64,000 bases of DNA from Haliotis asinina (taxonomy: Eukaryota > Mollusca > Gastropoda > Lepetellida > Haliotidae), in NCBI RefSeq assembly GCF_037392515.1, contig NC_090295.1, positions 12,667,001-12,731,000 on the forward strand, given 5' to 3'. This document shows positions 1-64,000 of the stretch, piece by piece. The translations under genes and the position numbers were made by a program. A model generated the notes under the pieces. The model was not told the origin of the DNA. It worked only from the letters and a program-made list of their open reading frames with translations, and did no database searches. How positions within the stretch are numbered: position 1 is the first letter of the stretch; each line of letters opens with the position of its first letter.

Positions 1-104
1 GTAGTTAAGATAGGGATAATGTTGTCTTTTGTGATGAAAGTTCTGGTCGACTTTTTTCGATTTGCTGCTCAAAGGATACCGTGAAACCTTTCTACCAACA
101 CCCC

Positions 105-255
105 TGGAGTAGTCTAGTGGTTAAAGCGTTCGCTCGTCTCGTCGAAGACCCTGGTTCGATTCCCACCTGAGTACATTGTATGAAGTCCATTACTGGTGTC
201 CCCCGCCGTGATATTGCTGAAATATTGCTAAAGGCGGCGTATAATCATCCCACGC
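105..255 (+). mobile_element. SINE-A (tRNA-derived)
   Basis: Head TAGTCTAGTGGTTAAAGCG resembles an A box and GGTTCGATTCC is a B box; body GTGTCCCCCGCCGTGATATTG; tail AAGGCGGCGTA. This is the reference example for SINE-A in this list. Confidence 0.85.
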
Positions 256-1489
256 CTCAAACAGCGAGAAATTTCACATGTAGGGTGGTATCACCACGTT
301 GAGGCACGACCTCGTGTATTTTCAAAGGAAATTTGACAAAGGAACGCGTTCGTCACCACTCGCCCCTTTCCGTATCCTCCAAGAAGACTCGATTCGCTAT
401 TCGACTTGTCCCAGAATACCACGGGTTGGTCACGAATGGAATTAAGGATGTGTTAACATGTTAAATGGTCACCTTCTTCCAGCGGCCCTAACTCTGTATG
501 GCGGTAATTGGGTTTTTCTTGGCTTGACTTGATACGCACATTTTATTGCGAAATAGTTTCGGTAGGAGATGGAATTATGTCTACAAGACATTCATGAGTT
601 TTCACAGTTCGTAAAAACAGACCAAGTTTCTTATGTGTACGTCTAACTTTTAAAGGTAACCAACCTAGTACATGTGCCAGACCGAATTTCATTACCAATA
701 TGCTGAACAGATTTGATCATGATTTTTGGTTAGCTTAATATCTGAGGTGTCCAGAAATGGTTGATGGACCTTCAGATCACTTTGCCAAATGCCATTTTGG
801 TGACCATCTTTAAATGTGGCCGCCAGTTTTCTCTTCAAATAGAGGGGGTTAGGAAATCCGCCATAACTCTACACAGGATTGAGCAATTGATGTGCAAATG
901 GGCTCAAAATGTTTCTAATAAAATTCCGCATCTCCTGATACATGCTTTGTTTTGTTTAATTAAAATTACCTGCTTCATATTTGCAAAATACTTTGAAAAA
1001 AAGTGTTACTTTAGATAGACATATCATGGCCTTTGGGACTAAACATAAGAAGGAAAATCGTGAAAAAATGAAAAAAATAACAATTCCCGTCATATTTTCA
1101 TCATTGCGGGCGTTAAAGTGTTACATTTGTCCTTTTATTTCCCTGCACTATAAAACGTTTAGTGTTTCCGTACTTATCAAAATCAGTGTGTGGGGATTCG
1201 GAGCGGTGGGGTGGGGTAGGGTGTCACCATCCTCGTGAAATGAGTGAAATGTCAATACTTTGATCCGAAAATAATATGTAAACAAATCCTAAGGGGACTA
1301 CCTAGGGCCATATGATTGATTAATGCGCTTGTGTATGGCATGGCATGTTATGGTCTGTGATATTCGTGATCGCCACTCAAAACTCGAAGTGAATCGTGTC
1401 TTCCCAGTTTTGATTCAAACCACATACCCCACATCGCCCTTACAAGTAAGAGTCGCAAGACCTCGGAACTAAAAGCTAGCAACTTCCAG
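256..1489. other. No gene seen
   Basis: AT-rich DNA with only short chance frames. 290-440 holds CGTCACCACTCGCC, AAGAAGACTCG and GGTTGGTCACGAATG, phrases that recur at 51832-51875 and 53355-53385, so it is part of a dispersed repeat. Confidence 0.5.
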
Positions 1490-1655
1490 GGGGCTGTGGG
1501 GTAGATTACGGGTTAAAACATCTGCTCACCAGACCCAGGTTCGATTCCACACGTGGGCACAATGTGTGAAGCCCATTTCCGGTGTCCCCAGTCGTGACGT
1601 AGTTGGAATATTGCTGAAAGCGGCGTAAACCTTCCTCACTCACTCAATCAATGAA
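1490..1655 (+). mobile_element. SINE-A
   Basis: B box GGTTCGATTCC, body GAAGCCCATTTCCGGTGTCC, tail GCGGCGTAAAC plus CACTCACTCA. Confidence 0.85.
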
Positions 1656-2084
1656 CTTCCAAGAAGACCTCGAGTAATTCTGTGATATATACCCACAAGA
1701 GAGGTAAACCGCCCGTCTCGCAGTGTAGTGACAATCAGCAGTGACACCAGGTGTTCACGGGAAGGGTAAGGGTGTCCCGAGTGTACAACACCAGTAAAGC
1801 TTATCTCCGACATACTCTTGATGTTCTCATAACAATGGAGTGTCGTGATCTGTCACCGAATACGACAAAGGCGTGTGTGGTTATCTTTCCATTGTATATA
1901 CTTCATCAGGTCCACTGAAACTTAATCGCTTGTCTTATGACTGGATTATTGCTGTCACGAGTCGAGAGTGGACAGTTCCCTTTCAAACATATGACCGTGT
2001 GACCACTCATATAGACAAACAGAAGCTACAACTACAGGGAAACGGACTGATTCCTGAACTGGACAAAAACTTTATACTTGAAAG
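1656..2084 (+). other. Probable promoter and 5' UTR of copy 1
   Basis: Between a SINE-A and the copy 1 ATG. The 79-codon frame at 1873-2112 overlaps the start in another frame and has no family resemblance. No TATA box or acceptor is convincing. Confidence 0.35.
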
Positions 2085-5000
2085 ATGCCGGGTGGTAGAA
2101 AATCTCAGATGAATGTCCAAAACGACAAGCATCCAATAATATCTCCAGCTGACGAAAGTGATTTTGAAAATTCCGGCCGTTATCGTGGTACCGGAAACGT
2201 GTACCCGCCATTGCCTCCAAAAGAAACCGGACCAGTTGACATCGTAACGCTCCTACGTGTCCCCAATGAACCCCAAACTAGGACAACGGGGAAACTGGGG
2301 CTCTCAAGAGGGGCGTTAACCGTCTTCATCGCCGTTATTAACGTTGTCGCCAATGTCCTCATGAACGTCTCGCTTCCCGTGTTTGCCGGGACGATGGACC
2401 ACGTTGGTGGAGACACCTTTGTTGTTCTGTTGGTGTCGTCCCTGTGGTTTCCTGTAATCTTCGCCGTTATGACTTTAGTCATGAAATACCAAACTGGAAT
2501 CAGCCTCTCGTCCTTCAAACCGACCGCAAACTGGAAAATTTTGTTAACGGTGGGGTTCGCTACTACCATGAACGGGGTTCTTATTGTGTTTGCAAGTCCC
2601 CCAAGTCGCACGCCGCCATATCTGCAAGGTATCCTAGCAACCACCGTCATACCCTATACAGTTGTAGGCCGGTTTTTCATCCTCAGAAAAGGTAATTCGT
2701 AAATCTGTTGGATTTTTTTTTATTTTGGGGCTTGTTTTTTTGTTTGTTTTTGTTTGTTTTGTTTTGTTTTGTTTTGTTTTGCTTTGTTTTTGTTTGTTTT
2801 ATTTCAGAAGATAATGTCGCAGGTTATGTAATGACATCGTGACTACACAATTTTCCTCATGAGGTACACAGGTATGAAGGGGAGATTTAAATGGAACTGA
2901 GTGAACGCCATATGTCATTTGGAGCTTTCTGGTAGCCTAATGGTTAAAGTGTCTGTTCGTCACATGGATACAGTGCGTGAAATCCATTTTAGTTCTCCCC
3001 ACTCACTCACTCACTCACTCAGATGGTATATCGCTGAGGAGTGGCATGAAAATTTCCAAAATGTATTTTTGTCAAATTTAGAACATGCAACCACCGAGAA
3101 TGGACACGCACTCGGCTCAGTACTGTCCGTCGTAACCATGTACATCGGTGTTAAGATCTTCAGCGACCCATGCTTGTCATAAGAGGCAACTAACGGGATC
3201 GGGTATTCAGGCCTGCTAACTTGGCGTATGTCATAGTATCCCGATTGCCTGGATCGATGTTCATGATGTTGATCACTTGATTTTCTGGGCGCTAAAAACA
3301 AACCAAACCCAATACTTAGCCATAACGTTTGTCACGAATGCCTGAGTTCCACGTTTGCTGTTGATATAAATATGTCGAGTCACGGACTGTGCGTGTGTAC
3401 ATGAATAAACATATCGGGATCCAGGAGTGTTTGGGTTGTGTACGTCATTTGTACATTGTCACATGTATACAAAGGGAGATAACACATATCCAACTGTTGA
3501 GGTTAATCCGTCTTGTCATTATGTGAAGGTTATAATATACTGAGGGACAAAAATAAGGGATCACATGAAAGCAATAGTGTTGCTTTATGTTTTTTCAAAG
3601 GTCTTCTTCCAAAGCTTGCGTATCGCATTGCTTGTGAAGAAATCTGGAAAGAAAATAAAAGAACATTCGTGCTTTCATGTGATCCCTTATTTTTTCCCTC
3701 AGTATATTTGACTGACAGTAAATGATATGAGCCAATGGTCCAGACACAGACTCGACTGACTACCTGTAATTAAAACAATATTCAGTTTAAAACAACTTAG
3801 CGCAAACGCGCGCACCCGGACGGAGAGAGGAATACGGGAGTAATTTAGAATGTAGAATTGTAAATATATAGCGTTATTGCCTGAAAAAAAGTCATTCCAA
3901 AAGTCGGTGTTTGCAAGGAAGGGCAAGCATATTATACTCAACGGTGAACTCCCGTCGCTCTCGCAGTTAGTATCGAACAGTGTTACTGTTAGTAGCATGA
4001 CGTCACCAACCAACCGCTTTACAACCGTGCAAGAGGAATATGCCACTCAGGCATCTATAAACTGGTTTCCCACATATGGATAATCCATTGAGTGTGAAAC
4101 ATGCATTCCAGTGGCACGACGGCTTGTTTTGTGATTTCATTGTAAAATGTTGCGATGTGTTTGCGTTCAGTTGCGTTGTCAGTGTGAAACGAGAGATGTG
4201 GTAATGCTGAGGTACACTTGACTATGTTTGGCTTCTTGCCGGATCCCAAATGCGTAGACTGAAGCTCATACTGCTGATCATTGGATTGTCTTGTCCATAC
4301 GCGATTATTCGTGTAATATGCTGGAATGTTGCTGAACGCAGCGTTAAAAAAGAAACAATGCGAAAAAGGCTGACAAAAATACTGTAGACTGAGTAACTCT
4401 CCCCCGTTCCCTGTCGTAATGTTGCTGGATTGCTAAAAGCGGCGTAAAAATTAACTCACTCGTAGCGGTTTTACATATACATATACGCAGCATGTGAAAC
4501 GTACACGTGGACGGCTCTCTCCATTCCTGTGGATAAATGAGTGCCCAAACAATTGAATACATTTTTCTTTCTCTAGGTATCAGCCTCCGACGCCTGGTTT
4601 GTACGGGAATAGTTCTCATCGGCCTCTTCATCACGGTGGAGCCCCAGATTTGGGGGCTGGAAGGGAGTGGGGATACAGGGTCCGGAAGCACAGGAAACGT
4701 ACTGTGGCCTTTTATATTTGCACTGGGGTTCTTGCCAGCAGGTTTAAGCAGCGTCTTCGTGGAGAAGGCGCTCCATGGAACCCAGGTTAGATATTGTCAT
4801 GTGTGTCACATTTATACCTGTCTAACCAGTTTATTTTGTTTTCTTCAAATGTGTTTTTTTTTTATTTTACCTAAAAACGCTTCGTTACAATATTCTTTTG
4901 CTGTATTGGTACTCTATTCTATTGCTTTGTTGTATGAATAAACTCATTTCCCAAAGGGGTAATAATTCAGATATTTCGCGAAGCTGGCAAGTGCAATGAA

Positions 5001-6616
5001 CGCGGTCGCTCTTCACACAGGGGACACAGGGGACACAGGGGACACAGGGGTAGCGTTTTGTCTAAACGTTCGTTCGTTACGTCGAAGGTGCAGGTTCGAT
5101 CCCCACATGGATAAAATATGAGAAGCAAAATTTCTGGTGTCACTCGCTGTTGTATTACTGGAAAAAACACCTCGCTCTTCACAACGATTCCGGGCCTCAC
5201 CTGACACATGTAAGAGTTCACAGAGATGAGGACTTACTCGTAGTTACCTCTCCGATTGTAATCTTCAAACATTAAAAGCGGAGGTGTAGATGATTGTTCA
5301 TGCCATTAGCCACTGTATTGTCTGGCCCATGCACACGCACACAGGAAACTACGGTTTTAACGAATGCAGTGGGCCACCAGTTTTTATGTGATATAGTTCA
5401 TTACTCCGTCACGCATTTCTACGCAAAATGTACCGTTAGCATGCGATAAAAAACAGTCCGCTATATCTACCAGTTCGTAAACTTATTAACTTTAGTTTTA
5501 GACAAATTTGACTTAAATTCTGATGTAAGTACAGCAACGATGGATGTGCTTTATGTATGTCGTGTCTGTTTCAGTCAGAATCACTAAACTTCATTATGTG
5601 GACACAAGTCTATCAGCTGATAACTCTCCTGCCGTTATTCTGGGTGGATTTCATTCCCCATTTTGGAATGGTATGTCGGTACAAATAGTTTGTAGCACCT
5701 TCTCGCACGCACATTCGTTTTGTATCACACAAAGCACGTGAAGATCCGAGTTCGAATTGGTATCCCGTAACCCATGTTTGTCGTAAAGTAAAGTTTGTCG
5801 GGTGGTCAGGTTCGCTGATTTGGTTGACATATGTCATCGTATCCCAATTGCTCAGAACGATGCTCAAGTTGTTGGTAACTTTATTGGTGAAGACTTGATT
5901 ATCTACAGACACCGGCAAGTAGCTGTAATCTTGCTGAGTGCGACATTAAACATATCACACGCACGCACGCACTCATGCACGCTCGCACACTTGTATTATT
6001 GTATCACAAAATACCACGACTTTCAGGATTATGTGTTTAGAACTGTATATGTGCATGTGTTTGGGTTTAACTTTGTCACTGCGCCAGTGAGCACCTGTCG
6101 ATGGATACTTGACGCTTCTGAAATCGATTAGTATTATGTGTCATTAGTGTTATTATTAGGACAAAATCAATTTTATAATTCCCTGTTTGGTTTCAGGCTG
6201 CTTCAATCCAGGAGTTTGGTGGTATTCTAGGAACTGGACTTCGATGCTGCTTCAGCTCAGACCCCGGATGTAACGGCTTATGGTGGAAACTCTGGTTGTT
6301 TCAGATTGGCTATTCCTTCGGGAATCTCTTCCAATTTCTATTAATAGAATACGCAGAGGGAGCTGTTTATGCGGTTGTCGTCCAATCAATGGTGACTCCC
6401 TTGGCAACGTTGTTCTGGACCCTGTTCAAGTTTGACGTCCAAAACAACCATTTCTATTGGTCCCCGGAGTTCAACATTACCACGGCCTTCACCTTGGGCG
6501 GTCTCCTCATCATCGTGCCAACCGTAATTATGTACAACTACTTCAGCAAACAAGACGCCAAGGAGAAAGAACTGAAAGAGGCACATGTTCGTGACATCAT
6601 TGACAATCACATGTAA
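2085..6616 (+). CDS. CRT-like transporter, copy 1 (diverged paralogue, 4 exons, 443 aa)
   Basis: Exons 2085-2691, 4577-4785, 5575-5670 and 6197-6616 join to 1332 bases with GT-AG introns of phases 1, 0 and 0. An in-frame TGA directly precedes the chosen ATG; Met9 is the only near alternative. About ten hydrophobic helices are visible (roughly residues 78-100, 113-134, 149-171, 178-200, then two in exon 2, one in exon 3 and three in exon 4), the layout of the drug/metabolite superfamily. Family marks are SRTPPYLQ before helix 4, WPFIFALGFLP in helix 6, FWVDFIP at the end of helix 7 and YWSPEFNITT before helix 10. Length is close to PfCRT (424 aa). A D-x-x-x-L-L signal (52-57) and loop cysteines 321, 322 and 329 fit a sorted endomembrane carrier. 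Substrate unknown. Much diverged from copies 2-4 (shorter loop in exon 2, different N-terminus). The family call rests on remembered sequences. Confidence 0.85.
2712..2806. repeat. T-rich (GTTTT)n tract
   Basis: Poly-T and GTTTT units directly after the exon 1 donor of copy 1. Confidence 0.85.
2925..3022 (+). mobile_element. SINE-A, internally deleted
   Basis: Head TAGCCTAATGGTTAAAG, then a deletion to GTGCGTGAAATCCATTTTAG and a CTCA run; the B box is lost. Confidence 0.7.
3164..3295 (+). mobile_element. SINE-B fragment
   Basis: CCCATGCTTGTCATAAGAGG, AACGGGATCGGGT and GATGTTGATCACTTGATTTT, ending before the usual tail. Confidence 0.75.
3536..3706. mobile_element. MITE with ~38-bp terminal inverted repeats
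   Basis: Left end TATACTGAGGGACAAAAATA (onward to 3574) matches the complement of the right end (3669-3706), both continuing through AAGGGATCACATGAAAGC. About 171 bp, TA at both borders, as expected for Tc1/mariner-mobilised elements. Noncoding. Confidence 0.8.
4225..4463 (+). mobile_element. SINE-B tail followed by SINE-A tail
   Basis: 4225-4355 is a decayed SINE-B 3' half (GATCATTGGATTGTCTTGTC to GCAGCGTTAAA); 4400-4463 is a SINE-A 3' end (GCTAAAAGCGGCGTAAAAAT). In intron 1 of copy 1. Confidence 0.6.
5018..5053. repeat. 10-bp tandem repeat x ~3.5 (ACACAGGGG)
   Basis: GGGGACACAG repeated, abutting a SINE-A head. Confidence 0.8.
5054..5175 (+). mobile_element. SINE-A, 3'-truncated
   Basis: AACGTTCGTTCGTTACGTCG, B box GGTTCGATCCC, body TTCTGGTGTCACTCGCTG. 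In intron 2 of copy 1. Confidence 0.75.
5743..5955 (+). mobile_element. SINE-B
   Basis: Head GAGTTCGAATTGG looks like a B box. Then CCATGTTTGTCGTAAAG, GGGTGGTCAGGTTCGCTGAT, ACGATGCTCAAGTTGTTGG and TTGCTGAGTGCGACATTAAA. In intron 3 of copy 1. Confidence 0.8.
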
Positions 6617-6681
6617 ATCAAAGAATCAGCAGAACAGAATGGATTTCCTTGAAGCCCTCATGTCCAGTACCAGTGATAAAT

Positions 6682-6811
6682 ATATACTGAACAGCAAAAG
6701 AAGCGCAACTCTTGCTTTTTGTCAAGTTTTTAATGAGAGATAAACATGAAAGCTTACTTTCATGAGATTCATTTTTTCGAAAAGTACGTTTCTTTTGCTA
6801 TTCAGTGTATA
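6682..6811 (+). mobile_element. Short MITE, 130 bp, family shared with 53932-54058
   Basis: Ends TATACTGAACAGCAAAAGAA and its near complement, TA borders, no coding capacity. The interior (GTCAAGTTTTTAA, TTTTTTCGA) matches the element at 53.9 kb in opposite orientation. It lies just after the copy 1 stop and may be within its 3' UTR. Confidence 0.8.
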
Positions 6812-7604
6812 CCATATAATGTGTACAGAGTATGAGGTTGGACACGCATAATTTACGATGCTTAGATTTTGATAGATTTTGCTAAAAACAATAGGTTATT
6901 TCTACAGGTAGACTGCAACTGCTATATAAATTGATGTTTTGATGGACACTCCCAAAAATAACGACTCACATATTTGACTGTATAAACATCGTAAATCCAT
7001 CTTCAATTTCACTGACATTGATCAGTACACCATCGATCTATTTAATAATTACAAGAAAAACGAGTCACTTTAACATTTGATTTGAGTGAGATCTGTTTGC
7101 GAAACACATCTAAAATGTTCTTCGTACGTTTTAAATAGAATTCAGAACACGACAATTTTGAACATGAACAACGGAGCGAGTTCTGTGGATGTAAAACTTC
7201 TTAATGACGGCATGAGAAGAAACATCGAAACGTCGCTCAAATTGATAATAAGGAAGTCGTATATTCATAGAACCCTCACCGTTGTTAATCACACCAAGTT
7301 CTATATGCAACTAAAAAATTGACCATTACAACTGAATTTTGTCAGCGCTGTAGTAAAACCATGGGAACGTGTACCTTTTAGAATCACATTTAAGGTAGAG
7401 GATAATCATCTGGATACATAATTCAGAACGCGACCTATCAAGAAATCACTACAATTGCTAACTTCACTGACATTTTGGACGTATGTAAGTGACAATAATG
7501 GCAAGGTGTTTTATGTATGAAGCATTCTTAATAATATATATTACAGAAGTTGTCATTTGCGAAGTATTTTTTCAATATAGCTAATTAACGATATTGTACA
7601 CGTT
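6812..7604. other. No gene seen
   Basis: AT-rich DNA after the MITE; the 78-codon frame at 7086 looks like chance. Confidence 0.5.
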
Positions 7605-7772
7605 TGGCGGGGGCGGTTGGGTAGCCTCGATGTTAAACCGTTCGCTCGTCACGCCGAAGACCTGGGTTACAATGTCCACATGGGCACAGTTCTTGAAGCC
7701 CATTTCTGGTTTCCCCCTGTCGCTACATTGTAGAAATATTGCTGCAAGCGGCGTAAAACCACACTCACTCAC
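7605..7772 (+). mobile_element. SINE-A
   Basis: TAGCCTCGATGTTAAACCG, GCTCGTCACGCCGAAGACCT, GAAGCCCATTTCTGG and GCGGCGTAAAACC plus a CTCA run. Confidence 0.85.
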
Positions 7773-8082
7773 ATGTTTTGTCGCATTGCCAGCGAGTCGT
7801 TATTTATTATGGTGGATAAAGACCCACATGACAATGTCAGAGCTATAAATACAACGTTACATCTGTTCCGACCATAAAATGTTGAACCCATGTATAAAGA
7901 TGACCAGGCAGATTAATAACAAACCAGGTCACATGTATGTCAAGTACAGGTTTGATCCGGCGGAGCACATCGGGTTACATGTAAATCAAGCACAGGTCAC
8001 ATGCAGGGCAAACCAAGGTGTATATGTATCAATCACAGATCAGAGCCGTGGCGCAACAGGTCACATTCATTTATATAATATA

Positions 8083-8243
8083 TAATGTAAGCATGAGACG
8101 GATGGTCCCTTGCATCACACACGTGACACAGTGTAAGCGAGTCGTCCGTGCTGCATGAGTGCATCGGTTTCGTTTTGTCTACTGCCCTGTCTTGAATAAT
8201 GTTTTCTGTGCCGGCCGGCGCCTATATATACCTGATAATAAGA
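8083..8243 (+). repeat. Dispersed repeat ending GTGCCGGCCGGCGCC, copy a
   Basis: Aligns to 39363-39560 (CGGATGGTCCCTT, GCATCACAC, GTCCGTGCT, GTGCCGGCCGGCGCC). This could be a solitary LTR fossil, but no internal region is seen and the family is unknown. Confidence 0.45.
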
Positions 8244-8401
8244 TACGTACAAAATTATATATTTATAAACTATATTTGTACGTGTGGTGTTGCTGAACTC
8301 AAGGACTGTGGCACGTGATATTTCATAATTGTGTGATATTTTATATTGTTACTCGCCCGTTTGAAGAACTGCCGTGTAATATTTTTAAGGCAATGTCACT
8401 A

Positions 8402-9562
8402 TAAGTGTAACGCAATTTTTCAGGGAATATTCATTTGCAGAAGCCCGAGGTCTTCCATTAACTTCCATTAACCAAAGACCGAGTGCTCCTGCTAATGATA
8501 ATGCCCTGAAAAATAGCGTTACCGTTATTATAGCTAAAATGAACTGTTACAGAATTTTTAATAAAACAAGAACAAAAACAACGACATCGGTTTAGAAGCA
8601 TTTACTGCCAACAACAAACGACGGAGGTCACTGACACACTTTTTACAACTATAGACACGTCATAGATCAACACAGATGATGTCACTATTGAGGGTGACGA
8701 CATTCGACCTTGACCTTTGCCCATACTACCAGCCGCCATTGTTTTCAGTGATGAACAACGATATTTTCATTGCTGTATGTTGTCATTTATGGTACAATTG
8801 TTATGGTTGGCACAGGCAGGAAAGTGCATAATACAGGTACATGTGACGAATGTGAGCCAGATATATGGCCAAAAATGAACTCTTGTTCAAACGAGCCGTA
8901 GGTGATTGAACTTCAACAGCTGAGCTAGTTATGACGTCACCTAACAACGGGCTTGATAATGGCCCGTCGTCAAACTTTTTGCGGGCCATTATCAAGCCCG
9001 TTGTTAGGTGACGTCATAACTAGCTCAGCTGTTGAAGTTCAATCACCTACGGCTCGTTTGAACTTGGGTTCATCACTGACCATATATCTGGCTCACATTC
9101 GTCACATGTACCTGTGCCATTACGCACTTTCCTGCCTGTGCCAACCATAACAAGTGTACCATAAATGACAACATACTGCAATGAAAATATCGACTTGTAG
9201 TCTAACGTTGTTGATCACTGAAAACAATGGTGGCTGGTAGTATGGGCAAAGGTCAAGGTCGAATGTCGTCACTCTCTAAAGTGACTTCATCTGTGTTGTT
9301 CTATGAAATATCTATATTTGTAAAAAGTGTGTCAGTGACCTCCGTCGTTTTGTTGTTGGCAGTAAATGCTTTTAAACCGATGCCGCTGTTTTTATTCTTA
9401 TTTTATTAAACAGTCTGTTCGTTTTAGCTATAATAACGGTAACGCTATTTTTCAGGGCATTATCATTTGCAGAAGCCCTCGGTCTTTTCAACTGCCCTCC
9501 TTCGTTAATGAAAGACCTCGGGCTTCTGCAAATGATAATGCCCTGAAAAATAGCGTTACCCT
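8402..9562. mobile_element. Foldback element, ~1.16-kb near-perfect palindrome
   Basis: Two arms of about 570 bases meet at a 15-base loop (8967-8981). The inner arms (8880-8966 and 8982-9065) are almost identical inverted copies holding GTGACGTCATAACTAGCTCA. Each outer end is itself a small palindrome bounded by AACGCTATTTTTCAGGGCAT and its complement (8406-8522 and 9439-9561). No transposase is inside. The two similar minus and plus frames at 8801-8995 and 8953-9150 are this symmetry, not genes. Class undetermined. Confidence 0.9.
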
Positions 9563-10263
9563 TATAATACATGGTGGTAGAGCGAACTGTATTTCTTTTC
9601 TAATAAGGTGCCGTATTTAATCATTTCTAAGCATAATTTCGATCAATCTATGGCAGAAAACAAACGACGGTGTCTGTGACCTAAATTAAGAATCCTCGCA
9701 CAGGGCTAATTGACGCGCTCTTCTTTTGACGTGTCAGCCCCCTACGTTAGGACAAACGTTACTAGAAAAACAAATGATGAACAGTTTGGTGAAAGTTTAT
9801 GTTTGGGTTAAATATCTTCTCTAGATCATTCTAATTACATCTGTGATTCCCTTAAACCATACAAGGCAAAATGACCGTCTCATTTCTACTAGCAACGAAA
9901 GTTTAGATCAGTACATTCAGCTGAAGCTGACTATAGTCATGCGACATTCCACGATTGCATTGTGGGAATGTAAACATTGCAAACATGACCGTGTCCCTGT
10001 AAAGTTTTGAGTCGAACTTTGGGGCATTTTATCGTTCGGAAAACATACACATAATGTTTCCAACGGTGATGTTAGCTGTGTGATGCAACTGCAAACCAAG
10101 AAACGGGATGCGACGAAGCAGTTTACTGTGGGAGGCTGTACGAGGCGATGGCAACTGACATCCATCGTGACGTCAGTTACATTGTGACGTAATGCAAAAA
10201 GTACACATTTTCGTCTGATAAAGTATTGTCGGCGCCTTTGATCTTTCACCGAAGCGTCTTAGA

Positions 10264-10472
10264 AACTAGTGTAATACCGCTTGACGTATGACGTCAAGTT
10301 CTAAGTTCAAAGTTGTGACGTCACAATGCTAATGTCGCTGTCGCAATTTAAAAGACTTGACTCGCGGAAAGCTGAGAGTCCTCACACTGTAGGCAGTTTC
10401 GCCGCAGTTTTTGTCAATTTGTGCTGGCGAGTAATAAACAGAATACTAAACTCGCTTCCGTGAAATACCGAG
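10264..10472 (+). repeat. CRE-rich dispersed repeat, copy a
   Basis: Holds GTATGACGTCA, TGTGACGTCACAATGCTAAT, TTGACTCGCGGAAAGCTGAG and ACTAAACTCGCTTCCGTGAA. Shared with 42500-42708 and 63003-63160. Confidence 0.75.
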
Positions 10473-11276
10473 CGCGTGTGTGTAAAAAGTATTATGTTTG
10501 AATATAAGTGGTTAATACAATTGCCACATCAGCTAAAGCCTAGTGTTATCACTGAGTGTTTATTATTTCTTTTCATATTATTTCTAAATCGGCAGGCAAT
10601 GAACTGACTATATTTAAATATTTGACATTTTGAATCACCAACTTACAAATCATGTGATTTTTGATATTTTGAGGTTGAGTAACATACTGGATGTATTTTT
10701 TTCATGATAAAAAATACAGTCAACTTCACTCTGTCTCAACTTCAATGGAAAATCTATAAAGCTATCCTGACCCGATGTTACACTCACACAAGGCATGATA
10801 TGACAGCTCAACAGTGCCGCCTTGGACGTATGATAACAGTCATGTTATCAAATATCACATTATACACACATGCTGCATATCAAGTCACGTGGAATGCGAT
10901 ATTGACTGTGACTAGACTTAAATTTAGTCTCTGAAACGAAAAACAGTTTGTGACATAACCCTACAAAACAGGGGAGGTCAGTCAGACAACATCTTTATTT
11001 TGATAGTGTGCCTGATATATTACAAGCTCCAGTCACCGTAGGGAATTCAGCAATATCTGAACAAACCCCAAGATTTCGGGGACTATAGAAGATATCACGA
11101 CTCATCAACCTATCAGAGGTCTGCATGAACACTTTGGAATATTTCCGTTTCACTTTGCAATTGTTGTGCAGCGATTAATTACCTTACAGGCTTTGTTTGT
11201 TACTCCAGAACGCTCACATTTCTAATGGAGCTTGAGTACCATTTGGATAAACGTCAGAGTTAAAAACGTACGCAGT

Positions 11277-11425
11277 AGTAGGGTACCTTAGTGGCTGCAG
11301 ATTTCGCTCGTCACACCGAAGACCTGGGTCGATTCCCCGCATGGGTACGTGGTATGGAGCATGTTTCTGGTATCCCCTGCCGTGACTGCTGGAATATTAC
11401 TTAGCGGCGTAAAACTAAACTCACC
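11277..11425 (+). mobile_element. SINE-A
   Basis: TAGTGGCTGCAGATTTCGCT, CACACCGAAGACCTGGGTCG and TTAGCGGCGTAAAACTAAAC. Confidence 0.82.
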
Positions 11426-11882
11426 AAAAAATACCATTAATCCAGTCACCGGAACGGACTAGTCGCTGCATTCCATTGCATAGGTGGTCGGGAATATTTC
11501 TAGACCTTAACCCGGAGATAGATATTTATTCTATTACTATTACTATTCTATTATCATATGACACTTACGTTGCTGAAACTGTGAAATACTGAGTCAGGTA
11601 TTGTTGGCAAAATTAAATCTATAATTAGTTACTTCTCCCTTCTGTGAAATTGTGATGTACCTGCATGAACATTATTCGGTAATAAACAAACATTATACAT
11701 ACATTTAATAGTTATGCTTCTGACTGCCGCATAAAACAGTATGTTTAAACTCACGCAGGCAGACCCATTCACAAACTTACTTAAGTAACTATACATGCAT
11801 AAACACTTGCGCAGTCGTACACAGCCTCTTGTTAATACACATGGACCAGTACGTTATGCGTCTCAACCCCACAGAAGCTTCA

Positions 11883-12032
11883 ACAAGGCGGTGGAAACGC
11901 GTTAGCTCGTTTCGCCAAAGACCCGGGTTCGATTCCCCACATGGGTACAATGTGAGAAGCCCACTCCAAGTGTCCCCTCCGTGATATTGCTGAAATATTG
12001 CTAAAAGAAGCTGAAAGCCATACTCACTCAAC
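11883..12032 (+). mobile_element. SINE-A upstream of copy 2
   Basis: GGTTCGATTCCCCACATGGG and GATATTGCTGAAATATTGCT, ending 236 bases before the copy 2 ATG. It replaces DNA that copies 3 and 4 keep. Confidence 0.82.
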
Positions 12033-12820
12033 GAGGAAGGTCAATCAATCAGTTCAGTTTATTTCAAGTTGGGTCGAGCTGTGCTTTGGGCATGCTCCTC
12101 GCTCTTCCCTGAATCAGATCATCTGTCAGGCCTCCATGGCGAGATGTCCACACAGGATACATGACTCTAAGTTTACTGTGATAGGTAGTCCTATTCAGCA
12201 GGATAAATGCTGTATTTACACTTAAGGACCTAATACAGATTTTCCGAGTGTGACGTGCGTGACAAGAATGGTAGGCACGGGTCATGCAACCATTCAAAAC
12301 TGTGACACAGGAGCAAGTGACTCCAACGAGGAAGAGTCACGCCTCCTTGGAGATTCACGGGAACACAAAACTTCAGGATGTTTCTCTCGTCTACGATCAT
12401 GTATTGGAGGCTTGTCCATAAACGCCAAGAGCATTATTCTTTCTCTATTTGCCTTGCTCGGACACCTGATGTTGTCGCTGGTGTTGCCGATATGGTCGTC
12501 CTCGTTTTATAAAATTGGAAGTGACGTATTTGTAGGACAATTCGTTGATGCCTTTTGGAAGCTTCTGATTCTCTCGGCAGTGTACCTGGGATGGAAGTTT
12601 TTCGACAGAGAGTTGCCGTTGAGACCAACTGTCAGTTTGAAATCTTTGGCGATTTTTGGCTTCACAAGTGCTTTGGCTGGAGCGTTCGTCCTCTTTGCCA
12701 GCCTCCCCGAGAGAACCCCTCCGTATTTGCAGGCAATCATCGGATCTTCTCTGATACCATTTACAGTTATTTGTAGATACATAATACTCAGAAAAGGTAT
12801 GTTGAGAACTGGAGAAGGGT

Positions 12821-13024
12821 GAGTGAGTTTAGTTTTACGCCGCACTCATCAATATTACAGCTACATGGCGGCGGTCTTTAAATAATCGAGTCTGTGCCAG
12901 ACAATCTAGTGATCAACAACATGAGCAGCGATCTATTCAATTTTGATACAATGACGTGTCGACCAAGTCGGCGAGTCTGACTACCCGATACCGCTAATCG
13001 AAGCGACTACAACAAGCATGAAGA
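12821..13024 (-). mobile_element. SINE-B just inside intron 1 of copy 2
   Basis: GTGAGTTTAGTTTTACGCCG, GGCGGCGGTCTTTAAATAAT and GATCAACAACATGAGCAGCG. Also present at the same offset after exon 1 in copies 3 and 4, so it predates their duplication. Confidence 0.85.
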
Positions 13025-14563
13025 TAAATTCTAGCTGCTTGAAAGGGCCAACATGCTTAAAACTACAAATAATTTAGCATATGATGAGCTGAGACTGTGA
13101 GTCAAGGTCAAAATCTCATTCTGTGCACATATATACATTGACTCCTCACACAAGATGCATGCATGCACTTAGATAAGATAATGTGATAGATTACATAATC
13201 CAAATATGGCGATACAATATGTAGGTGCATCTCCTATTCTCGTGGGTTTCCTGTTCTCGCGGTAAACACGTTTTCGGCCGAGATTGCCGATGCGCGATGC
13301 TTTGCGGTTGTTTACATCACTGACCGGTAACTAGGAAGTGGCTCAAGTCTGCGAATGATCAACATTTTGCAGTGTGAGGAATATCGCTGAGTTTTTACCA
13401 ACTTGCATAACTTTTTCCTGCCCTTTCCGACAGAATTCCTCTTCTTACACTTCATAACGTTACTTCCTCGTCATATCGAGAGAATAGGAGATGCCTCATT
13501 AAGTCTGCGGCGGACGACCTTGTTTTTCACCGAGCTCAAGAGTGGTTATGCAATAAGGTATTATGTTCAAATCCGTAACTGCGTTTGCATGTGGGTTGTT
13601 TGTGCCACTGTATGATGGTTGTTACGGTTTGTGTGTTGACTACAGGTGTGCCATTTCAAAATAACCATGGTTTTTATCCTTGTGCTATTGTGTCTCATAG
13701 GCCTACAAAGGATTTACTCTCCACCAGGGTGCGAATTTCTTCTTCTCCAGAGTGAGAATCAATCAACTTTACCTATCAAACATATAACGCGCTTATTGCT
13801 TCGAATATTATTATAAACAAATACCTCATGAGTCGTGTGTTCTACAAGACGATTTGGTACAGCAAAACGAATTCCGATGAACGTAAGAATAAAATGATGA
13901 ACAAATTGCTCCTAGACAGCAATTAGAACGTCACGAACAAAATTTATGTAACACAATTTGGCACCTTAACAATATAACTGAACCGATAAAACTGATTATT
14001 CGACAGATGTTTATATGACGACCTTGCGATAAGACAAATGTTCTTCAAAGATGTCCACTAGATAAACACTTTTAATGGATTCATCTTGTAAAAGCGGTTA
14101 TTCCGTGTATAAATACATTAATTTTATTATAATTGTTAACCATCATTTCAAACTCTATTCTCAACAAATATCAGTGCTATAATATCTGCATCATAGACCC
14201 CTTGCGAAATAAAGACTATCTGATGAACTTCCAGCCTGTATTCCCTATTTTTCCGATACTGACATCAAGTGGTCCAGATGTTAAAATTGTAACTTGTTCC
14301 AGCTATCTTTTATTCTCCTTTCGTCATCACTGAAGTGGCCAAGAGTATGTCAGACTATCTACCTCAAAGCTAGAAAAGTAATTTGCTGTATGTACAGATC
14401 GTTTCGTAATAGTCAGCATATTTCCTTACAAAAACCTCGATGAACGGTGAATTTCTATGGGGTTTAGATGTCCGTCACTTTTCACATTTTTTTATACGTT
14501 TGGACAGGGCAAGATGCAGGAAAAATACAAATGTTAAACAGTACATTTGCACAAATAATACGT

Positions 14564-14564
<1 letters not shown>

Positions 14565-14632
<68 letters not shown>
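14565..14632. repeat. (AC)n microsatellite
   Basis: About 34 uninterrupted AC units in intron 1 of copy 2. Confidence 0.97.
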
Positions 14633-14634
<2 letters not shown>

Positions 14635-15547
14635 CATAACTCTCTTTGTACATCCACATTCTGAAATAACCACCCGACTTTCAAATTATTATTACAGCCT
14701 GAAATATGCCTTACTGCAACCTGTAAATTACGTACTGCACTGCATTCGTTTAATGTTAATCTATTGAGGAAATTACATTGTACTTATGAAAACATTCATG
14801 TATGCACTATCTATGTATGTTGTAATCTAGGAGTTCTAGTACCACATGTATTACTAATTTATTATGTAAAAAGTATGCGGATCTCAAAAAACAAAAAAAA
14901 ACAAAACAAACAAAATAATTACATTGTATCAATTTCAAAAGTCTATCTGTTCTCGGTATAAAAAATACCCAAATCATAACTTCTGACTCAATTTTCATGA
15001 AATGTGTGTTTTCCTTTTCGCTAAGATGTACATATGTTCTTCCTGTCAAGTGTCACGGTTATGCCGTCACAATTAATTGTACTTTGGGTCACATGACCAA
15101 AATACCGAATTAATAAATTGAATTGAACTGAATCAAATGGGTGCCTCCTCTTTGCTGAATTCTACATCTTCACTGGAAGTTTCTCCTGCACGATGTAAAA
15201 TTAGCTCGTACTGGTACTGCCTAGCGTCCAGGTAAAAATGACATCGGGAAGATCTATTGTAGTTTCTCAATCCATGGTCACTGTCAAATTGTTATATATG
15301 ACCAACGAGGAACTCACCGGTAACAGTCACATTTGACGTCATGTCACGTGATACCGCCTCTGCTCATTAACTGTCGGGTGTTTCTTTTTTAATTACTGGC
15401 AAGAAAATTGAAAAACGGATGAAGTTTGTTGAAGAAGCAACTCTAAATCAAAGTAAACGAATGTGGTCTATCCCGTATTTTGCGCTGCGTATTTATTAAT
15501 GGAAATCAATTACTAAACTATCAATCGTAACACATACTATCGATGCA

Positions 15548-15827
15548 TCGTTACTGCCCCAGTACTAGTAATTGAGATGTAACGTATTTAAGTGGCATTT
15601 AGAGAAGAAACATGTATTCGTTACTGCCCCAGTACTAGTAATTGAGATGTAACGTATTTAAGTGGCATTTAGAGAAGAAACATGTATTCAATACTGCCCC
15701 AGTACTAGTAATTGAGATGTAACGTATTTAAGTGGCATTTAGAGAAGAAACATGTATTCGTTCTGCCCCAGTACTAGTAATTGAGATGTAACGTATTTAA
15801 GTGGCATTTAGAGAAGAAACATGTATT
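15548..15827. repeat. 70-bp tandem repeat x 4 (intron 1 of copy 2)
   Basis: Units start at 15548, 15618, 15688 and 15758 and hold CCCAGTACTAGTAATTGAGA and GTGGCATTTAGAGAAGAAAC; they differ only in the first few bases. Confidence 0.95.
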
Positions 15828-16496
15828 CATGTTCGTCCAACTTCAGTTTGACTTTCAAGAACCTCTGAGAAAGTGGGTTTGATCCCAAAACGTAATAGAA
15901 TTTCTACTTTATTGAGAATGAGTAATTATCCTTTATCGAGAAAGTGTAATCCCAAACACAAAACATCCCACTTACAATTCTCTTTTTCCTCGAACAGCTT
16001 ATCCTGACATGGCTGAAGGACATGCAGTCCTAAGACCCGAAGTCCACTGAAAAACAATCGGATCCACAGCTTTCGTTTTCTGTAGGTCAGTTGGATCCAA
16101 ACCTTTTGTATACCCTATAAATAAGAGTATTGTTTTTCAGATATCATTCAGTAGGCTTCAGTTGTTTTGTTGTTTTTTCTTTACCCCGAGCAGCAGCTGT
16201 TTAAGCATCGTCTTTTTACCTTGAACAAGTTATCCGAATGCATTGCAAACCAAATACACTTTTGATGGGAATAACTTATATTGTAGCGAAAGTTTAGGGA
16301 CAACAAATTCTGATCCAGGGCCACAACTATTTATGGTTCTTCTGGGTCCAACATGCCATGGTAGATGTACAGACTTACTATGGAGCAAACATCAGCTACA
16401 CATGTATACATCGCTTTATTCATTAGTACTAATTCACACGTTCGGCTATATTGGCGTTTTTCGACTCATCCGTCCTCTCATGCGTTGTTTCTGTTG

Positions 16497-19446
16497 TGTG
16501 ATGATCTGTTTACTATTGTGTGTGATCATCCTGACAAAGAGATCTTTCTAGTTGGCGACTTGAATGCTCATATGAAGGACTACGTTCCTGATGACAATTT
16601 ATCTCATGTATATGACGCTGATGATTACCCATGTGATACTTTCGATACCCCAAGATCAACTAAAGATATTCATGATCATAATAACTATGGCATTTGGCTA
16701 GTAGAGTTATGCAGCACATATATATAGCATCAACGCTTTAAATGGTCGACTGTTTAATGACACAAGCAGTGAATTTACTTGTGTAACCCATAATGGCACC
16801 AGTCTTGCCCACTACATGCTAGCATCAACAGTCCTTCTCCCCCATTTAATTATTTGGAGTTGGATCTGACGATAAATCATGCCATTTGCCTGTTTACTGT
16901 ACTTTGGATCTTGATACTGGGTTTTTGTCTGAACCTGATAAGGAGCAGTCTTCACCACAGAATGACACCCAGAATGACACCCGTAACTTGGTACAAGTAC
17001 TTATGACACAGAGATTCAGACTATAATTTTCTACGTACATTATCAAGGAATCTCGATACATCTCTAAATACACTATGTAATCTTATAACCACTAACACAG
17101 ACCATGTACTATCTTCCTGAGTAAATGTCATACATAATGCAACAAATCAAACAAAGCAAGTTTATAAAGGTATTAGCTCACAGAAATATTGTACACGACC
17201 ACTATGGTGAGATGATGAATTAGAAAGAATTGAGTATGAAACACATGCAGCACTACATGCACGCAGGGACCGTGCGACATTAACGTTTACCTACAACACC
17301 GTCACACTTTCAAGCAACTATTTAAGAGGAGAAAAGGAAATATTTACAAACACAAAAAGATAAATTAATTGCAGCTAAATCAGGCCCTAGACAGTTTTGG
17401 AAACTTATTAAACTTAATAGAATGTCCAGCTGCATTTCCCAGCAAATAACTTGTAAGCAATTTATGCGAAATGGTACTACAAGGGAGATCCTATCGAAGT
17501 AGTTTCATCCTATCGTTACTTGGGTTTAACGTTTACTCTGAAACTTGCCTGGAGTAAGATCTTATTGTAAAACTATCAAATCTGTTCATCTTGCTTTCTG
17601 GAAATATTTTCTTAAAGTCAACAAATCTACTTCATCAAAACAATGGTATGATCACTTCCAAACACTACTCACTGCAGACAACATTAGTCAGCTCCAACAC
17701 AGTCAACAGTCTACTGACACCCAATCCTCTACAGGTACACTCAACCAGTCTATAACACAAGAGGAAGTTATGTCTCACATTAAACTGTTAGCAAACAATA
17801 ACTCACCCTGACTAGATGGTATTGAAGACGAATTCCTTAAAGCTTGTAAAGACTATATTATACCTATTTCTTATAAGATTATATAATCGCATACTCAATA
17901 CTGGTCATTTTCCAAGTGCATGGGGTAAAAGCATTATATGTCCATTATTTAAATCAGGTAACAAATCAGATACAAACAACCACAGGGGCATTTCACTCAT
18001 TGACTTACTGTGTAAAGTATTCACTTCAAGACCGAACACGAGGCTGCAGACATGGTGTGATGAAAATAATGTGCCAGATGACTTTCAAGCAGGTTTTAGA
18101 CCTGGCTATTCTACTGTAGACCACATATTTACCCTTAATGCTATTGCAACAAAATATTCATGCAAAAATGGGATATTTTACTGTTTATATATTGACTTCT
18201 GTAAAGCATTTGAACACCATATTCTCTTAAATGCTTTGAAACATGTTGGCGTGTTAGGTAAATATTTCAACATCGTATCATCCATGTACGGCAGTCTGTC
18301 ACCCTGTGTGAGAACAAGCACTGGTCTGTCTCAATCATTTGCTTGTAATATCGGTACCCGCCGGGGTTGTATATTAAGTCCTCAAATGTTTAATCATTCA
18401 TTAATCATTTATATACGTTATTGGATGATGAAGGTGGCAGATGGGTGTTTATTTCACACACGGTGTAGATGACTTGGATGCCTTAATATTTGCAGATGAT
18501 GTTTCTGCTCTGGCAGATAGTTGTAACCAGTTATAGTTGAAGATAAATGCTCTAGAACTGGTTTGCAATAATACAGGTATGTGTGTAAATTTGAAGAAAA
18601 CTAAGGTTGTATGTAGACAGGGAGGTCCACCTAGGTCTTATGCGAAATGGTACTACAAGGGAGATCCTTTTGAAGTAGTTTCATCCTATCGTTACTTGGG
18701 TTTAACGTTTACTCCGAAACATGCCTGGAGTAAGATCTTATTGTAAAACTATCGAATCTGTTCATCTTGCTTTCTGCAAATATTTTCTTAAAGTCAACAA
18801 ATCTACTTCATCAAATATGGTTTTAGGAGAATGTGTTAGGTATCCACTACAGCGTGTGTACACACCAAAGGTTATTAAGGTTGGAGATTCAAAGGCTTTC
18901 ATGTCTATTTTCAAACAGCGGTTATGTGATAATTTTACAGCAGGCATGATACTCCTCTCTGGAGTCTACACCTAAATGTTATCTCTACAAATCGTACAAA
19001 TCTTTGTTGGATGTTGAAAAGTACTTATGTTGTTATTTACCTCTTCATGTAAGAACTGCTATTTCCAGATTTAGATGTTCAAACTTTAAAACTGCCATAG
19101 ATAACAGGAAGATACACTAATATTGATAGACATCTAAGGTTGTGTAGCTACTGCAAAAAGTATAATGAAAATGCCACTGAGGATGAATATCTTATTTTGC
19201 TGGGATGCGCAGATATTAGAAAGAAATACCTTGGCAATACTCTAAAGAAACCACGCAACCTTACGTCTGTTGGTAACATTGTAAAAGATTCCAACAAAAA
19301 CACTCTATATAATGTTGGACATTCCCTCTATCATGTTGAGAAGAGGATCGACTATTAACATGTTCAGTGACTGAAATTGAATTATGTTTGTATTTTGGGC
19401 CTGAGGCCTCTATACTGAATAAAAAATGTCTGTCTGTCTGTCTGCC
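16497..19446 (+). mobile_element. LINE (APE-type non-LTR retrotransposon), 5'-truncated
   Basis: Starts inside the endonuclease domain (FLVGDLNAH near 16545). A reverse transcriptase follows, with motifs QAGFRPGYSTVDHIF (near 18090), YIDFCKAFE (near 18190), GTRRGCILSP (near 18355) and FADDVSALADS (near 18490), then the post-RT region YRYLGLTFTPKHAWSK and a Cys-rich C-terminus. Several stops and shifts show it is dead. The 3' end is AATAAAAAATG plus a short TCTG run. It is flanked by the 11-bp target duplication TGTTTCTGTTG (16486-16496 and 19447-19457). It lies in intron 1 of copy 2; copy 3 has the empty site at 30303-30313. Clade not settled (Jockey/I-like). Confidence 0.9.
17464..17640 (+). 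repeat. Internal duplicate of LINE post-RT segment
   Basis: Near-copy of 18639-18814, holding the YRYLGLTFT and KVNKSTSS coding blocks, placed before the RT domain where the endonuclease-RT linker should be. Confidence 0.8.
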
Positions 19447-20054
19447 TGTTTCTGTTGCAGCCAGTTTAATGAGACAAGCGGTGTAACTCTCGTTTGCAAG
19501 AGTTGACACAAAAACATATAATCATAAATATAAACGAAATATGATTAATCACACTATATAACGCTATGTTCTATCGCAAAACATGCACAAAGGCGTGGAA
19601 AATGGTTCGTTAAATAACTGCTTTTCAGGTGTGAGCTTGAGAAGAGCTGTTTGCATAATAATTGCAATGATCGGACTCTTTATTTCAATGGAGCCTCGCA
19701 TCTGGGGCTTAAAGGGAAGCAGTGGAACCGGAAGTAGCAAAGAAAGTGACACAGTGGTCTCCCCTGTTGGACGTATTCTTTGGCCCCTTTCATTTTGCTT
19801 AACAGAGTCATCACAGAGAAGGAACTGAAACGCCCACATGTTAGCTATACTTCTTTCAAATTTTATTCCAGTTTTACATTGGGTGTGTGCATGACAATGA
19901 GAGTTCAACTGAAGGACATTGAGGGACAATGAGTTCTGTCTATGGTCGTTCATGCCCAGCAATGCCCTTGCATTGAGCCGCGTTCGAAATTTCGACGTGT
20001 GTCAAAAGCCATTGTTCGTCCTCTCAGTGATTATTGTTTTGGTATCCGCATTTA

Positions 20055-20252
20055 TAAACTTGTCGTAAGTGGTGACTAACGAGGTCGGGTGGACAGGATA
20101 GCCGTTTTGGTTGACCCCACATGTCATCGTATCACAGTTGCGAAGATCAATGCTCATGCTCAGTGGATTTTCTGGTCCAGACTAGATTATTTACGGACTA
20201 CCGCCATGTATCTGATATATTGCTGAGTGCAGCGTAAAACAACAAACAAACG
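20055..20252 (+). mobile_element. SINE-B in intron 2 of copy 2
   Basis: CTTGTCGTAAGTGGTGACTA through ATTGCTGAGTGCAGCGTAAA. Copy 3 keeps only a remnant near 30930-31015. Confidence 0.8.
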
Positions 20253-20309
20253 GAAACGGATAAACAGAATGAATACGATTGACAAACATAATTATCACAA
20301 AGGTTCAAA

Positions 20310-20392
20310 AGGTGGGGTAGCCTAGTAGTTAAAGCATTCCCTCGTCACGCCCACGCCCGAGTTCGACTGGGTACAAAGTGTGAATCCTTCGG
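20310..20392 (+). mobile_element. SINE-A head fragment
   Basis: GGTGGGGTAGCCTAGTAGTT and a broken B box; a separate SINE-A tail lies at 20750-20822. Confidence 0.7.
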
Positions 20393-20749
20393 TTTGACAA
20401 ATGTTAGATGAGCCAGCGCAGTGAAAGCGTTTTTGACAAGCAGGTGGGGCAAGTAATCTGGACGAATACACTTGGTTGCTACAGGTAGATTGGCGATTAA
20501 GCACGTGCAATACAAGCGGACCGCGGCATGAAATCAATACCGCTACTGTTTAACACGGGTTTCCCAGAGCGGTTTAGTACAGCAAAACACCATCACGACA
20601 CGATTCACACGAGGAAATTGAACTTTTCAATATTTGGACGACAACCTGTTTCCCTCTTGTTCAAATGGAACGTTCTGGAAGGCGTTCCCATATATGCAAA
20701 TTGGGGTCTTTTGTCAGGTCGTGGCTCATCTAATACTTGTCAAGCAGTA

Positions 20750-20822
20750 TTTCTGGTGTCCCCCGCTATGAATTTGCTGGAATATTGCTAAGAGCGGCCT
20801 AAAACCTTACTCACTCACTTAC
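20750..20822 (+). mobile_element. SINE-A tail
   Basis: TTTCTGGTGTCCCCCGCTAT to TCACTCACTTACTG; the same remnant is at 31166-31243 in copy 3. Confidence 0.75.
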
Positions 20823-22149
20823 TGACCACCCTTATCTATCATGACACCGGGTAGCGTTACGCGGGTGCAAACTGTTGGGATGTGTTTCGCTGTTAAATTT
20901 TGCAGACCTGAACGTTCTCACAAAATATATTTTTCTCAAGTTTGTCTTCAGAAATCTTCTTTAGGATTTCTTATCTTCAATAGTAACGAATTTTTGGGTT
21001 GTTTTGTTTTTTTCACACATATCTTACGATTTCTGATCGAGTCTTAGTGACTTTTGCAACTGCAAGTCGAGGTGTCCAGTATCCCAAATCAACTTTATAA
21101 GGAATTAATTTCACGTTTTAATCAATGTTATAAAGAAGAATGCTGTTTTAGCGCGAAAAAGAAGGCACATCTAAATCACTGACTTGGTCTAATGTAACAG
21201 AAACAGAAATTGCTGCAACGGAAATTCATTCATTTCCATAGATAATTCAAGGTCGCAAAAGTGGAATTGACGGGGCACAATTTCTAAAATCTTGCTCATA
21301 AATCGGAACAGGACGTTGCTATTAATGTATCTGTGGTGTCTAAAGATGATCAGAATGTTTCAGGTTATAACTGGAGGTGATTTATACTGATTATAAAATG
21401 TTCACATTTCGTCTGTTTCATGTCAGGACATTGTCGACTGGATCATCCTAAGTGGTCAAGTATATTGTGGTGATGTTTGTCCCATGTTTTAAATTCCACC
21501 ATGAAGCGTATGTTTGCACCTCCTGTAATATTGAACATGTTATGTTTTAGGCCCATACTGTGAATTTTCTTGTGTACTCTCAGCTATCGGCCTTGGTGTT
21601 TGTCGCACTTATGTTCTGGGTTGACCTAATTCCTGGATTTGGAATGGTAAGCACTTTGCATTATCCATTTACCAAGAAAACCAAGATATCTTTAATTAAA
21701 ACCACAAGCACTAGGATCTATGGAAACCGTGATGGGACATCGTTACATTATCGCATTGTCGCGTTGACCCTATTTCAAAAGCAAGCAAAAAGATGGAAAA
21801 TTAACTACAATGCGGCCTCGCGACATTTCGACCATATTTCACATTGTCACATTTTGAAAAAAATACGTGTCTGTTGATCTACAGGGCGACATACGACATA
21901 GCGACAATTTTCTTTGCATTGTCACCCCATCTAAGAAGGTAAAAATGCCTAAAACTTCATAACAATGTCATTAAAATTACCGCGAAAATACTAAGATCTC
22001 GTTAAAATTACCTCGAGCACTAAATTCTGGTTTAAACGTGATTGCAGAAATGGCATTTTGTTTCTGTTGAAAAAGACTGTCTTTCACACCGGTATTTCAT
22101 TGAAACAACATTTTGTTCACTCCTTATTAATTCTTTGTTTACAACCCGT

Positions 22150-22413
22150 GAAGGTCTACCCGGGGTAGAATAGGCCTTCAGCAACCCATGCTTGCCATAA
22201 AAGGCGACTCAGCTTGTCGTAAGAGGCGACCAACGGGATCGGGTGGTCAGGCTCACTGACCTGTTTGACACATGTCATCGGTTCCCCATTGCGCAGATCG
22301 ATGCTCATGTTGTTGATCACTGGATTGTCTGGTCCAGACTCGATTATTTACAGACCACCGCCATATAGCTGGAATATTGCTGTGCGGCGTAAAACTAAAC
22401 TCACTCACTCACT
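22150..22413 (+). mobile_element. SINE-B, near full length (~260 bp)
   Basis: Head GGTAGAATAGGCCTTCAGCA, a doubled GTCGTAAGAGGCGACC block, AGATCGATGCTCATGTTGTT, GTCTGGTCCAGACTCGATTA and a GCGGCGTAAAACTAAACTCA tail. Reference example of SINE-B. In intron 3 of copy 2. Confidence 0.88.
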
Positions 22414-22439
22414 TTGTTTACAGTGAAGAACCCCCATGA

Positions 22440-22875
22440 TGCCTGTTGAGCAGCAGTGGAAGACTTAAAAATAACTCAACAATTTTCAAAGCTCATGTAG
22501 TTTTACTTGCATACCTTTGAATCAACGAAATACTTCAACGTCACTATATCCCCCAACATGTCCTGATTTGACACGATACGACACGATATAGACAACGGTC
22601 TGAACGGTCCTTATGTGACCACTGAACCACCATGTGGTATAAATTGAAGTTCTTATTTGACTTCTAACAACTGTGCCCTGATTTGGCACTATATACGAGA
22701 CAGTCACCGACAGCGTGGCTGCCTTATCGAAAACATATCTCAAGTCTCTCTGCTCAGTGTCCGTGCACACCGATGTAGGCGTCTGCGCGTCATGCACGTT
22801 TTTCACGAATCGCTGTCCACCGTGTTCAAGTGGTGCGTTCGTGCGAATGTTTTGGGTTCGTTCGGACCTTCTGTC
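22440..22875. other. ~430-bp insertion specific to copy 2 intron 3
   Basis: The flanks match copy 3 around 33010-33050, but this block is absent there. Its 118-codon minus frame has no family resemblance. It holds the repeated word TGACACGATACGACACGATA; class unknown. Confidence 0.45.
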
Positions 22876-23194
22876 CAATACCCAGTCCTTATGCGAACGA
22901 AATGTGATGGAGTATTGTTTCAGGACAATACTAGTAAATTAAATATCATATATAGTTCCCTAGTCGTAATCAAAATAGGTTCTTTGGCGTGATGAATAAA
23001 TGTCTTCAACACTCGCTTAATCACCTCACCTTAAAAATCAAAATGGTGAAATCACATTCAATGTTGCTTTTTTCTTTTTGTGCTTAGTAGACACCTGGAA
23101 AAGAATGTACTGACACTTGTACTTTTCATGGGCTTTCCATATGCGTTTCCATCAGAATATTTCTCCTGTATATGGGGTGGGTGGGATACCCTTA

Positions 23195-23300
23195 AAAATG
23201 AAATCGATCTCTCGAGAACCGGATACAATGTGTAAAGCCTATTTCTGTTGTCCCTTATCATCATATTGATGGAATATTGATAAAAGTGGCGTACAACTAA
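23195..23300 (+). mobile_element. Decayed SINE-A tail, seed of the 106-bp unit
   Basis: ACAATGTGTAAAGCCTATTT to AAAAGTGGCGTACAACTAAA is recognisably SINE-A, its 3' part overlapping the 106-bp unit. Confidence 0.7.
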
Positions 23301-23352
23301 ATACACGCATATATCTGTATATGGACAGGGTTCTTTCGCTTCCGTTGATTTA
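23248..23352. repeat. Single unamplified counterpart of the 106-bp unit (copy 2)
   Basis: One unit in intron 3 of copy 2, directly after retroposon-derived sequence and about 25 bases before the exon 4 acceptor. It shows the state before amplification. Confidence 0.85.
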
Positions 23353-23877
23353 CCCAACACATTGGTTTCTTTTACAGGCCGACTCTTTCCAGGAACTGTT
23401 ACGCCGCGTTTCTTTGGGCATGCGCTGTAGTGTCTCCACGGCCACATCCTGCCAACACCTGTCAATGAAAGTATTTCTGATGATATCATCTTTCATCGTT
23501 GGATACCTGTTTCATTTTCTGCTGATCAAGCATGCTGAGGGAGCAATCCTTGCATCTTTGGTTCAAGCCATGAGAACCCCCATTGCATCTATTCTCTGGA
23601 CGCTGTATCATTACAACGAGGATTTAGATTTACTGTACTGGTCCCCGGAGTTCAACATAACCACGTGTTTTTTGATAGGCGGACTAATTATTGTAATGCC
23701 AGCTATGCTTGTTTATAACTACTTCAGCAATGAAGAAATGAAAAGTGTGTGTATAAGGGAACGACAGCTGATTGTAACCGGCAATGAAAACATCAACTCA
23801 TAGTTTGGAATCGATCAATATAACATGTGTGTTTGGTCAGAGGTTTACTGAACGTTATACCCTACCCCTTATTTTAG

Positions 23878-24103
23878 GCGTGCAATAGTAGCCTTGTGGG
23901 TAAAGCGTTCGGTCGTCAAGGGTCGTCCGGGTTCGATCGCCCACATAGGTACAATGTGTGATGCACATTTCTGGTGTCCTTGGTGCTTTTGCTGTGATAT
24001 AGTTTACGGCGGCGTAACACTACACTCACTCACTCACTCACTCACACACTCACTATTGCTATGATGTAGTTAGAGGCGGCGTAAAACTAAACTCACTCAA
24101 TGC
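23878..24103 (+). mobile_element. SINE-A with duplicated tail, in the copy 2 3' region
   Basis: TAGCCTTGTGGGTAAAGCG, GGGTTCGATCGCCCAC and a tail repeated twice (24003-24045 and 24052-24103). The doubled tail is shared with copy 3 (38598-38735); copy 4 has one tail. Confidence 0.8.
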
Positions 24104-24173
24104 GCCATACTTTTGAGTGACCCTCTCAATACCGTGCTATTATATGCCGACGACCTTGTATCCCACTGTGTGA

Positions 24174-24179
24174 AATAAA
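24174..24179 (+). promoter_or_regulatory. Poly(A) signal, inferred 3' end of copy 2
   Basis: AATAAA in a segment shared by the 3' flanks of copies 2, 3 and 4. It lies 371 bases past the stop, after a retroposon tail that would be part of the 3' UTR. Confidence 0.4.
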
Positions 24180-24217
24180 GCATATGGACTTGATATGTGT
24201 CAGATATAATATATATA

Positions 24218-26330
24218 ATATTATATATATAAATTATAAAAAAAAATATAAAAAATACGGATGCTGCCACCAGTCACAAAATGTGACAAAACAACTTTAG
24301 AGCTAAGGCTACCTTAGGTCAGTATTAAAATATGGGAGTTAAGGTCAGCGCAAGGATCATTTTGTACAGCTGCACCCAGAGCTTGGACCGCAGGCGAGGT
24401 TTAGTGAAAATACATCACAGGGACCTAACAGATAATGTATATGGAAACTGGCGAAATGCAGGAGGATCACACAAATAGATATATTTCAAATAACAAGTTT
24501 ATTAATAAAGCACCAAACTGAAAATACACGGTCTCGACACGATACCGATTGTCTTCTGAACTGGATATACCTTGCTCGTCATCCGTGGTAATGAATCCGG
24601 ATCGATTGTCGGATTCTCGGAACTGTCAGTCGAAATCCAGGTGTGGAAAAAATTGCAAACCATTCGGAAAAAATTCACTTATCCTCAGCTAGATACTTAG
24701 AGAGCAGACAAAGTGTTACTAATAGCCTCGTTAGTTAAAAGGTTACACAATAAAAATGAATTGCGAAATTGAGAATTTAGCTGTGACGTAAACTTACCCT
24801 ACCTTGCTTGTCAAAGTGAAAACTGCCGCCTCGACGCTAACCGTGACAGCTCTATTATAGGTGACAAAAGGTTGCATATGATACGCAACCATACAGAATT
24901 ATTGGTTTGATTTGTAAATCAAGCATTTTAAACAAAACCTTACGAGAAATGTTACGAAGTTTATAACTTAGTTGACGAATGGAAACGACAGCTTTGGTAG
25001 CTTTCTGGACTAATGTTTGTACATCTTTGGACCAACACAATCTATTTGAAAAAAATGATACCAAGGTAACAATAATAGGTTGATATTTTGATAGAAACAT
25101 CGCCCAGTTTCCATTTGTCATATTTCCTTAATTTACCGCCGTTTCGGAATAAGAGTATTTCAGTCTTATCTAAATTTCACTCTTAAGCTCCATTTGTTAC
25201 AAAACGTATGGTGATGTGGATTGCTTTATGTTTGAATTTACGCGTAGGGTTTGTTATACACAAACATGGTATTCTGAGGTGTCAACCTGTTCCAAACAAT
25301 TTTGATGCGGAGTTCAAAGAGCCACACTTTCCTGGGCTATACCTAAGCAGTTTACATAAAGAATACGCACGCACGCTTACCTTGTTTAGAACCGGAGAAC
25401 TCGATATTATACAAAATACAGGCAAAAGGCAGGATATGGACAAAACCATTCGTTTTTGCCCACTCTGTAGTTTAAATGCTATTGAAAATGAAATTCATTT
25501 TATTTTTGTTTGTCCTGTCTATCATGATATACGTCTTAAATATTTTCCTTACTTACACGTCCGTACTATTAATCACAGAGAGACTCTTGTAAGAATGTTA
25601 CATTCCTCTGATATCTCACTCTTAAAAAAACTGGCAAATTGTGTCAAACACGCTGTCGGTCTACGATCGTCATATCTTTAAAATTTATGAATGCAGCATC
25701 GATTGTAAATATTTGCATGTAATAAGTACTTGGGTCTGAGGCCTTATTGCTGAAATAAATGAATTTCGAATGACACGCAAATAATGCCGTCAGAAAATTC
25801 AAGATGGCGATTGTAAACATGACTGAAGTCTTGTGCTGGAATTTTAATACTGTCATGCTTAAGACTGTAGCTTGGAACCAAACTGCTCAAAGAATTTTGG
25901 CTGGAATCACTCTGGTGATTGAGAGCTTGATTATCTCTGTACTGATTGGACAGGTGTGATGTCACTTGGTTGCAAATCGAGCACATGCAGGTCACATGCA
26001 AAGCAAACCAAGGTGTATACAATTAAACAATGTTCGCAATGTTTACATTGAAATGCATATACGTTGTAGAATGAATGAATTCATTTTTGTTAAAAATGTC
26101 TGTTAAAAAGTATGTACATCAGAAAGTGACCTAACCGAGGTCATCGGTTATCCAATCAAATTGTTAGAACCTTAGGTCAAGTCGTTACGACACAGATCAA
26201 CGCGTTACCACTCTCGTGTGAGGTACGAGATTAGTGTGCAACTGCCCATACGTTGACCACGTGGGTAATGAAGACATCAACCACAGGTCAGATCCTTAGC
26301 ACACCTTATATGGTGTGTAATACACACGTA
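24218..26330. other. Duplicated 3' flank of copy 2
   Basis: 24260-24660 aligns with 38935-39300 (GATGCTGCCACCAGTCA, GACACGATACCGA, AATGAATCCGGAT) and 24700-24840 with 39580-39700. The inverted LINE splits it. No gene. Confidence 0.6.
24870..25775 (+). mobile_element. LINE 3' fragment with 5' inversion
   Basis: On the plus strand 25208-25681 encodes a LINE C-terminus with CPLCSLNAIENEIHFIFVCP, a C-x2-C-x8-H-x5-C pattern, and ends in AATAAATGAAT. From 25200 back to 24870, on the minus strand, lies the region that should precede it: DKTEILLFRNGGKLRK, then YLG and LCWSKDV, then IKPIILYGC, the RT thumb. Inverted upstream plus direct downstream parts fit twin-primed 5' inversion. The 3' ends of this LINE and of the one at 19.4 kb share TGGGYCTGAGGCC. 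Confidence 0.75.
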
Positions 26331-26416
26331 CGCGCATGTGTGTGACTGTGTGTGTGTTTGAGAGAGACAGAGAAAGATATACATATATAGAGAGAGAGTG
26401 TGTGTGTGTGTGTGCT

Positions 26417-26471
<55 letters not shown>
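26331..26471. repeat. Mixed (TG)n/(AG)n microsatellite
   Basis: TG and AG runs near the joint between the copy 2 and copy 3 duplication units; the matching place at 39831-39962 has TG, AG and GATTGAGA runs. Confidence 0.92.
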
Positions 26472-26475
<4 letters not shown>

Positions 26476-27131
26476 TATCCTGACTCGGCATTACACCCAC
26501 AAAAGACATGACACTAAAGTTCAACATAAGACAAACGTTTGATAACAGCCATCTTATTAAATATCACATGATAACCGAAGTCACTTGATATTCGATATTG
26601 ATTTTATTGTCTCTGAAACGAGAAACAATTTGTGTCATTACCATACAAACTTTAGGGATATCTCTCAAACAATATTTTTATTTTCACTGTGTACCTGAAT
26701 TACAAGCTCCAGTCACCTTCGTGAATGCACTAACAATCTGAACAAAGCACCAAACGGAAGATATGAAGTTTGACCAAAATGTCAGAGTCCTGTAAGGAAA
26801 CTTTTGATGCCCCTGTTTCATCTTGACATTATTGTCTTATAGCAGCCTTTGTTTGTTGTTTATAGATACTGTTACTCCAGATCGCTCACAATTCTAAACC
26901 TGACTAAAGCCCTGTCACAAATAGAAAAAGAATCCGTTTTCAGGTTTCTCTGTGTCCCTCAAATTTGCACAACTACAAATAGGATAGGTCGAAATAACTC
27001 ACTTCGGCCTAACTGGACTTTCAAGGGGATGCGTCAGTGTTTTTCCAGAAAAGGATCTTCACTCGTAAAATCGGGCAAAACTCAGGAAAAATACGCACAG
27101 CTGCTGAAAAGTACTGATGGCAATTGTGTGT

Positions 27132-27188
<57 letters not shown>

Positions 27189-27825
27189 TAAATGGTGATT
27201 TCCTCAGGTGTATATGTAGTAAGCATATAAATGATGAGTCCAGATATTTCTTCTTGCAAAAACTCCTTTATATCTCCACAAGATCTTTCAACGTTCAACC
27301 GTGCAAAGGCTCTTCAGGTGTTGAATGTAAACGAGATAGGCGACGCACAACTGTAACAATTTCATAAGGTCATGCCGGTCCCTTCCCAACCTTAATTCCC
27401 CTATGGGTGTTTCACACTTTCGCATATCAGCTACATAACTTGTAGAGACAAACGTGAAAAAAGATATTTGTGCTTAAATGCACAAAGACATATCCATTCA
27501 CAAACGCACGTAAGTAAATATGCACGCATAAACAACGCTCAATCGCACAGAAACACGCACACGTACAAGGACTATATAGTGGAATCTTCCATGAGATACG
27601 TCGATCAATCCTTCCTTTATCAACATTTCTTCCCAGTTGGGTCGAACTGTATACAGTAGCCTCCCGAAGTCATTTCATGTGCCTCGGTCGTCGGTAAACT
27701 GGATTAGCTTTTATATTGAGATGACCAAGAAACACGACTCTACTGTGTGAAGTATTCCTGTTTAATCCTATATTTATACTTTAGAACCTAATACAAATTT
27801 TCCGGGTGTAATGTGAGTGACAAGA
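26472..27825. other. Intergenic, upstream of copy 3
   Basis: Aligns in part with 10.7-11.3 kb and with 40.2-40.7 kb (CCCAGTTGGGTCGAACTGTA; GATGACCAAGAAACA). The copy 3 promoter should lie here, but no core element is clear. Confidence 0.5.
27125..27185. repeat. (TG)n microsatellite
   Basis: TG repeat with one GA interruption. Confidence 0.95.
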
Positions 27826-30800
27826 ATGGAAGGCACGGGTCATGCAACCATTCAAAACTGTGACACAGAAACAGGTGACTCCAACGAGGAAGAGTCACGC
27901 CTCCTTGGAGATTCACGGGACCACAAAACTTCAGGATGTTTCTCTCGTCTACGATCATGTATTGGAGGCTTGTCCATAAACGCCAAGAGCATTATTCTTT
28001 CTCTATTTGCCTTGCTCGGACACCTGGTGTTGTCGCTGGTGTTGCCGATATGGTCGTCCTCGTTTGATAAAATTGGAAGTGACGTATTTGTAGGACAGTT
28101 TGTTGATACGTTCTGGGAGCTTCTGATTCTCTCGGCAGTGTACCTGGGTTGGAAGTTTTTCGACAGAGAGTTACCGTTGAGACCAACTGTCAGTTTGAAA
28201 TCTTTGGCGAGTTATGGCTTCTCAAGTGCTTTGACTGGAGCTTTCATCATTTTTGCCAGCCTTCCCGAGAGAACCCCTCCGTATTTGCAGGCAATCATCG
28301 GATCTTCTCTGATACCATTTACAGTTATTTGTAGATACATAATGCTCAGGAAAGGTATGTTGAGAACTGGAGAAGGGTGAGTGAGTTTAGTGTTACGCCG
28401 CACTGAGCAATATTACAGCAAGATGGCGATGGTCTCTAAATAATCGAGTCTGGGACAGACAATCCAGTGGTCTGTTTAGTTGGTATGCGATGACATGTGT
28501 CAACCACGTCGGCGAGCCTCACCACCCGATCCCGTTGGTCGGTTCTTACAGCAAGCATGAAGATAAATTCTAGCTGCCTAAAGGGGACAACATGTTTAAA
28601 ACTAAAAACAATTTAACATATGATGAGCTGAGACTGTAAGTCAAGGTCAAAATATCATTCTGTGTACACAAGATGCATGCATGTACTAGATAAGCGCCAG
28701 ATAAGATAAAATGATAGATTACATAACACAAATAAAGCGATACAATCCGTCTCCTATTCTCGTGGTAAACGCGTTCCGGCGTTTGCCGATGCGCGATACT
28801 TAACGGTTGTTTCATCATTGACCGGCAACTAGGAAGTGGCAGAAGTCTGCGAATGATCCAAATTTTGCAATGTAGCGAGTATTGGTGAGTTTTACCAACT
28901 TGGACAAATCATAACCTTTTCCCGCCCTTTCCAACAGAATTCCTCTTCTTACGCTTCATGTATAACGTTACTTCCTCGTCATGCCGCGAGAATAGGAGAT
29001 TCCACATTAAGTCAGCGGCGGACGACTTTGTTTTTCACTGAGCCCAAGAGTGCTAATACACCTGAAGATCATGCAGCTGATAGATGCACATGTTAGAAGA
29101 GGAACAAGCATTCATACGATAAAAACAGTTTGTATAATTTTTTACAGCCATTATCCGTAACTACCGCGAGAATGGGAAAAACAACAACTACCAAACATCT
29201 AATTCTTCCAGATATTTTCGCAGTAAACATATTTTCCAACAGTAATCTCTGCACAAATGCATTTTCGGACACTACGTGTGAGAAAATTATTACGAATACA
29301 CGTTGGGGCATGTATCAGGATTATTCATCTCGTCAACTTCTGCCCAGTAGCATCAGGTTTGTTGCACCTCGACTGCGTCCTATTTAGTGTGGTTAAGTTC
29401 AAACTGATGGCCATGCCAAACTTGGTCTCCTCTCGCACTGAGCATTTAATCTATTATTCAACACTGCTCACTCATTCATTCACTCACTCACTCACTCACT
29501 CAGTCTAAACCGATCTCGTGTGACATGGTGATTGTTACAATGGTATACTAGTAGGAATAAAAGTCATTATTATTTCCGAAGAGAAACTCGTTTTATAAAA
29601 AGAGAACTTCTTTTGATGCGACAAAACAACATTTGGTATAAATTTACAATTTCTTTAGTATCTACAACATGACGTTTGTGGGCGACGTCTTGCTCCATCG
29701 TTGTGCTGTAAATGTTATAGATCCATACCATAAGTTGTTACGTTACCTTCCAACTTCTAAATGCCCATCAAGCAATAGTGAGTAAGTGAGTGAGTGAGTT
29801 GAGTTTTACGCCGCACTCAGTAATATTCAAGTTATATGGCGGTGATCTGTAAATAATCAGGTCTGGACCAGACACTCCAGTGATCAACAACATGAGCATC
29901 GATCTGCTCATTTTGGAATCGATGACACGTGTCAACCAAGTGAGCGAGCCTGACCACCCGATCCCGTTTGTCGCCTCTTACAACAAGCATAGTCGCCTTT
30001 TATGTCAAGCATGGATTGCTGAAGGCCAATCCTATCCCGGACCTACAAGCAATAGATGCGACATTTCGGTGTAGAGCCTAACACTGTTATCAAGTAGTTG
30101 TTGAGCCTGTTGTTGAGTGTAATTACTGGAGGTAACTTCTGAGGTGGAAACAAGTATACGTATTGCGATAGCGATAGGCAAGTGCAACATGCTCAGTATT
30201 GCAATAGTAATATTTTTTGCGTCCAACTGTTGTAATACTATTGTACTAATTCATACGTTCTGCTAAGTTGGCGTTTTTCGACTCATCAGTCTTCTGATAC
30301 GATGTTTCTGTTGCAGCCAATTTATGAGACAAGCGGTGTAATTTCCGTTTGCAAGAGTTGACACAAAAACATATAATCATAAATATAAACGAAATATAAT
30401 GAATCACACTGTATAACGCTATGTTCTATCGCAAAACATGCACAAAGGCTTGGAAAGTGGTTTGTTAAATAACTGCTTCGTTTTTTCAGGTGTGAGCTTG
30501 AGAAGAGCTGTTTGCATAATAATTGCAATGATCGGACTTTTTATTACAATGGAACCTCGCATCTGGGGCCTGAAAGGTAGCAGCGGAACCGGAAGTAGCA
30601 AAGAAAGTGACACAGTGGTCTCCCCTGTTGGACGTATTCTTTGGCCCCTTTCATTTTGCTTCGGATTCATCCCCGACGCTGTAAACAGAGTCATCACAGA
30701 GCAGGAACTAAAACGTCCACAAGTTAGCTATACTTTCAAATTTTAGTTCCAGTTTTACATTGGGTGTGTGTATGACAATGAGAGTTCAACTGAAGGACTT

Positions 30801-33800
30801 TGAGGGACAATGAGTTTTGTCTGGGGTCGTTCATGCCCAGCAATGGCCATGCGTTGAGTTGCGTTCGAAATTTCGACGTGTGTCAAAAGCCATTGTTCGT
30901 CCTCTCAGTGTTTATTGTTTTGGCATCCGCATTTATTAACTTGTCCATTTGGCTGACGCATGTCATTGTATCACAGTTGCGAAGATCAATGCTGATGCTC
31001 ATTGGATTGTCTATTTAGAGCGATTTAGTTCATCAAGACGAGGAAATAGAACTTTTCAGCATTTAGACGACTACCTGTTTCAGTCTTCTTTCAAATGGAA
31101 TGTTCTGGAGGGCGTTCTCATAGATGCAAATTGGGGTCATTTGTCAGGCTCATCTAATACTTAAGCAGTATTTCTGGTGTTCACCGCTATGGATTTGCTG
31201 GAATATTGCTAATTGCTAAAACCATACTCGCTCACTCACTGACCACCTTTATCTATCATGACACCATGTAGCTGTACGCACGTGCAAACTGTTGGGATGT
31301 GTTTCGTTGCTAAATTTTGCAGACCTAAATGTTCTTGCAAAATATATTTGTTGTCAGCATGTTTGTGTTTGTAACAGATTGTGTTAACATTTATAGGTCA
31401 CGATGACCTTGAAGGTCCGGAGTAGGATAGGCCTTCAGCAACCTAGGCTTGCTATAAAAGGCGACTATACTTGTCCCAAGAGGTGACTAACGGGATCGGG
31501 TGGTCAGACTCGCTCACTTGGTTGACACGTCATCGGTTCCCAATTGCGCAGATCGATGCTCATGTTGTTGATCACTGGATTGTCTGGTCCAGACTCGATT
31601 ATTTACAGACAGTCGCCATATAGCTGGAATATTGCTGAATGAGGCGTAAACCTAAACTCACTCACTTATAGGTCACAATGACCTTCTTACTTTACGAGGA
31701 CATTTCTCATCTTCAGTGGTAACGAACTTGGCTACTTGACAGTGGAATTTGTGTGGGGTTTTCTTTCACACAGATTTCATGATTTGTGACCGAATCTTTG
31801 TAACTTTTGTAACTACAAGTCGAGGTGAAATAAATGTCCCGTATGCGTCCAAATTCAAATTTATAAGGAATTAATTGCACGTTTTAATCAATGTTATGAA
31901 GCAGCATGTGCTTTTTAACGCGAAAACAAGACACATATCTAAAACACTGACTTGGTCTAATGTAACAGAACAAAATGTGATTATGAAATTGCTGTAACGG
32001 GAATTCATTCATGGTCATAGATAATTCAAGATCGCAAAAATGGAATTGACGGGGCACAATTTGTAAACTCTTCTTCATAAATCGGAACTGGACTTTTCTA
32101 TTAATGTATCTGTGGTGTCTGAACATCAACAGAATGTTTGAGGATATAACTGGAGGTGATTTAAACTGATTATAAAATGTTCACACTTCGTCTGTTCCAT
32201 GTCAGGATATGTCGTCAAGGATATTGTGGTGATGTTTGTCCCATGTTTTTAATTCCACCATGAAGCGTGTTTTTGCACCTGATGTAATATTGAACACGTT
32301 ATGTTTTAGGTCCATACTGTGAACTTTCTCGTCTACGGCCAGCTATCGGCCTTAGTGTTTGTCGTACTTCTGTTCTGGGTTGACCTAATTCCTGGATTTG
32401 GAATGGTAAGCACTTTGCATTATCCATTTACCAAGAAAACCAAGATATCTTTAATTATACCAAAAGCACTAGGATCTATGGAATCCTACATGTGACATTG
32501 TCGCGTTATAGCTTTGCCGCGTTGTCGTCATCTCAAAAACAAGTAAAAAGGGGCAAAATTAACCAAAGCGCGGCGATACCAGAACGCGACATTTCGAACA
32601 GTTTTCGCATTGTCACTCTGTCGCGTTGTCGCATTATGTTTCCACTCATCGATTCATCTACCAGGCGACATACGACATAGCGATAATTTTCAAGATCGAA
32701 ATATGTCGCGTTGTCGTATTGTCGCCCAATCTAAGGAGTTAGAAATGTCAGTACAATGTCATGAAATTTACCGCGAACACCAAGATCTTCATGTTGCCGC
32801 GAAAATACTAAGATCTCATCCACATTACCTCGAGCACTAACAAAAATTCAAATTCTGGTTTAAATGTGATTGCAGACATGTCATGTTGTTTTTGTTGAAA
32901 AGGACAATGTCTAATTTCGAATTTGACAATCCATGTGATGAGCTCTCACCAGTATGTCATTGTAATAGCGCTTAGCTCACTTCTTGTTAAATTTTTGTTT
33001 ACAATGACGAACCCCAACGATACCCCGTCCTTCCTGTGCACGGAAAGAGATGGAGTATTGTTTTAGGACAATACTTGTAAATTAAATGCCACTGGACATC
33101 ACTGTGTCGATATTATTTCCTAAGCATAATCAAAATTGGGTCTTTGGCGTGACGAGCAAATGTCTTCACCACTCGCTTAATCATCTCACCTTAAAATTCA
33201 TGAATGTCAAATCAAAATGGTGAAATCTCACTCAATGTTGCTTTTTTCTTTTTGTGCTTAGTAGACACCTGGAAAAGAATGTACTGACACTTATACTTTT
33301 CATGTTTTTTCTTATGCGTTTCCATCAGAATATTTCTCCTGTATATGGGGTGTGTGGGATACCCTAAAAAATGAAAGCGGTCTCTCGAGAACCGGATACA
33401 ATGTGTAAAGCCTATTTCTGTTGTCCTCTATCATGATATTGATGGAATATTGATAAACGTGGCGTAAAACTAAACACACTCATATTTGTGTGTATGGACA
33501 GGGTTTTGTCGCTTTCGTTTATTTCGTTGTCCGTTATCATGATATTGATGGAATATTGATAAACGTGACGTAAAACTAAACACACACATATTTCTGTATA
33601 TGGACAGGGTTTTGTCGCTTTCGTTTATTTCGCTGTCCGTTATCATGATATTGATGGAATATTGATAAACGTGACGTAAAACTAAACACACACATATTTC
33701 TGTATATGGACAGGGTTTTGTCGCTTGCGTTTATTTCCTTGTCCGTTATCATGATATTGATGGAATATTGATAAACATGACGTAAAACTAAACACACACA

Positions 33801-36800
33801 TATTTCTGTATATGGACAGGGTTTTGTCGCTTGCGATTATTTCGTTGTCCGTTATCATGATATTGATGGACTATCGATAAACGTGACGTACAACTAAACA
33901 CACACATATTTCTGTATATGGACAGGGTTTTGTCGCTTTCGTTTATTTCGTTGTCCGTTATCATGATATTGATGGAATATTGATAAACGTGGCGTAAAAC
34001 TAAACACACACATATTTCTGTATATCGACAGGGTTTTGTCGCTTTCGTTTATTTCGTTGTCCGTTATCATGATATTGAGGGAATATTGATAAACGTGACG
34101 TAAAACTGAACACACACATATTTCTGTATATGGACAGGGTTTTGTCGCTTGCGTTTATTTCCTTGTCCGTTATCATGATATTGATGGAATATTGATAAAC
34201 ATGACGTAAAACTAAACACACACATATTTCTGTATATGGACAGGGTTTTGTCGCTTGCGATTATTTCGTTGTCCGTTATCATGATATTGATGGAAAATCG
34301 ATAAACGTGACGTAAAACTGAACACACACATATTTCTGTATATGGACAGGGTTTTGTTGCTTGCGTTTATTTCGTTGTCCGTTATCATGATATTGATGGA
34401 ATATTGATAAACATGACGTAAAACTAAACACACACACATTTCTGTATATGGACAGGGTTTTGTCGCTTTCGTTTATTTCGTTGTCCGCTATCATGATATT
34501 GATGGAATATTGATAAGCGTTACGTAAAACTAAACACACACATATTTCTGTATATGGACAGGGTTTTGTCGCTTTCGTTTATTTCATTGTCCGTTATCAT
34601 GATATTGATGGAATATTGATAAACGTGACGTAAAACTAAACACACACATATTTCTGTATATGGACAGGGTTTTGTCGCTTTCGTTTATTTCGTTGTCTGT
34701 TACCATGATATTGATGGAATATTGATAAACGTGACGTAAAACTAAACACACACATATTTCTGTATATGGACAGGGTTTTGTCGCTTGCGTTTATTTCCTT
34801 GTCCGTGATCATGATATTGATGGAATATTGATAAACGTGACGTAAAACTGAACACACACATATTTCTGTATATGGACAGGGTTTTGTCGCTTGCGTTTAT
34901 TTCGTTGTCCGTTATCATGATATTGATGGAATATTGATAAACGTGACGTAAAACAAAACACACACATATTTCTGTTTGTAGACAGTTGTTTGTCACTTTC
35001 GTTTATTTCGTTGTCCGTTATCATGATATTGATGGAATATTGATAAACGTGACGTAAAACTAAACACACACATATTTCTGTATATGGACAGGGTTTTGTC
35101 GCTTGCGTTTATTTCGTTTTCCGTTATCATGATATTGATGGAATATTGATAAACGTGACATAAAACTAAACACACACATATTTCTGTATATGGACAGGGT
35201 TTTGTCGCTTTCGTTTATTTCGTTGTCCGTTATCATGATATTGATGGAATATTGATAAACGTGACGTAAAACTAAACACACACATATTTCTGTATATGGA
35301 CAGGGTTTTGTCGCTTTCGTTTATTTCGTTGTCCGTTATCATGATATTGATGGAATATTGATAAACGTGAGGTAAAACTAAACACACACATATTTCTGTA
35401 TATGGACAGGGTTTTGTCGCTTGCGTTTATTTCCTTGTCCGTTATCATGATGTTGATGGAATATTGATAAACGTGACGTAAAACTAAACACACACATATT
35501 TCTGTATATGGACAGGGTTTTGTCGCTTTCGTTTATTTCGTTGTCCGTTATCATGATATTGAGGGAATATTGATAAACGTGACGTAAAACTGAACACACA
35601 CATATTTCTGTATATGGACAGGGTTTTGTCGCTTTCGTTTATTTCGTTGTCCGTTATCATGATATTGATGGAATATTGATAAACGTGACGTAAAACTGAA
35701 CACACACATATTTCTGTATATGGACAGGGTTTTGTCGCTTTCGTTTATTTCGTTGTCCGTTATCATGATATTGATGGAATATTGATAAACGTGACGTAAA
35801 ACTAAACACACACATATTTCTGTATATGGACAGGGTTTTGTCGCTTTCGTTTATTTCGTTGTCCGTTATCATGATATTGATGGAATATTGATAAACGTGA
35901 CGTAAAACTAAACACACACATATTTCTGTATATGGACAGGGTTTTGTCGCTTTCGTTTATTTCGTTGTCCGTTATCATGATATTGATGGAATATTGATAA
36001 ACGTGACGTAAAACTAAACACACACATATTTCTGTATATGGACAGGGTTTTGTCGCTTTCGTTTATTTCGTTTTCCGTTATCATGATATTGATGGAATAT
36101 TGATAAACGTGACGTAAAACTGAACACACACATATTTCTGTATATGGACAGGGTTTTGTCGCTTTCGTTTATTTCGTTGTCCGTTATCATGATATTGATG
36201 GAATATTGATAAACGTGACGTAAAACTAAACACACACATATTTCTGTATATGGACAGGGTTTTGTCGCTTTCGTTTATTTCGTTGTCCGTTATCATGATA
36301 TTGATGGAATATTGATAAACGTGACGTAAAACTAAACACACACATATTTCTGTATATGGACAGGGTTTTGTCGCTTGCGTTTGTTTCGTTGTCCGTTATC
36401 ATGATATTGATGGAATATTGATAAACGTGACGTAAAACTAAACACACACATATTTCTGTATATGGACAGGGTTTTGTCGCTTTCGTTTATTTCGTTGTCC
36501 GTTATCATGATATTGATGGAATATTGATAAGCGTTACGTAAAACTAAACACACACATATTTCTGTATATGGACAGGGTTTTGTCGCTTGCGTTTATTTCG
36601 TTGTCCGTTATCATGATATTGATGGAATATTGATAAACGTGACGTAAAACTAAACACACACATATTTCTGTATATGGACAGGGTTTTGTCGCTTTCGTTT
36701 ATTTCGTTGTCCGTTATCATGATATTGATGGAATATTGATAAACGTGACGTAAAACTAAACACACACATATTTCTGTATATGGACAGGGTTTTGTCGCTT

Positions 36801-37898
36801 TCGTTTATTTCGTTGTCCGTTATCATGATATTGATGGAATATTGATAAACGTGACGTAAAACTAAACACACACATATTTCTGTATATGGACAGGGTTTTG
36901 TCGCTTTCGTTTATTTCGTTGTCCGTTATCATGATATTGATGGAATATTGATAAACGTGACGTAAAACTAAACACACACATATTTCTGTATATGGACAGG
37001 GTTTTGTCGCTTTCGTTTATTTCGTTGTCCGTTATCATGATATTGATGGAATATTGATAAACGTGACGTAAAACTAAACACACACATATTTCTGTATATG
37101 GACAGGGTTTTGTCGCTTGCGTTTATTTCCTTGTCCGTTATCATGATATTGATGGAATATTGATAAACGTGACGTAAAACTAAACACACACACATTTCTA
37201 TATATGGACAGGGTTTTGCCGCTTGCGTTTATTTCGTTGTCCGTTATCATGATATTGATGGAATATTGATAAACGTGACGTAAAACTAAACACACACATA
37301 TTTCTGTATATGGACAGGGTTTTGTCGCTTTCGTTTATTTCGTTGTCCGTTATCATGATATTGATGGAATATTGATAAACGTGACGTAAAACTAAACACA
37401 CACACATTTCTGTATATGGACAGGGTTTTATCGCTTGCGTTTATTTGACCAACGCATTGGTTTCTTTTACAGGCCGACTCTTTCCAGGAACTGTTGCGCC
37501 GCTTTTCTTTGGGCATGCGCTGTAGTGTCTCTACGGCCACATCCTGCCAACACCTGTCATTGAAAGTGGTGCTGATGATATCAGCTCACTGTGTTGGATA
37601 CCTGTTTCATTTTCTGCTGATCAAGCATGCCGAGGGAGCAATCCTTGCATCTTTGGTTCAAGCCATGAGAACCCCCATTGCATCTATTCTCTGGACACTG
37701 TATCATTACAACGAGGATTTAGATTTACTGTACTGGTCCCCGGAGTTCAACATAACCACGTGTTTTTTGATAGGCGGACTAATTATTGTAATGCCAGCTA
37801 TGCTTGTTTATAACTACTTCAGCAATGAAGAAATGAAAAGTGTGTATATGAGGGAACGACAGCTGGTTGTACCCGGCAATGAAAGCATCAACTCATAG
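27826..37898 (+). CDS. CRT-like transporter, copy 3 (4 exons, 427 aa)
   Basis: Exons 27826-28354, 30490-30722, 32310-32405 and 37473-37898 give 1284 bases, one open frame of 427 codons and a TAG stop; introns are phase 1, 0, 0. Predicted helices: about 55-76, 91-111, 123-145, 152-176 (exon 1), two in exon 2, one in exon 3, three in exon 4. The exon 4 start carries the helix 7-8 loop with Cys303 and Cys311; PfCRT has a disulphide-bonded loop at the same place. The N-terminus is hydrophilic and acidic with E-x-x-x-L-L at 22-27, a canonical adaptor-binding signal for endosomes and lysosomes. Likely role: export of small solutes, perhaps peptides or glutathione-like compounds, from an acidic organelle, inferred from the family only. 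Intron 3 holds the 38-unit, 106-bp minisatellite, which ends about 25 bases before the exon 4 acceptor. Confidence 0.88.
28379..28575 (-). mobile_element. SINE-B just inside intron 1 of copy 3
   Basis: Same insertion as 12821-13024. Confidence 0.82.
29784..30043 (-). mobile_element. SINE-B, near full length, intron 1 of copy 3
   Basis: GAGTTTTACGCCGCACTCAG, GGACCAGACACTCCAGTGAT, CCGATCCCGTTTGTCGCCTC and GCTGAAGGCCAATCCTATCC. Confidence 0.87.
31411..31665 (+). mobile_element. SINE-B with ~20-bp target duplication, intron 2 of copy 3
   Basis: Flanked by TTATAGGTCACGATGACCTT (31391-31410) and the same sequence with one change (31666-31685). Copy 4 has the uninterrupted site TTATAGGTCACGAT near 44996. 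Confidence 0.88.
33421..37446. repeat. Minisatellite, 106-bp unit x 38, in intron 3 of copy 3
   Basis: Exactly 106 bases per step throughout. A unit runs from TTGTCCGTTATCATGATATT through TGGAATATTGATAAACGTG, GCGTAAAACTAAACACACA and CTGTATATGGACAGGGTTTT to TCGTTTATTTCG. The first part is the 3' end of a tRNA-type retroposon; the rest is intron sequence. Copy 2 has one unit at the same place (23248-23352) and copy 4 has none. Units differ at a few positions (TTTCG or TTGCG, CGTTG or CCTTG, ACGTG or ACATG). The minus strand looks open in overlapping 73-codon frames only because the unit has few stops. Confidence 0.97.
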
Positions 37899-38597
37899 TT
37901 TGGAATCGATCAATATAACATGTGTGTTTGGTCAGAGGTTTACTGAACGTCATACCCTACCCTGACGCTTTTCTCCCTCTTAGGGATGACGCTTTTCTCC
38001 CTCTTAGGGATGGTAGGGTACGTAGCTTTGTGGGTAAAGCGTTCGGTCGTCAAGGTACAATACACGTTGTTCATTGGTCCCTTCGGGCTCGGGGAACACA
38101 AACAAACATCGATGGTGAACAACGCATTTATCTTACCGAAAACATTTAAACTGAAGCATGGGTATCGGATCGTACACTTCAGCCAACCTGTTTGAATCAA
38201 AAGATTCGATCAAATCTTGCAGTTGCTGTTTTTCCCGTCGGTATTGTCTTAATAAAGTAGAACTGCATTTGAACGGTTTGTTAAAATTTATTAATTGGAA
38301 AGAGAGTCAAATGTTTTCGTAGCCATCGCTAGATTTTGTGGACGACACAAGAAAAACAGATTTAGAGTTATCTCCCTTCCACCGATTGCCATTCGCATCG
38401 GTAATTTCCGTGCACTGTTCGTCATTAAATGTTATTCGAGATTAGAGAAAAAGTAACTACCACGAAGGACCGAATGAGTTGCTATAGGCAGCGGGGTGTA
38501 TTGCAATACACCTCGCTTGTACACACGGTGCATTGAAAATAATAGAAGAGCGCTCAGTCAATCAGACAGCGACATTTGTGTGTGAGGTAAGATAATG

Positions 38598-38735
38598 AGT
38601 GATGCACATTTCTGGTGTCCTTGCTGCTATTGCTGTGATATAGTTAAAAGCGGTGTAAAACTTCACTCACTCACTCACTCTCTCACTATTGCTGTGATAT
38701 AGTTAGAAGCGGCGTAAAACTAAACTCACTCAGTG
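38598..38735 (+). mobile_element. SINE-A tails in the copy 3 3' region
   Basis: Two tandem 3' parts, each with TGCTGTGATATAGTTA and a GCGGCGTAAAAC-like end; the head is lost. Confidence 0.72.
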
Positions 38736-38805
38736 CTCCATACTTTTGAGTGACCCTCTCAATGCCATACTATTTTCCATGGCGGCTTGGTATCCCACTG
38801 TGTGA

Positions 38806-38811
38806 AGTAAA
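38806..38811 (+). promoter_or_regulatory. Variant poly(A) signal, inferred 3' end of copy 3
   Basis: AGTAAA at the position where copy 2 has AATAAA; the surrounding 3' flank aligns well to that of copy 2. Confidence 0.3.
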
Positions 38812-39362
38812 GCACATGGACTTGATATTTGTCAGATATAATAATTACAGGATCATTAACCTCAACCCTCCTAATCCAACTTTTTATTTTGAGGCAGGTG
38901 TAGCTTAGAGAGTGAAACTACAAAAACAAAACGGATGCTGCCACCAGTCATAAAATATGACAAAATAAAAACCAGAGTGCGGAGACGAAGTTTAGTGAAA
39001 CATATCACAAGGATTTTAGAGATAGTGAATGTCGAAACTGGCGAAATGCAGAAGGGTCACACAAGTAGATAGAGTTCTAATAGCGAGTTTATTATTAAAG
39101 CACCAATTAAAGTTTAAAGAACAAATTTATGTATAAAGCATCAAACTGAATATACATGGTCTCGACACGATACCGACTGTCATCTGGACGGTCACCCTGA
39201 CTGGATACCTTGCTCGTCATCAGTCAGAATGAATCCGGATTGACTGTCGGATTGTCGGAACTGTCAGACGAAATCCGGATGTCAAGAATGTTACAAATAA
39301 CTCAGAAAGAAAAGAAAAAAAAACAAAACAAAAAAATCCACAACTAGGTGTGAACATAGAGT

Positions 39363-39560
39363 GCAGTGTGAGATGTAAACATGAAACGGACGGTCCCTTT
39401 AATTAGTGCGATACCCGTGCATCACACGTGACACGGTGAGCCAATCAGAGGAGAGTACTGTAAGCAGGGCGTCCGTGCTACATGTGTGCATCAGTCTCGT
39501 CTTGTCTTCTGTCTTGTCCAGTCGTCGTAAATAAATGTTTTGTGTGCCGGCCGGCGCCTT
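39363..39560 (+). repeat. Dispersed repeat ending GTGCCGGCCGGCGCC, copy b
   Basis: Longer relative of 8083-8243, with an AATAAA 23 bases before the shared end. Possible old solitary LTR; low certainty. Confidence 0.45.
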
Positions 39561-39830
39561 GATTGTTATCCCTTACAACAGATCAAGTGCTACTAATAGC
39601 CATGTTGATTAAAAGTATATAATGTCTTATATTGCGAATGTAAGAATTTAGCTGTGACGTTAAAACCTACCTTGCTTGTCAGTGTCAAAGCTGTCTACCT
39701 GATAACAGACATGCGGGCAATGTGTTTACCTAAGAACCAAATATTTTCTTGTAATTATGCACTCAGTTGTCAAGAGTTCGCTCGAAGTGATTATATGGTT
39801 GTGATGTATATGGCGTGTAATATATACGTA

Positions 39831-39962
39831 CGTGTGTGTGTGTGTGTGTGTGTGCTTGCGCGCATGTGAGTGTGTGAGAGGGAGAGGGAGAGAGAGGGAG
39901 AGATTGTGAGATTGAGAGATTAAGATTGAGTGATTGAGATTGAGATTGAGAGATTGAGATAT
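39831..39962. repeat. (TG)n, (AG)n and GATTGAGA repeats
   Basis: Counterpart of 26331-26471 before copy 4. Confidence 0.9.
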
Positions 39963-40580
39963 TCTGTTACCAAGATTTCATGTTTGTCTGTTTGACGTTT
40001 TGAATTTACAAACTTACAAATAGCACCACTCTGGATTTTTTATGGTTTTGTGTTATGCATTTTAGTCATTATAGAAATACGTACAGCCAATGTAACCCAG
40101 TCTCATATGACGTCAGGAATATTTCCAGACCCTAATCCAGACACAGAGATAGTCATTCAGTAAAATAATCATAAACACATCCCTAGATGAACCTGCAAAC
40201 CTTTAAGTCGGATATTGATGTTAAGAATACATAATTATGTATTAGAATAATTACTTATTTCTGCTTTCTTCTGTCAAATGATGATGTGCCTGCATGAACA
40301 TTATTCGGTAATAAACAAACTCTGTACAAAAACGTGTTATTAATTGTATGGTGGTGGTAACTGCGGTATAAAACAGTTTAAATGCACATGTACACATCCA
40401 TTCACAAACGCACGCAAATAAGTATACACACACAAACAAGGCTCAGTCGGACAGAGACACGCATAAGCACAAAGACTATATAGTATCACTCGTCTCGATC
40501 TCACGGAAGCTTCAACGAGGAAGGTCGATCAATCATTCCTGTATCAACAATTCTTCCCAGTTGGGTCGAACTGTACAGTA

Positions 40581-40606
40581 GTCACGCGACGTCATGGTCA
40601 CGTGCC
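40581..40606 (+). promoter_or_regulatory. Two CLEAR-like E-box motifs upstream of copy 4
   Basis: GTCACGCGAC (40581-40590) and GTCACGTGCC (40597-40606) each differ by one base from the TFEB/MITF lysosomal CLEAR consensus GTCACGTGAC. They lie 136-161 bases before the copy 4 ATG. The aligned upstream DNA of copy 3 has lost both. The transcription start is unknown, so promoter placement is inferred. Confidence 0.35.
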
Positions 40607-40741
40607 TCGCTAAACTGGATCAGCTGTTATGTTGAGATGACCAAGAAACATGACTCTACTGTGTGAAGTATACCTGTGCAATCCTATATTTATACTTAAG
40701 GACCTAATGCAGATTCGCCGGGCACGACGTGAGTGACAAGA

Positions 40742-43700
40742 ATGGAAGGCACGGGTCACGCAACCATTCAAAACTGTGACACAGAAACAAGTGACTCCAA
40801 CGAGGAAGAGTCACGCCTCCTTGGAGATTCACGGGAACACAAAACTTCGGGATGTTTCTCGCGTCTACGATCATGTATTGGAGGCTTGTCCATAAACGCC
40901 AAGAGCATAATTCTTTCTCTATTTGCCTTGCTCGGACACCTGGGGACGTCGCTGGTGTTGCCGATATGGTCGTCCACGTTTGATAAAATTGGGAGTGACG
41001 TATTTGTAGGACAGTTTGTTGATACGTTCTGGGAGCTTCTGATTCTCTCGGCAGTGTACCTGGGATGGAAGTTTTTCGACAGAGAGTTGCCTTTGAGACC
41101 AACTGTCAGTTTGAAATCTTTGGCGATTTATGGCTTCACAAATGCTTTGACTGGAGCTTTCATCGTGTTTGCCAGCCTTCCCGAGAGAACCCCTCCGTAT
41201 TTGCAGTCAATCATCGGATCTTCTCTGATACCATTTACAGTTATGTGTAGATACATAATGCTCAGAAAAGGTAAGCAGAAATTATGAGAAGAGTGAGTGA
41301 GTGAGTTTAGATTTACGCTGGGATATCATGACATGTGTCAACCAAGACAGCAAGCCTGATCACCCGATCCCGTTAGTCGCCTTTTACGTCAAGCTAAAGT
41401 GCAAATCTAACTGCTAAAAGGCCTAACAGGTTTCGAACTAGAAATAAATAAGCATTAATAATTAAGCTGAGACCGTGAGTGAAGGTAATTGAATGTAAAT
41501 TCTGTATATATTGACTCCTTACACAAAATGCGAGTGCATAGTGCAAGCTAACGTAAATACTAGATTGCTTAAATAAAGTGATACGATGTGCTGTTTGAAA
41601 ACAGAAACATTTAGTTCTCCCCGAAAATTTCGCAGTAAACCTATTTTCCTGCAGGAATTTCTGCACAAATGTATTTTTGGACATCATTTGTGGGAAAATG
41701 ATTATGAATACATTATTCATTATGCTAATGATTATGATTATGATTATTATCATGAATAATGGGGCATGTATCATATGACAATTCATCTCATCAAAAGCTG
41801 TCAAATGGTATAAAGTTAATGGTAACACAACAGTAATACATCATACGCGGTTCCACCCTTTTTCCTGAGTGTTTACTAAATGACCATTTCAACACTCGTG
41901 AAAATGACGCGTGCACTCCCACTCTCTCACGAGTGTGCATCCTTTTTTTCTCCAAAAGATGTATCCGACCCTATACATAAATACATGTAGACAATATACA
42001 GCGGTGAAATATATATTAATGCGGCCTTAATAATTTACTGGACTGAATTATTCAAATATATTGTGTTGATCATACAGGGCACTGTATTCACGCTGTTATG
42101 TTTTAAAACGTGGTTGAATGCAACCTGTGTTATACTTTGGACTACTCCTACAGATACTAGACTTATTCATTGTTACACTTTTTCAGGAAAGTAGTCACGG
42201 TGTGATTAACTGACCTAATTCATCATACAACGTTTCAGGGCGAATTATTATCGATCCTTCATCAGTTGAGTGCTGAACACAGTCAATATATATTGCCTGG
42301 GCACTCAGCGCTCAACTGATTATGTATGTATGTATGTATGTATGTATGTATGTATGTATGTATGTATGTATGTATGTATGTATGTATGTATGTATGTATG
42401 TATGTATGTGTGAAGGATACTAAACGACCTCCTGTGTACTACCATTTTTATTAAACAAGTTAATGTTGTATTCGAGTTTCACGATTTTGTTAAAAATGGT
42501 ATTTTACGGAAGCGGGTTTTGTATTCTGTTTATTATTCTCCAACACACATTAATAGAAACTGCGGCTACACTGTCTGCAGTGTGAGGATCCTCAGCTTTC
42601 CAAGAGTCAAGCAAGGTCTAGTACCATTCCGACAGCGGCATTAGCATTGTGACGTCATAGCTGTGAGTCATGATGACGTCATACGTCTATCGGTATTACA
42701 CTAGTGTTATATAGCTGTAAAATATTACACTGGATTACCTCCACGGGAGGATGCTAGCTAGCTAGCTAGATAGATGGGTGGGTAATGAGCAAGACTGGGG
42801 TATCCGTCTCATTGCCTGGACCACCCTCAGGATCATGTGGCTAGCAGAGTAACAAATATACATGTACCAAAGTATTCTTTCATGATTATTTTAACGATTT
42901 CGACATAAACTACAGTCGAATACATGAATAAAATATTGCACAAAAATCGAAATTTTAACCTTCGAACTGAAGAAAATATTGCCATTTTTTACAAATTTGA
43001 TGTCAGGAATGAACATAACGGGTATCGGGTAGAGTAGGTAAGATAAAGGAATGGGGTATCCGGGTAGAAAAAATCGACCTGTCCCAGCCCTAGTGTAATC
43101 ACAGGCATAACACATATGTTCCAGACAATGCACAGACAGAGACATTCTTTCCACGAACAAAAACATCAGCTACACGTGCACACATCGTGTTATTTATTAG
43201 CACTAATTCATATCTATGTTCTGTCACTAAACGTGTACAAAAGCGTTATATGAGTTCAAAGTCCTCCGAAAATGGTTTAGTACAAACAACCGTATTAATG
43301 CTTCGTTCTGGGTTTGTTTTTTCAGGTGTGAGCTTGAGAAGAGCTGTTTGCATAATAATTGCAATGATAGGACTCTTTATCACAATGGAACCTCGCATCT
43401 GGGGCCTGAAAGGAAGCAGCGGAACCGGAAGTAGCAAAGGCAGTGACACAGTGGTCTCCCCTGTTGGGCGAATTCTTTGGCCCCTTTCATTTTGCTTTGG
43501 ATTCGTCCCAGACGCAGTTAACAGAGTCATCACAGAGCAGGAACTGAAACGCCCACAAGTTAGCTACATTTCTTTCAAATTACAGTTCCAATTTTATTTT
43601 GGGTGTATATGGAAATGCAAACTGACACTAGAGGACAATATCCGTGGTCGTTCATGCTCACAAATGACCTTGCAGAGTCGCGTTCGAAATTTCGAAGTGC

Positions 43701-46700
43701 GTCACAAACCAATGATTATTGTTTTGTCAACCTCGTGGGTTTTGTTCGTGTAGACCTCATCGTTTCCGTTGTCTCCTCAGAGCATCTAATGTACTCATTA
43801 TGATAGAATTAGGAAGTGTGGTAGGAGATTACGTAGGATAGTGGGGAGATTTCAAAACTGAAACTTTTCTACCCGTTAAGGTCCGGGTTAGAATTGGTCT
43901 TCACTATCCCATGCTTGTCGTGAGAGGCGACTAACGGGATCGGATGGTCAGGCTCACTGACTTGTTTGCCATCGTTTGCCATGTCATCGCATCCCAGTTG
44001 TGTAGGCCGATGCTCATGCTTTTGATCACAGGATTGGCTGGTCCAGACTCGGTTGTTTTCAGACCGTCATAGCTGGATTTTTTTTCTGGGTGTGGCGTAA
44101 AATGACAAGCGAAACACTTTCACTCCTCCAATGACGTCTAGTTTAGTGGTAGGCGTTGCCACAAACTTCTCTTTGTCATATCCCAGGGATGTTCAGTGAG
44201 ATAAAGGCCAGGGGTGATGGATTCGGACGGCTTGTGCATTGTCGTCCTGAAAGAAATCGTCGACCCAGATGATTTACAACTTGGCCATCAAAGGGTGTCG
44301 GTATGCTCTCCTAGTTGAACTGACAAAAGCTGCCTTGGGTTTACGTTCATTTCCTCATGGACAGACACGACTACGTCTTTTCAAGACGTGAAGATTAAAT
44401 TAGAGATTAGCATGACACGGAAGCAGCGACTGTGCCACAGTTTTGTGTACACGATAGACGACTGTTACCGCTATGGCGTTTTGTGAGCGACGGCACAACA
44501 GGAACGAACTGCTTTTGGACGAATTTCATTCGGAGCTAAATTTGGTCGGATGAGTCGATCCTGAATTCTTGTATTTGACCCAGGGCGTTCTAAATGGAGG
44601 TAAACCGTAAGCTTTTGGGGGTTAGTTGGTACTTGTTTCATTGTCTGCTAATCATAATCTGTGAAATATTAAAAGTATTGGTCACTGCAAGCAGACTTCC
44701 GCGATCGTTTAGTCTGTAGACGATCTTCCCGTTGTTAACTCCACGTCTCAAGATAAACACAGTGAAGGAAATGAAGAAAATCACGACAGTGTGATGAGCC
44801 GGATCTACCCGTGAAGATCCGTGTTATAACTGATCTTCAGCAACCCTTGCTCCCCATAAACGGGATCGGGGTTTCCAGCCTGGCTGACATAGTTCACAGA
44901 CGTCATTTTGTTGTTTAACGTTCCAGACCTAAACGGTCTTGCAAATGATATTGGTCCTCAGCATCTAATATTTTCTGTGATAGATATATTTACATTTATA
45001 GGTCACGATCATCGAAATGCATGAGGGGGGTATTTCTCATGTTGTTTGTTCTTCAGGTAACATCGAACATGTTGTGTTTTAGGCCCAGACCGTGAATTTT
45101 CTCGTGTATGCTCAGCTATCGGCCTTGGTGTTTGTCGTACTTCTGTTCTGGGCAGACCTCATTCCTGGATTTGGAATGGTAAGCACTTTACATTGACCAT
45201 TTACTCTCTGTTATCTGTGTCTGTTATCTGTGTCTGTTATCTGTGGACTTTGCCCTGAATACAAAGTCGCAGCCTGGGAGAAAGCCTTTGATGGAGCAAA
45301 CTGCATGGAGAATGATTAGTCTCTTTCCTTTCCCTAGAGGCAGCTTTCTACGTGACCCCTTATCACCCCCATCGTGTACCCACTGGCTGCTGGCAGTGTA
45401 CGAGGCATTGACCCAGGTCTCATCCAATTACACTGGCTCGAACCCTTCCTCGCGCTTCTTCTTTATTACCCTGAGAAAATTATTTCTCAAGCGAACGATA
45501 TCAAAGAGAACTGACCTATTCTCCTCCGAAATTTTCTTTTAACGATACCCAAAAGAGTGTAAGAGTCGCCGGAATTTGTGCTTTGATACTCTGAGTTTGT
45601 GTTCTTGATTCAAATGCTTTTCCAAAATGTTCAGCGATATGTATTTGTTTTCAGAGTAAAGTTTGTTGATACACTGCCTTACAAGGTTCTTTTGAAAGTT
45701 GTCCAAATGTTTTAATTTGTGTGATTTGCCACGACTCCTCCCTACTTCGCATCGCCCTCACAATATTATGTTTGTGTTCCAGAACATTTGTCAGTACCCT
45801 TGCTGATGCTCCTAAAGCTCTTGATGCCTGTTTACGGAATTTATTCATGGCATAAAATGGCTTGCCCCTTTCGACTTCAGCACGGAAAAATCGTACACTT
45901 TAATCATCAACTGTTTCACGTCAGCATTCAACTTCATTATTCATCAGGCATGTGTATCTCGTGTACGACGAGATAGTGGCTGTTCCGTTTCTGCAGTTTT
46001 ACCCCTCCGCGGCAGATAACAACTTTTGCGTTTTTTTAACAACTTTTTGAGGGGAGACCGGAAAATTTTCAAATATCATATAGCTGTTTGGTATTCAACT
46101 AGAAGAAAGCTGAGTATTAGTAAATGATAAACATGTATACTATTTATATTTTTGTTAAAAATATATGATAAAATTTGCAATTCATCAGTCCGTTTCTGTA
46201 CTATTTCATTAAGCTCACTCACACACTCACTCACTCACCCAAATGGGCTTCATACTGTAGCGACAATATCCAGATTTCATTCAAAGTAAACCCAGCACTA
46301 AATTCTGCTATAAACGTCATTAGCACTAAATTCTGCTATAAACGTCATTAGCACTAAATTCTGCTATAAACGTCATTGCAGAAAAGGCATTTTGTTTCTG
46401 TGATGACGTTCATAACACTATTTGATTGTAATGGCCTTTTCTGATCATGAAGGCGTCCCACGATACCCCATCTTGTTCAAGGACTTACAAATGTTTGTCA
46501 GTGTTTGCACATATATTTTTCCATGTGGTAATTACCATTGCTCCTTGAAAACGTTAATGTCAAATGAAATATTGTAAAATCGCAATGTTGCCTTTTCCTC
46601 GTGCTCATTGGTGATTTGAGGAGGGTGCTAACGGTGGGGCGGATGTTCCGGAATTCTTTAAATATCACATTTGAGGAGGGTGCTAACGGTGGGGCGGATG

Positions 46701-47903
46701 TTCCGGAATTCTTTAAATATCACATTTGAGGAGGGTGCTAACGGTGGGGCGGATGTTCCGGAATTCTTTTGATATCACACTTTGACAGTCATTCATAATG
46801 TGACTAGCACATTTTTATTAGTATAGGAGAACGCTTGGAAGTCCACGTGTCTCAGACCCGTGAAAGTACCGTGTAGAATAGGCCTTCAGCAACTCATGTT
46901 TGCTATAAAAGGCAACTATGCTTGTCGTAAGAGGCGACTGACTGGATCGGGTGGTCAGGCTCGCTGACTTGGTTGACACATATCATCCCGTTCCCCATTG
47001 CGTAGATCGATGCTCATGTTGTTGATCACTGGATTGTCTGGTCCAGACTCAATTATTTATAGACCGCTGCTATATAGCTGGAATATTGCAGCGTGCGGCG
47101 TAAAACTAAACTCATTCACCACATGTTTCAATACCATATATTTATATATTTCGTGATTTCCTCCCACAATTCAATACAAAGTATGCAAAAGAAACCTGAA
47201 TAGAATGTAGTAACACTTGTTCTGTTGTAATAACACGTGTTCCCTTATTTGCCTCCGTCAGTATATTTTTCATGTATATGGTGGCGGGATAGTCTTTAGG
47301 TTAATGCGTGCACTCAAGGCCCGGTTCGATTCCACACATGGATACATTGTGTAAAGCTCATTTCTGATGCCCCCAGCCGTTATATTGCTGAAATATTTCT
47401 AAACGCGTTGTAAACTCATGTCCGCACAGTGTTTTGTCAGTCGCATATTTGACGCCCATCAATGTTTTCTTTTACAGGCCGACTCTTTCCAGGAACTGTT
47501 GCGCCGCTTTTCTTTGGGCATGCGCTGTAGTGTCTCCACGGCCACATCCTGTCAACACCTGTCATTGAAAGTGGTGCTGATGATATCAGCTCACTGTGTT
47601 GGATACCTGTTTCATTTTCTGCTGATCAAGCATGCCGAGGGAGCAATCCTTGCATCTTTAGTTCAAGCCATGAGAACACCCATTGCATCTATATTCTGGA
47701 CACTGTATCATTACAACGAGGATTTAGATTTACTGTACTGGTCCCCGGAGTTCAACATAACCACGTGTTTTTTGATAGGCGGACTAATTATTGTAATGCC
47801 AGCTATGCTTGTTTATAACTACTTCAGCAATGAGGAAATGAAAAGTGTGTATATGAGGGAACGACAGTTGGTTGTACCCGGCAATGAGAACATCAACTCA
47901 TAG
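40742..47903 (+). CDS. CRT-like transporter, copy 4 (4 exons, 427 aa)
   Basis: Exons 40742-41270, 43326-43558, 45083-45178 and 47478-47903 total 1284 bases with the same phases as the other copies and a TAG stop. Exon 4 differs from copy 3 at only two residues, whereas exon 1 differs at eleven, several clustered in helix 1 (68-69 are Gly-Thr here, Val-Leu in copy 3, Met-Leu in copy 2) and helix 3 (129, 133, 134, 142). The acidic dileucine signal (22-27) and loop cysteines 303 and 311 are kept. The cytosol-to-organelle topology and solute are inferred from the CRT-like family. This copy has the shortest introns of the three recent copies. Two CLEAR-like motifs lie 136-161 bases before the ATG. 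It is the best candidate for the ancestral-function member of the recent trio. Confidence 0.88.
41291..41400 (-). mobile_element. SINE-B, internally deleted, intron 1 of copy 4
   Basis: Same insertion as 12821-13024 and 28379-28575, with the middle missing between TTTACGCTGG and GATATCATGACATG. Confidence 0.75.
42321..42409. repeat. (TATG)n microsatellite, ~22 units
   Basis: Pure TATG run in intron 1 of copy 4. Confidence 0.97.
42500..42708 (-). repeat. CRE-rich dispersed repeat, copy b
   Basis: Inverted relative to the other two; keeps ATGACGTCATAC and GCATTAGCATTGTGACGTCA. Confidence 0.72.
43877..44107 (+). mobile_element. SINE-B, intron 2 of copy 4
   Basis: GGTCCGGGTTAGAATTGG head, CATGCTTGTCGTGAGAGGCG and a TGTGGCGTAAAATG end. 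Confidence 0.83.
44812..44908 (+). mobile_element. SINE-B 5' fragment, intron 2 of copy 4
   Basis: GATCTTCAGCAACCCTTGCT and AACGGGATCGGG, then lost. Confidence 0.65.
45225..45850 (-). mobile_element. DDE transposase remnant (Tc1/IS630-like DDE_3 type)
   Basis: Read right to left: an N-terminal helical region (ISLNILEKHLNQEHKLRVSK), then FRRLLHSFGYR, then LDETWVNASYTAS with the first catalytic Asp, then GKGKRLIILHAV and GFLPGCDFVF. The later catalytic residues are missing; at least two stops (after FGYR and before LDETW) interrupt it. It lies in intron 3 of copy 4 only, so it arrived after the duplication or was lost elsewhere. Ends and terminal repeats not found. Confidence 0.7.
46293..46376. 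repeat. 28-bp tandem repeat x 3
   Basis: AGCACTAAATTCTGCTATAA plus ACGTCATT, three times; one copy exists in intron 3 of copy 2 (near 22017). Confidence 0.92.
46615..46779. repeat. 55-bp tandem repeat x 3
   Basis: Units at 46615, 46670 and 46725 hold TTTGAGGAGGGTGCTAACGG and TTCCGGAATTCTTT. Confidence 0.95.
46859..47118 (+). mobile_element. SINE-B, near full length, intron 3 of copy 4
   Basis: GTAGAATAGGCCTTCAGCAA through GTCTGGTCCAGACTCAATTA to GCGTAAAACTAAACTCATTC. Confidence 0.86.
47283..47415 (+). mobile_element. SINE-A, intron 3 of copy 4
   Basis: GGTTCGATTCCACACATGG, GCCGTTATATTGCTGAAATA and a decayed tail; position matches the SINE-A seed in copies 2 and 3. Confidence 0.8.
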
Positions 47904-48056
47904 CTTGGGGCGAGTGAGTGAGTGAGTGAGTTAGTTAGTATGGTTTTACGCCGAGGTTACTGCTGTCAACAAAAGGTGACGACAAGAAGAATCTGCAGCC
48001 GAAGGTCGTGACGGATGCTCTGAGGACGTTACAGATATTATTGACAAGAATTTGCT

Positions 48057-48217
48057 GAGTGAGTGATTGAGATTTTCTCAGCTTTTAGCAATATTCCAGC
48101 AATGTCACGGCAGGGGACACCAGAAATGGGTGTCACACATTGTACCCATATGGGCAGTCGAACACAGACCCGACGTGACGAGCGAGCGCTTTAGCCACTA
48201 CGCTACTCCACCGACCC
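48057..48217 (-). mobile_element. SINE-A in the copy 4 3' region
   Basis: GCTTTTAGCAATATTCCAGC, GGGGACACCAGAAATGG, GACGAGCGAGCGCTTTAGCC. A loose tail fragment lies at 47909-47955. Confidence 0.85.
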
Positions 48218-48321
48218 TCATAGTTTGGAACCGATCAGTCATAACATTTGTTTGGTCAGAGATTTGTGATCCACTAACATGCTGAACATGATTCACTCCT
48301 CTAAATGCTTTTCAAATTTTA

Positions 48322-48475
48322 GGAGCGGTGGGGTGGCCATGTAGATAAAGGGTTCGATCGTGAAGACCGGGTTCATTTCCCACATAAATACATTGTGTGA
48401 TGCACATTTCTCGTGTCCTTGGCGCCCTTGTTGTGATATAGTTAAAAGCGGCGTAAAATTAAACTCACTCAATAC
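48322..48475 (+). mobile_element. SINE-A shared by the 3' regions of copies 2-4
   Basis: GCGGTGGGGTGGCCATGTAG, GTGTGATGCACATTTCTCGT and GCGGCGTAAAATTAAACTCA; same insertion as at 23878. Confidence 0.8.
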
Positions 48476-48550
48476 TCCATACTTTTGAGTGATGAGTGAC
48501 CCTCCCAGTGCCGTGCTATCTTCCATGACGACTTTGTATCCCATCGTTAA

Positions 48551-48556
48551 AATAAA
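48551..48556 (+). promoter_or_regulatory. Poly(A) signal, inferred 3' end of copy 4
   Basis: AATAAA in the same shared 3' segment, about 650 bases past the copy 4 stop because another retroposon (48057-48217) lies between. Confidence 0.35.
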
Positions 48557-48599
48557 GTATGACGCTTTCAGGATCATTAACCTCAAGCCTTCCAGTCGT

Positions 48600-48668
48600 T
48601 TGAAGCTCATTTCTGATGTCCCCCGCCGTGATATTGCTGGAATATTGCTGATAACGGTATTCACCTTA
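48600..48668 (+). mobile_element. SINE-A 3' fragment
   Basis: GAAGCTCATTTCTGATGTCC and GCCGTGATATTGCTGGAATA. Confidence 0.7.
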
Positions 48669-49351
48669 ATTTGAGGCATGGTAGATTTTATCTCACATCG
48701 ATATTTTACACTCGACCCTCAACAATCATATTTTGTATAGTCCCGACTCAACGCATACTGATGTAATGGAGACACAGACCAAAAGCTGAATAGTTGACAC
48801 CACTTTAATGATTTTAGAAACTATGCGCCGAACTGCCACATATGAAGAGTCCTGAAATAAAATATATACCTTTTTGATAACATATTATAGAAGAAAAAAT
48901 AAGACTCTGTGTTTTTGGAGGTCATGACCGGGATAATAGGGCATGCGTCAAACTCTGTTCTTTCTGAAACGGTGCAAAGGTGGGCCTGTCGCAATAAGCT
49001 GTACGGAGTTCCGTCCCTTGGGCACGCTAGAGCACATAGAATGTGGGTCATAAGCACAGTTCGCCTCGATTTTAGAACCAAAATAGGGTGTTGAGATTGA
49101 ATATTTTTAAATGTTAGATTTTGTGTTGTTTAAAAAAGTGATTCATATCAAATCCATTTTAACCAAAATTGAACATCTTTATCATTCTGATTCTTTTTTT
49201 ATATTGCCTTCTCAATGTTGAGAGTGAGTTTATTGCTTGTCAACAGTGAGGAAGTTCAACTCGATGCAAGTGTCATATTAGTTACCATTTTGCTGAAACA
49301 CAATAGCATGGATATGGCTCTGACGAAACTAGAAACATGGGGGTGGGGGTG

Positions 49352-49457
49352 GGGGGCATCAGAAATGGGCCTCACACATTGCATCCATGTGGGGCTTCGA
49401 ACCGGGCATTCGGCGTGACGAGAGAACGCTTTAACCACTAAGCTACCAAACCGCCCT
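49352..49457 (-). mobile_element. SINE-A 5' part
   Basis: AGAAATGGGCCTCACACATT and AACGCTTTAACCACTAAGCT; 3' tail missing. Confidence 0.78.
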
Positions 49458-49462
49458 CAATC

Positions 49463-49593
49463 TCTGAGAGTGGGTTGTGTTTTACCCAATTTTTAGCAAT
49501 ATTCCAGCAATGTCACGGCGGGGGTCATCGGAAATGGGATTCACATATTGAATATCACATATCGAACACAGGCCTTCGGCGTGACGAGCGAAC
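49463..49593 (-). mobile_element. SINE-A, decayed head
   Basis: TTTTTAGCAATATTCCAGCA and CTTCGGCGTGACGAGCGAAC. Confidence 0.78.
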
Positions 49594-49871
49594 ACTACAG
49601 TGATTCATCGGCCTTCTTGAAAATCGTCAAAGTAAAGAATGACACCCCATGGACGTGTATGTGGCTACTGTGTTGTGCACGTGCGTTGTGTTTAGGGGTG
49701 GTGAAAAACGCCAAATGGTGGTGCCTCTGAGTCTGTGTAATTGATATGATTGATAGTAACAAACTAACCCATATGAACTGAAAAGGAACCCCAGACCAGA
49801 ACTTCTGGACATGCTGAATTTAAGGCTATATAGTATTAGAGAAGGAGGCTGGCAGTTGGGAAAATAATAGA

Positions 49872-50039
49872 TGAGTGAGTGAGTGAGTTTGGTTTTACGC
49901 CGCCTTTAGCAATATTCCAGCGATGTCACGGCGGGGGACACCAGAAAATGGACCTCACACGGTGTACCCATTTGGGGAATCGAACCCGGGTCTTCGGCGT
50001 GACGAGCGAACGCTTTAACCACTAGGCTACCCCACCGCT
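49872..50039 (-). mobile_element. SINE-A, full length
   Basis: GTTTTACGCCGCCTTTAGCA, GGGGAATCGAACCCGGGTCT and ACCACTAGGCTACCCCACCG; the best-preserved SINE-A here. Confidence 0.9.
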
Positions 50040-50196
50040 TTGGAAAATAATAGGGTTCGGGTACTGTGAGGCTAGTGCATTCGTAAGATGTCTGTTTTTG
50101 ACAAGATGGCCTACATTTCGAAATAAAATCAACTCAGTCTCTCTTTAACGCTTATGTCTCTTACCCAAATTGAAAGTTCAGGTTCCTACTTGTATT

Positions 50197-50696
50197 CATC
50201 CTCGATATCTCCAGGGTATACCTTCCGTTGTATACATATCCACTATACCCTGGATGCATCTACGGTCCTGCCTGATGAATTTATTACCTCCCTTGGCTGG
50301 CCTTTTACCCAATCATTTGTCTACGCTGGGAAGTTGAGCGAGCCAATCACAACTCACTTTCGCTTTTAAAATTATCAAACTGGTTAAACTTGGCAGTACA
50401 AATGAAGAAGAGTTACTCTGAAAGAGGTAGGAGGAGTTTGTGCATGTGTTTTTTAAGAGTCGGACCTGTCAACTTGTCTGCATGGTTTCCCCAAAGTCTG
50501 AGTTGCACTGCGAACAAACCTTCGCAGTTGCAACTGCTGTCTTTGTTGATACTGCCAAGCTCGGTTGTAACAGCGGCTTAGCTGATTGGCTACTGGGAGA
50601 ATGCGGAGCCAGCCAAGGGAGGTAATAAAACTGTCAGATGCATCCTGGGTATAGTGGAGAAATATCAGAACGTATAACCTCGAGATATCGAGGATG
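50197..50696. mobile_element. 500-bp inverted-repeat element
   Basis: Left arm (50197 to about 50345) and right arm (about 50560 to 50696) are complementary: CATCCTCGATATCTC against GAGATATCGAGGATG, TTTATTACCTCCCTTGGCTG against CAGCCAAGGGAGGTAATAAA. The arms are about 75% alike by eye; the middle is unique. It abuts the 3' end of the Tyr-rich gene. Confidence 0.75.
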
Positions 50697-50697
50697 T

Positions 50698-50703
50698 TTT
50701 ATT
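50698..50703 (-). promoter_or_regulatory. Poly(A) signal of the Tyr-rich gene
   Basis: TTTATT on the plus strand, AATAAA on the coding strand, 108 bases past the TAA and just outside the end of a 500-bp inverted-repeat element. Confidence 0.5.
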
Positions 50704-50720
50704 GAGACTGTACTCTCAGT

Positions 50721-50842
50721 TATGTACTCACAAGTTAGTAGAAGGGGTCCCTGTTCGTCATGTACTAACAAGTTAGTAGAAGAGGTCCCTGTTCGTCATG
50801 TACTCACAAGTTAGTAGAAGAGGTCCCTGTTCTTCATGCTAC
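50721..50842 (-). repeat. 38-bp tandem triplication over the stop codon of the Tyr-rich gene
   Basis: Units at about 50731, 50769 and 50807. On the coding strand each reads MxNRD(L/P)FY then TAA; only the first is in the open frame, the other two lie in the 3' UTR. Confidence 0.9.
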
Positions 50843-51374
50843 TAAGTAAACGGCTTGTCCTTTGTCTGTTTCCATAGACCTTCAGGTTTCCACGAAACTC
50901 CATCACTAGCCGACGTTGGGCAGGTTCAGCATCATAGACGTTCGACTCGTAACCAACATAGGTAGCGGGAATGTAGGGTTCTGTAGGGTAGTGGTCGTAG
51001 TAAGCTGGTCGCTTGTAGTCATTTGCCTTCCTGTACGTGGGATAGTAATTTTTGCTGTCATAATAGGAGACTGGCTCTGTTTTTTCTTTGGGGGATACCC
51101 GCTTGAATTCAGAGGGCTGCTTCCTGTACGCAGGATAGTTATCTTTTTTGCTGTCATAATAGTAGGATGGCTCTGTCTTATCTTTGGGGAATAGCCGCTT
51201 GAATTCAGAAGGCTGCTTCCTGTACGCGGGATAGTCATCTTTTTTGCTGTCATAATAGTAGGATGGCTCTGTCTTTTCTTTGGAGAAAAGCCGCTTGAAT
51301 TCAGAAGGCCGCTTCCCTGCGGACGCCGCAGTGACGAACATGCCGAAAAGGACCACTTGTGTGACGAGCTTCAT
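50811..51374 (-). CDS. Secreted Tyr/Lys-rich repeat protein (187 aa)
   Basis: One uninterrupted frame from ATG (51374) to TAA (50811). Residues 1-19 form a clear signal peptide (MKLVTQVVLFGMFVTAASA). Then come three tandem repeats of about 32 residues (21-52, 53-84, 85-115) with core PSEFKR, KTEP, SYYYDSKK and YPAYR, followed by a basic, Tyr/Pro-rich C-terminal part with no cysteine. The make-up resembles molluscan shell-matrix, periostracal or adhesive proteins, in which Tyr can be hydroxylated and cross-linked; a precursor cut at its Lys/Arg pairs is the alternative. I do not recognise a named gene. A good acceptor (CTCTTTCAG, ending at 51384) lies 9 bases before the ATG, so a 5' untranslated exon further right is likely. 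An AATAAA lies about 110 bases past the stop. A 38-bp tandem triplication spans the stop codon. Confidence 0.75.
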   Translation of the reverse strand: MKLVTQVVLFGMFVTAASAGKRPSEFKRLFSKEKTEPSYYYDSKKDDYPAYRKQPSEFKRLFPKDKTEPSYYYDSKKDNYPAYRKQPSEFKRVSPKEKTEPVSYYDSKNYYPTYRKANDYKRPAYYDHYPTEPYIPATYVGYESNVYDAEPAQRRLVMEFRGNLKVYGNRQRTSRLLSSMKNRDLFY

Positions 51375-51687
51375 TATTTGACTCTGAAAGAGTGTTTGAG
51401 ATGTTTTACCAGTCTTTTAGGTCAGTATTTTTGAGACAAATCATCCCATTTAGTGTACTGATGGCGGACCACAAGCTGTAAGTGGAGCGAAAAAAGCACA
51501 ATATCTATCTACTGCGCATGCGCAAAGTGGCATTATTTTAAGTGCCCCCATATCCTGTTCACTATCCATCAGACGTTAAAAGTGTCACGCTTTTGACATT
51601 AAGTGCACATAATATCTGCTTGGCTGCTCCACTATTGTGAGTGAGTGATCTTTGTTAGACGCCATATTAGCCGCTATCGCAGTAACG

Positions 51688-51832
51688 TTAGTGAGTGAGT
51701 ATAGTATTATGCCGCTTTTAGCAACGTCACGGCAGGGTCACACCAGAAATGGGCCTCACGCATGGTAGCCATGTGGGGAAATAAACCCGTATCTCCAGCC
51801 TGGCAAGCGGACGCTTTCACCACTAGGCCCAT
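51688..51832 (-). mobile_element. SINE-A
   Basis: GTATTATGCCGCTTTTAGCA, ACACCAGAAATGGGCCTCAC and GCTTTCACCACTAGGCC; lies upstream of the Tyr-rich gene. Confidence 0.82.
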
Positions 51833-53169
51833 TCGTCACCACTCACCACTTTCTGTAACCTCAAAGAAGACTCGTCCCCATCTCGATGCTTTGTATATAT
51901 GTGCGAAAGGACGACAAACCAATCAGAACGCGCGTAATGACGCAGTGCTTTGATAAAAATAATCCTGACTTCTTAAATCGTTCATGGCATAAAGTTATTG
52001 TTTGAGAAATAATTATCGTCATATTGAAAGTAGAACGAACATAGAGAACAGAACTGTGCAGCCTAATGTGAAGTTTTTGATAAAACTCATGCGACTGACG
52101 GTGAGAGATTCAAATACATGTACATGCACGTGTGTTTGTTGACATAATGGCTTTCGTGGGTCAAGCCGAGTGTTTTCTGACGATCTTGCGGGCTTGTTGT
52201 GGTGATTGTATGTATGTTTTAGGATTATTGATCTCTAGGAGTTTAAATCAATAATATTATATTATGTCTGTATAACGAATCAACGTTAGTCTTTAATGCT
52301 GGCACATATTCCACTTGGGATCTGACAGCAAGGTCAAACGTTTGTTGCGTGGGAGATATATTTTAAAGTCATTTTTTATGAAGCTAGCATGGATAGTTTA
52401 AGGAAATCTGCTCTGAACAACATGACATCCTCATATCCACAGCCTAGGTCACATTTGGGTGGAAACCGCAAAAGATTCATATCTGGGTTTAAGCACAAAT
52501 GGCACACCTATCTATCACGCTTGATACGTGTTCCTAGTCTGATGAAGTTATCACGAATAGTTTAGGAAATATGCTTCGGACGGTATCGACACCCATGTTT
52601 TACTAATATGCCCACCACTTGTTGTCGAACAACAACGAATATCATTTTCAACAAAATATTTCTGTGTGAATCCGTCTACCTGTACGTGTATTTTTCTCAT
52701 GAAATGTGATTATCAACCACTCACTCTCAAATTATCCAAATGTATGAAACATTGTGCCTTTTCAAATGATATCATGTAAATATATTAATTATATTTACAC
52801 ATACTTGTATGTTCAATGTTTAACCTTTTGTGTTTTTGAGAAAAGAATGAAAATTCTATTTTGTTCTGCTACAAGTCATTGCAGAGTACAGTAACAACAC
52901 ATTTCCATCTTTCTTAGTTTACTGGTAATTAGAGTGAAAATCAGTCAAGAACTGAGTTGTTTGAGAACCTGAGAGTGCTCTCAAGCACTTTTTTGTATCT
53001 TGGATACAATAGATCTTAATATAAAAATCATAATTCATTACATGAATTAAAAAAGTATACTTTCCATATCTGGGCACATGATTGCTTTATGGGAAGATAC
53101 CGCGGTTGCAACGGTTCGCACCCTCCCTATTGAACTGAAAGTTTGTTTTATGACCACTGAAAGTCTGGT

Positions 53170-53300
53170 GGTGTAGGGTGTAGGGTGTAGGGTGTAGGGA
53201 AGTAACGACAAATTAATCGAAGCAACGAAAAATATTTGAAATAACGAGAAAATACTCGAAGCAGCGAGTAAATAATTGAAGTAACGAGAATTGTCTTTGA
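53170..53300. repeat. 7-bp repeat (GGTGTAG) then degenerate ~20-bp repeat
   Basis: Four GGTGTAG units (53171-53198), then loosely repeated GAAGTAACGAGAAAATA-like blocks. Confidence 0.7.
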
Positions 53301-53783
53301 AAAAAATATCTTATCCTACAAACGTGGCAGCATTAGGCTTTCGTACTATTCGGCTAGTCCCGGAATAACACGAGTTGGTCACGAATGCACTAGACAACCT
53401 CACCACCCACGAAGTAACGTCACGACGTGTCAGCATAACGTGGGGATAGTGCTCGGAGAAATGCCGGTATCAGACGTTTACAAACTCGTACAATTCGCAA
53501 GCACGGGTAAGGTGAAACCTAGAAACATAACCGGGGCGGACATGTAGAGTCAAAGCGGTCTTAACAAGCTCACTCACTCTGGCGTGTCAAAGAGGCGCAA
53601 CTCTGCACGGCGTATTGTTACACCGCAAAATGTGGCACCACTGTCCACTGGGCTACCTATGAGTAATTGACTGAGAGAGTAAGTGAATGAATACCACTGT
53701 AGTCCAGCTTTAAAGTATAACTTAAGGATAGATACGGGTGTTGAAAGCCCCGAAGACACAAAGTAACACTTGGAACAAACGAT

Positions 53784-53860
53784 CAATGGTTTCTTGAGAC
53801 AATGGTTTCTTGAGACAATGGTTTCTTGAGACAATGGTTTCTTGAGACAATGGTTTCAAG
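53784..53860. repeat. 16-bp tandem repeat x ~4.5
   Basis: CAATGGTTTCTTGAGA repeated almost without change. Confidence 0.93.
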
Positions 53861-53931
53861 AGTCGCGGTAGATTGTCCCTGGAAATCGACAGTTATCAGG
53901 AGAAACAGCTTTCCCATTCATATATCAAAAA

Positions 53932-54058
53932 TATACAGAACAGCAAAAGAAACGCAAATGTCGAAAAAAATGAAATCTAATTAAAGAAAGCGGCCATGTA
54001 TATGTCTTCTCTTTAAAAACTTGACTAAAAAGTTGTGTTTCTGTTGCTGTTCAGTATA
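53932..54058 (-). mobile_element. Short MITE, 127 bp, same family as 6682-6811
   Basis: Inverted copy of the 6.7-kb element; left end TATACAGAACAGCAAAAGAA has lost one base, right end GCTGTTCAGTATA. Confidence 0.78.
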
Positions 54059-54487
54059 TTTGGCAAGTCTTAGTAAGCAAATTTACAAAAGAGAGATTAG
54101 ATGTTATTCTAGATGCAGTATATCTGCAAATACAAATATTGAGTACTGGCTCGCTTTTTTGGTTCACTATAAACAGACTAATTTGTTAATTATTTTGGTG
54201 TTCTACTCGGCATTATTCAAGGAAGTCAGGCACACGGAAACTATATTAAAAATACGTCCTTTGATCATGCCCGTATTTCCGGTTTATGGAAATATTTTTG
54301 ATCGACTAATTGATAAAACTGTATTGTCCCTTAGGAAATGTGCCTTTCATCGTAAACACGTCACACTGAATAAAGATATAACTAAAACACGAAAGATGAC
54401 AGAAACAACAACTCCGACCCCAACAACCCCATAGATTCAAGGCCGGGTTTGTCTTGCAAGAGGAACCCAATACATAGATGTGTGTAG

Positions 54488-54648
54488 ATTGAGTGAGTTT
54501 AGTTTTACGCCGCTTTTAGGATTAACAGCAATATCACGACGGGTGACACCAGAAATGGACTTAATACATTATTGTATCCATGTGGGGAATTGAACCCGGG
54601 TCTTCAGCGTGACGAGCGAACGCTTTACCACAATGATGCCCCACCGTC
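54488..54648 (-). mobile_element. SINE-A
   Basis: GTTTTACGCCGCTTTTAGGA, GGGAATTGAACCCGGGTCTT and GTGACGAGCGAACGCTTTAC. Confidence 0.85.
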
Positions 54649-54737
54649 TCTATACACATAGTTATATCGTCGGTAAGCGATCACATTTAAATATTAACGC
54701 ATCTGAGACATGATAGACAAGATATGACATTATTAAA

Positions 54738-55097
54738 GTGAGTGAGTTTAATTTTACGCAGCACTCAGCAGTATTCCAGCTATGTGGCGGCGGTCTGTAA
54801 ATAATCGAGTCTGGACCAGACAGTCAAGTGATCAACAGCATGAGCATCGTTCTGTTCAGTTGTGAAACGATGACGTGTCAAACAAAATCCGGGTTAGAAT
54901 TCAGTCTTCAGTAACCCGTGTTTGTCGGAAGAGGTAAATAACATGATTGGGTAGTCTGGCCCGCTGGCTTGGTTGGCATATGTCATTGTATTCCAGCTAT
55001 ACAGATCAATGTTGATCACTGGATTGTCTGGTCTAGACTCAGTTATTTAGAGACTGATGCCATAAAGCTGGAATGTTGCTGAGAGAGGCGTTAAATA
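54738..55097. mobile_element. Head-to-head pair of SINE-B copies
   Basis: 54738-54885 is a minus copy (TTTTACGCAGCACTCAGCAG, GGCGGCGGTCTGTAAATAAT). From 54886 a plus copy follows (CCGGGTTAGAATTCAGTCTT to GTTGCTGAGAGAGGCGTTAA). The pair forms an imperfect inverted repeat. Confidence 0.82.
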
Positions 55098-58080
55098 ACA
55101 ACCAAAGCAAACATCACGCTTCAGTAGCTCTAACATGGGACGTTCGACGCTGATCAATATTACATTTTAATTTTACATTTTCATGTCCCAGAAAGAATAT
55201 TAATGAAAATTAATTCAATACAGGGAATGTCAGATAAACTTCGGTCACGTGTATCGCTGATATCCCTTTATGAAACAAAACTTGAAGTTTTTCGTACAAG
55301 GAACAGTAGGCTTTATGTCTTGGTAATCGGGGTGATAAGTACAGTTTATATAGTTTGCTAAATTGGCTACCCACCTCAACGATCCCTTCCACCACGTCCT
55401 GCCTGTTGTGTTCGACCGATTATAATCACCTTCATAAACTGGAAATTGCAGTTAAAAAAAAAATCATTCATTTATTTCTCATTAGGCTTTTCCCAAAAGC
55501 TTTGCTTAGGGGAATATTTACCCTGTAGCTGGTGATAGTGAAATGATGCGTACTATCAGTTGTCCTTGGCAGAAAAGGACGTCGCTATGCTTTACATTAT
55601 GTCAATGTAACTCAGAACACATGGAGAGAATTTGCTTTCGATACGGACAGTGTATTTTCGTTATGTTTTGTTCACAGTGAACCAAACTATTCAAATACAA
55701 AGTGATAATTTTGGTAGTTTCACAATTTCTAAGAAAAGATGCGCGATGTACTACATCAGAAAGCAGGTAATAGCGATTTGGATGGGCCTGTCCGATACAT
55801 AATTCAGTTCTTAGATTCCCATTTTCTCCTGTTTGTGTAGATGTATTTTGATAAACTTTGCATCATTATTAACGGTCTAACAGCCACATTTTCAAATGTA
55901 ATGAAATAACTGAAAATAATGCGACATTTTAGTTGACGTCATGGCATGTTTTGTGCATTTTGTGACGTCGGAAAAAGAAGACACTGGTTTGCTGATTAGT
56001 ATATATCTAACCTAATTTCCACTCAGTGGGTAAAAGATCTCGGCTTCTGTGTCAGAATTCAACACTTTTAGACAAAACATAAAATGAATGGTTTTACCAC
56101 TGAAATAGTGTCCTGAATATATGAACAATTCGACGGTTTTACTACGTATCTTATTGTGGGCAACACGCGCACCTGTCTGGCATCAATTTAGAGTAAATGA
56201 ACATTTCACAACACCTGAATATTCATTGAGTGTTCATTTAGGAAAAAGACTTTTCTTCTCATGATTATGAAATCAATTCCCTTCATAAGTATGCAATGAA
56301 AGGTAAAGAGATCGCTTTTTCAGTAAAGAAGTATTAGAAAATGGACGTAAGGCTTGTCCAAATTAAGACTTGACCTGATTTATATATTTTTAACAATTTC
56401 CGTATAAATATTGTTTGAGTGAGACATTCTGCCATCAGATATATTTCAATCGCATTTGAACTGACTTTATTATCTAAAAACAATGATAATGAATCATGAA
56501 ACGTTTTGACAAACTCGCACCTGGTCAATTAATATTCATAATAGTTTTGTCTATAAAAACGACACAAACCAATACAATGAACACGACAATTCCTTTAAAT
56601 AGTAGTATGTGTGTCCCTACATTTGATAAAATGTACAAATCATTTTCATTAATATTATCCGTTTTACTTATAAGTTGGAATTAAATCGCTGTTTATTAAC
56701 CTGTTGATATGAAACTGCAATATTTGTCCCAACGTATTGAATATTGCACGTCACGGGAACTAAAGCACATGCTGCAGCAATGGCTACGTGTGATCTTCCA
56801 ACACTTGTGTAGAGGCTTAAAATGTGGTATAATACACTTACTGAGTCAATTCCCCATGTAAATATTATTCAAACAATCAAAAGCTTTCAAAAAATAAAAA
56901 CAGATACCTTATATCCACACATGATATGGTGTTGAACATGGATATATGTAGATACTGAAATCAATTTCATGAAAAAATATCTGAACGATGCGCAAAATAT
57001 ACATGACAATACTAAAAGTGCAATCGGAATGGTATGGGCATTGTGTTTACTCTTGTTCAACCGACCTTCATCTCAAAGAAATTGCCTAACATGTGCAACA
57101 ATGTTGACGTGTGACATCACTACTGATGACCGATTTCTTTCAAAATGGCGGCTTCGCTGACAAGGTTACACAGGTTTTTGCGACGACTTTTTGCTTGATT
57201 CAGGGATCTTTTGTGTATAAATGTGAGATGTTAGTAATCAGAATTATTCTGACTATCTGTGTATTGTTATATCGTTTATATTGTAAATGACAGAAGAAGC
57301 CAGAAATGTCGACAAGTAGATCTACCGTTGTCTTTTGCGTGATTTTGCGCCAGTCATGGCGTCAGGCTGCACTAAATGTTTTACATTTTCTTATGAATTA
57401 TCAAATGATTGCATTGTATCTATTTTTCATTTGCTGTTTCTTGCTACGATATTCTTTCCCTGATTATTCTAAGCGTATTGAGCCACTATACGCAATGATT
57501 AGACGGTTGGATGCTGGAAAATTTCCCAAAACGCTAAGCACTGTAAAATCAGAATTCTTCTTTGTTTACATTTCAAACAAGCGCTGTCTTTCGAACACAG
57601 TGTTCGTTTTCATACCAAGCATATTTCGTTTCGTTTTATCTAGACAGTTGGTATTGGTGATAAAGACCATTTGTAATTTCATTCTAAGATGTTTGGGGAA
57701 TTCATTGATTCATTTGTCGCACCTAACTATGAAATATACGTGCTGTAATAGGCGTCTCAATACCGGCCTTCTCGAAACGTGATTTTGTAAACACTAACCA
57801 ATATGGCGGAAAGCGCACTTCGGCGTTCGTGTACGTGTATTTTCTAAAACATCCCAACCGATTCTGGGTTCATCGGCGACGTTTCAGAATTATCATTAGA
57901 TGAAAACTTGATTTCAGTGATCATTAATGTGCTATTTTTGAAATTCAATACTCCCAGTAATTATCCGATTATCAGCATTTCAAAACATACAGCAAACAAC
58001 GCTTTGAATCGCAATATGGTATAGTGTGAAAATGGCGAAATTTACGATTATGCCTATTATGAAAGGCAGTTTTAAGCACT
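55098..58080. other. AT-rich region, no supported gene
   Basis: The longest frame, 57306-57782 (158 codons), is Phe/Leu/Cys-rich with no domain I know, no signal of splicing and no duplicate in the window; chance is likely. Confidence 0.5.
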
Positions 58081-58084
58081 TTAG

Positions 58085-58595
58085 CTTGGTCTGAGGTAAA
58101 AGTGGGTGCTATCAGGAAACAGGGAATTTTCCGTAGAGTTCAAAACTGTGAAGTATGTATATATGTGCGTGGTACTTTGCAGTGGCCACGGGAGATGTTG
58201 GCGACACCACTGTCTGCGTTGTTGCCGATGTTGACGTGTAAGGACAGGTCCTAACAAAGGTGTTCTTGCACGAATACCAGCCTCACGTAAGCGGTTTCTC
58301 ACAGTCTGGTCAGAAACTGCTCTGAGTCCTGGCACTAACGATATTGTGGAGAATGCTGTGGTGAACCTGTTCCGCAAACGTCGCCACCGAATAAACCTGT
58401 CCTGAGCGGGCGTGGTCACACGGCTCGACCTCACCTCGGGCGATCACGTGGTAACCCTTGCTGCTGGTAGCTATGCCAAAGTCTTGCCATGGTACTCTGT
58501 GACACATTAAGTTGCCTTGCAATCGCAGACTGAGACTCCCCAGCCTACAAATGACCAATCGCATTGATGCGCTGAGCCTCAGAAAGTCTAGGCAT
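58085..58595 (-). mobile_element. Tc1-like transposase fragment (decayed)
   Basis: From an ATG at 58595 (minus) the reading is MPRLSEAQRINAIGHL, stop, AGESQSAIARQLNVSQSTMA, the first helix-turn-helix of Tc1 transposases. After frame changes the second one follows: VTTPAQDRFIRWRRLRNRF and VSDQTVRNRLREAG. The copy fades out at FPDSTHF, where FxDESRF with the first catalytic Asp is expected. Two further catalytic acids are absent, so it is a dead N-terminal half. Terminal repeats not found. Confidence 0.8.
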
Positions 58596-59749
58596 GATGT
58601 TAACACCAAATTTAAGATTGTCAACTGTCGCAAGAGCATTGAACCCCCAGACCCTTTTTGGAAGAATGAACAAATCAAACCTTCAGTATAAAGTATAAAC
58701 GCAATAATACAAAGACCATGAAATGTTTGTTGCACACAACGTTCATCATAGATATACTGTTTGCACAGACACCAGTGATTCATATTCGAAATACTACCTA
58801 TGCGTTTCATTATTTGTGTGTGTGTGTGTGTGTGTAGTTTATGTAAAGGGCCCTCTGTTACGGTTAAGAATTTGCCGTGACAAACGGTGTAAGAAATTCC
58901 CTGTGAACCAGCAAAACAGAACATAGACAAGTAAAAAAACATTCGAATTTTGTATTATTTGGTAAAGAGAGCAGGTTATACAAAGTCACAAGTCAATTTC
59001 AAGATACTGATTTCAAATTCAATACAAATGAGACAAAATCTAAGGCAATGGGTCACGAAATATAATATAGCAAACTCACCAGTTATGCAGAATGTAAACA
59101 CAGGGAGCGGTATGACAGGCGTTGACGGGTTTGTTGGCGATGTAAACTCCAGTGAATGTCCGTGTGTGTCCCAGTCTCAACACGGCAACTAGCTTTTATA
59201 CATATACTCAGTCAGTTCGGGCACATACGACCATCGCCAACACTGTAGAAATCTCTAGCAGTCTCCCGGAACTAACAAAATAGAAAACCAAGGGCAGATA
59301 ATGTCCGGACAGCCTGCTACCAAATTCTTAAAAATGCTGACCATCTGTTATACGAAATGTGACCCATCATAATTATTATTCAAAATACTAAACGTTGTGA
59401 CCCAATAATAATTATTACTTAATAACAAAATATGCAGAAAATACACACTCGTAACACCTATCAAATCTATATGTCTTCAGATTTATACCACTTGAGGACA
59501 ATTAATCTAAATAAAGAGCCCAGTGAATCTGAAAAAAAAATGTTTTGGGTTATAATAGTTGGCGACAGTTTGTTTAGATAAGACCTTGTAGGCCCATTAC
59601 CAAAAAACTCTGTCCAGAAAAATACTAGTTGGTGACGTCACCACTTTAAATAAACTGCAGTATCAGTCACTCGTGAAGTTTGGTAATAATGTTTAATGAT
59701 TAATTTTGTTTATATACACTATTACCTTTACTTGAAACACACTCTTTTG

Positions 59750-59913
59750 GGACAGTAGCCTTGTGGTTAAAGCGTTCGCTCGTTATGTCTTAGACCCGGG
59801 TTCGATTCATCAGATGGGTACAGTGTGTGAAACCCATTTCCGGTGTCCCCCGCTGTAACATTGCTAGAATATTGCTAAATTGGAGTAAAAATAAACTCAC
59901 TCGCTCACTCACA
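59750..59913 (+). mobile_element. SINE-A
   Basis: TAGCCTTGTGGTTAAAGCG, CCCGGGTTCGATTCATCAG and a CTCACTCGCTCACTCAC end. Confidence 0.87.
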
Positions 59914-60076
59914 GCCTTCTGTTTGGAAGAGACCATATTGTCAATAGAGACACGTATTAATAATTGTTTCTTAGATATCGTGCGGAAGTATTTGTTGTGT
60001 ATAGTGTTTGTAGTTCATGGATATTATTCTATCATTTCTTAATGTTGTCTTTTAGCGGCATTTAGTAGTTGTAAAC

Positions 60077-60240
60077 ATGACCAAGATCTTTCATGGATAA
60101 ATCTTCTTATTAATTATTTGAAACACAAAATCGGGGTCATTTTAGACCCCTTCATCAGGTGAACTGTGAGTTGATGCTGTGACAGCATCATAAAGAATTA
60201 AAGAATTAAATAGAAGATTTATCCATAAAAGATCTTGCTC
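60077..60240. repeat. Short inverted-repeat element
   Basis: CAAGATCTTTCATGGATAAA at the left and TTTATCCATAAAAGATCTTG at the right pair with few mismatches over about 25 bases. The middle holds GGGTCATTTTAGACCCC. Confidence 0.6.
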
Positions 60241-61017
60241 ATTTCTTAATGTTGTCCATAACCAGTTTCCCATACTAATCCATTAAAACTCTTTCCAACC
60301 GATATTTTTGTATCCCACTGCATTCTTGTGACGCAAGGTACTTATTTTCATGTGCGAGATAGTATTGGAACTCATCCAAATGTAATCCTGAGTAAACATG
60401 ACGTTAATTCATTACATTTTCGACCGGGTCCTGTTTTGAAACGTTTTTTGGTCCAAATCTACTTCGATAATGTAGTAACAATTGTAGATTACTTGCATGA
60501 TAGACCGACACATGTACAAAAGTTGACCATGGGTAAGATCTATTCATAAAAGGAGCGATGAGGTCATTCTGGTACGACACAGCTCTGACACTTTGTGGGA
60601 AATGCCCCCAGGAGATCATTGATAAGGTGACCTATAATGTGGATACTGCTGAGACGTCTGAAAATGTGGAGCGGGATACTACCTGATTAATTGCCATGGA
60701 CGGAATAGAACAAAATCTCCGCGAAATCTAAGAAGTCCTGCTCTTGTTGCTTATAAAGACATGTCTCCAGCTGGTTTTCTGCCCTAGTGTCGTGTATGGC
60801 TCCACGAAAAGGCATGTTATAGATGTTTTGTGTCGTCATGTGGTAAATAGTATGCAGTTTGGTTTGGCTCTCGAATGGCTTGAACAGACTAAGTACTGTG
60901 ACATTTTTTCTTTTATTTCAAAAGCCTCGTGTCATGCTGATCTTCTGATTTTATATTGAACGAGTCTTCGGTGTGACGAGCGAACTGGGGTACCCCATTT
61001 GCCCCTGCTGTTTCAGA

Positions 61018-61253
61018 AGGGATAGAATAGGTCTTCAGCAACCCGTGCTTGCCACAAAAGGCGACTATGCTTGTCATAAGAGGCGACCAACGGGATCGAG
61101 TGGTGCGGCTTGGTTGACACATGTCATATGTTCCTAATTGTGCAGATCAATGCTCATGCTGTTGATCACTGGATTTTCTAGTCTTGACTTGATTATTTAC
61201 ACATACAGCTGGAGTATTGCTGAGTGCGTAAAATTAAACCCACTCACTCACTA
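61018..61253 (+). mobile_element. SINE-B with short target duplication
   Basis: Flanked by GTTTCAGAA (61009-61017 and 61254-61262). Body GCTTGTCATAAGAGGCGACC and GTTGATCACTGGATTTTCTA; tail GCTGAGTGCGTAAAATTAAA. A SINE-A scrap lies before it (60962-60985). Confidence 0.82.
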
Positions 61254-61809
61254 CCGTTTCAGAAAGAAAAGTGCCTAAAGATGTTGGTGTTTTGCTAAAA
61301 CATGCATAAACTCTACATGGCAACCATCTATTGATTCTGAAAGCTAGTATACTTCTTCAAGTACTGAAACAGATAGCAAATTTCACATTTCTGCAAAGTC
61401 GAGTGTACAATATCGATTATATAATATACTTATGAATCACTAATCACTATTACATTCTTAAAACATCCTCAGACTTTTGAATGATCTTCATCATTTTTGA
61501 AAAATACAACGTGATAATTAGGTACTTACGTTCTTCCAGAGGACTGCATTTTTAGGGTAGTATTGACAATAAAATACTTCGAATGTTTTACCTACTGACA
61601 TTAGTGTTTATGTGTCAACGGACACTATGAAATCTACCGAGCTTTATCTCTTCCAACTGATTTAACAATAGAATATATGAAGCAGTCGATGAACGGTTAT
61701 TAACTGTTAGGTGTGCCTGCCACACTATCACACTTAACAGCATTTGCTTCAAGTACTATCCTTTTCATGTACTTGATTTGCAGTCATGAAGAGATTTATT
61801 GAAATTGCT

Positions 61810-62922
61810 GAATTAGGAGACAGCCGTACTGTGTTGGAAAATCAGAGGTATATAACGAAATTGTAATAGCTCTAAATTTGATTTAAAACCGAACGCGCAG
61901 CTGAAGTGTTATATACCTCTGAATGACTTTGATTAACCAATCACAATCCAGTATTTACTGAAGTCATGGTAGAATAGACGTTAATACCAAGACTGATTTG
62001 TAACCTGGCCAAACTGTGTTGTGTGTTCGTTCAATATAAAATCATAATGTTTAAATCACTAATTATATTTTATTTACACAGCTGTCTCAGCAGATCCGCT
62101 TGTTGTGAGTGAGTGAGTATGGTGTTTCACCATTAGCAATATTCCAGCAATACAACACCGGAAATGGGCTTCACACATTGTACCCATGTGGGGAATCGAA
62201 TGACGATTGGCTTGTCGAGCGGACGCTTTAGCCACTAGGCTAACTGTGTGTTCGAATGAGACGTTATTTCCATGTAAACATGTTACCCTAGCTTTTGCCT
62301 CTCACCGTTCTTGATATTCAGTTTAACACTTGGTCTCATCGCCGTTTGACACTTATTCTTAAACACATCCTCAGTCATCGTATGTGCCCTGGATTATCGA
62401 CAACAATGGTGAGCGGCACATACAAACATACGTGTACTCATGACACAGTCTCAATCATACAATCAACTCATCTTTAAGAAGAGATTTCACGCTGATACTT
62501 AAAGGGTTATGTCGTTTCCCTTTATATCTAAGTTGATGTATACCATGAACTCTCAGTCTGCAGTAGCGTCGTTTTGGAAGAAAGGTGCACAAATCTCTGA
62601 CTCAGCAGATTTCTGCAGGGCAACTCTTAAGCCCCTGGAAAAAACACCTCAGAATGAAATTGTCGATGCGAGCAGGTATTTATGAAAAATATTTAAATGT
62701 ATGACTCGTGATCGTGGAAGATTGGTACTCATAAAGATTGATTGTGTAATATATATATATATTCTCCCGTGACTTAAATACTGGATTGTGATTGGTTAAT
62801 CAAAGTCATTCAGAGGTATATAACACTTCGGCTGCGCGTTCGGTTTTAAATCAAATTTAGAGCTATTATAATTTCGTTATATACCTCAGATTTTCCAACA
62901 CAGTACGGTTCTCTCCTAATTC
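61810..62922. mobile_element. Inverted-repeat element, arms ~160 bp
   Basis: Left arm 61810-61967 and right arm 62764-62922 are inverted copies, beginning GAATTAGGAG and holding CAGAGGTATATAAC and AACCAATCACAATCCAGTAT. Within each arm CAGAGGTATATAAC recurs inverted, so the arms fold on themselves. A tRNA-type retroposon (62106-62242) lies inside. Noncoding. Confidence 0.75.
62106..62242 (-). mobile_element. SINE-A inside the 61.8-62.9 kb inverted-repeat element
   Basis: TTAGCAATATTCCAGCAATA, GGGCTTCACACATTGTACCC and CTTTAGCCACTAGGCTA. Confidence 0.83.
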
Positions 62923-63002
62923 GATGATATAAATATAACAGTAATATTACAATGTGTCTTTTATTACTCGCGCGTGGAGGATACTGCAGAATATACACTG
63001 GT

Positions 63003-63160
63003 GTATTACCGCCAGTGTATGACGTCATACAGTTCTGACGTCACAATGCTTTTGCCTCTGTCGCAGTGCTTGACTCGCGGAAAATTGTAGGCAGTTTCTA
63101 TCAATTTATGTTGGAGAGCAGTAAATAAGAATACTAAACTCACTTCCATGAAATACAATT
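63003..63160 (+). repeat. CRE-rich dispersed repeat, copy c
   Basis: Shorter than copy a by a deletion in the middle; starts right after the 61.8-62.9 kb inverted-repeat element. Confidence 0.72.
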
Positions 63161-64000
63161 TTTAAATGAAATCGTGAAAGATTAAGTATCAAACTCACTT
63201 TCACTTTCGCTCGTTTGATGCCAGATCTTTAACTCGTTTGATGCCAAATCCTTAACACGTTTAATAAATGTGGTATTGCATGGAAGGTCGTTTCGCATCC
63301 TCTATGCAAGTCACACTGTGAGACTTTCATTCTGACATTGGTATAACACGCTAGTGATACAGCGTATTTCCATTGATAACAACGTTTCAAGGTTCACCGT
63401 GACGTCCACAGGCCCCCACTGCGGGTCAGACAAAGTCCTGGTCTACTATCCAACCCCTACTATTTAACATGTCAAGGCGCAGCACAGGACTGATCGATAA
63501 CGGGACAATTACGCACATATCGTGGCTATGTATGGATCAATGCACAAGTAACTGTGATATAGTAACAGCTATTTCGTAAGTATTTATATGTGTGGATCAC
63601 AGCACAAGCAACTGGTATACAGTACCAACGATTAACCCCATTTAAAGTAAATGTGATCGCGTCCTTATTGAGATTTTATATCAGGTTGTTTTGAAGAAGA
63701 AAGAATGCAAACGTCGTTTATGATTGTCGGTTGTTCCCCTCTATGCCTGTTTTGACATCTTGTGCCTAACAATCTGTCCATTTATAGCGCTAAATTCCAG
63801 ATTTGCTTATCAACAAACACAAGACATTATTACCCGGGATAACATGACTGCCTACAATGCGCTAGAAAATTTGAGTCACATGACCTATCCCACCGGGTAC
63901 CCATTTTCTGCTGGGTGAACAGCAATACTGTCAAAATCATTTCCTATCAGGCGTATGATATATTTAATTAGCCCCGCATTAATTTCGTCTTCCCTTTACG
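63161..64000. other. No gene seen
   Basis: Unique AT-rich DNA; CGTTTGATGCCA occurs twice near 63220-63245. Confidence 0.5.

Follow-up and report, generated by a model that had tools for sequence, protein, structure and literature searches.

A 38-unit minisatellite in a last intron of Haliotis asinina, probably expanded locally from one segment of SINE and intron

Gene copies and anatomy of the array

A window of 64,000 nucleotides of Haliotis asinina DNA (NC_090295.1, positions 12,667,001 to 12,731,000, forward strand) was analysed. The window contains four tandem copies of one gene. With all 10 candidates scored, the last exon as a protein query matched four places in the 1.14-Gb assembly; these were all within the window, and no internal stop occurred in any of the four. 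The Pfam search gave only a weak hit, to CRT-like transporters, with E 0.005 and 16.4 bits where the cut-off is 26.9. The last exons of copies 3 and 4 were 97.7% alike (dN 0.006, dS 0.09), the intron upstream had a K2P distance of 0.38, and similarity dropped at both exon edges. Gene conversion limited to the exon is a likely cause of this likeness. The dS between copies 2 and 3 was 0.07, below that between copies 3 and 4 despite the conversion reading for the latter pair. For the last exons of copies 2 and 3, dN was 0.042 and dS 0.071; by these estimates the copy 2 protein (23378-23803) is the faster-changing one. Elsewhere in the window, the minus strand at 8400-9566 matched itself inverted at 86%, as expected of a large palindromic element.

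The last intron of copy 3, the third of the four paralogues, contains a tandem array. TRF reported one array at 33413-37446 with a period of 106, 38.0 copies, 96% matches, 0% indels, and a score of 7527. The first-pass annotation had placed a 38-unit array at 33421..37446; the array, the count, and the end agreed with TRF, and the start was moved 8 bases upstream. Beyond unit 38 come the 6-base stub TTATTT and a further 26 intronic bases, after which the last exon of copy 3 begins. Among the 38 units, 11 were identical to the consensus, and 25 distinct unit sequences were present. The count of 38 could be an assembly product of a collapsed or inflated array, since the 11 exact units make the precise length hard to assemble. 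However, the 25 distinct sequences anchor much of the array, which is only 4 kb long, and such an error would alter the count and not the finding. An artefactual count is considered very improbable.

The same annotation had described the unit as part SINE-A tail and part intron, which the unit map bore out. The unit combines about 69 bases from the SINE 3' end with the 3' target-site duplication (16 bases) and 21 intronic bases. As read from the sequence, unit positions 1-69 are the SINE 3' part and tail, 70-85 the target-site duplication, and 86-106 intron; because of the shared repeat, positions 1-6 could equally be assigned to the right flank. SINE-A is presumably a tRNA-type SINE. About 69 of the 106 unit bases aligned to the SINE family in the window, which places the array among the TE-derived (SINE-derived) tandem repeats. 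The features of the locus are listed in Table 1.

Table 1. Positions of the array, its component parts, and the corresponding features of the paralogues, numbered along the window
Feature	Position	Strand	Basis
5' target-site duplication of the SINE, ATATTTCTCCTGTATATGG	33330..33348	+	read from sequence; alignment
SINE-A in copy 3, internally shortened; its 3' part founds the unit; ends approximate	33349..33481	+	alignment with window copies of the family; ends read from sequence
3' target-site duplication, ATATTTGTGTGTATGG in unit 1 and ATATTTCTGTATATGG in the unit consensus; present in every unit	33482..33497	+	read from sequence
Tandem array: 38 units, each 106 bp, then 6-base stub TTATTT of a further unit	33413..37446	+	TRF, unit map
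Left short direct repeat TATTT, within the SINE	33413..33417	+	
Unit 1, unfused left flank TATTTCTG kept; G at unit position 50	33413..33518	+	unit map
Units 2-38, each opening with the fused junction	33519..37440	+	unit map
Right short direct repeat TATTT, intronic, with 26 bases from there to the exon	37442..37446	+	
Copy 3 last exon, open, 26 bases downstream of the array	37473..37898	+	
Copy 2 unit segment, once	23240..23346	+	alignment
Copy 2 last exon	23378..23803	+	
Copy 4 unit segment, once, with an 18-base alignment gap	47359..47445	+	alignment
Copy 4 last exon	47478..47903	+	

Two further observations concern the 3' end of copy 3. In the region 37441-37472, the array ends 26 bases before the exon beside TTTGAC, where the fused junctions read TTTC; TTTGAC could be a branch point. 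About 65 bases past the copy 3 stop codon, a 24-base unit occurs in 2.1 copies (37963-38012), and copy 2 has no counterpart at the aligned place.

Unit sequences in the paralogues and the genome

Copy 2 could be aligned across the array site, with 22878-23351 matching the left side (84%) and 23240-23867 the right side (94%). The alignment confirmed the single segment previously noted in copy 2 at this site, and its length was corrected from 106 to 107 bases measured repeat to repeat (23240 to 23347). Copy 4, annotated as having the SINE and no array, indeed had the SINE insertion at the same place with alignable flanks, and one homologous segment was added to this description. The copy 4 flank upstream of the SINE scored 59 against a shuffle maximum of 39. 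The part after the SINE passed narrowly against copy 3, with a score of 26 and a best of 25 in 2000 mononucleotide shuffles. Against copy 2 the score of this part was 14, reached by 885 of 2000 shuffles, and homology was not detectable. In copy 1 (5760-6260), no counterpart of the segment was found by eye or among the self-BLAST matches listed (200 of 208; at least 80 bases, E up to 1e-8).

In the intron left of the segment, the K2P distance between copies 2 and 3 was 0.121 (360 sites), and the distances of these copies to copy 4 were 0.36 and 0.38 (164 and 165 sites). Relative to copy 4, a 17-base gap in the SINE was common to copies 2 and 3; the wider alignment of the SINE family puts the SINE gaps elsewhere. 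These comparisons make copies 2 and 3 sisters and copy 4 the outgroup for this intron. Since the single state is present in both the outgroup and the sister, the array needs only one gain, in copy 3.

Unit 1 differed from the consensus of the other units at 6 of 98 core sites, about half the divergence of copy 2 from copy 3 (40 of 360, p 0.08). In the age test against this flank rate, P was 0.083 (Poisson) and 0.099 (Fisher), which is not significant, and conversion between units would lower the 6/98 anyway. This weak test points to an array that would be younger than the duplication of copies 2 and 3. The alternative is that the array predates the split of copies 2 and 3 and that copy 2 later contracted to one unit, which would make it the "after" state. 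Tandem arrays do contract, and the age test is not significant against an older array. A perfect contraction between the first and the last unit would restore the exact single segment, so that the sequence alone could not tell the two histories apart. However, an older array followed by contraction in copy 2 requires two events instead of one, copy 4 also being single. Furthermore, copy 2 is about equally distant from all 38 units (11-15 core-site differences from each) and has neither the fused junction nor A at unit position 50. An older array with later contraction is considered unlikely. The first-pass annotation had taken the duplication to give a before-and-after view of satellite formation; the single and expanded states were both seen, and the "before" state is deduced from two unexpanded paralogues, a picture that contraction of copy 2 would resemble.

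A second before-and-after pair was seen in the window. Three perfect 28-base units lie at 46294-46377 in copy 4, and the unit is single in copy 2 (22016-22043) and, with an 11-base insert, in copy 3. No flanking direct repeat was found by eye at 46294-46377. This case indicates that such births are not unique even inside the window and that flanking repeats are not always needed.

The genome was searched with a 65-base query made of the non-SINE half and the unit junction, and both first-look candidates were scored. Across the 1.14-Gb assembly the query had 39 matches, of which 38 fell in the array and 1 in copy 2. Copy 4 was not reported by this query, so relatives equally diverged would escape it. 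With a 1080-base query, other loci were matched over 47-69 bases in the SINE part, among the matches listed (40 of 439 candidates scored). A few of these listed matches extended into the target-site positions, reaching unit position 85 at most. Queries containing the SINE matched across the genome (40 of 439 and 40 of 1074 candidates scored).

The dispersal of the SINE part would suit import of the array from a dispersed satellite family. However, copy 2 and, less strongly, copy 4 have the non-SINE half as part of this intron itself. Within the sensitivity of the 65-base query, all 39 of 39 matches lay in the array or copy 2, and arrays of the same unit at other loci, as in a dispersed satellite DNA family, were not found. 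Within that sensitivity, import was rejected as next to impossible. The earlier proposal that the array formed locally from one segment, for which related arrays at many other loci had been named as the refuting result, was supported by this genome-wide search.

The abundance of tandem repeats was investigated by TRF in 20 stretches of 10 kb (200 kb) at fixed positions on contigs C1-C5. The sample gave 106 TRF rows, 29 of which had units of at least 30 bases and at least 3 copies (overlapping rows included). An array of at least 10 units of at least 30 bases was present in 6 of the 20 stretches, so large arrays as such are common in this genome. The SINE-tail core GTAAAAC occurred in one sampled row with a unit of at least 30 bases (212 bp, 1.9 copies). 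One sampled stretch (C4:29900001-29910000) was filled end to end by a 201-base tandem repeat of 49 copies, a long satellite array.

Founding junction and growth of the array

The repeat-to-repeat length was 107 bases in unit 1 and 106 bases in units 2-38. All 37 of units 2-38 matched TT[AG]TTTC at the fused junction, and 30 of the 37 read exactly TTATTTCG. This single junction, with one base missing in all of these units, suggests one founding join. A was present at unit position 50 in 36 of the 38 units, and G in unit 1, unit 6, and copy 2. Unit 6 carries the older G, so the change at position 50 is not universal among units 2-38.

The single common junction and the jump to many units could also be explained if an excised one-unit circle had been copied by the rolling-circle mode and had re-entered at the same place as the seed of the array. 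This route is highly unlikely, because both unfused flanks are retained and the non-SINE half was found at no third locus with the 65-base query. Moreover, unit 1 is distinct and the other units diverge gradually, which stepwise duplication explains without a circle.

The origin of the short repeats was investigated by an alignment of copies 2, 3, and 4 with 12 further SINE-family members from the window. The SINE consensus reads CCCATTTCTG, and 12 of 13 aligned copies had C at the changed place (by eye; copies 2 and 3 left out). The left repeat was CATTT in the SINE consensus and copy 4, and TATTT in copies 2 and 3. Copies 3 and 4 had TATTTGAC as the right repeat, and copy 2 had GATTT. As the left TATTT is common to copies 2 and 3 and the right TATTTGAC to copies 3 and 4, the match was probably present in the common ancestor of copies 2 and 3.

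The array very probably represents a local expansion of one segment through short repeats, with the following proposed history. Insertion of the SINE into the last intron preceded the separation of paralogues 2, 3, and 4, as the same place and the flanks common to the three copies show. A C-to-T change within the SINE, in the lineage leading to copies 2 and 3, would have turned CATTT into TATTT, as the family consensus and copy 4 support. The new TATTT would match the existing TATTT about 107 bases downstream, beside the exon. The segment may then have been duplicated once, in copy 3 only, by slippage or unequal exchange between the two 5-base repeats, with one T lost at the join. With the longer homology that the duplicate offered, unequal crossing-over, conversion, or further slippage could have raised the number of units to 38. 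The simplest history would be one founding duplication followed by expansion.

A more specific reading is tentative and rather doubtful: the change from CATTT to TATTT armed the segment before the gene duplication, only copy 3 fired, and copy 2 lost the match again by its GATTT. If this is true, the paralogues of one genome record the mutation that armed the segment, the founding event, and the sister that was disarmed. As a chance figure for the TATTT pair that bounds the segment in copy 3, break pairs drawn at random at distances of 60-150 bases within three stretches of the region had at least 5 bases in common in 0.6-0.9% of cases, a figure that ignores the one-base slip at the join and rises when the slip is allowed for.

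Whether the unit might fold and so make the polymerase pause was also investigated. When the unit was folded as a single strand, neither strand suggested a pause (z -0.48 and -0.55), and z was 0.20 for the copy 4 segment. The unexpanded segment of copy 2 folded somewhat better than shuffles (z -1.67, 13/200), the opposite of a pause-driven birth in copy 3 alone. Folding was therefore unsupported as the cause.

The units were not uniform along the array. The mean number of changes from the consensus was 1.06 in units 21-38 and 2.68 in units 2-20 (one-sided permutation p 0.003). As units 21-38 are more uniform, recent turnover seems concentrated near the exon; the pattern would fit a most recent turnover in the right half. 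Units 4 and 8 were identical with four variants in common, and the pairs 11/30 and 7/21 had two each. These unit pairs hint at block copying. In the test of block-wise expansion, lag 4 (p 0.017) and lag 19 (p 0.016) stood out singly, and none did after correction (p 0.25). The array is most likely a neutral expansion of the intron by about 3.9 kb.

Relation to known minisatellites

Minisatellites have been described as arising from SINEs, and through slippage or unequal exchange that involves flanking repeats of 5-10 bases; the models are credited to Haber and Louis 1998, Taylor and Breden 2000, and Jurka and Gentles 2006 (excerpts of PMC6947457 and PMC3389668). As the Haber-Louis model appears in these excerpts, the present locus resembles it in being bounded by a 5-base direct repeat, in having single-copy relatives, and in having one founding junction. 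The repeat TATTT at 33413 and 37442 is at the lower limit of the 5-10 bp range, and copies 2 and 4 are the unexpanded relatives, the part of copy 4 after the SINE passing narrowly. Unlike the model, this locus lost one base at the join, and its unexpanded state is found in paralogues of the same genome.

The separated short repeats are also consistent with the slipped-strand mispairing at non-contiguous repeats of Taylor and Breden, in the form given in the PMC3389668 excerpt. However, the almost full-length terminal unit (shorter by up to 10%) that this source uses as a criterion is absent, and only a 6-base stub is present. According to the same excerpt, the two published models explain only about 6% of human TE-derived tandem repeats.

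SINE-derived minisatellites include those from human Alu (Jurka and Gentles) and mouse B1 (Bois et al.), cited in the excerpts of PMC6947457 and PMC3389668. The unit here is likewise partly founded on SINE sequence. Unlike the Alu and B1 cases as cited there, it spans the SINE end and includes unique intron along with the 3' target-site duplication, so that its place of origin is fixed. The array has 38 units, compared with means of 2.30-2.42 units for three Alu classes in the PMC3389668 excerpt. No such array is mentioned in the titles or abstract openings of the papers found on abalone and minisatellites.

The locus fits the Haber-Louis picture and is a new, unusually complete example of an already published kind; the accepted picture of minisatellite birth is unchanged by it. 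The first step of such a birth is hard to see after an array has grown. This locus displays the single segment, the flanks on either side, the founding junction, and the expanded array within one genome. It is thereby a clean worked example and offers a candidate for tests of array mutation in related species.
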